Positions 1-33,931 of a stretch of DNA of 33,931 nt are shown here, piece after piece (position 1 is the first letter of the stretch; each line of letters starts with the position of its first letter). The position numbers and the translations under genes are program-made. Under the pieces are notes generated by a model. It worked only from the letters and a program-made list of their open reading frames with translations. It was not told the origin of the DNA and did no database searches. Origin of the DNA: Candidatus Blautia stercorigallinarum (GTDB taxonomy: Bacteria > Bacillota > Clostridia > Lachnospirales > Lachnospiraceae). The stretch spans positions 1 to 33,931 of the forward strand of contig DXIQ01000019.1 of the NCBI GenBank assembly GCA_019112785.1. Direction: 5' to 3'.

Positions 1-43
1 GAAACTAAAAGAATCTTTTCAATATAAGGGAGGTGCCACTATT

Positions 44-262
44 ATGATGAATAAACTGATCCAAATCCTTAATGTCTGTATTGCCTTTTTTGTAATCCTT
101 TATGCAGCACATATTTATACGATCACCGCTGACATCAGTCTTGTTACTGTGGTACTTCTGATTGCCGGTCTGGCGCCTGTACTGCATACTGCATGGAATT
201 ATATCCGGATCAAGCTTGAGGAGTATCGGGAAGAACATTCTCATCGTTATATGAAAGGCTGA
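44..262 (+). CDS. small two-helix membrane protein, unknown function
   Basis: This encodes a 72-residue protein I do not recognise. Two hydrophobic stretches (about residues 5-25 and 31-50) suggest a two-pass membrane hairpin. They are followed by a charged tail rich in Glu, Arg and His (about residues 55-70). The start is supported by a strong ribosome binding site, AAGGGAGGTG at 27-36, seven bases before the ATG; a second ATG follows directly, so the true start could be codon 2. The gene reads alone on the plus strand towards a bidirectional terminator. The window begins 43 bases upstream, so any promoter or upstream operon partner is not visible. Confidence 0.7.
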   Translation: MMNKLIQILNVCIAFFVILYAAHIYTITADISLVTVVLLIAGLAPVLHTAWNYIRIKLEEYREEHSHRYMKG

Positions 263-300
263 TCTCAACAGCAATTGCATAAAACCTAAGCTTTAAAAAG

Positions 301-350
301 AGGCTGGCGCATTAAACAAAGTCGAAAATGTTTAATGCGCCAGCCTTTTT
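301..350. terminator. bidirectional intrinsic terminator, 18-bp perfect stem
   Basis: The arms at 301-318 and 329-346 are perfect reverse complements around a 10-base loop ending in CGAAAA. A T-run follows on the plus strand, and an A-run precedes the hairpin, giving U-runs in both directions. It separates the plus-strand gene 44-262 from the convergent yhaN-like gene. The inner part of the stem (ATTAAACA/TGTTTAAT) recurs in the hairpin at 23571-23617. Confidence 0.85.
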
Positions 351-356
351 ATACTT

Positions 357-1883
357 TTATAAGCTTATCTGGTTCCAGGGAATCCCCAGTTTTTGCAGCA
401 TCTGGATCTCCCGCCGGGTACAGGTAAACAGAATTACCTGGCTTTTATGTTTCTGAAGCCATCTCAAAGCCTGACACAGCCTTCTGTCGTCATACATGGC
501 AAAGGTCTCGTCTAACAGCACCGGCAGCTCTTCTTCCCGGCACAGCAGCTCTCCTGCAGCCATACGCAGGGCAAAATAAACCTGTTCCACCGTGCCCTGG
601 CTCACCTGGTAAAGACCTACATACCGGTCCCCTCCATCCAGCCGTATCTGAAAGTTTTCATCTATAAGCCCGCTGCGGTATCTTCCCTGAGTAAGTTCTT
701 CCAGGATCTCCCAGGTCCTGTCTTTCAGGAAATTTCCTCTCCGGCTTTGAAGGCTTCCCGCCGCCTTGGCCAGCATTTTCTCCGCCAGGACAAGGCTTCT
801 TGCTTCTTTCCGGGCTTTTAGGATTTCTTCATTATCATTTTCCAGCTCTTCCAGTTCTTCCTGAAGATTATAGAGAAGGGTTTCCTTGTCATTCAGGGAT
901 TCCTGCCAGGACATCCGCCGTCCTCTTCTTCTCTCCTCTTTCATGACCCTCTCCTGCTCTTCCCGGCTGGACCGGGGTTCTTTTCCCCGTCTGTCACGGA
1001 GATACCATAGGAAAAGAGCAGCGCCGAGCAAAAGAGGCAGCGCCAGAAGCATCCAGGAAATGTCCAGAAAAAGCACACAGAAACCCGCTGCCGCAAAAGC
1101 CATTAAAAGTACAAGGGCTGGAAACATCGGAAAACTTTCAGAGGCTTTGGGATCCTGCTTTCCTTCCTGTTTGATCTCCTTTTCTCCGGTTTGCGCTATA
1201 TCTGAAAGGCTTTCTCTGCTTTCCTCCAGTTTTTCTCTCAGCTCCCGGATCTCATCCCGGGTATACCGGATCCTTCCAAGGAGTGCCTCCCGGTTTCTTT
1301 CTTTTCTCTCCTTGGCTTCTTTCTCCGCCTTTTCCCATTCTTTTCTCTGTTCTTTGAGACGGCCAAGGGCTGCCTGGGGATCCAGGAGAAAATCTCCCTC
1401 GGTCTGAAAATTCGCCAGATATTCCTCCACATCTTCCCGGAGACCTTCCTGGGTCCTGCTTTTTTGCTGCCCTATGGCGGCAGTATTTTCATAGATCCTC
1501 TGGGTGGCTCCTCCCAGCAATATCTCCAGATCTCCTTCTTCCACAGACATTTTTTCTCCGTCTGTGACACAGTACAGTTCCGCCTCCCGGGAACGGCTGT
1601 CGAAATTTCTCTCCAGGCGGAAGTCTTTCCCGCCCTCTTCAAAAAGCACGCTTCCTTCGTACCAGGAAGGATTCTCCCAGGGAAGACACCTGGTATAGGT
1701 ATCTGTTTTCGAGGCTGTTCCCCTTTTTCTGGGAATCCCGAAAAAAATCCCCTGGAGAAAGGTGTAGAGGGTGGTTTTCCCGCTTTCATTTTCCCCATAG
1801 ACAATATTGATCCCCGGCTGAAAAGAGATTCTCTTTTTCTGGAACTTTCCGAAGTTTTTCATATATACTTCTTTTATGGTCAT
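357..1883 (-). CDS. YhaN-like SMC-type ATPase with internal membrane hairpin
   Basis: This is an ABC/SMC-class ATPase of 508 residues, related to YhaN and SbcC/Rad50-like proteins that work with Mre11-type nucleases. Walker A (GENESGKTTL) lies near residue 30. The C-terminal third carries the ABC signature (VSQGTVEQ) and Walker B (LPVLLDE). The centre has two charged coiled-coil segments flanking two strongly hydrophobic segments, so the coil probably reaches the membrane. I chose ATG 1883 because its ATGA overlaps the stop of the yhaO-like gene and GGAGG sits just upstream; the reading frame extends further 5' but only inside that gene. B. subtilis YhaN is much longer, so this is a compact version. 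The family is clear; its DNA-repair role is inferred from the partner gene. Confidence 0.85.
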   Translation of the reverse strand: MTIKEVYMKNFGKFQKKRISFQPGINIVYGENESGKTTLYTFLQGIFFGIPRKRGTASKTDTYTRCLPWENPSWYEGSVLFEEGGKDFRLERNFDSRSREAELYCVTDGEKMSVEEGDLEILLGGATQRIYENTAAIGQQKSRTQEGLREDVEEYLANFQTEGDFLLDPQAALGRLKEQRKEWEKAEKEAKERKERNREALLGRIRYTRDEIRELREKLEESRESLSDIAQTGEKEIKQEGKQDPKASESFPMFPALVLLMAFAAAGFCVLFLDISWMLLALPLLLGAALFLWYLRDRRGKEPRSSREEQERVMKEERRRGRRMSWQESLNDKETLLYNLQEELEELENDNEEILKARKEARSLVLAEKMLAKAAGSLQSRRGNFLKDRTWEILEELTQGRYRSGLIDENFQIRLDGGDRYVGLYQVSQGTVEQVYFALRMAAGELLCREEELPVLLDETFAMYDDRRLCQALRWLQKHKSQVILFTCTRREIQMLQKLGIPWNQISL

Positions 1884-2938
1884 AATATTTCCTCCCCGGT
1901 CTCCAGAAGTGCCCGGATCCCGTAATCCAGAGCCTTTTTTTCTTCTTCTCCCGGATTCTCCCCGAAGCTTCGGATATACTCTTCCAAGAGGCTTCCCCTG
2001 TGTTTTCTGCACAGTTCCTCCAAAGACCAGGCCGGTCTGCTCTGATCTTCCACCTGACGGATATTTCCCAGGGAATACAGCTGGCTTAGCTGGAATTCGG
2101 TCTCCGGATTTCTTTCCCCCTGAAGGATCAGTGTATAGATGTGTTCTTTTCCCGTTTCTTCCAGCAGACCGGAGATTTTCTGACGGAGGGTATATTGGGT
2201 GGTTTCCCGGGTGACAGGGACCTTCAGTTCCTTATATTCCCTGGCTGCCCAGGGAACGAAAACAGTCCTGACTTTTCCATTCCGGATCTCTCCTTTTACA
2301 AAGCCATGGGGACCTGTATCATTCTTTTCCGTAGGTTCCAGGGATCCCGCATAGATCATCTGGTCTGTTTGGAGCACCTGGGGTTTATGGATATGTCCCA
2401 GGGCGATATAGTCAAAGCCGCTGGCAGCCAGCCGGTCCCTGGATATGGGTATGTGCTTCTCATCTCCTCCATGAGCCATCAGGATCTCCACCGGCATCTC
2501 TCCTGATTTTTTCAGGGTGTCATAGAGGGGTCTGAAGATTTCCCTGCTTATATAACTGCAGCCTGTGACCCGCACTCCCAGATCCGGGAAATCCACATGG
2601 GTGATCTCCTGGCTCCACAGGCCGTAGACATTTGGGCTCCAAGAAAATCTGGTATAAAGGGAATCTTTCCTCAGGTAGTCATGATTTCCGGCGATCAGAA
2701 GGATCTTCGTGTCCGGAATAGAGGAAAACATGGCATTTACTTCTTTTAATTCTCTTGCCAGGGGCTGACGGTGGAACAGATCTCCCGCAATAAGAAACAG
2801 GTCGGCATGATCCTGGCCGGCCTGTTCTATAACTCTTCGGAAGCTGTCCCAGATTTCCCGGCTTCTGTCCTGGCTCCAGGGGAAGCCTTTGTCAGGCTCC
2901 GCTCCCAGATGAACGTCTGCGATATGGAAAAATCTCAT
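1880..2938 (-). CDS. YhaO-like metallophosphoesterase (Mre11/SbcD family)
   Basis: This is a 352-residue calcineurin-like phosphoesterase, predicted to be a Mn-dependent DNA exonuclease like SbcD/Mre11. The family's metal-binding motifs are visible in order: D-x-H (IADVHLG) near the N terminus, GDLF, GNHD, a later MAHGG, and GHIH. The C-terminal part resembles the capping domain of the YhaO group. The start at 2938 has AGAGGAG just upstream; an earlier in-frame GTG at 2959 lacks a ribosome binding site and lies inside asnS. It overlaps the ATPase gene by four bases (ATGA), so the two are translationally coupled, as expected for a nuclease-ATPase pair. The family is firm; the physiological substrate is unknown. 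Confidence 0.88.
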   Translation of the reverse strand: MRFFHIADVHLGAEPDKGFPWSQDRSREIWDSFRRVIEQAGQDHADLFLIAGDLFHRQPLARELKEVNAMFSSIPDTKILLIAGNHDYLRKDSLYTRFSWSPNVYGLWSQEITHVDFPDLGVRVTGCSYISREIFRPLYDTLKKSGEMPVEILMAHGGDEKHIPISRDRLAASGFDYIALGHIHKPQVLQTDQMIYAGSLEPTEKNDTGPHGFVKGEIRNGKVRTVFVPWAAREYKELKVPVTRETTQYTLRQKISGLLEETGKEHIYTLILQGERNPETEFQLSQLYSLGNIRQVEDQSRPAWSLEELCRKHRGSLLEEYIRSFGENPGEEEKKALDYGIRALLETGEEIL

Positions 2939-2948
2939 AGTGCTCCTC

Positions 2949-4340
2949 TTATAATTCACAATTGTTTACAGTTCTTGGGAAGGGGATCACGTCCCTGATG
3001 TTCTGCATACCGGTAAGGTACATCACACATCTCTCAAATCCCAGTCCGAATCCGGAGTGACGGGTAGAACCGTATTTGCGCAGATCCAGATAGAATCCAT
3101 AATCTTCCTCTTTCAGATTCAGCTCTGCCATCCGCTGCTTCAGTTTTTCATAGGAATCTTCTCTCTGGCTTCCGCCGATGATCTCACCGATCCCGGGAAC
3201 CAGGCAGTCCATAGCCGCTACTGTTTTGCCGTCCTCATTCTGCTTCATATAGAAAGCCTTGATCTCCTTTGGATAGTCTGTAACGAATACCGGACGCTTA
3301 AAGATCTGTTCTGTAAGATATCTTTCATGCTCGGTCTGAAGATCGCAGCCCCAGGATACCTTATAATCGAATTTGTCATTTGCCTTTTCCAGAAGTTCTA
3401 CAGCCTCTGTATAGGTCACATGGGCGAACTCGGAATTCAGCACATGGTTCAGTCTGTCCAGAAGCCCTTTATCAATAAAGGAGTTGAAGAAGTTCATCTC
3501 CTCCGGAGCGTTCTCCAGCACATAGCGGATCACATATTTCAGCATAGCTTCTGCCATCTCCATATTGTCCTGAAGATCCGCGAAAGCCATCTCCGGCTCG
3601 ATCATCCAGAATTCTGCCGCATGACGGGTAGTATTGGAATTTTCTGCCCGGAATGTAGGTCCGAAAGTATAGATATTCCGGAAAGCCTGGGCAAAGGTTT
3701 CGCCGTTTAACTGACCGCTTACTGTCAGGTTGGTAGGTTTCTTAAAGAAGTCTTTAGAGAAATCCACTTCTCCATCTTCCGTCTTTGGAATATTTTTCAG
3801 ATCCATGGTGGTTACCTGGAACATTTCTCCTGCGCCTTCACAGTCGCTTCCTGTGATCAGAGGGGTATGGACATATACGAAACCTCTCTCCTGGAAGAAC
3901 TGATGGATGGCAAAAGCGATCAGCGAGCGGACACGGAATACTGCCTGGAAAGTATTTGTCCTGGGACGCAGATGGGAAATAGTCCGCAGATATTCCATGC
4001 TGTGACGTTTTTTCTGCAGAGGATAGTCTGCGGCAGAATCCCCCTCCACAGTTACCTCTTGTGCCTGGATCTCAAAAGGCTGTTTTGCATTAGGAGTGGC
4101 CACCAGTTTACCCTTTACGATAATAGCCGCCCCTACGTTTAATTTGGAGATTTCCTGAAAATTCTCCATCTGATCATGGTATACGATCTGGAGTGTATCA
4201 AAAAAGCTTCCGTCATGAAGCACGATAAATCCAAAAGTCTTGGAATCCCTTACACTTCTCACCCATCCTCCTACGGTGATCTCTTTATCCAGATATTCTT
4301 CTCTGTTTCTGTAAATCTCTTTTACTGTTGTGAGCTGCAT
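2949..4340 (-). CDS. asnS: asparaginyl-tRNA synthetase
   Basis: This charges tRNA-Asn with asparagine in the cytoplasm. It has 463 residues, the usual length. An N-terminal OB-fold anticodon-binding domain (about residues 1-110, including [16 protein letters not shown]) is followed by a class II catalytic core. Motif 2 appears as [21 protein letters not shown], and motif 3 as [15 protein letters not shown], ending in the typical [10 protein letters not shown]. The ATG at 4340 has AAGGAGA seven bases upstream, whereas the open frame extends 59 codons further without a credible start. It lies 70 bases after the exported-protein gene and its stop nearly touches the yhaO-like start. I see no T-box leader in the 70-base spacer. 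Identity is secure. Confidence 0.97.
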
Positions 4341-4410
4341 TCTTCTATCTCCTTCTCTTACAGGTATTTCATTAGTATAGCGCATTGTCCGAAACAGTTC
4401 AAGGCTAATC

Positions 4411-6867
4411 TCAGCCATTATCCTCAAGGTAGCAGAGGAATACGTTTCCATTGGCCTGGAAGGCCGCTGTGCTGTCCTGCATTCCGTAGTAATCTGTCTC
4501 TTTGGTGGCAGGATCATACAGGATCGTATTATAGGCGTCGAATCCTAAGATCACTTTGACCTGTCCGTTTTCTCCCTTGGTGATCACCGGCCGCTGGGCC
4601 CCTGCCTCATACAGGATCTGCTCCAGGGTACAGCCGGTCATATCGATAACGCTTCCCTGGCCCTTTAAGGCTTCGTTTAAAGCCGCCAGATCAAGAGAAG
4701 CCTGGGCGACAGCCTCCGGCAGATCCTGGGCGGAAATGCTTGCCCGGTCAGGGGTATTGCTGCTTTCCCAGATATACCTCTGGGCAGTATCCAGAACGAT
4801 CCCGTTCTCTTCCTGCGCCTGTGCCACTGCTGAAGTAGCGTCTTCATAAATTCCCGTCAGACTGCCCAGGGCGTACACATAGTATCGGGTTCCTTCTTCC
4901 CCTTTCAGTTCCATATTCAAAGTCCGGTCCGGATCCTCTATGATCTTGGTATCCACTACCAGTGGAGGCTGTCCTGAACTGTCGGCTGCAAATTGTATTG
5001 CCGTCACGTTTCCCTGCCGGACAGTGGTGGAGGTCACTACGGAAAAAATCTCATCCTGCTTGCTGCGGACATTATTCATGATCTGATCCTGGGTAGTACC
5101 TACAAAGCTGTCTCCCACTTTGGTAGCTCTGGAAAGCTCCAGCAGATTTTCCTGGATGGTCACATCCAGGACATAGTAGCCGTCCTGGTGGTAGCTTTTC
5201 ACCAGTTCTCCCTGGAAATTCTGGATCCGTATCTCCGTCATGGCAAAATCCCTGCCCCCGGAAGCATTGGCAACAATATCTCCTTCATTTGCCACACCAT
5301 AGATCAGGTCATTATTGATAAATCCGAAAAGCCGGATCCTGGTTCCCTGTTCTGCCTGAATAGTGGTTCTCTCACCTGTGTCAAAGTCCATAAATACAAT
5401 AGACGTGGTATTATAGGGATCCATTCCCTCCATCCATGCCCCGTAGCGTCCGCTTTCTGATACAAAAAAGCAGTCATCTTCTATCTGATCCTGTACGGTC
5501 ACATAACTTTTTTCTTCCATCTGGAAGCAGTACAGAGTGCCTTCCAAAAGAAGATACAGATTTCCGTTTTTGCTGACATAGGCCAGTTTTTCCATATCCT
5601 CCTTCAGAAATTCCCAGGACTTCAGGCTCCGGAGGAAAAACTGTTCCTCTATAGCGTTCTGCTCCGCAGAATAATGGTACACGGCGGTTCCTGTCTGTCC
5701 TTCGTGCTGGCCCCGGTTCATATATCCGTAAAGGACAAAGTCGATATCCCCGTTTTCATCTACTCTGACGATACGGATATCATGCTGGCTGATATCATTT
5801 CTCTCATCATTGCTGCCTGTATCCCGGAAGCTGAAAACTCTGGTCATCTTGTTGGTTTCTACATTATAAGCCCACAGGTCTCCCTGCTGTACAAAAGCCA
5901 GGATGGTTCCTGTACTGTCCGACATATATTGGACATCTGCAGCAGTGATCCCCAGATTTACCTTACCGCCGCTGACCAGATTCTGCTCCGTAGTCAGGAC
6001 TTCTTTTACCTGCCGCCGGAAATCCAGAAGGACCACTCTGGTCTGGTTGTAGCTCATGCGGTAAAACTCGTCCACCTGATATTTTTCTACCTCTCCCGCT
6101 TCATTCTCAGCGGAAATATAATAGGTCAGAGAGACGCTCCCTGAGTTTTCATTAATATCCTCTATAGTAGGTATCCCGGGTCTGCTGATCTGGGGCGCCA
6201 GATCTCCCCACAGGATCATACTCTCGTCAGAGGTAATATCCAGATTCCGGAAACTGTTATTGGTCACCGAGGGATCATCCTCCAGATAGGTGGTCAGATC
6301 ATCGGAATCCTCCTGGGAAAAGGTCTTGGTATAAAAACTGTTTACAAAGTCTATATACTGATCTGTGCTCAGGCCCGCCCTCTGAAGAAGCCTGGTATAA
6401 TAATTCCAGCTTCCATCCTCTGTGTTCAGAGTAAAACAAAGGGAATACTCCTGGTTCATCAGGATTGGCTGAGATAAGGTAAACTGGACAGTAAGCCTGC
6501 CGTCCTCTTCTTCAGTAAAATTCCGGATCTTATCATTCTCGATCACAGATTCTCCGTCCAGAGACGTGACCTCATAGACAAGACTGTCGATCTCCCGTCC
6601 GTTGGGCGTGATACTGACTTCCAGAGTCCTGTCTGTATCCAGAGGCGTAAGGCTGTCTCTTACAAAGTTTACATCCATCTCATCGGCATAAGCGTACATC
6701 CGGTTTACTTCTGTATCATCAATGATCATAGCCATGCTGGGGCTGGAAGCAGTCTCCATATCCGTTTTATTATCCGTAGACTGGTGATTCATCAGACTGG
6801 AGAACGCTGCCACCCCACACAGGAAGACAGCCAGCAAAATGCCGGCTCTTATCAATTTTTTCTTCAT
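4411..6867 (-). CDS. large exported, membrane-anchored protein of unknown function
   Basis: This encodes 818 residues. The N terminus has a KKK start followed by one hydrophobic segment (about residues 7-24) without a lipobox, so it is an uncleaved anchor or signal peptide; the rest is acidic and predicted to be outside the cell. No enzyme motif is visible. Middle-region stretches such as [19 protein letters not shown] and [19 protein letters not shown] alternate short strands and turns, and suggest beta-propeller-like repeats. It overlaps the methyltransferase gene by four bases (ATGA) and therefore depends on that gene for translation. I do not recognise a named family; it looks like a conserved Lachnospiraceae hypothetical protein. 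Confidence 0.8.
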
Positions 6868-8087
6868 TTACTATCCTCTCTGTATTCTTTATCAAAAGCA
6901 GCCGTTCCTTCGCTATCTGGACTGCCGCCGTCAAACATTAGCTTCTTCAGTGTAGGTTCCACATGGAAGGCCTTTATGCAGTTTTCCCATTCCTGCCGCT
7001 GCCCCGGATCATCTTTTTTGTTTTCATTTTTTACAGCGCGGATCAGCAGATTCTTAGGCGTGTGCTCCATGGATATAAATTCCAGGATCTGGGTGTCATA
7101 ACCTGCGCTCTTTAACATCTGGGCCCTGAGTCCGTCGGTGAGAAGAGCCGCAAACCTTTCTTTCAATATCCCATACTCCAGGACAGGTGCCAGATCCTGA
7201 TTCTGTACCTGCCGGTTCAGTTCATGCTGGCAGCAGGGCACAGACAGGATCACCCTGGCTCCCCATTTTACCGCTTTTGCAAGAGCAAAATCTGTAGCTG
7301 TATCACAGGCATGAAGAGTTACCACCATATCCACCTGGTCTGCCCCTTCATAGGAAGCAATATCTCCCTGCTGAAAATCCAGCCGGTCGTATCCATATTT
7401 ATCTGCCAGACTCTGGCATTTTTCAATAACATCTGCCTTCAGATCCAGTCCCGTCACCTGTATATCATAATGATTCAGTTCTTTCAGATAATAGTACATG
7501 GCAAAAGTCAGATAGGACTTTCCACATTCGAAATCAATGATCCGGATCTCCCGGTCTTTCGGAAGTTTCGGAAGGATATCCTGTATAAATTCCAGATAAC
7601 GGTTCAGCTGTTTAAATTTGTCATATCTGGAATTCCTGACTTTTCCCTCCGGAGTCATCACCCCCAGATCCACAAGCCACGGCACGGGGATCCCTTCCTG
7701 AAGAAGGTATTTCTTTTTTCTGTTATGAGAAAGCATTGGCGTAAAGTCTTCTCTGACCCTGGCTTTTGTTTCCCTGGCCTTTATATCTGCTTTCCCCTTT
7801 TTGCTCACCAGCACCCTACCCTGGACATATCTGCCTTCCAGCTGAAGCTGGCGAAAATTCTCTTTCATCTGTTCTGTGAGATAAGAGATCAATTCTTCTT
7901 TTTCATAGTTTTCGTGAATAGCTTTTGTTCCCTGGATCCTGGTAACCTGATAACGGACCTCTCCTTTTACCGGCACCGGCCGTACCTGGAGTTTTGACAC
8001 AGAACTGCCCCTCCTGGCGTTGCTTACCAGTATACGTTCCAGATCTTCATTCACATATTTATCTAAAAATTCTCTGATATCTGTCAT
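6864..8087 (-). CDS. class I SAM-dependent methyltransferase (METTL25/GSTCD-type domain)
   Basis: This is a 407-residue protein. Residues 1-150 are a charged region of unknown role. The methyltransferase fold follows: motif I reads IIDFECGKSYLTFAMYYYL, followed by VTGLDLKADVIEKC, then HACDTATDFAL and VPCCQHEL. That set is characteristic of the Methyltransf_32-type domain shared with eukaryotic METTL25 and GSTCD. Glu stands where many relatives have Gly in motif I (DFECGK versus DFGCGK). The substrate is unknown; RNA is a guess from relatives. The ATG at 8087 has a modest AGGGGT upstream. It is coupled by an ATGA overlap to the exported protein downstream, an unexpected pairing of a cytoplasmic enzyme with an exported protein. 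Confidence 0.85.
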   Translation of the reverse strand: MTDIREFLDKYVNEDLERILVSNARRGSSVSKLQVRPVPVKGEVRYQVTRIQGTKAIHENYEKEELISYLTEQMKENFRQLQLEGRYVQGRVLVSKKGKADIKARETKARVREDFTPMLSHNRKKKYLLQEGIPVPWLVDLGVMTPEGKVRNSRYDKFKQLNRYLEFIQDILPKLPKDREIRIIDFECGKSYLTFAMYYYLKELNHYDIQVTGLDLKADVIEKCQSLADKYGYDRLDFQQGDIASYEGADQVDMVVTLHACDTATDFALAKAVKWGARVILSVPCCQHELNRQVQNQDLAPVLEYGILKERFAALLTDGLRAQMLKSAGYDTQILEFISMEHTPKNLLIRAVKNENKKDDPGQRQEWENCIKAFHVEPTLKKLMFDGGSPDSEGTAAFDKEYREDSK

Positions 8088-8197
8088 AATCTACCCCTGT
8101 ATCTTATGTTTCCCCTGAAACTGCCGGTTTTTCTCCCTGCAGTCCCTTTCTATTGTAAAAGCTTTGGAAAAAATCCGCAACCCCAAAACCAGGGTTT

Positions 8198-8632
8198 TTA
8201 TCGTAAAAGCTTTCGCATACATCTTCTCTGATGGATTTCCTGGCAGAACAAAGCTCCTATAAACTCATCCAGAAGTTCTGCCTCTCCTTCTTCCTTTTTT
8301 TCCATAGCCTGCAGTTCCGGGTACTCCCGGGCCTGGCTGGAGATTTCCCGGCAGATCCTCTCTATATTTCTCCGGTCAGGATATTCATCATAGATAAAGC
8401 TGCCCTCATATTCCAGCCTGTCACATTCATCGGTGACCAATGCTTTTAAAAGCCCTGCTCTCCGGGGATAATAAGACTCCATCAGTCTTCTGTCGGCTTC
8501 CAGCCCTGCCGCCCTTTCAAATCCTCTTTTATTTCCCATGGATCTGTAATAACATTTCTTTTTCTCCTCTTCCATAGCATCCAGTCTCCAGGAACAGAAA
8601 TACTCTCTAACAGTATATTCCGTCTTTTTCAT
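8198..8632 (-). CDS. hypothetical small charged protein
   Basis: The protein has 144 residues from the chosen start, is rich in Glu, Arg and Lys, and probably mostly helical, with several Cys residues (YFCSW, KKKCYY, DECDR, ERICRE, LFCQE). I recognise no family. The start is uncertain. The frame stays open to 8719, but the extra 29 codons run through the long hairpin that follows the alpha-galactosidase gene, so I prefer the ATG at 8632, which begins KKTEYTVREYF. That ATG has no strong ribosome binding site. It ends 110 bases before the methyltransferase start. The direction and spacing allow co-transcription with it, but nothing shows this directly. Confidence 0.55.
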   Translation of the reverse strand: MKKTEYTVREYFCSWRLDAMEEEKKKCYYRSMGNKRGFERAAGLEADRRLMESYYPRRAGLLKALVTDECDRLEYEGSFIYDEYPDRRNIERICREISSQAREYPELQAMEKKEEGEAELLDEFIGALFCQEIHQRRCMRKLLR

Positions 8633-8673
8633 CTGGTTACCCGTGCCAATATTCTTCTGTCCTCCGGCAGAAA

Positions 8674-8736
8674 GCAGAAATGGAGCTGCGGCATGAACAT
8701 ATCCCCGATTTTGTTCCATGCCGCAGCTCCATCTGC
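8674..8736 (-). terminator. long imperfect hairpin after the alpha-galactosidase gene
   Basis: The arms at 8674-8699 and 8712-8736 pair over most of their length. A perfect core of about 15 bp (TGGAGCTGCGGCATG with its complement) extends inward through GAACA/TGTTC with one bulge. It begins 16 bases past the alpha-galactosidase stop. The U-run on the minus strand is broken (ATTTCTGCTTTC), so termination may be weak and the hairpin may instead protect the 3' end. Confidence 0.5.
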
Positions 8737-8752
8737 CTTTTAAATGATCATA

Positions 8753-10984
8753 TTATTTTTCAATTTCCTTCAGCACATACAACAGAGAAGCGAAATCCCC
8801 TCCCCGCCTGTTCAGTTCCGTTCTGTCTACGGGAATGCCGGCGTACATCAGCTCATCTCCGTATGCTTTGTAAGCTTTCTGAGGCGCGCCCTCCAGGGAC
8901 ACCTGATAAAGGGCGTCTTCTTTTAGTCCTTTCAGTTTCAGCCGCAGCCAGGATGCATTGACTTTATTCATCTTCTGATAGAACATAGCTATAGATTCTT
9001 TCTGATCCTGGGATACTACCTGCCATGCCGTCTCGTTTCCTTCAAAGGGACTCTGGATCCGGTAAAAATCTCCATCGATCTGGATCAGCTCCCGGTATTT
9101 TTTCATAAAGGCTACCTGGCGCTTTACCTCTTCCATCTCCTGATCAGAAAGAAGATTCAGATCCAATTCATAACCGAAGGTTCCAAAATAAGCAATATTA
9201 GCCCTGGTCTCAATGGGCGTCTTCCTGAATACCTGATGGTTTGGCACCGCGGATACATGAGAGCCCATAGAAACAATGGGATAAACATAAGAAGTACCGT
9301 ACTGGATCTTTGTCCGCTCATTGGCGTCTGTATCGTCGCTGGTCCAGGTCTGAGGGGCAAAGTAAAGCATACCCGGATCAAATCTGGCTCCGCCGCTGGC
9401 GCAGGATTCAAAAAGGATCTCCGGAAACTCTGTGGTCAGACGGGTATACAGGTCATAGACGCCCAGCATATACCGATGCATAGTCTCTCCCTGACGTGCT
9501 GGCTCGGCAGTCAGGCTGCAGGGTTCTGTCATATACCGGTTCATATCCCACTTAATATAGGAGATGGATGACTCACGGATGATCTTAGCGATCATTTCAT
9601 ATATATGATCTACTACTTCCTTTCTGGAGAAATCCAGAACATGCTGATGTCTGGCATGACTTTCAAATCTGCCCGGCGCCCCGATGAGCCAGTCCGGATG
9701 CTGGCGGTAAAGGTCGCTATCCTTATTTACCATTTCCAGTTCTACCCACAGACCGAACTTCAGACCCATATCTTCAATCTTTCTGGACAGTCCGGAAATC
9801 CCTTCCGGCAGTTTTTCCAGGTTTGCGTACCAGTCTCCAAGACCTCTGTAGTCGTCATTTCTCGCGCCAAACCAGCCGTCATCCAGAACAAAAAGCTCTA
9901 CGCCGGCTTCCTTTGCCTTTCTGGCAATCTTCAGGATCTTTTCTTCATTAAAATCAAAATAGGTAGCTTCCCAGTTATTCAGCAGGATGGGGCGGGCCTG
10001 ATCTCTCCAGACTCCTCTCATAAGCCGCTTTCTGTACAGCCGGTGATATACCTGGCTCATTTTATTCAGTCCCTGATCACTGTATACCATAACTGTCTCC
10101 GGAGTCTGGAAGCTTTCTCCCTCTCTCAGGGTCCAGGAAAAACTTTCCGGATGGATCCCTACCATAACTCTGGTCATATCAAAAGTGGACACTTCTGTCT
10201 GGATCAGGAAATTGCCGCTGTAGACAAAACTAAATCCATAAACTTCACCATTGTCTTCCCCTGCTTCAGGTCTCTTTAAGGCCATAAAGGGATTATGTTC
10301 CGCTCCGCTGCAGGTGCCGTCCAGTCCGTAGACAGACTGGATCCCCATTTCCAGAGGACGGGTTTTCACATACCGTTCCCTGGCCCAGGCTCCGGAAAGC
10401 TGGACCATCTCAAATTTCATATCCAGGAACTCCACACAGGCGCTCATAGCCTTCTCCAGAACAATGGTCTGAGGACCTTTCTGCAGGAATCTGGTATTTC
10501 TGGTGATCACCGGATAATCTCTGTAAATTGTGTAAGACAATACCAGATCTGTATCTATCCTTTCATCATGAAGGGTGATCTCCAGAGTATCCGCTTCCTC
10601 TTCATCCTCTGTATAGGTAGCCGGCAGAGGAGCAAGAGAAGGTTTGCCCTTCCGGATCTCATAACTTTTGTAAACAAAATCCGTGATCCTGCTTCCGTCT
10701 TCCTGACGGATACACAGGGCAGGCGTTTTATAATCTCCTGTACCGTAAACCGGATATTCCTGTCTGGTGTAATGCATGGACAGAAGTCCCGGTTCCGGAA
10801 CACAGACCGACATCTGAGATCTCTCCAGTTCCTCATGAAAACGAGAAAAATCTTCTCTGTCACGGAGAGCTTTCCCATAATACAGGTTCTCCATCTGGCC
10901 ATTCTCCATAATACGGATGATATAACTTACTTCTCTGTTGAATAAATGAAACTGTTTTGTTTCTTCATGAAAAATAACAGGCAT
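8753..10984 (-). CDS. aga: alpha-galactosidase, GH36
   Basis: This hydrolyses terminal alpha-1,6-galactose from melibiose, raffinose-family sugars and similar substrates. The length, 743 residues, is usual for the tetrameric bacterial GH36 enzymes. An N-terminal beta-sandwich (to about 320) precedes the TIM barrel. The nucleophile Asp lies in KWDMNR (near residue 478), the acid/base Asp in SDDTDANER (near 548), and the conserved ESCASGGARFDPG loop between them. There is no signal peptide, so the enzyme is cytoplasmic and needs an importer that is not in this window. The start has an ideal AAAGGAGG upstream. GalK, the next pathway enzyme, lies on the same strand, but an 816-base spacer with its own promoter separates them. 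No LacI or AraC regulator is adjacent. Confidence 0.96.
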   Translation of the reverse strand: MPVIFHEETKQFHLFNREVSYIIRIMENGQMENLYYGKALRDREDFSRFHEELERSQMSVCVPEPGLLSMHYTRQEYPVYGTGDYKTPALCIRQEDGSRITDFVYKSYEIRKGKPSLAPLPATYTEDEEEADTLEITLHDERIDTDLVLSYTIYRDYPVITRNTRFLQKGPQTIVLEKAMSACVEFLDMKFEMVQLSGAWARERYVKTRPLEMGIQSVYGLDGTCSGAEHNPFMALKRPEAGEDNGEVYGFSFVYSGNFLIQTEVSTFDMTRVMVGIHPESFSWTLREGESFQTPETVMVYSDQGLNKMSQVYHRLYRKRLMRGVWRDQARPILLNNWEATYFDFNEEKILKIARKAKEAGVELFVLDDGWFGARNDDYRGLGDWYANLEKLPEGISGLSRKIEDMGLKFGLWVELEMVNKDSDLYRQHPDWLIGAPGRFESHARHQHVLDFSRKEVVDHIYEMIAKIIRESSISYIKWDMNRYMTEPCSLTAEPARQGETMHRYMLGVYDLYTRLTTEFPEILFESCASGGARFDPGMLYFAPQTWTSDDTDANERTKIQYGTSYVYPIVSMGSHVSAVPNHQVFRKTPIETRANIAYFGTFGYELDLNLLSDQEMEEVKRQVAFMKKYRELIQIDGDFYRIQSPFEGNETAWQVVSQDQKESIAMFYQKMNKVNASWLRLKLKGLKEDALYQVSLEGAPQKAYKAYGDELMYAGIPVDRTELNRRGGDFASLLYVLKEIEK

Positions 10985-11011
10985 GGCGTCCTCCTTTATC
11001 CTCCCGGTTCT

Positions 11012-11026
11012 TTGATTCGTTTTCTT
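11012..11026 (-). promoter_or_regulatory. possible weak cre-like (CcpA) site in the aga leader
   Basis: On the minus strand AAGAAAACGAATCAA keeps the central CG and most of the purine-rich half of the cre consensus, with about two mismatches at conserved positions. It sits between the proposed promoter and the aga ribosome binding site, where CcpA would block elongation. Repression of an alpha-galactosidase by glucose is plausible, but the match is weak. Confidence 0.25.
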
Positions 11027-11038
11027 TTAATGGCTCTA

Positions 11039-11067
11039 ATTATATCCCCCTGCTTTTTCTCTGTCTT
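11039..11067 (-). promoter_or_regulatory. sigma-A-type promoter for aga
   Basis: The -10 is a perfect TATAAT (complement of 11039-11044). Seventeen bases upstream is AAGACA (complement of 11062-11067), four of six matches to TTGACA. The start point would be about 11032, giving a leader of roughly 47 bases. It is the best promoter candidate upstream of aga. Confidence 0.5.
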
Positions 11068-11560
11068 TCTTATTTGTTTTTAAAAATTGTTAATTTGTTG
11101 AATTCTCCTGTGTAATTATTGTAAACCTATATTTTCTGATAATTCATCTAATTTTTGTCTTGTTTTAACAAATTCTCATAATTTCAATCCACTATTTGAT
11201 TTTAATAATGTCAACCATTTTTCTGTTTTTTTCTCCAAAAAATCGCATTTTATAACAACTTCACAAAACCTATGTTCTTTCTCACATTATGTAAATCAAA
11301 GAAATCCACATGGATTTTTGTGGACAATGTGGATAACTTGGTGTATAACTCCACTTTTCCAAGGTTTTCCACCATTTTTAATGTGTATAACTTTGAGGAT
11401 AAAATGTGGGAAATTCACCCTCCTTCAAAATCCTTTGTACAAATTTTACAATCGTGAATATTCTGAAAATTTCCAGGAAAATTCCTATTAAATTCCGTAT
11501 ATTTTTATCCTGACAATACGCTAAACTGTTGCAGTTTTTTTATGTAACCTTTCTCTTATA
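11041..11560. other. AT-rich non-coding region with DnaA-box-like cluster
   Basis: No convincing gene lies here; the only frame over 60 codons (11272-11457, plus) has no ribosome binding site and a low-complexity product. The stretch is strongly AT-rich. Between 11300 and 11415 it carries repeated 9-mers resembling DnaA boxes: TGTGGATAA at 11328-11336 (perfect complement of TTATCCACA), TGTGGACAA at 11319-11327 immediately before it, and TGTGTATAA at 11382-11390. Weaker matches are GGTGTATAA at 11340-11348 and TTTTCCACC at 11365-11373. Three share the longer pattern with ATAACT. dnaA and dnaN are not in this window. Confidence 0.55.
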
Positions 11561-11567
11561 TAAGGAT

Positions 11568-11589
11568 GTTGGGGGCAAAAGCCCCCAAC
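11568..11589. repeat. GC-rich 9-bp hairpin
   Basis: GTTGGGGGC, loop AAAA, GCCCCCAAC. It is a very stable hairpin without a proper U-run on either strand. It abuts the left inverted repeat of the element at 11590-11716 and may be part of it. Confidence 0.6.
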
Positions 11590-11716
11590 TATGATACCTA
11601 CGGATTGCTACGTGCTGCGCACTCTCACAATTCTCCCCAATATTCGCATATCGTGGGAAATTCATCCAACTTTCATGCTCATATGTGTGTGTAGACCTTG
11701 GGACCCTGGTATCATA
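11590..11716. repeat. 127-bp intergenic element bounded by 9-bp inverted repeats
   Basis: TATGATACC at 11590-11598 and GGTATCATA at 11708-11716 are exact reverse complements. They enclose a segment whose GC content and style differ from the AT-rich sequence to its left. Inside are small self-complementary pieces, such as GTGC-GCA-GCAC on the minus strand. A 67-codon minus frame (11540-11743) runs through it without a ribosome binding site, so I do not call it a gene. It may be a mobile or repeated intergenic element, or a structured RNA produced by read-through from galK. Confidence 0.45.
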
Positions 11717-11724
11717 TAACAAGA

Positions 11725-11767
11725 AAATGCAGCGAGGATCCATGAATATGGTTTCCTCACTGCATTT
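11725..11767. terminator. terminator-like hairpin after galK
   Basis: The 14-bp arms at 11725-11738 and 11754-11767 pair fully if one G-U pair is allowed. It lies 34 bases past the galK stop. The minus-strand U-run is ATTTTCTTG (moderate); the plus-strand side is followed by ATTTTTTCTT, so it could also stop plus-strand transcription. Confidence 0.65.
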
Positions 11768-11800
11768 ATTTTTTCTTATTGAGACCTCAGAAGAACTTTT

Positions 11801-13087
11801 CTAGCCGATCACTTTAATGCCGCCCTGCTGACGGACTTTCAGTACATGGCAGGAGCCTTTACCGAAGATATGATCGATCTTCTTTCTGTACTCTTCCACA
11901 TAGCTGTTTTCTACAAATACCTGGATGGTTCCGGCAAATCCGCCGCCATGGACCCGGCTGACTCCATGTTTCTGAAGGATACTTTCGCTGGCCCCTAAAG
12001 CGATGGACATAGACTGATTCTGCTCATCTCTGTTTATGTAAATATTCTGAAGATATTTGAAAGAAGAATTTCCGGACTCCTTCACCAGTTCAAGAAATCC
12101 CGGGAAGTCTCCCTTTTCCAGAGCTTCCACCTGCTTCTCCACTCTCTTTTCTTCCTCAAAGAAATGAAGAGCGCGAAGTACCGGACGGTCTCCCAGAATA
12201 CTTCTCAGTCCCGGGATCTCCTGGAAAAATTCTTCCTCATCTACCTCTCTGAGTACTTTCTTTTTGAAAAATGCCGCTGCTTTTTTCATCTCTTCCGGGA
12301 TCTTGGCATAATCATCGGTCAGATTCGCATGAGACGCCTTGGTATCTACTATGCAGAGGCTGTACTGATAAGCCTGAAAATCTGAAGGCACCTTTTTTAC
12401 AGCAGGTACCTGAGGATCCTTAAAATCAATATGGATCAGTCCGCCAACTGCGCTTGCCATCTGGTCCATAAGACCGCATGGCTTTCCAAAATACACATTT
12501 TCCGCATACTGTCCTGCTTTGGCGATCTCTACAGGATCGATCTCCATATTGTTGAAAAGTCCGGAAATGATCGTACCTATAATGACCTCAAAAGCTGCTG
12601 AAGAAGACAGTCCTGCGCCGATCAGCACATCACTGGTAATATATGCCTGGAATCCGCCGATCTTATATCCCTTCTCTGTCAGAGCTGCGGCGGCTCCTCT
12701 TATAAGCGCTGCAGTGGTACCTTCTTCTTCATATTTTTCTTCCAGATCTCCTGTATCCACTTCTACCATATCGTATCCTTCAGATACCACCTGGACTACC
12801 GGGGAATCTGTAGGGCTGACGATCGCTATGGCATCCAGATTGATGGATGTAGCCAGCACCATCCCGTGCTGATGGTCTGTATGGTTGCCCCCTACCTCGC
12901 TCCTTCCGGGAGCGCTGTATACTTCTACCTGTTTTTCTCCAAATAGTTCTTCAAACTTTTCTACAGCCTGGGCATATCTGGTATTCTGTCTTTTTGCCTC
13001 ATTCTCATCCTGGTAGATATCCAGAAACAAGCTTTCGTATTTTCCCTGTAAAAGTTCCTCTTTTAATACTTTGGAGTCTTTCATCAT
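11801..13087 (-). CDS. galK: galactokinase
   Basis: This phosphorylates galactose to galactose-1-phosphate, the first Leloir step, and is a cytoplasmic GHMP-family kinase of 428 residues. The galactokinase signature appears in a variant form, GRSEVGGNHTDHQHG, instead of the common GRVNLIGEHTDY. The ATP-binding GHMP motif is GAGLSSSAAFEV, and the C-terminal motif 3 is RVHGGGFAGTIQVFV. I chose ATG 13087 because AGGAGGG lies five bases upstream; a second ATG follows at once. The frame continues 11 codons further without support. galT and galE are not in the window. It is the next gene upstream of aga on the same strand, but the 714 bases between them include a terminator-like hairpin, so the two are probably separate units. 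Confidence 0.93.
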   Translation of the reverse strand: MMKDSKVLKEELLQGKYESLFLDIYQDENEAKRQNTRYAQAVEKFEELFGEKQVEVYSAPGRSEVGGNHTDHQHGMVLATSINLDAIAIVSPTDSPVVQVVSEGYDMVEVDTGDLEEKYEEEGTTAALIRGAAAALTEKGYKIGGFQAYITSDVLIGAGLSSSAAFEVIIGTIISGLFNNMEIDPVEIAKAGQYAENVYFGKPCGLMDQMASAVGGLIHIDFKDPQVPAVKKVPSDFQAYQYSLCIVDTKASHANLTDDYAKIPEEMKKAAAFFKKKVLREVDEEEFFQEIPGLRSILGDRPVLRALHFFEEEKRVEKQVEALEKGDFPGFLELVKESGNSSFKYLQNIYINRDEQNQSMSIALGASESILQKHGVSRVHGGGFAGTIQVFVENSYVEEYRKKIDHIFGKGSCHVLKVRQQGGIKVIG

Positions 13088-13242
13088 TTTTTCCCTCCTG
13101 TTCATTTCTGCAGACGGCATGTCCGAAGCTGCCCGTCCTGCACTGCCACATTTATCATATCATACTTTTCCCCGAAAATATACATACCCTTTTTCTTTTT
13201 TCATAAACTGTAAAGAAGCACCTGGTTGGCGAGGAAATCTTT

Positions 13243-15018
13243 TTGAAAAAATTTTTGTCTGCCAAAAGAAAATATCTTATCTCCGCCCTGGTTCTGATCC
13301 TTGGAGCCGGCGCTGTCCTTTTCTTTGCAAAAATCCACGGGACAGATTCAGAAAACACACAATTTGAGAAATACATAGATCAGATTTTCCGGGAAGAGTT
13401 AGAGGGAAACACTCTGAACCTTCACTATACTTTGGCCTATCCGGAAGATTATGGCATTAAAGGATATTCTGTCAGCCTTGGAACCATGGAGCCGGAGGCC
13501 CTGGAAGACAGCCTGGAAGAAACCCGGACTCTGAATAAAAAGCTGAAGAATTTTGACTCTGATCAGCTTTCCGAAGAAAACCAGATCATTTATGACATTC
13601 TCTCTCTTGAATTTTCTTCCCGGCTTTCTCTTGGCAGTTCCTATCTGCTCCAGGAGCCCCTTGGCCCTAATCTGGGGATCCAGGCCCAGCTTCCTATCCT
13701 GCTGGCAGAATATACCTTCCGGACCTCTGCAGATATCAAAGATTATTTTTCTCTCCTATCCCAGATGCCGGAATATTTCCAGAGCATCCTGGACTTTGAA
13801 GAAGAAAAGGCAAAAGAAGGGCTGTTCATGAGCGACGTCAGCGCAGACCGGATCATCCGGCAGTGCCGGAGTTTCATGGAAACAGGGGAAGACAATTATC
13901 TCTATTCCATGTTCCGGCAGCAGATCGAAGAGCTTTCAGAAGATAAGCGTATCACCCAGGACCAGGCAGAAAATTTCACAAAAATGCAGGAAAAACTCAT
14001 GGATCAATGTGTCTTTCCCGCTTACCTCACTCTTTCCCAGGGTCTGGAGGAGTTGAAAGGACAGGGAAAAAACTCCGGTGGACTGGTCCATCTGGAGGGA
14101 GGGAAAGATTATTATGAATACCTGATCAGGAGTACTGTAGGGGATTACCGCTCTTCTGAAGAAATCCTCCAGGATCTTTTCCTTCAGCTTCAGACGGATT
14201 ATCAGGAAGTACAGCAACTTCTCACCGGGGATCCCCAGCTGCTCTCCAAAGCTTACAGTCTGCCCTCTTCCGACTTTTCACCGGAGCAGGCCCTGGATTA
14301 TCTGCAGCATGCTATCACTGACGATTTTCCTTCTCTGGAAGTGGAGTCTTACGAAGTCAAGTATGTGCCAGAGTCTATGGAAGAATTCTCCAGCCCGGCT
14401 TTTTATCTCACCCCTCCTGTTGACACCCTTACGCCTAATACAATTTATATCAACCAGGCCAGCCAGGTATCTCCGGCGGAGCTTTTCACCACACTGGCCC
14501 ACGAAGGATTTCCCGGGCATTTATACCAGACGGTATATTTTGGAAAACAGGCCCATCATCCCATACGGGAACTTTTAAGCTGCAGCGGATACATCGAGGG
14601 CTGGGCCACCTATGTGGAGGCATTATCCTATGATTATGCTCCTCCTTTTCTTCAAATAGAACAGGAAATCCTGGATTTTCTCCGTCTGAACCGCTCCATA
14701 AGCCTGTGCCTGTACGCGATCCTGGATCTGGGCATCCACGGACAGGGATGGAATCTCCAGACCACAGCCGATACTCTGGCTGTCTTTGGCATTACAGACT
14801 CTGAAACCTGCCAGGAGGTCTTTCAGTATATTGTGGAAAATCCGGCCAATTACCTGAAATACTATCTGGGCTATCTGAATTTTATGGACCTGCGCAAAGA
14901 AGTTCAGGAAGCCGCCGGCAGCAGTTTTCAGCCTAAAGAATTTCACAGGAATCTATTGGATATCGGTCCTGCCCCCTTCCCTGTAGTGGAAAAATATCTT
15001 TTCAGAAAATATGAGTAA
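13243..15018 (+). CDS. membrane-anchored DUF885-family zinc metallopeptidase
   Basis: This encodes 591 residues. A lysine-rich start and one hydrophobic segment (about residues 11-30) anchor or export the protein, and the rest is predicted extracytoplasmic. The metal-binding motif HEGFPGH lies at about 420-426, followed by EGWATYVE near 452, the arrangement of the DUF885 group of gluzincin-like peptidases. Substrates of the group are poorly known, probably peptides or oligopeptides. The start is TTG at 13243 with GAGGA seven bases upstream; no better in-frame start exists before the signal segment. It is divergent from galK and ends at a strong bidirectional terminator, so it is a single-gene unit. 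Confidence 0.87.
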   Translation: MKKFLSAKRKYLISALVLILGAGAVLFFAKIHGTDSENTQFEKYIDQIFREELEGNTLNLHYTLAYPEDYGIKGYSVSLGTMEPEALEDSLEETRTLNKKLKNFDSDQLSEENQIIYDILSLEFSSRLSLGSSYLLQEPLGPNLGIQAQLPILLAEYTFRTSADIKDYFSLLSQMPEYFQSILDFEEEKAKEGLFMSDVSADRIIRQCRSFMETGEDNYLYSMFRQQIEELSEDKRITQDQAENFTKMQEKLMDQCVFPAYLTLSQGLEELKGQGKNSGGLVHLEGGKDYYEYLIRSTVGDYRSSEEILQDLFLQLQTDYQEVQQLLTGDPQLLSKAYSLPSSDFSPEQALDYLQHAITDDFPSLEVESYEVKYVPESMEEFSSPAFYLTPPVDTLTPNTIYINQASQVSPAELFTTLAHEGFPGHLYQTVYFGKQAHHPIRELLSCSGYIEGWATYVEALSYDYAPPFLQIEQEILDFLRLNRSISLCLYAILDLGIHGQGWNLQTTADTLAVFGITDSETCQEVFQYIVENPANYLKYYLGYLNFMDLRKEVQEAAGSSFQPKEFHRNLLDIGPAPFPVVEKYLFRKYE

Positions 15019-15020
15019 CA

Positions 15021-15077
15021 AAAAAGGCTTTTCCGGAAGAAGGGCATCTTCATACTCTTTCCCGGAAAAGCCTTTTT
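15021..15077. terminator. bidirectional intrinsic terminator, 16-bp perfect stem
   Basis: The arms at 15021-15036 and 15062-15077 (AAAAAGGCTTTTCCGG and its complement) give U-runs in both directions. It serves the DUF885 gene and the convergent fabT-like gene. Confidence 0.88.
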
Positions 15078-15087
15078 CTTTGTAATA

Positions 15088-15525
15088 TCATCGGTAGGAA
15101 TCAAAAAAAGCCCGGAGATTCATCAGAGATTTCACCAGGATCTTCTGCTGTTCCTCATCCAGATCCTTCAGTACAGCCTGTATCATACCGTCATGAAATT
15201 TCATATGGTGGGCATTGGCTTTCCGTCCTTTCTCCGTCAGGGAGATCAGAACTACCCGTCTGTCTTCCTCGCTCCGTTCTCTATGGACATAGCCTTTTTT
15301 TACCAGACTGTTAACGGCAATAGTAAGGGTGCCCACTGTAACAGACATGATCTTTGCCACAGAAGACATATTCTTAGGTTCCTTCTCCCCGATTGCCTCG
15401 ATAATATGCATATCATTAACAGAAATATCCTTAAACTCTGAAGTAATCAAAGCTTTCCTCTCTATATCCAGAATCTCCTGGAATAATTTCACAAGAATGT
15501 CATGCAGTACTTCATAATTACTCAC
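15088..15525 (-). CDS. fabT: FabT-like MarR-family regulator of fatty acid synthesis
   Basis: This is a 145-residue winged-helix repressor. Segments FKDISVNDMHIIEAIG, SVTVGTLTIAVNSLVKKGY and RSEEDRRVVLISLTEKGRK match the pattern of FabT, the acyl-ACP-responsive MarR member, better than generic MarR proteins. I prefer the GTG at 15525, which gives a FabT-like N terminus and has AGAGGAG seven bases upstream; the ATG at 15546 has no ribosome binding site. Its promoter overlaps palindromes of the TTTGATTATCAAA kind expected for FabT, so autoregulation is likely. FabT usually heads a fab operon, but no fab genes are next to it here. It is convergent with DUF885. Confidence 0.75.
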   Translation of the reverse strand: MSNYEVLHDILVKLFQEILDIERKALITSEFKDISVNDMHIIEAIGEKEPKNMSSVAKIMSVTVGTLTIAVNSLVKKGYVHRERSEEDRRVVLISLTEKGRKANAHHMKFHDGMIQAVLKDLDEEQQKILVKSLMNLRAFFDSYR

Positions 15526-15574
15526 GCCATCGCTCCTCTCAGACATATCAATACGCTGTTATGTTGATGGCTAT

Positions 15575-15603
15575 ATTATATCCGATTCAAGTACCAATTA
15601 CAA
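15575..15603 (-). promoter_or_regulatory. promoter of the fabT-like gene
   Basis: A perfect -10 TATAAT (complement of 15575-15580) lies 17 bases from TTGTAA (complement of 15598-15603, four of six matches). The leader to GTG 15525 is about 42 bases. Confidence 0.6.
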
Positions 15604-15625
15604 TCAAATTTTTTGATTATCAAAA
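15602..15625. promoter_or_regulatory. FabT-type operator palindromes
   Basis: TTTTGATTATCAAAA at 15611-15625 is a perfect odd-centred palindrome. AATCAA...TTGATT at 15602-15618 is an overlapping second one that touches the -35 box. The core resembles known FabT boxes (TTTGA-TCAAA), so the gene product probably binds its own promoter. Confidence 0.55.
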
Positions 15626-15641
15626 TATTTTTCTTTCTAAA

Positions 15642-15672
15642 GAAAAAAGGACTGCCCACATGGGGCAATCCT
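15642..15672 (-). terminator. intrinsic terminator of pduL
   Basis: Arms at 15648-15657 and 15663-15672 form a 10-bp stem with one G-U pair. On the minus strand it is followed by TTTTTT. It begins 36 bases past the pduL stop. Confidence 0.8.
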
Positions 15673-15707
15673 CTTGTTTCCACATCTCTGATCCGAGACC
15701 GGATCTT

Positions 15708-16280
15708 TTATTTTACGATCATTTCGCCGTAGCATTCTTTTCCAGGAGCCAGAGCGTTGGATTCGTCTGTATCAATATGAGCTGCTGTAGCGTAAGAAGC
15801 ACTTACACGAACAACTACATCTCCGAAAGTTAAAGAACGTCCGTTAGGAGACTCAATTGCAAGACTTACGATCTGTTTGTCTTCCACTCCTGCTGCCTGG
15901 GCATCTTCCGGTGTCATATGTACATGACGTTTTGCAGCGATCACACCTTCTTTAAGCTCTACTTCACCTGCAGGGCCGATCAGCTTACATGCGCCGGATC
16001 CTGCGATGTCGCCGGACTCACGGATAGGAGCTGTAACACCAAGGCTTCTTGCGTCTGTAAGAGAAACCTCAACCTGTGTATCTTTTCTTACAGGACCCAG
16101 AACAGACATTTTCTGGCTTCCCTTTGTTCCTACAACTTCTACCTTTTCTTCACAGGCAAACTGTCCCGGCTGGCTTAACATCTTTTTCACGGTCAGCTCA
16201 TGGCCTTTGCCAAACAGGATCTCCAGATGTTCCTGTGATAAATGTACGTGTCTTGCAGATGTTTCTACTAATACTTTCAT
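15708..16280 (-). CDS. pduL: PduL-type phosphate acyltransferase
   Basis: This interconverts acyl-CoA and acyl phosphate (propanoyl or acetyl), feeding acid formation through a kinase or the reverse. It has 190 residues in two similar halves. Zinc-binding His motifs are ARHVHLS near the N terminus and AAKRHVHMTPEDA near residue 120, with HIDTDESNA close to the end. There is no N-terminal encapsulation extension beyond the first motif. The ATG at 16280 has GGAGG upstream; the frame's earlier ATG is less well placed. No microcompartment shell, aldehyde dehydrogenase or kinase gene is adjacent, so this looks like a free-standing phosphotransacylase, perhaps the cell's acetate-forming enzyme. It has its own strong promoter and terminator. 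Confidence 0.93.
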   Translation of the reverse strand: MKVLVETSARHVHLSQEHLEILFGKGHELTVKKMLSQPGQFACEEKVEVVGTKGSQKMSVLGPVRKDTQVEVSLTDARSLGVTAPIRESGDIAGSGACKLIGPAGEVELKEGVIAAKRHVHMTPEDAQAAGVEDKQIVSLAIESPNGRSLTFGDVVVRVSASYATAAHIDTDESNALAPGKECYGEMIVK

Positions 16281-16303
16281 TTTGAAATCCTCCACTTTTT
16301 ATA

Positions 16304-16319
16304 ATAATGAAATCATTAT
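16304..16319. promoter_or_regulatory. inverted repeat between the pduL promoter and start
   Basis: ATAATGA, two bases, TCATTAT: seven-base arms lying between the -10 box and the ribosome binding site. It could be an operator or a small leader hairpin. It is short and AT-rich, so chance is possible. Confidence 0.3.
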
Positions 16320-16330
16320 CCTTACCTTTA

Positions 16331-16358
16331 ATTATAGTCCTTTCCAAAAGCTTGTCAA
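16331..16358 (-). promoter_or_regulatory. strong sigma-A promoter for pduL
   Basis: A perfect TTGACA (complement of 16353-16358) and a perfect TATAAT (complement of 16331-16336) are 16 bases apart. Such a match suggests high constitutive expression. Confidence 0.75.
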
Positions 16359-16404
16359 CGCATATCCGAGGATTTCCTGCCGGGATTTTTGCATTTTTCA
16401 GGAT

Positions 16405-16457
16405 ACAAAAACAGAAAGCGAGGCTGCTCTGATGTGTCAGTCCATACCGCTTTCTGT
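16405..16457 (-). terminator. intrinsic terminator overlapping the end of the J-domain gene
   Basis: Arms at 16411-16420 and 16448-16457 (ACAGAAAGCG/CGCTTTCTGT) form a 10-bp stem followed on the minus strand by a U-run (TTTTTG). The stop codon at 16437 lies in the loop, so the last codons of the gene are part of the terminator. Confidence 0.7.
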
Positions 16458-17084
16458 TTCTTTTTCATCTGTATTTTCTGTGAATCTCTGTTTTAAATAC
16501 TGATACTCTTCTACTATACCTCTGGTTATCTCATCTTCTTCCTGCTCATCATCCGGATGATAGATCCTCAGAAGAGCCCCATACCGTTTATCCAGTTCTT
16601 CTACGGTTCTCAGTCCTTTAAAATAATAGCTCCCTGACTCTGTTTCCTCCGTATCCTTTCCTCTGTATCCGCTGTCAAAAGCCGACCACTGGAAATCCGG
16701 TCTTTTGTAAAAGGCCTTCCAGTTCTTGGAATTTCCCATATAAAAGCGCCAAATCCAGCTGCAGGCGGCTTCCAGGATTACCATGACCAGACCTACTCCG
16801 GCAACAGGAACATAAATAAGGGCTCCGGATACACAGATCGTCAAGACTATGGCGGCGACACCGGGACCGTTCCCCTGGATCTGAAGGACTACCTCCATCA
16901 AAGCCGCCAGCGCGACCACTACCGAAGATAACATACATACAAAAGAAACTACGGTTCCGGAAATCTTCAGAAAATACTGTATGCAGCGGATCAGGATAAA
17001 AGCTGCCGCCAGGGGAATGGCAAGAATCACCTTCAGCACGATCAGTAAAATTTTAAGTATACATCTGCTGTCAATTTTCCTCAT
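16437..17084 (-). CDS. multi-pass membrane protein with C-terminal J-domain-like segment
   Basis: This encodes 215 residues. About four hydrophobic segments fill residues 9-115. The cytoplasmic tail ends with TVEELDKRYGALLRIYHPDD (near 165-185) and EEYQYLKQRF. The spacing of a helix, the HPD tripeptide and a second helix matches the core of a J-domain, which stimulates DnaK. The usual N-terminal helix I and G/F region are not evident. A membrane-tethered co-chaperone or an adaptor is therefore possible, but the function is unknown. The ATG at 17084 has only a weak CAGGT upstream. It follows hisE by 120 bases on the same strand, but its product has no obvious link to histidine synthesis. Confidence 0.7.
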   Translation of the reverse strand: MRKIDSRCILKILLIVLKVILAIPLAAAFILIRCIQYFLKISGTVVSFVCMLSSVVVALAALMEVVLQIQGNGPGVAAIVLTICVSGALIYVPVAGVGLVMVILEAACSWIWRFYMGNSKNWKAFYKRPDFQWSAFDSGYRGKDTEETESGSYYFKGLRTVEELDKRYGALLRIYHPDDEQEEDEITRGIVEEYQYLKQRFTENTDEKETESGMD

Positions 17085-17204
17085 TTTTATACCTGCGTTT
17101 CTAAATATTACATTTTTTCTACAGGTTTAGTTTACCATATCCGGCTGGATTTTCACAGGATAAATTTTTAACAATTTTTTAACTGTCACAGCCCGAAGAA
17201 TATC

Positions 17205-17531
17205 TCAGGTATTATGATCACTTACATGAAACTTCTTCAGATTTCCGATTTTCTGCCGTCTCTCGGCCAAAATCTCCTCCACCTCTTCCAGGGAGATCCC
17301 TGATTCCACCATCATAACCAACAGGTGATAGATCAGATCGCAGATCTCATTGGCCGTATCCTCATTCTTTCCGTTTTTTGCCGCAATGATCACTTCGCTG
17401 CACTCTTCCCCGCATTTTTTCAGGATCTTATCCAGTCCCTGTTCAAAAAGATAACAGGTATAGGATCCTTCTCTTTTCTCTCCTTTTCTCTCCTGAACTA
17501 CCTGATACAGTCCTTCCATAACATCCATCAT
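17205..17531 (-). CDS. hisE: phosphoribosyl-ATP pyrophosphatase
   Basis: This is the second histidine step, hydrolysing PR-ATP to PR-AMP. It has 108 residues, the usual size for a separate HisE. The MazG-like all-alpha signature is visible: [18 protein letters not shown], then AAKNG and [14 protein letters not shown] chose ATG 17531, whose ATGA overlaps the hisI stop; a second ATG follows directly, and an ATG at 17549 has no ribosome binding site. It is the last gene of the his operon. In many bacteria HisI and HisE are fused; here they are two adjacent overlapping genes. Confidence 0.94.
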
Positions 17532-17860
17532 TTCTTCTCTTCCTCCCATAATTCTCTGAAAAAGCAGCTGTGAGCCCCTGTATGACAGGCAGCCCCAGTC
17601 TGGATCACTGTGATCAGAAGGGTATCTTCATCACAGTCTCCTTTTATGTCAACCACTTTCTGTACATGACCGGATGTGGCCCCTTTGTTCCACAACTCCT
17701 GCCTTGAACGGCTGTAAAACCAGGTATATCCGGTTTCAAATGTTTTTTTCAGGCTTTCCCGGTTCATATAGGCCAGCATCAGAACTTCTCCTGTATCTTT
17801 CTCCTGAACGATCGCAGGCAGAAGATCGCTTTTCTTAAAATAATTTTCAATATCTATCAT
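17528..17860 (-). CDS. hisI: phosphoribosyl-AMP cyclohydrolase
   Basis: This is the third histidine step, opening the adenine ring of PR-AMP. It is a 110-residue zinc enzyme. Signatures include [26 protein letters not shown], the metal-binding GDCDED and the Cys/His cluster [12 protein letters not shown]. It lies two bases after hisF and overlaps hisE. Confidence 0.96.
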
Positions 17861-17862
17861 TT

Positions 17863-18624
17863 CTAATTCCTTCTCACAGGTATATTTTTTTCTCTTAAAT
17901 GTTCTTTCACCTGTCCAACGGTCAGTTCCCGGAAATGGAAAAGTGAGGCTGCCAGAGCCGCATCTGCTCCTGTTTTTTCAAAAACTTCCGAGAAATGTTC
18001 CAGTTTTCCGCAGCCGCCGCTGGCGATCACAGGGATAGAAACCCTGTCGCAGACTGCCTGGGTAAGTTCCAGGTCAAAACCGTCCCGGCATCCGTCTGTA
18101 TCCATAGAAGTCAGCAGGATCTCTCCCGCTCCCAGCTCCTGACATCTTTTTGCCCATTCCAGAGCATCCAGACCGGTATCTTTTCTTCCTCCATGGACTA
18201 CCACATGGAAATCTCCCTTTTCAGACCGTCTTGCGTCAATGGCCACTACCACGCACTGGCTTCCGAAGATCTTTGCCGCGTCGGCGATCAGCTGGGGATC
18301 CTTTACTGCCGCAGAATTTACAGAGACCTTGTCTGCTCCTGCCCGGAGGATTTCCCGGAAATCCTCCACTGTGCGGATCCCGCCCCCTACAGTAAGAGGA
18401 ACAAACACATGCTGCGCTGTCTTTCGTACTACGTCTGTCATGGTCTTTCTTCCCTCATGGGTAGCCGTAATATCCAGAAAGCAGATCTCATCCGCTCCCT
18501 GTCTGTCATATTCTATGGCGCACTCCACAGGATCTCCCACTTCTCTGATACCTACGAAGTTCACGCCTTTTACTACTTTTCCGTCCCTGACGTCAAGACA
18601 GGGAATGATCCTTTTGGCCAGCAT
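17863..18624 (-). CDS. hisF: imidazole glycerol phosphate synthase, cyclase subunit
   Basis: This uses ammonia delivered by HisH to convert PRFAR into imidazole glycerol phosphate and AICAR. It is a 253-residue TIM barrel. Catalytic Asp residues are in IPCLDVRDG (near residue 11) and VAIDARR (near 130); phosphate-binding loops GGGIRT and ASGGCG are present. The start overlaps the hisA stop by one base (TGATG), so the two are translationally coupled. Confidence 0.97.
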
Positions 18625-19343
18625 CAGAATTCACCTGCCTTCTCAATAGCTTCTTTCAGGTCAATGGCGCCGGAATAGATGGACTTCCCGCAGATACAGC
18701 CATACAGTCCCAGTTTGGCGCAGTTTTCAATGTCTTCTATAGATCTTACCCCGCCGCTGGCAATAATGCGGCAGGACACTGTATCGTTTAACTGTTCCAG
18801 ATGATCCAGGTTCACCCCTGTAAGGGTACCGTCTCTGGAAATATCTGTATAGATCAGAGTCTTTACTCCCATCTGCTCCATGGCCATCGCCAGCTCCAGA
18901 TAACATACTGCGCTGGTTTCCATCCAGCCTTCTGTAGCCACCATCCCATCTCTGGCATCGATTCCCACAGCGATCTTATCTCCGAATTCTTTCACTGCTT
19001 CCGCCACCAGATCCGGATTTTTCACTGCGGCGGATCCCAGGATGATCCTGGAAATTCCTTCTCTCAGATAATCTTCTATGGTCTTCATATCCCGTATCCC
19101 GCCGCCCAGCTCTGTATTCAGGCCGGTTTCTTTAGCGATCTTTAAGAAAATCTCCCGGTTTACAGGATATGCGTCTTTAGCTCCGTTTAGATCTACCATA
19201 TGTATCCATTTTGCTCCTTCCCGGGCAAATTTCCGGGCTGTTTCAAAAGGATCTTCCGCTACCTTCTGGGCTGTTCCGTAGTCTCCTTTAAACAGACGGA
19301 CACAGGTCTTATCTTTAATATCGATTGCAGGTAATACTATCAT
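18624..19343 (-). CDS. hisA: ProFAR isomerase
   Basis: This isomerises ProFAR to PRFAR in the histidine pathway. It is a 239-residue TIM barrel related to HisF. The catalytic Asp residues are in PAIDIKD (near 8) and VGIDARDG (near 129); GGGIRD and ASGGVRS bind phosphate. It overlaps hisH by four bases (ATGA). Confidence 0.97.
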
Positions 19344-19945
19344 ACTCTCACCAGCCTTGCAAAATTTTCTAACATTTTCAATCCTGTCTTTCCGCTTTTC
19401 TCCGGATGGAACTGAGCGCCGTAGACCATTCCCCGATGTACCAGAGCCGGTATCCTCTCTCCATAAACCGTGTAACAGGATATATTTTCATCTTCTGTTT
19501 CCGCTCGGAAAGAATGGACGAAATACACATACGGGTCTTCTTCCATATCCTCCGTCATCACGCAGGGATTCAGTACCTGAAGATCATTCCAGCCCATATG
19601 GGGGATCTTCAGCCCCTTGCTGTCAATCTGGATCACCTGGCCGGGGATCAGTCCCAGACCTTTTGTCTCTTTAAACTCGCTGCTTTTTTCAAAAAGCAGC
19701 TGCATGCCGAGACAGATTCCCAGAAGAGGTTTTCTTGACGCTTCCCGGCAGATCACTTCCGCAAGACCTTTTCTCTCCAGCATGTCCATCGCATCGGGAA
19801 AAGCTCCCACCCCTGGAAGGATCAGGCCGTCTGCCTTTTCGATTTCTTCTTTTTCACCGGTGACACAGTTCTCCACTCCCAGATAGTCCAGGGCGTTTTT
19901 TACACTGAACAGGTTCCCGGCCCCATAATCTATAATTCCTATCAT
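19340..19945 (-). CDS. hisH: imidazole glycerol phosphate synthase, glutaminase subunit
   Basis: This class I glutamine amidotransferase supplies ammonia to HisF. It has 201 residues. The nucleophile Cys is in LLGICLGMQLLFE, and the His-Glu pair in GAQFHPEKSG. I chose ATG 19945 (MIGIIDYGAGN), which overlaps the hisB stop by one base and has GGGAG seven bases upstream; a GTG one codon earlier is possible. All three catalytic residues are present. Confidence 0.96.
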   Translation of the reverse strand: MIGIIDYGAGNLFSVKNALDYLGVENCVTGEKEEIEKADGLILPGVGAFPDAMDMLERKGLAEVICREASRKPLLGICLGMQLLFEKSSEFKETKGLGLIPGQVIQIDSKGLKIPHMGWNDLQVLNPCVMTEDMEEDPYVYFVHSFRAETEDENISCYTVYGERIPALVHRGMVYGAQFHPEKSGKTGLKMLENFARLVRV

Positions 19946-20523
19946 CACAACACTCCCTTTGAAGAAAGCACGCCTTTGTCAGTTTCTGTCACGGCCTCCC
20001 TGAGAGCATGGGCAAAGGCTTTAAATATGGCTTCAATTTTATGATGGTCGTTTTCTCCGTACAGGACCTTCAGATGAAGGGTGATCCCCGCCTGGAAAGC
20101 CAGGGCCCGGAAAAATTCTTTCACCATGCAGCAGTCAAGGGCTCCCACAGAAGGATTCTCAAAGCTTGCGTCAAAAACCAGGAATGCCCTTCCGCTGACA
20201 TCCAGAGCACAGAAGCCAAGAGCCTCGTCCATAGGGATATAGAAACTCCCGTACCTTCTGATACCGCCTTTATCCTGCAGCACTTCCTTTAATGCCATTC
20301 CCAGAACGATCCCCAGATCCTCGATGCTGTGGTGACAGTCCACCTCCAGATCCCCCTTCATAGTAAGGTCAATGTCAAAACCTCCATGAACACAGAGGGC
20401 ATGCATCATATGGTCAAAAAATCCCACGCCGCAGGTTCCCTTATAGCTTCCTTCTCCATCCAGATCCCAGCTCAGGGATATCTGGGTCTCCTTGGTATTT
20501 CTTTCGATCTTTCCCACTCTCAT
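19945..20523 (-). CDS. hisB: imidazoleglycerol-phosphate dehydratase
   Basis: This removes water from imidazole glycerol phosphate to give imidazole acetol phosphate. It is a 192-residue single-function HisB without the phosphatase domain found in enteric HisB. Metal-binding His clusters GFFDHMMHALCVHGG, DCHHSIEDLGI and GENDHHKIEAIFKA are intact. The ATG at 20523 has GGAGG eight bases upstream; a GTG three codons earlier is less well placed. Histidinol-phosphate phosphatase must come from elsewhere in the genome. Confidence 0.96.
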   Translation of the reverse strand: MRVGKIERNTKETQISLSWDLDGEGSYKGTCGVGFFDHMMHALCVHGGFDIDLTMKGDLEVDCHHSIEDLGIVLGMALKEVLQDKGGIRRYGSFYIPMDEALGFCALDVSGRAFLVFDASFENPSVGALDCCMVKEFFRALAFQAGITLHLKVLYGENDHHKIEAIFKAFAHALREAVTETDKGVLSSKGVL

Positions 20524-20544
20524 CCTTTGCACCTCCTCTCTCGT

Positions 20545-21597
20545 CTACTGAAGCAGCTTGTCCAGAGCCTGGATCAGTTCCTGATTTTCCGCCTTGGAAC
20601 CGGCGGATATCCGCAGATAGCCGTTCATGTTCCGGATAGAGATTCCATCCTTTTTCAGAGCCTCAAAAATCTCACCGCTGTGCTCTGTCTTTATATACAG
20701 GAAGTTCGTCTCTGTAGGATACAGCTTCTGTATATCTTTTTTCTTCTCCGCCAGGGCCGCCATAGACTGATAAAGCTCCTGAGTGGATTCTTTGATCTGG
20801 GCCGTACATTTTTCCAGGTACTCTCTGTGTCCCAGGATCACACAACCCACTGCCTGGGTCATGGAATTCACATTATATGGCGCTTTCAAAGTCTTCAGTA
20901 TATTTGTGATCCGGGCATTGGCAGCGGCGAATCCCAGACGGATAGCCGCCATTCCAAAGGCTTTGGAACAGGTTTTTAAAACGATCAGATTATCATAATT
21001 CTCGATCTCATCCAGCACAGAGCCCTCTGAAAATTCCATATAAGCCTCGTCTACCACCACCATGGCGTCCACGGCCCCTACAATTTTCAGGATATCCTCC
21101 CGGCTCATGGTCACTGCTGTCGGATTACACGGATTGGAAAACACCAGAAGCTTAGCATTGCACTGAGCTGTTTTCTCAATGATCTGTTCCGGAGTCACTT
21201 TCATATCCTCGTCTTTATTCAGAGCTTCTGCCTTTGCCCCTACCATCCGGGTATAAAAAGTATACATACTGAAATCAGGGAGGATGGTCAGCATGGTATC
21301 TCCTTCTCCCAGAAAATTAGGCACGATAATGGAGATCAGCTCATCTGAACCGTTTCCCGCAGTAAGCAGTTCCGGTTTTACATGAAAAAGTTCTCCGAAT
21401 TTCTGGCACAGCTTAGTGGCATTCGGATCCGGATAACGGTTAAATTCTACGCTGGAAACTGCCTCCAGGATCTCCTTTTTAATCTCCTCCGGCATTTCCA
21501 GAAAGCTCTCATTGGCATCCAGCCGCACACGGTAAATTTCAGTTACCGGATCGTACTTCGGAAGGTTTTCCAGCTTTTTTAGCAATGTATAGCTCAT
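20545..21597 (-). CDS. hisC: histidinol-phosphate aminotransferase
   Basis: This PLP enzyme makes histidinol phosphate from imidazole acetol phosphate and glutamate. It is a 350-residue fold-type I aminotransferase. The PLP Lys is in TCSKAFGMAAIRLGF; other class motifs are NGSDELI, FSNPCNPT and VDEAYMEF. AAGGAGAG precedes the start at 21597, inside the last codons of hisG. It directly follows hisG, the position where hisD often lies. Confidence 0.96.
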   Translation of the reverse strand: MSYTLLKKLENLPKYDPVTEIYRVRLDANESFLEMPEEIKKEILEAVSSVEFNRYPDPNATKLCQKFGELFHVKPELLTAGNGSDELISIIVPNFLGEGDTMLTILPDFSMYTFYTRMVGAKAEALNKDEDMKVTPEQIIEKTAQCNAKLLVFSNPCNPTAVTMSREDILKIVGAVDAMVVVDEAYMEFSEGSVLDEIENYDNLIVLKTCSKAFGMAAIRLGFAAANARITNILKTLKAPYNVNSMTQAVGCVILGHREYLEKCTAQIKESTQELYQSMAALAEKKKDIQKLYPTETNFLYIKTEHSGEIFEALKKDGISIRNMNGYLRISAGSKAENQELIQALDKLLQ

Positions 21598-21598
21598 G

Positions 21599-22240
21599 TT
21601 ATCCTCTCCTTTCTTTTACGTCTTTTTCCACTTTACTGATCAGCTCTTCAATCTCTTTCTTTCTCAGTTTCATACTGGCTATATTTACGATCAGTCTGGC
21701 GCTTACCTGGCAGATATCTTCAATGACCTCCAGACCGTTTTCTCTCAGTGTAGTTCCTGTTTCCACGATATCTACAATAGCGTCCGCCAGTCCCAGCACA
21801 GGTGCCAGCTCCACAGACCCCTCGATCTTTACCAGATCCACGTCCATATTTTTCCTTTCAAAAAAGCTTTTCGCCACATTCATATATTTGCTGGCAATCG
21901 TCCTGGTCCGGTATCCCTGGAAAATATCTGTTCCCTTTAAAGCAGCCAGGGCAAAACGGCATTTGCCGAATCCCAGATCTGCCACCTCATAAAAGGTGCC
22001 TCCTTTTTCCATGATGGTGTCTTTTCCTACCACGCCCATGTCGCAGACGCCGGTCTCTACATAAGTGACAACATCTGCTGCCTTTGCAAGGACGATCTCC
22101 AGAGATCCGTCCCCTATAGGCATGATCAGCTTCCTTCCTTTTTCTCTTACATTTGTACAGTCATATCCGAGACGCTCCAGCATCTCCACAGTTTTATCTT
22201 CTAAACGTCCCTTTGTCAGCGCAATCCTAATTGGTCTCAT
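21599..22240 (-). CDS. hisG: ATP phosphoribosyltransferase, short form
   Basis: This is the first committed histidine step, joining ATP and PRPP. It has 213 residues, the short form that lacks the C-terminal ACT-like regulatory domain and needs HisZ for activity and feedback control. Typical segments are RIALTKGRLEDKT, CDMGVVGKDT and VEGSVELAPVLGLADAIVDIVETGTTLREN-type sequence (the PRPP loop is read in pieces here as VDIVETGTTL). It overlaps hisZ by 14 bases, consistent with a fixed complex of the two products. Confidence 0.97.
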   Translation of the reverse strand: MRPIRIALTKGRLEDKTVEMLERLGYDCTNVREKGRKLIMPIGDGSLEIVLAKAADVVTYVETGVCDMGVVGKDTIMEKGGTFYEVADLGFGKCRFALAALKGTDIFQGYRTRTIASKYMNVAKSFFERKNMDVDLVKIEGSVELAPVLGLADAIVDIVETGTTLRENGLEVIEDICQVSARLIVNIASMKLRKKEIEELISKVEKDVKERRG

Positions 22241-23444
22241 TTTCCCCGATTCCTTTCTCCACCTGATATTCTTCGATCTTCTCCCCTACCAGATGGACAC
22301 GGAGGATCCCTCTTTTTCTGGCATATTCCAGAGTTTCCTCCAGGGTATCAAAAACGCTGTTCTCTGTCATAATGCCCTTTTCTTCCAGCTCCTTGCGGTA
22401 CCTGACGCTGGCCGGAATATATTTCAGATCCCGGGTAAATACCAGGATCTTAGGCACAGGCTCTGGTACCGGCTCTTTGCCCTGACTGGCAAGATCTACG
22501 TTGAAGCCAAAGCCAATGGCACAGTGGTCTTCCCCGAACTGTCCCAGCAATTTATCATATCTGCCTCCTGAAAGCACCTGTTCTCCCAGGCCCCGGAAAT
22601 ATCCCCGGAAAATGATCCCGGTATAATATTCCGCCAGATTTACCAGGCCAAGGTCAATGAGCACCTTGTCTCCAAGGCCAAGAGCCTGGAGATATTCGTA
22701 GATCTGTTTTAAATAATCCAGGCTTTCTCTTGCCCCGTTTTCATCGAAGAGCTCATAGGCTTCCTGAAAGACCTCTGCCCCCCCGAAAAGTCTGGGCAGC
22801 TTTCTTAAGGCTCTTGCCGCTTTATTATCTTTTGCCTTTCCAAGGGTATCCGACAGTGCCGCATAGTTCTTCTGCTCTATTAACTGGCGGATCTCCTCTT
22901 TTGTATCATCATCTGCATCCAGGCTGTCCATAATAGCCTTAAAATAACCGATATGACAAAGCTCCAGACGGTATTTTCCTCCGCTGACTTTATCAAGGCT
23001 TCTGGCGGCCAGTTCTACTACCTCCAGATCTCCTCTGAGAGGAGAGCCTCCGATCAATTCAATCCCTACCTGATTGATCTCTACGCTTTTGCTCTTTCTT
23101 TCAGGGAACCCCCGGTATATATTATGGTTATAATATAATCTTAAGGGTTTTGGCAGACCTTTCAGCCTTGTGGCAGTAAGTCTGGCCACAGGAGCTGTAC
23201 AATCCGGGCACAGCACCATCAGCCTCCCCTTGGCATCTGTCAGCTTATACATAGATTCTTTTGGCAGGTATTGGGCTGCCTTCCCAAAAACATCATAAAA
23301 CTCCAGGGCCGGCGTCATCACACGCCGATAGCCCTGGGATACGAATAAATCCTTTAATGTTTTTGTCACCTGAGAACGCTGGTCACACTCTCCAAAAAGG
23401 AGATCCCTGGTTCCGTCCGGTGTTATTTTGTCATAATATCTCAT
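22227..23444 (-). CDS. hisZ: ATP phosphoribosyltransferase regulatory subunit
   Basis: This is a 405-residue paralogue of the histidyl-tRNA synthetase catalytic core that forms the HisG-HisZ hetero-octamer and carries the histidine feedback site. The N terminus (TPDGTRDLLFGEC) is HisRS-like. Motif 2-like YYNHNIYRGFPERKSKSVEINQ differs from the HisRS version, and the anticodon-binding domain is reduced, so it should not charge tRNA. The start has AAGGGGA upstream, and the promoter at 23476-23504 leaves only about 25 bases of leader. It is the first gene of the operon. Confidence 0.95.
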   Translation of the reverse strand: MRYYDKITPDGTRDLLFGECDQRSQVTKTLKDLFVSQGYRRVMTPALEFYDVFGKAAQYLPKESMYKLTDAKGRLMVLCPDCTAPVARLTATRLKGLPKPLRLYYNHNIYRGFPERKSKSVEINQVGIELIGGSPLRGDLEVVELAARSLDKVSGGKYRLELCHIGYFKAIMDSLDADDDTKEEIRQLIEQKNYAALSDTLGKAKDNKAARALRKLPRLFGGAEVFQEAYELFDENGARESLDYLKQIYEYLQALGLGDKVLIDLGLVNLAEYYTGIIFRGYFRGLGEQVLSGGRYDKLLGQFGEDHCAIGFGFNVDLASQGKEPVPEPVPKILVFTRDLKYIPASVRYRKELEEKGIMTENSVFDTLEETLEYARKRGILRVHLVGEKIEEYQVEKGIGENETN

Positions 23445-23475
23445 TTTTCTGTCCCCTTCACTTTAACGTGCTACC

Positions 23476-23504
23476 ATATTATCATTATAGAGTTTTTATG
23501 TCAA
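23476..23504 (-). promoter_or_regulatory. his operon promoter
   Basis: A perfect -35 TTGACA (complement of 23499-23504) lies 17 bases from TAATAT (complement of 23476-23481), which is preceded by TGA as an extended -10. The start point would be near 23469, leaving about 25 bases before hisZ. This is too short for a T-box or an attenuator, so control probably uses a repressor or HisZ-HisG feedback. Confidence 0.75.
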
Positions 23505-23570
23505 TATTTTTCCGCCGCAGCACATATATGTTTTATTATAACAGAATCAGATTTTATTGTATAGCAAAAA

Positions 23571-23617
23571 GGGGCGCCCCATTAAACATACGCGAAAGTA
23601 TGTTTAATGAGGCGGCC
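23571..23617 (-). terminator. intrinsic terminator of the OYE gene
   Basis: On the minus strand a GC-rich imperfect outer stem (GGGCCGCCTC with GGGGCGCCCC) encloses a perfect inner stem, CATTAAACATAC with its complement, around GCGAAA. It is followed by CCCCTTTTTG. It lies 64 bases past the stop at 23681 and before the his promoter. Its inner stem resembles the hairpin at 301-346. Confidence 0.75.
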
Positions 23618-23680
23618 CATGCCCGGCATCACATCTCATTGAAATAAGCTTCTTTTTATATGGGGACCTCTTCCTGTTTT

Positions 23681-25627
23681 CTATATATCCAGTGCCGCAT
23701 GGTATCCCCAGTATACTGCATTGGTAATAGTGGATACCTTTGCCGCATCTCCGATCACAGCCACATAAGGCGCTGCATCCCGCAGTTCTTCCACCATATC
23801 TGTCCTGGACCGCTGGCCCAGAGCGCAGATCACTGTAGTACCCGGAACAAGATGTTCTTTTCCTTCTTTATCCTCACAGAGGATCCCCTGATCTGTCACC
23901 TGTTTGCCTTTATATCCTGTATGGACAGTTACATATTTATCAATCTCCGCCAGAAGAAGCGGACGGTGTCTTACATTAGCGTCAGGGGCCAGTTGATCTC
24001 TCATCTCCACTATATGGACCTCCTTGCCTTCCATTCCCAGATGAACGGCGCACTCACAGCCTGCCAGGCCGCCGCCGAATACCACCACTTTATCTGTAAC
24101 CTTATCTTTCTCCAGATAGTAATTGTTGACGATCACTACATTCTCTCCGTCCAGGCCGGGAATCGGCGGCACAAAGGGTCTGGATCCCACGGCAATGATC
24201 AGGGCGTCTGCCCCTTCTTTTTCCGCATACTCTCTGGTCACCTCTGTATTCAGACGGATCTCCACGCCGGCTTCCCTGGCAAAAAGAGCATAGGTCTGGG
24301 CCAGGTCGTACATTTCTTTTTTGAAAGGAATGGCCTGTTCACTTTTCAGAATGCCTCCCAGGGCATTTTCTTTCTCGCAAAGGATTACCTTGTGTCCTCT
24401 TCTGGCCGCTGTCCAGGCTGCGTAAAGACCTCCAGGGCCTCCTCCTGCCACAAGCACTTTTTTCTTCACCGGCGCAGACTGTATCTCCACACCGTCCAGC
24501 TCCCGGCCGATCAGCGGGTTCACCGTACATCTTCTTGTAGAAGTAGCCGCTCTTTCAGCCATGCAGGTAAAGCACCGCAGGCAGTGTACGATCTCCTGAT
24601 CCCTGTTTTCCGTTACTTTTCTTGGCAGATAGGGATCAGCCAGAAGGGCTCTTGCCATATACACGATATCTGCCTGTCCGTCGGCGATGATCTTTTCCAT
24701 CTGTTCCGGGCTGTTCAGTGCTCCGATGGTAGCCACCGGCACCGATACATGTTTCTTGATCTCTGCTGCCAGGTAAACATTACACCCGTGCTCTTTAAAC
24801 ATAGAAGGATGGGTATCACCGAATCCTCTCTGGTAAGTTCCTGCAGACACATGGAGAAGATCTATGTAAGGCTCGATCTGCTTTGCGATCTCCACTCCCC
24901 CAGCCAGATCATATCCTCCCTCAAAAAGTTCGGAACCGCTCATCCGGAACTCAATAGGGAATTTATCTCCCACTGCCTGACGCACAGACTTCAGCACCTC
25001 TATGGCAAACCGGCACCGGTTCTCCAGACTGCCTCCATATTCATCTGTTCGCTTATTAAAATAAGGGGAGAGGAACTGATTGATCAGCCAGCCGTGGCCT
25101 CCATGGATCATCAGCATTTCAAATCCCGCCCTTTTTGCCAGAGCCGCTGTTTTGCCGTAGGCCTCCACGATCTCCCGGATCAGTTCTTTTGTAAGGGCTT
25201 TTACCGGAACGCCGTCAGGCCTTACTGTGTCAGAGGGTCCCCACTGGTTCATGGAATGCTGCCTGTTTTTATCGGTCATATAAGTTCCCGCATACATGCC
25301 GGAATGAGACAGTTCCAGACTGGGGATGGCTCCATGACGGCGGATAGCATCTGCCGTATAAGTAGCCGCCGCCAGGGAATTCAGGATAGAAGTATCCAGA
25401 TGATAGGCATGGGAGCCATCTGTTTTAGGGTGTACCATACACTCACTCACCGTCACCGCCCCGGCGCCTCCTTTTGCCCGAAGTTCATAAAAAGCCGTAG
25501 ACTTTGGTCCGATACATCCGTCATTGGTAATATCTGTTCCGCCCATGGGCGCGGAAAACATACGGTTGCGGAATGTTACATTTCCTATAGTGATCGGCTT
25601 TGTTAAATGTGGATACTTTCTCTCCAT
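23681..25627 (-). CDS. OYE-family NADH:flavin oxidoreductase (2-enoate/dienoyl-CoA reductase type)
   Basis: This encodes 648 residues in three parts. An FMN-binding TIM barrel (about 1-340) holds a proton-donor loop IHGGHGWLINQF near 174-186. A 4Fe-4S motif follows, CLRCFTC then RRC (near 348-366). FAD and NAD(P)-binding Rossmann domains come last (GGGPGGLYAAW near 390, GGGLAGCECA near 525). This is the architecture of 2-enoate reductases, FadH and the bile-acid BaiH/BaiCD group. It reduces an activated C=C bond in an unknown substrate. The loop reads HGGH rather than the HGDR reported for bilirubin reductase, so that role is unlikely. The chosen ATG 25627 has GGGAGG upstream; the frame extends 27 codons further into the structured leader. 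The gene has its own promoter and terminator. Confidence 0.9.
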   Translation of the reverse strand: MERKYPHLTKPITIGNVTFRNRMFSAPMGGTDITNDGCIGPKSTAFYELRAKGGAGAVTVSECMVHPKTDGSHAYHLDTSILNSLAAATYTADAIRRHGAIPSLELSHSGMYAGTYMTDKNRQHSMNQWGPSDTVRPDGVPVKALTKELIREIVEAYGKTAALAKRAGFEMLMIHGGHGWLINQFLSPYFNKRTDEYGGSLENRCRFAIEVLKSVRQAVGDKFPIEFRMSGSELFEGGYDLAGGVEIAKQIEPYIDLLHVSAGTYQRGFGDTHPSMFKEHGCNVYLAAEIKKHVSVPVATIGALNSPEQMEKIIADGQADIVYMARALLADPYLPRKVTENRDQEIVHCLRCFTCMAERAATSTRRCTVNPLIGRELDGVEIQSAPVKKKVLVAGGGPGGLYAAWTAARRGHKVILCEKENALGGILKSEQAIPFKKEMYDLAQTYALFAREAGVEIRLNTEVTREYAEKEGADALIIAVGSRPFVPPIPGLDGENVVIVNNYYLEKDKVTDKVVVFGGGLAGCECAVHLGMEGKEVHIVEMRDQLAPDANVRHRPLLLAEIDKYVTVHTGYKGKQVTDQGILCEDKEGKEHLVPGTTVICALGQRSRTDMVEELRDAAPYVAVIGDAAKVSTITNAVYWGYHAALDI

Positions 25628-25647
25628 TCTTTTTTCCTCCCTTTTCT

Positions 25648-25885
25648 TTGTACTTTTATTCCCGCGGGCAACGAGCCAAGCGGACATGCCGGCATGTCCA
25701 TTTAGCACCGACTGAAGTGGAGCGTAGACCTGCCGCGAGAGTCTAATACCCCGATGCTTGCATCGCTGCTAGCTAGTTTGATGCCCCGTATGCTTGCAGC
25801 GGGGTCTTTGACTTTTCCGTAGAAAACTGTCCCGGCAGACTTGCAGACACGCCTGTGTCCAACTGCCAGAACACTTTTGTCTATT
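25648..25885 (-). ncRNA. candidate structured leader RNA or ncRNA upstream of the OYE gene
   Basis: Read on the minus strand, this region folds into a series of stems. The first is an outer stem CTGGCAG/CTGCCGG enclosing GGACAC/GTGTCT (about 25828-25868). Next are a CCCCG/CGGGG hairpin (about 25784-25804) and CGATG-CAAG-CATCG (about 25752-25765). Last are an 18-base perfect palindrome, GGACATGCCGGCATGTCC (25682-25699), and the self-complementary CCCGCGGG (25661-25668). A promoter lies immediately upstream, and the RNA would run into the OYE ribosome binding site. The density of GC-rich stems in an AT-rich spacer is unlike ordinary leaders. Possible identities are a riboswitch, a conserved large ncRNA such as the raiA motif, or a repeated intergenic element. 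I cannot assign a class. Confidence 0.55.
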
Positions 25886-25891
25886 GTTTTT

Positions 25892-25920
25892 ATTTTAACA
25901 CTTCTGACCTCTTTACTCAA
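25892..25920 (-). promoter_or_regulatory. promoter of the structured leader/OYE gene
   Basis: TTGAGT (complement of 25915-25920) and TAAAAT (complement of 25892-25897) are 17 bases apart, with four and five of six consensus matches. The start point would be about 25885, giving a leader of about 258 bases. Confidence 0.55.
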
Positions 25921-26003
25921 TTCTTTCTATCTTACGTCTAAAATCCGACAGCCGGTAAATGAAACTTAAAGGGAAATTTACTGGTTCTTCTTTCTCTGGC
26001 CCA

Positions 26004-26534
26004 TCACCCAATCATCATCCCTGCCAAAACCACGCTGGCGGCTATCCCTCCAAAAGTGGCTAAAAGAGCCCCAGCTATAGTATACCTGGTCTTGTTTACC
26101 TTAGCCGCGATAAAGTATACAGATACTGTATAAAAAATAGTTTCCGTACAGGACATCATAATAGAGGCGATCAGTCCCACTCTGGAGTCTGTGCCAAACT
26201 CCTTAAAAATATCCAGGACCAGTCCTGTAGCCGCACTGGAGGAAAACATCCTGACAATAGTAAGAGGCACCAGCTCTCCCGGAAAGCCTGCATATTCTGT
26301 GATCTTTCCAAGACTCTCTCCGATCAGATCCAGAAATCCGGAAGCCCTGAGGACCCCCACCGCCACCATCAGCCCGATCAGAGTAGGAAGGATCCCCACC
26401 ACTGTTTTCAGCCCGTCCTTTGCTCCTTTCACAAACTCCTCATACACTTTACATTTATTTACCAGACCATAGGCCACGATATAAAAGATAACTAAGGGAA
26501 TGCTGATCTGAGAAAGAAAGATCATGATCTTCAT
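26004..26534 (-). CDS. spmB: spore maturation protein B
   Basis: This is a 176-residue multi-pass membrane protein of the nucleoside-recognition/Gate family, needed for dehydration of the spore core. Typical segments are KDGLKTVVGILPTLIGLMVAVGVLRASG and MSCTETIFYTVSVYF. It normally pairs with spmA directly upstream; here no spmA-like frame is present within the 371 bases before it. The ATG at 26534 has GGAAGGTG upstream and overlaps by four bases the stop of a possible 31-residue frame. No recognisable sporulation-sigma promoter could be fixed upstream. Confidence 0.93.
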   Translation of the reverse strand: MKIMIFLSQISIPLVIFYIVAYGLVNKCKVYEEFVKGAKDGLKTVVGILPTLIGLMVAVGVLRASGFLDLIGESLGKITEYAGFPGELVPLTIVRMFSSSAATGLVLDIFKEFGTDSRVGLIASIMMSCTETIFYTVSVYFIAAKVNKTRYTIAGALLATFGGIAASVVLAGMMIG

Positions 26535-26626
26535 TTTGGCACCTTCCGGCCTTTTTTTATCATTTTACGCAGAAGCATACAAAAAAAGAAGCTGCATCCA
26601 TACGGATGTTTATATTTCTGCGCCAT
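26531..26626 (-). CDS. possible 31-residue peptide coupled to spmB
   Basis: A short frame starts at ATG 26626, with AAGG about seven bases upstream, and ends in an ATGA overlap with the spmB start. The product is basic with a short hydrophobic centre (CSFFFCMLL) and a lysine/arginine-rich end (KMIKKGRKVPK). It may be a leader peptide that couples translation to spmB, or chance. Another 12-codon frame overlaps its start. Confidence 0.3.
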   Translation of the reverse strand: MAQKYKHPYGCSFFFCMLLRKMIKKGRKVPK

Positions 26627-26905
26627 ATGAATACCTTCTGATTTTCATTGATTCTTCGCCCCTTAATGTACAGAGAGCCAAACGCTTCTTATACACTAAG
26701 GGTAGCATCTTACAATGTATATACATTGCCAATAAATTTTAGCATTCTATACTATATTGGAAGCTTTAAATATCCAGGAGCAGTTAGATACAGAAGTACA
26801 GTCCAATTTTCAAAATTCGGTTACACCATTATAAGGGCATAACCCGAAAGTCAAACCTTAACCGTACTTTCCTACTGAAAAACCAGATTTATTTCTTAGC
26901 CGAAA
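26627..26905. other. non-coding spacer between the ogg-type gene and spmB
   Basis: No credible gene. It is AT-rich with one perfect 14-base palindrome, AATGTATATACATT (about 26714-26727), which could be an operator or chance. Two plus-strand frames over 60 codons lack ribosome binding sites. Confidence 0.5.
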
Positions 26906-27727
26906 TCAGAGGCCCCGATAAAGTTCTCTGTAAAATATGTACTGCTGCATGATCCCGCTGCATCCTTTATATCTCTCAAAGGGAAATCCCTGGGGATAGT
27001 GCTTTTCCAGGGCCTGACGGATATGGGTGTCTACAGGAAAAGCCTCCATCTGATGAAGAGCAAAGAGACAGATACAGTCTGCCACTTTCGCACCCACTCC
27101 GTAAAGTTTTTGCAGTTCTTCCCTTGCCTGGGGATAATCCAGCTTCCGTACACTCTCCAGGGAAACCTGTCCATCCAGGATCATCTGGGCTGTTTTCTTC
27201 ACATATCTGCTCCGGTATCCCAGATTGCAGTCCCGCAGTTCTTCCTCACTGGCCGATGCCAAAGCTTCCGGACCGGGAAAGGTATAATAAACTCTTCCCC
27301 TGCTGCCCTGGCGTCTTTCTCCATATCTTTCACAAATGTTTGAGATACATCTCCGGATCCGGGGAATATTATTCTGCTGGGAGATGAGAAAGGATACGAT
27401 CATCTCCCACAGATCCTGCCGCAGGATCCGGATCCCCTGTCCAAGATCGGCCGCTTCTGTAAGATATACGTCCTTCTCGTCAATCTGTCTTATGAAGCTT
27501 CCATAATCTGTTTCCAGATCAAAATAGGACTTCCAGAAGTTTTCCAGATCCTCAGGAGAACAGTAAAATTCACAGACCTGTCCCTGCTGCCGAATCTCCA
27601 GATATTTGTCTGCCGCCACTACGGCAAACCACCCCTCTCCCAGTTCCTCCATGCGGAAACACTGCCCCGAGCGGTGGATCTGCCCTATGTCAAAATACTC
27701 CAGTTCTTTTTTTATCCTTGGTTCCAT
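26906..27727 (-). CDS. OGG-type 8-oxoguanine DNA glycosylase/AP lyase
   Basis: This 273-residue HhH-GPD base-excision enzyme removes 8-oxoguanine or related lesions. An N-terminal OGG_N-like beta domain (about 1-110, with SGQCFRM) is followed by the helix-hairpin-helix and catalytic segment LYGVGAKVADCICLFALHQ. This matches the Lys-containing PGVGTKVADC motif of human OGG1, and the catalytic Asp is in AFPVDTH. Both catalytic residues are present, so it should have glycosylase and lyase activity. It starts seven bases after the MATE stop, so the two are co-transcribed. Placement beside an exporter suggests a stress-related unit, but that is inference. Confidence 0.92.
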   Translation of the reverse strand: MEPRIKKELEYFDIGQIHRSGQCFRMEELGEGWFAVVAADKYLEIRQQGQVCEFYCSPEDLENFWKSYFDLETDYGSFIRQIDEKDVYLTEAADLGQGIRILRQDLWEMIVSFLISQQNNIPRIRRCISNICERYGERRQGSRGRVYYTFPGPEALASASEEELRDCNLGYRSRYVKKTAQMILDGQVSLESVRKLDYPQAREELQKLYGVGAKVADCICLFALHQMEAFPVDTHIRQALEKHYPQGFPFERYKGCSGIMQQYIFYRELYRGL

Positions 27728-27733
27728 AGGCCT

Positions 27734-29074
27734 TTATCCTCTCCCTGTACTTTTCCATATCCCTGTTTTATACCTGGCAAAAGAAATAAGATAGTTGGCC
27801 AGCCATCCCATAGGAACCGCATACCATACAAAGGCAATACCGAATCTGGGGGCCATAGTTACCGCCACGACTACACGGATACCCAGGTTCACCAGATTTG
27901 CCACAGTAAACATCTTCATATCTCCCGCACCTCTTAAAAGGCCGTCGGTAATCATTTTCAGTCCGATAAAACTGAAAAAGAAACCGATAAACCGCATATA
28001 GGACATACCCGTATTCAGAGCCAGGGTCGTGCCCTCTTCTCCCAGGAACATCAGGGTCAAAGGTCTGTAGAAGATCTCCAGTATCAGGCAGATCAGGATC
28101 CCAAAACCAAATACAATACCGTAAGCTGTGCGGTATCCTTTCACCACCCGTTCCTGCTGCTTTGCTCCCAGGTTCTGAGCCGTAAAAGAGGACATCACAT
28201 TTCCCATAGCTGCCATAGGCACGATACAGATACTTTCGATCCGCATTCCTGCGGAATATCCAGCCAGCATCTGGGCGCCAAAGCTGTTTACCACCGACTG
28301 GACCAGCATCATGCCGATAGAAACTGTAGACTGCTGAAGAATGGAAGGAAGGGCGATCCTGCACATGGAGCCGAACTCCCTCCTATCAAACCACCGGATC
28401 TCCTCCCCTGACTGATAGCTCCTCATTTCCCTGATAAAGATCAGAAAAGCCATAACCGCAGAAATCCCCTGGGCAATAAGGGTGGCCCAGGCCACACCGG
28501 ACACGCCCATATGAAAACTGCAGACCATGATAAGATCCAGCACCACATTAAATACCGAAGAAAAGATCAGCAGATACAAAGGGATCCGGGATTTTCCCAG
28601 GGCATTAAACATAGCCGACAGCACATTGTACATAAACAGAAAAGGCAGCCCCATAAAGTAAATATTCAGATACGTCACCGCATCTTCCATGATATTTTCC
28701 GGAGTATTCAAAACCTCCATGATCTGGTCTCCCAGAAGGAGTCCGAGCCCTCCCAGCGCCAGACTGACAACCAGAAAAGAGATCAGAGCGGTGCTCACAG
28801 AAGTTTTCATCCTTCTGTAATCCCTGGCTCCAAAGTACCGGCTTACAAGCACCGAGGCGCCTACCCCTCCTCCGATGGCGATAGAAATAAACACATTGGT
28901 CAGGGAATAAGAAGCCCCCACTGCCGCCAGGGCGTTCTCACTGACAAACCTTCCCACCACCACAGAGTCTACCATGGTATAAAACTGCTGAAACAGATTT
29001 CCGATGATCATGGGAAAAGCAAAAAGCAGCAGGGCTTTTAAAGGCTTTTCCCGGATCAGATATTCTTTTTCCAT
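27734..29074 (-). CDS. MATE-family multidrug/sodium antiporter
   Basis: This is a 446-residue inner-membrane exporter with about 12 hydrophobic segments arranged as two similar halves. The N-terminal LLLFAFPMIIGNLFQQFYTMVDSVVVGRF segment is typical of the clostridial DinF/NorM-like branch. Its substrate (drug, toxin or metabolite) cannot be told from sequence. GGAGAAGG precedes the start. It follows the HxlR gene by 16 bases, the common arrangement of a local regulator with its exporter. Confidence 0.94.
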   Translation of the reverse strand: MEKEYLIREKPLKALLLFAFPMIIGNLFQQFYTMVDSVVVGRFVSENALAAVGASYSLTNVFISIAIGGGVGASVLVSRYFGARDYRRMKTSVSTALISFLVVSLALGGLGLLLGDQIMEVLNTPENIMEDAVTYLNIYFMGLPFLFMYNVLSAMFNALGKSRIPLYLLIFSSVFNVVLDLIMVCSFHMGVSGVAWATLIAQGISAVMAFLIFIREMRSYQSGEEIRWFDRREFGSMCRIALPSILQQSTVSIGMMLVQSVVNSFGAQMLAGYSAGMRIESICIVPMAAMGNVMSSFTAQNLGAKQQERVVKGYRTAYGIVFGFGILICLILEIFYRPLTLMFLGEEGTTLALNTGMSYMRFIGFFFSFIGLKMITDGLLRGAGDMKMFTVANLVNLGIRVVVAVTMAPRFGIAFVWYAVPMGWLANYLISFARYKTGIWKSTGRG

Positions 29075-29090
29075 ATTCCTTCTCCTGTTA

Positions 29091-29441
29091 TTACTCCTTT
29101 GTATTTTTTTCGCTGTTCAGGAATTGGATATACTCGTTCCCCCATACTTCCAGAACAGCAAGGACACTTTTAAATTTTTCCCCTATCTCGCTGAGCTGAT
29201 ACTCTACCTTTGGAGGAACCTGCTGATATTCTTTCCGGATGATCAGTCCCTCTTGTTCCAGGGTCTTCAGCTGTCTGGATAAAGTAGTATGGGTCATTTC
29301 CTCCGGCATACGCCTTTGCAGCTCGTTAAACCGGACTGGGCCTTCTGACAGCAGATAGAGGATATACATGGACCATTTTCCCGTCAGAACCTTCTGAGCG
29401 GTCACATAGGGACACTTACCAAATAATTCTTTTTTCTCCAT
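29091..29441 (-). CDS. HxlR-family transcriptional regulator
   Basis: This is a 116-residue winged-helix regulator. The N-terminal Cys in FGKCPYV is conserved in HxlR proteins and in several members senses aldehydes or oxidants. The helix-turn-helix is in GKWSMYILYLLSEGPVRFNEL, followed by MTHTTLSRQLKTLEQEGLI and the wing VPPKVEYQLSEIG. AAAGGA precedes the start. It heads the unit with the MATE exporter and glycosylase, and a palindrome lies 14 bases upstream of its ATG, so it probably controls its own unit. Confidence 0.92.
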   Translation of the reverse strand: MEKKELFGKCPYVTAQKVLTGKWSMYILYLLSEGPVRFNELQRRMPEEMTHTTLSRQLKTLEQEGLIIRKEYQQVPPKVEYQLSEIGEKFKSVLAVLEVWGNEYIQFLNSEKNTKE

Positions 29442-29455
29442 AATACGTTCCTTTC

Positions 29456-29469
29456 TGATACCGGTATCA
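29456..29469. promoter_or_regulatory. 14-base palindrome, candidate HxlR operator
   Basis: TGATACCGGTATCA is perfectly self-complementary and lies between the hxlR start and the divergent PPOX-family remnant. HxlR proteins are dimers that bind palindromes close to their own promoters. Confidence 0.5.
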
Positions 29470-29562
29470 ATAAATATCGTACTTGCTCAATTTGTCCTGC
29501 GGATTATAATTATACCTGTGAAAAGCGAAAAACACAACCGTATTTTGAAAGGAGCATTTATT

Positions 29563-29870
29563 ATGAATGAAGTTGCAGAGAAGGAAAACTCTACATTGTC
29601 ACAAATAATCAGAAAAAAGTATATCAGCAGATGAAGAAAAACGGCAAAGTAGAAATCTGCGGCATGCATAAAGGAACCTGGATCCGTGTGGAAGGGGAAG
29701 TAAAAGAAGATTTCCGCCGGGAAGCCAGAGCTGCTATGATGGAAGAAAACAAGGCTGCCCTGAGCAGTATGTACACCATTGATGACAATCTGATGACTGT
29801 GTTCTGCTTTGAACATGGGACAGCCACGATCTACTCCTTTACTGCGGATCCAAAAGTGATCCAGCTGTAA
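29563..29870 (+). pseudogene. PPOX-family flavin-binding gene with internal deletion and frameshift
   Basis: A good ribosome binding site (AAAGGAG) precedes ATG 29563, which reads MNEVAE and then stops after 23 codons. From 29583 another frame reads GKLYIVTNNQKKVYQQMKKNGKVEICG and continues to 29870. Family members of the pyridoxamine-phosphate-oxidase fold usually read MNEV..., then about 30 residues (including the FMN-binding PRVRPFG region), then GKLYIQTG. Here the start is joined almost directly to GKLYI and out of frame. The flavin-binding strands are therefore lost. A 79-residue product from ATG 29631 is possible but lacks a ribosome binding site. I call it a pseudogene. Confidence 0.75.
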
Positions 29871-29904
29871 CTCCCATTCTCCAGGCTGTTTATAAATCCA
29901 TAAA

Positions 29905-29946
29905 AGGCCTTCTGAGGAAAACTGAAAAATTCCCATCAGAAGGCCT
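29905..29946 (-). terminator. intrinsic terminator of recQ
   Basis: Arms at 29905-29915 and 29936-29946 (AGGCCTTCTGA and complement) form an 11-bp stem. On the minus strand it is followed by TTTTA. It starts 16 bases past the recQ stop; on the plus strand it lacks a U-run. Confidence 0.7.
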
Positions 29947-29961
29947 GTAAAATCTGTTCCA

Positions 29962-31812
29962 CTATTCTTTTTCAATATGATTTTCTTCTATAAACTCTTT
30001 TATAATATCCGAAAATACTTTTCCATATTTCTGATATTTATTATTTCCCACACCGTTGATCTCCAGCATTTCCTCCCGGCTCACAGGAAGGTATGTGCTC
30101 ATCTCCCGGAGGGTCTTATCCGAAAAGATAATATAGGGAGGGATATGGGCTTCCTGGGCCATCTGATACCGTTTCTGCCGAAGGATCTCGAAAAGCTGGG
30201 GATACCTGGTCTCCCCGTCTGCCTTTGCTTTCTGTTTTCTGGGCCTGGCCGCTTCTTTCTCCTGCTGCTTTGGCAGTTTCAGGACCACCGGCTTTGGGCT
30301 TTTCTCTTTCAGGAAGTCACTGCCCTTTTCTCCCAGTTTCAGTACCGGATAATCTCCGGATGTAAGAACCAGATAATCCTTTACCAGCAGATCGTTTATG
30401 ATCTGACGGATACGGGCGGTGGCAGTTCCTTTCAATTCCCCGTAATGGGGATTTGATTCCAGGCCGAACTGCCGCACTTTCTCCGTGTTAGCTCCGTGAA
30501 CTCCGTCGCAGACAGCCACGATCCCATAGCGCTCTCCCGTGGATCTCACCAGTTCCAGGATGCTTCTGGTCTCCTCCGTCACATCCAGATCTTCAAACTC
30601 TGTAAGGCAGTTCTTACAGTTTCCGCAGTAATTCCCTCCATATTCTCCAAAATACCGGAGGATATACTCCCGAAGACATTCATTGGTGAAGCAGTAAAAA
30701 GTCATCTTCCGCAGTCTTTCCAGGTTCCGTTCCCGGATCAAAGCCTGCTCCTCAAAATCCAGCTCCTCATTTCCCTGCTGCTGGATCAGGAATTCATTCA
30801 TTTTCACATCCTGGGCCTTATAGTACAGAATACACTCCCCAGGCTCTCCGTCCCGGCCTGCACGGCCTGCTTCCTGGTAGTAGCTTTCAATGTCTTTTGG
30901 CATATTGTAGTGGATCACAAACCGGACATTAGACTTGTCAATCCCCATGCCGAAGGCATTGGTAGCCACCATAATAGGTTTTCTGTCATAGATAAAGTCT
31001 TCCTGGTTCTCCTTTTTCTCTTTGTCAGAAAGACCGGCGTGATACCGCACTGCCGGATAGCCTTCCTCCAGAAGAGTTTCATGGACTTCTTCCACCGTCT
31101 TCCTGGTGCTGCAGTAAATAATACCGCTTTTCTCCGGATTTTTTCTCAGATACTCCAGGAGAGCTCCTGTCTTGTCCTTCGGTTTTTCCACTGCAAAATA
31201 AAGATTTTTCCGGTCATAACCGGTAACCATAACCTTGGGATCCCGAAGCCCCAGGATACAGAGAATATCTTCTCTGACCGCTTTTGTAGCTGTAGCCGTG
31301 TAAGCTCCGATCACCGGCCTTTTGGGAAGCTGGCTGATAAAGTCTACGATCTTTAAATAACTTGGCCGGAAATCCTGGCCCCATTGAGAAATGCAGTGAG
31401 CTTCATCCACTGCCACCATGGAAATTTCCACCGCCTGGATCAAAGAGAGAAAAGATTCCGTCATCAGCCGTTCCGGGGCCACATAGATAATCTTATATCT
31501 TCCCTGCCGTGCCAGCTCCATGGCTTTCCTGTACTGGCCTTCGGTGAGAGAACTGTTTATGTAAGCCGCATGGACCCCCGCCGCATTTAAAGCGGACACC
31601 TGGTCCTTCATAAGAGAGATCAGGGGAGATACTACAATAGTAATTCCCGGAAATAAAAGAGCCGGAACCTGGAAGCAGATAGACTTCCCGGCTCCCGTAG
31701 GCATGATCCCCAGCACATCCCGGCCGGAAAGGCTGCTGTCTACCAGTTCCTCCTGCCCCTCACGGAAAGTATCATAGCCAAAAATCTGTTTTAATATTTC
31801 AAATTTATCCAT
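29962..31812 (-). CDS. recQ: ATP-dependent DNA helicase RecQ
   Basis: This is a 616-residue 3'-5' DNA helicase for recombination and fork repair. Walker A is MPTGAGKS (near residue 40), the DEAH box is DEAHCISQWGQDFR (near 140), and later helicase motifs include IIYCSTRKT, ATNAFGMGIDK and QEAGRAGRDGEPG. The RecQ zinc-binding domain has Cys residues in FYCFTNEC and YCGNCKNC. A winged-helix region and a C-terminal HRDC domain follow (YPQLFEILRQKR to INGVGNNKYQKYG). I chose ATG 31812 after GAGGAGG, although the spacing is short; a TTG four codons upstream is the alternative. The gene stands alone with its own terminator. Confidence 0.96.
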   Translation of the reverse strand: MDKFEILKQIFGYDTFREGQEELVDSSLSGRDVLGIMPTGAGKSICFQVPALLFPGITIVVSPLISLMKDQVSALNAAGVHAAYINSSLTEGQYRKAMELARQGRYKIIYVAPERLMTESFLSLIQAVEISMVAVDEAHCISQWGQDFRPSYLKIVDFISQLPKRPVIGAYTATATKAVREDILCILGLRDPKVMVTGYDRKNLYFAVEKPKDKTGALLEYLRKNPEKSGIIYCSTRKTVEEVHETLLEEGYPAVRYHAGLSDKEKKENQEDFIYDRKPIMVATNAFGMGIDKSNVRFVIHYNMPKDIESYYQEAGRAGRDGEPGECILYYKAQDVKMNEFLIQQQGNEELDFEEQALIRERNLERLRKMTFYCFTNECLREYILRYFGEYGGNYCGNCKNCLTEFEDLDVTEETRSILELVRSTGERYGIVAVCDGVHGANTEKVRQFGLESNPHYGELKGTATARIRQIINDLLVKDYLVLTSGDYPVLKLGEKGSDFLKEKSPKPVVLKLPKQQEKEAARPRKQKAKADGETRYPQLFEILRQKRYQMAQEAHIPPYIIFSDKTLREMSTYLPVSREEMLEINGVGNNKYQKYGKVFSDIIKEFIEENHIEKE

Positions 31813-31892
31813 AATCCTCCTCAAAACGCCTGGAAAGTATGCACCTTCTCAGGCAGATAATACAGTCATTTACAAAATAGAGTATCAGTTCT

Positions 31893-31902
31893 ATTGTATC
31901 AG
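31893..31902 (-). promoter_or_regulatory. possible extended -10 promoter for recQ
   Basis: TGATACAAT on the minus strand combines a TGN extension with a five-of-six -10 box. No good -35 is visible 17 bases upstream. Confidence 0.35.
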
Positions 31903-31971
31903 AAAAATCCCCAAAATAGTAAAAAAGCCGAAATTTCTATTTTTTCTAATTTTTCTTCATTTTTAATCTAT

Positions 31972-31988
31972 ATAGAGATTTTCTCTAT
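31972..31988. promoter_or_regulatory. inverted repeat, candidate XRE operator
   Basis: ATAGAGA, three bases, TCTCTAT: seven-base perfect arms about 33 bases upstream of a TATAAT -10 at 32021-32026 and about 64 bases before the XRE gene. The position suits a self-regulatory site. Confidence 0.45.
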
Positions 31989-32020
31989 TCAGTCCATTAA
32001 TTAAAAAGAGAATCTATGTA

Positions 32021-32026
32021 TATAAT
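32021..32026 (+). promoter_or_regulatory. -10 box for the XRE gene
   Basis: A perfect TATAAT, 25 bases before the start codon, in an AT-rich stretch. No clear -35 box is seen, so activation or weak constitutive use is possible. Confidence 0.45.
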
Positions 32027-32051
32027 ATAAAAAATTGCAGAGGTAGAAAAA

Positions 32052-32417
32052 ATGGATTATGAAAAAATCGGTAAAAGAATAAAAAAATATCGTCTGGCTG
32101 CCGCAATGACCCAGGAGACACTGGGAGAAGCCAGTCACTATTCCACCCAGCATATCAATAAGGTGGAAAATGCCAAGACAACGCCCAGTCTGAAATGTAT
32201 TCTTTCCATTTCCAATGCCCTTCAGGTATCTATAGATGAATTAGTTTGCGGAAATGTATCTGCTTCTTCTGTAATTTTAGACAAGGAAATACAGGATCTC
32301 TTAAATGATTGTTCCCCACAGGAAAAATATATCATTCTGGAAATCCTCAAAGTTTTAAAAACCGGTTTGAAGAGTCTTGCTGAAGATAATGAAACACTTA
32401 CAGGGTGCTATAAATAG
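32052..32417 (+). CDS. XRE-family transcriptional regulator
   Basis: This is a 121-residue protein with an N-terminal Cro/CI helix-turn-helix (residues 5-65: IGKRIKKYRLAAAMTQETLGEASHYSTQHINKVENAKTTPSL in outline). A short C-terminal helical region contains CSPQEKYIILEILKVLKT. It resembles the small regulators common in Lachnospiraceae that carry no sensor domain. CAGAGG lies upstream of the start. It is a single-gene plus-strand unit flanked by minus-strand recQ and the helical-protein gene; its targets are unknown. Confidence 0.87.
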   Translation: MDYEKIGKRIKKYRLAAAMTQETLGEASHYSTQHINKVENAKTTPSLKCILSISNALQVSIDELVCGNVSASSVILDKEIQDLLNDCSPQEKYIILEILKVLKTGLKSLAEDNETLTGCYK

Positions 32418-32424
32418 CACCCTG
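32401..32424. terminator. hairpin at the end of the XRE gene
   Basis: CAGGGTGCT, loop ATAAAT, AGCACCCTG: a nine-bp perfect stem containing the XRE stop codon. It has no clean U-run on the plus strand. It also sits just past the convergent gene ending at 32431, so it may serve both. Confidence 0.5.
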
Positions 32425-32430
32425 CAGCAA

Positions 32431-32862
32431 TTATAAAAATTTCTGTACATCCTTCATTAAAGATTCCTCTGTACGCACAATGTCTCTGGCCAGGTTCATA
32501 CTCTGCCCCGAGGCATTTTTATATTCATTGATATAACCTCCCAGAGTCTGGATCCCCATGTTGCAGCCGTCCATGACCAGCTTCGCTACCTGGCTGCTGT
32601 CGTCCTTCATCATCAGTTTCATTTCCGTGGTCATTTTAGAAAATGCAGATGCCATCATTCCCGGCTCTTTTTCCTTGCTGCCGTCTTCCATAAGCATTTT
32701 CACTGCCTTTTCTTCATAAGCTTTGTGCTTCTTGTCATAAGTATCCATCAGTTCCTTCAGTTCTTCGTTCTTCACATAATCTCTCATCTGATCAAAGCTG
32801 TTAATAGCCATTTTGCAGCCCAGGCTGCATTCTCTCAAAAGCCCTCTGGTCTGTGCGTCCAT
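32431..32862 (-). CDS. small all-helical protein, possibly ferritin-like
   Basis: This encodes 143 residues with no signal peptide. The sequence is almost entirely charged, amphipathic helix with many Met and Lys (for example SKMTTEMKLMMKDDSSQVAKLVMDGCNMG), and looks like a four-helix bundle. It may belong to the DUF2383/ferritin-like group, but the metal-binding Glu/His pattern is not clear, so I do not assign a function. AAGAGGG precedes the ATG at 32862. It lies downstream of the damaged sigma-factor locus on the same strand, about 120 bases past the original stop of that locus. Confidence 0.7.
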   Translation of the reverse strand: MDAQTRGLLRECSLGCKMAINSFDQMRDYVKNEELKELMDTYDKKHKAYEEKAVKMLMEDGSKEKEPGMMASAFSKMTTEMKLMMKDDSSQVAKLVMDGCNMGIQTLGGYINEYKNASGQSMNLARDIVRTEESLMKDVQKFL

Positions 32863-32983
32863 TATAATCCCTCTTTCCTGTTTTTATCAGAGCGTCTGCC
32901 ATGGCAGGCAAATTGTCTGCATAGCCTGATGCTCTCTGTCAAAACAGTATTCCCCGGGAGAGTCTTCTTTACACCCGTCTTTC

Positions 32984-33917
32984 TCATTTTATCAATATCT
33001 CGGTTTCTAATTTAGGATCCTCCGGAGTGCCGGTAACAGTCAGCCTTCTTTCTTCTCCTTCAAAGGTATAATCCCGGGTATAAACTCCCTTTTTCTCTAA
33101 GTTGATCTGTAATGTCAATTTCCTTATCCCCTATGGTCAGCCCCAGTCGTTTTATATCCTCATGGTAGACCAGGGTCACATAATATTCTCCCTTTTCACC
33201 GTATTCATGGACTACGGTGATCTGTGTCCCGTCCTCAGCATGAAGCACTGTCTCATAAGGAGTGGATGCCTCCTGATCCACAGTCACATTTTTAAATACC
33301 ATAGCGATCTGCTGGACAGCCTCTCCTGCCGCCTGCCGTATATCCGCATCAGAAGCTGCCAGAACTCCCACAGACAGAGAACAGATCAGTACCACAGAAG
33401 CCGCCGTGGCAGCAAATGCTTTCCTCTTGAATCTTGGATATTTCTTTGGTTTTTTCACTGCGTAAACCTCCCTTAAAGATCCGCTGGAAGGATTTTTTCC
33501 CAGCACATCCCCGATATCGGCCACAGAATATTCCTCATAATAGTAAAGATAAATCGGTACCCGATATTTTCTGGGCAGCCGGAAAACCTGCTCCAGAAGC
33601 TCCCTTTCTCTCATTTTTTCATAGCCCTCTGTATCATCCCGCCGACCATGTTCTTTCCTTTCTTCCTCCGGAAAAAACTCCATTCGCTTTTCCCAGGGAG
33701 AAGCGATCAGCCTCTTACACTCATTCATGGTGACGCGGATCAGCCAGTGCTTTAAATGTTCTTCATTGTTAAATTCCGGATTCTTCTGGTAAAGCTTCAT
33801 AAAAACTGTCTGCATAACATCTTCTGCGTCATGACTGTTCCTGCAGTCATGGAAAGCGATCCGGTAAACCATATCCTGGTACTGGGCCACAATCTCAATA
33901 TATCTGATTTCTTCCAC
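32984..33917 (-). pseudogene. sigma-70/ECF factor fused in frame to a membrane protein, with C-terminal frameshift
   Basis: The continuous frame 33060-33917 gives 285 residues. Residues 1-140 are an ECF-type sigma factor: region 2 YQDMVYRIAFHDCRNSHDAEDVMQTVFMKLY, then region 4 up to YEEYSVADIGDVLGKNPS. The recognition helix that should follow (a TVxTRLxRAR-like segment) is missing. From residue 154 the frame reads a basic start and one hydrophobic segment, VKKPKKYPRFKRKAF then VVLICSLSVGVLA, like an exported protein or anti-sigma partner. AAGGGAGG (33467-33474) and GTG 33458 inside the fusion look like that second gene's own start. Near 33095 an extra base in an A/G run shifts the frame; without it translation continues as GVYTRDYTFEGEERRLTV to a stop at 32984. 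The start is GTG 33917, close to the window edge. Confidence 0.7.
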
Positions 33918-33931
33918 TGTCTCATACCTCG

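Follow-up and report, generated by a model that had tools for sequence, protein, structure and literature searches.

An OYE-type flavoenzyme gene in Candidatus Blautia stercorigallinarum has a leader made up mostly of a modular, hairpin-rich mobile repeat

REP sequences are short palindromes with a conserved 5' guide tetranucleotide that often flank a Y1 transposase gene (TnpA-REP, or RAYT), and their mobilization by an HUH nuclease of this kind has been proposed. PATE-like derivatives of IS200/IS605 carry subterminal hairpins and insert beside a short fixed target without a target-site duplication (TSD). The BOX repeat of Streptococcus pneumoniae (boxA-boxB-boxC) is described as small, structured and intergenic, with more than 100 copies and a modular build that includes an optional module. 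Its length at one site varies between strains, transcribed copies are thought to affect co-transcribed genes, and it has target duplications and terminal inverted repeats (TIRs), the latter weakly similar to those of ISSpn2 (PMC3049150). Prokaryotic MITEs are described as non-autonomous elements of less than 500 bp with AT-rich intergenic targets, whose transcripts would form stable stem-loops (PMC10969869). Here we report that the structured leader of a flavoenzyme gene in Candidatus Blautia stercorigallinarum consists of host sequence with a single hairpin and, over most of its length, of an inserted mobile repeat that is small and rich in hairpins.

The window, the whole 33,931-nt stretch of DNA that was analyzed (contig DXIQ01000019.1), encodes on its minus strand a predicted OYE-type oxidoreductase of 648 amino acids (23681–25627). 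Its best NCBIfam models are mycofactocin OYE 2, the bilirubin reductase long form and BaiCD, each at about half of its cut-off. An RBS-like GGGAGG lies at 25636–25641. Upstream, a reading of the letters alone (the sequence-only reading) had placed a promoter at 25892–25920 and at least five stems with dense structure before the gene, with no U-run after the last stem. All of this held up. The host promoter-like site of the OYE transcript, TTGAGT-17-TAAAAT at 25892–25920 (minus strand; a consensus match), is the sole such site in 25560–26010, where shuffled sequences give a mean of 0.4, and no terminator-like site was found in the same interval. The named stems are present at or near the positions given for them, and the 281-nt leader folds at -88.6 kcal/mol compared with -76.5 kcal/mol for dinucleotide shuffles (z -2.55; 2/200 shuffles as good). 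The largest fold excess lies in the host hairpin CTGGCAG/CTGCCGG (25820–25885, z -4.84). This hairpin, TGTTCTGGCAG...CTGCCGGGACA with an inner GGACAC/GTGTCT stem, occupies 25828–25873 on the minus strand and lies outside the repeat, as judged from the fold and from the corresponding locus of G151, a genome of the same genus.

Downstream of this hairpin is the repeat copy, 153 nt running from AGTC to GGG (25661–25813, minus strand). A covariance model of the repeat, R1, scores it at 101.7 bits (E 1.9e-23) over 25654–25813, an interval that includes the target bases. Four of the five stems fall within the copy, namely an 18-base palindrome, CGATG-CAAG-CATCG, CCCCG/CGGGG and CCCGCGGG; the first stem lies outside. 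Copies of the repeat are built from a 5' hairpin, H1, which exists in long and short forms, an optional middle module, M, and a core of stacked stems P1, P2 and P3. In the window copy H1 is the long form with an extra GCTA (25740–25813, minus strand), and the core (25661–25738, minus strand) comprises P1 CGCGGCAG/TTGCCCGCGGG, P2 GCTAA/TTGGC and P3 TGGACATGCCGGCATGTCCG, of which P3 is the perfect 18-nt palindrome GGACATGCCGGCATGTCC (25682–25699, minus strand). Between P1 and P2 lies a remnant of M, GGTCTACG...GGTGCTAAA (25701–25730, minus strand), recognized by eye from the full copies L009, L010 and L013. The full module reads GGTCTACG...GTGTGCC/GGCACAC...AGCACCG, which makes the window copy a deletion form in which approximately 30 nt with the GTGTGCC/GGCACAC hairpin are gone between GCTAAA and GCCAAA. 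On its own the window copy folds moderately beyond chance (z -1.87; 7/200 shuffles as good), whereas z -6.1 to -9.5 is reached by five 133-nt copies, of which one comes from the same genome. The modest excess of the window copy is probably due to its being a deletion form.

A BLAST search of the leader against its own genome returned 45 matches, the window included, and R1 returned 78 at E<=1e-3. Discounting 8 opposite-strand shadows and 8 matches to a second family by manual count leaves approximately 62 copies. A typical copy starts AGTCAAA and ends CCCGCGGG, followed by AATAAA. A GCGGGAAT-like 3' end occurs in 59/62 copies (chance rate 26%; the L020 match among the 59 is false by eye), and AATAAA adjoins this end in 46 of the 59. 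H1, M and the core can each be missing and come or go as units, with copy lengths clustering near 184, 154, 133, 103, 74 and 52 nt. The composition can also differ between copies at the same site: M is present in L009 and missing from its counterpart L128, and at the L158 site (L158/L232) the G151 copy has part of M and no H1. At another shared site L031 has as H1 a short, nearly perfect palindrome and L112 a long imperfect hairpin, both arms differing together, a difference that resembles what quasi-palindrome correction might leave. The nhmmer table, in which the first 80 of at least 108 stretches were inspected by eye, showed no split copies of the kind expected from an autonomous parent. 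The second repeat family, seen on contig C108 of the same genome (L156:2180–2513) and also at L174, L178, L179 and L182, has a similar core with a different hairpin and different ends (GGTATACTA...GGTATAATA). At L156 its 79-nt unit stands in tandem 4.2 times, and by eye its right end looks like an extended -10 promoter.

Comparison of filled and empty sites defines where the repeat inserts. The OYE locus of G151, with the counterpart of the gene at 26004–26534 followed by the OYE gene, lacks the element; the flanks and the host hairpin remain, and the stretch with the promoter-like site is mostly retained. The empty join there reads GCGGAAA|AATAAAAAAC. When the two loci are aligned, GCGGAAA|AATAAAAAACAAAAG in G151 corresponds to ACGGAAA|element|AATAAAAGTACAAAG here, and the AATAAAA directly 3' of the element (25654–25660, minus strand) is host sequence that is present in the empty site. 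Since synteny is kept in this one relative only, this site alone does not polarize insertion here against loss in G151. We searched the element-free flanks of 12 further loci in five relatives and fetched twenty places. Three loci gave empty sites readable on both flanks: L014 (G151, G165), L032 (G151) and L034 (G165, G167, G164), the last of which is filled in our genome, G151 and G155. Junction placement is ambiguous by 2–3 nt at L014 and L032. At two more loci the left flank alone aligns, L023 in G151, G165 and G164 and L020 in G151, and runs into AATGAA, AATAAT, AATAAC or AATAAA; our own L020 copy is without its 3' end. One locus, L011, is approximate. L010 in G165 and L015 in G151 and G165 are too diverged to serve as empty sites, L158 is filled in G151, and the remaining loci, L018, L042 and L159, stand outside the empty-site comparison. 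The four two-flank sites and two left-only sites give one rule, in which the AGTC...GGG strand lies directly 5' of a host AATRAA-like sequence or, viewed on the opposite strand, the element lies 3' of TTYATT. Because the readable empty sites retain these bases, AATAAA belongs to the host target rather than to the element. None of the four sites that could be compared filled and empty on both flanks showed a TSD, and there are no TIRs, the ends AGTCAAA... and ...CCCGCGGG not being inverted copies of each other. Insertion without a TSD beside a fixed short target is as expected for an IS200/IS605-derived element. Insertions are also enriched beside terminators: a terminator-like hairpin occurs at 35/92 junctions compared with 46/407 control intergenic AATRAA sites (odds ratio 4.8, p 8e-9). 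This test covered L009–L182 and the window; the junction finder sometimes chose a later AAT, which makes the hexamer list noisier.

Covariation among copies, a check that the sequence-only reading had proposed, indicates that the fold is under selection on one strand. Alignment A1 holds 30 copies of the 133-nt form from relatives, 5 of 35 candidate rows having been dropped for a misplaced start; its core conservation is inflated, as most rows were retrieved with an exact pattern in which some core positions are fixed. In A1, 29 cells change on both sides of a pair compared with 11.8 in shuffles (0/500 as high), and the counts of double-changing pairs (6 vs 4.7; 86/500) and of pair types (17 vs 16.5; 244/500) are within the shuffled range. 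Among these 30 copies H1 alternates between CCCCGCAGC/GCTGCGGGG and CCCCGATGC/GCATCGGGG. Alignment A2 comprises 45 core sequences from the same genome, from G104 and from six genomes with few matches, with the window copy excluded; its rows were chosen by closeness to the P1/P2 consensus and P3 was left free. Over the 58-nt core, compensatory changes occur at 12/21 pairs compared with 3.5 in shuffles (0/500 as high), and 94.8% of cells pair compared with 31–41% in slid controls. Core cells outside the fixed wobbles hold G.T 74 times and A.C 17 times (16 and 3 in A1), and additional core positions are fixed T.G pairs; H1 has little such bias (16 vs 11). A structure formed only in double-stranded DNA would show no asymmetry between G.T and A.C, which argues that one strand folds. 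The folding strand is probably AGTC...GGG, as RNA or single-stranded DNA.

The repeat is widespread in the family and patchy within it. An exact core 21-mer matches at least 108 stretches in named genomes. Among the 80 matches listed, the Lachnospiraceae genera are Blautia, Mediterraneibacter, Lacrimispora, Dorea, Fusicatenibacter, Catenibacillus and others, and the rest are loosely named Clostridia, Eubacteriales, Eubacteriaceae and Firmicutes. R1 matches 54 of the 150 family genomes sampled, our own included, with from 1 to at least 22 matches per genome in this survey, numbers that are lower bounds on copy number. Of 291 genomes drawn from the class, four have R1 matches, two inside the family and two outside. 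One of the latter two, G392, belongs to another family of the class; there the repeat has diverged and has a distinct 5' hairpin with nearly the same core, AGTCGCCAAATG-hairpin-CNCTTGGCTCRTTR; this form (L307, L310) also occurs in tandem and has TTCGCG ends. One viral contig carries a copy (L303:8300–8440, minus strand), with another 5' hairpin and, by eye, among tRNA-like sequences. Plasmids and annotated phages gave no match at the sensitivity used.

Orientation was assessed in our own genome and in the near-complete genome G104, which has 121 matches. In our genome 59/62 copies could be classed: 32 lie between genes in tandem, 17 at convergent gene pairs and 10 at divergent pairs. The tandem-gene sites, with 18 antisense and 14 sense copies, show no clear orientation bias. 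Eight of the 62 copies overlap an ORF call, and some of these calls are probably spurious. In G104, 81/103 chromosome copies oppose the leading strand (37/41 in 0–1.6 Mb and 44/62 beyond), and the bias is gone at 1.6–2.2 Mb (15 vs 12). The 103 copies are the 108 matches on C1 less 3 opposite-strand shadows and 2 weak matches, with the 13 matches on C2 outside the count. More than 95% of the sampled gene length in G104 is on the leading strand at 0–1.15 and 1.98–3.5 Mb; with genes nearly all on that strand, terminator targeting and lagging-strand targeting are inseparable in this genome.

Set against the described systems, the repeat resembles BOX in being small, structured, intergenic and modular, with an optional module and same-site length differences, but it has neither the TIRs nor the TSDs of BOX. 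The 22-nt BOXA1R primer was the sole BOX sequence compared (p 0.8 for the main family, 0.03 for the second family and 0.64 for the G392 type), and homology to BOX drew no clear support from these 22 nt. With REP, BIME and REPIN sequences and their TnpA-REP (RAYT) partners it shares palindromes, an extragenic location, mosaic forms and the absence of TIRs and TSDs, as well as tandem copies (the second family here) and a strand bias in one genome (G104). It differs from them in that our genome, 91% complete so that a missed gene is possible, has no Y1 match, in that no element lies by any of the 43 Y1 genes surveyed, and in the AATRAA target 3' of the folded strand. Like MITEs it is shorter than 500 bp, non-autonomous and foldable as a transcript, with an AT-rich intergenic target, but it has no TIRs or direct repeats and the window copy has a G+C content of 56%. 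Like PATEs it has hairpins and a TSD-free insertion by a fixed short target, but no parent IS was found and the polarity differs. Without the TIRs and TSDs of BOX and MITEs and without the Y1 partner of REP, it misses a defining feature of each. Our best reading is a new BOX/REP-like repeat family, for which the genes surveyed gave no convincing mobilizer. The family is apparently undescribed: the open-access literature searched held no relevant description of such a repeat in Lachnospiraceae. A catalogue of structured RNAs from microbiomes mentions 20 palindromic candidates, maybe REP-like (PMC8040213).

Three readings of the structured leader had been put forward from the letters alone: a ligand-responsive riboswitch for the flavoenzyme, a large known non-coding RNA such as raiA, and a repeated element inserted upstream. 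Of these, the inserted repeat stands. Searching 25560–26010 with the Rfam covariance models gave nothing at the gathering score. Relaxing the threshold to E<=10 brought up a single model, for a human lncRNA (E 0.63, far below its cut-off), and not raiA; a known large non-coding RNA is not supported, and a riboswitch has no credible Rfam match. The position of the structure between a promoter-like site and the gene, with no terminator, means that it is probably transcribed, and in this respect a riboswitch, or some other regulator dedicated to the OYE gene in cis, would be well placed. The structure is nevertheless absent before the same gene in G151, the only relative with synteny, and approximately 62 copies lie elsewhere in the genome beside other genes. 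A leader that is mostly a dispersed mobile repeat is not a riboswitch. We regard that reading as refuted for the inserted part and dedicated control of the gene by the leader as hardly credible. The sequence-only reading had also asked whether the structure was only a known repeat: it is a repeat, and the riboswitch claim falls with that, but the libraries searched do not know it. A broader host role is unlikely. The copies would then be a genome-wide functional RNA or DNA element, acting in chromosome organization, mRNA 3'-end protection or terminator buffering, and no parasite. The enrichment next to terminators, the selection for a fold on one strand and a core kept across families speak for it, as conservation of this strength could mean a cellular function. 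Against it stand the patchy distribution (54/150 family genomes, with from 1 to at least 22 matches and 121 in G104) and sites that are filled in one genome and empty in another of the same genus. We are confident that the leader is host sequence into which a mobile repeat of a small, non-autonomous and modular kind has inserted, most likely passive for the OYE gene.

Such an element would be moved in trans by an enzyme that handles the folded single strand, whether RNA or single-stranded DNA, and attaches the 3' end of this strand to A-rich DNA, often beside intrinsic terminators. A survey of Y1, Y2 and reverse transcriptase (RT) genes over the 150 family genomes gave no convincing association and no mobilizer was found. 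We consider an HUH nuclease like those of IS200/IS605 or REP (TnpA-Y1), which would cut the folded strand on the lagging-strand template and join it beside a fixed target, a tentative candidate at best. Hairpins, a fixed short target and the lack of TIRs and TSDs fit it, as do the 81 of 103 G104 copies that oppose the leading strand, a bias that lagging-strand targeting would give (PMC6006769). That bias, however, is confounded with gene direction and vanishes at 1.6–2.2 Mb, and the tandem sites of our own genome divide 18 to 14. The target is on the 3' side of the folded strand, the reverse of the IS200/IS605 polarity. Y1 genes occur in 32/54 element-positive and 55/96 negative genomes (p 0.86), they are missing from our genome and five other copy-rich genomes (6/17), and none of 43 distinct Y1 genes, surveyed in 30 stretches with flanks of approximately 1.4 kb and 14 with mostly larger flanks, adjoins an element. 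Rolling-circle transposition of the IS91/Helitron type (Y2 HUH) would have the right polarity, since in those elements too a hairpin lies near the 3' end with the fixed target 3' of it, and it likewise needs no TIR or TSD. With Y2 genes in 9/54 positive and 20/96 negative genomes (p 0.67), in 3/17 copy-rich genomes and not in our own, it is improbable. In SINE-like retroposition a transcript would be copied by a group II intron RT or another RT in trans, with a nicked target supplying its T-rich 3' end (TTTATT) as primer. The strand under selection for its fold is the one that meets the target with its 3' end, the priming strand would be T-rich, the 3' junction is readable almost always, and our genome has one RT, adjoining group II intron RNA matches; the strand asymmetry of the core is compatible with RNA copying. 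RT genes occur in 15/17 copy-rich genomes (>=9 matches) compared with 53/96 element-free genomes (p 0.014), a cut-off picked after the data were seen, and the RT match of G067 is a short frame (138 aa). Over all element-positive genomes the comparison is 36/54 with 53/96 (p 0.23), G058 (20 matches, 97% complete) has no RT match, and there is no TSD. The motif in a test for 5' truncation was too loose (chance match rate 59%) and was given no weight. Retroposition seems unlikely to us, and slightly less likely still is the fuller claim of a bacterial SINE-like retroposon family, its structured RNA 3' end joined to T-primed AATRAA targets by an RT in trans, that has dispersed across Lachnospiraceae and also, as diverged forms, into other Clostridia.

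Genes that recur beside elements were clustered from 552 ORFs at up to 181 loci. By eye the 14 largest clusters contain no transposase, integrase or RT; they are broad families, for example a cluster found at 11 loci that by eye is ABC-transporter-like, and we rejected a recurrent neighbor as the mobilizer. A five-member cluster touching elements was set aside as well, with one member that looks like a real protein and the others taken as putative translations of the element.

Returning to the inserted repeat, its effect on the OYE gene would be to add 153 nt of folded RNA, without a terminator U-run, to the 5' UTR. The promoter-like site, the ribosome-binding site and the start codon are intact beside the insert, and the intact sites and the lack of a U-run would permit read-through. 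Most likely, as far as the letters allow, the element acts passively, with read-through and at most a modest change of mRNA stability or level. Within the leader, only the host hairpin at 25828–25873 could serve the gene as a dedicated regulator, either an operator or a small RNA regulator; a by-eye reading finds its outer stem kept in G151 with compatible changes.

These results remove a false riboswitch candidate and supply a defined element, with ends, a target rule, a core fold, modules and a covariance model, for a widespread repeat of common gut bacteria that can seed spurious structured-RNA predictions in them. With TIRs, TSDs and a resident Y1 or Y2 mobilizer all absent, the mode of transposition becomes a question that can be put to the test, and genomes of the same genus differ at sites that show where to look.

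Two further features of the window were observed. A Clostridiales-1 RNA (RF01699, 74.2 bits) lies at 11592–11714 on the minus strand, and by eye a Clostridiales-1-like stretch stands just before element copy L011. The L011 flank (query approximately 486–556) matches at least one further place in each of five relatives, which suggests that the Clostridiales-1 RNA may itself be multi-copy. At 294–353 a 25-nt inverted repeat with a 10-nt spacer and 92% complementarity has the appearance of a terminator.
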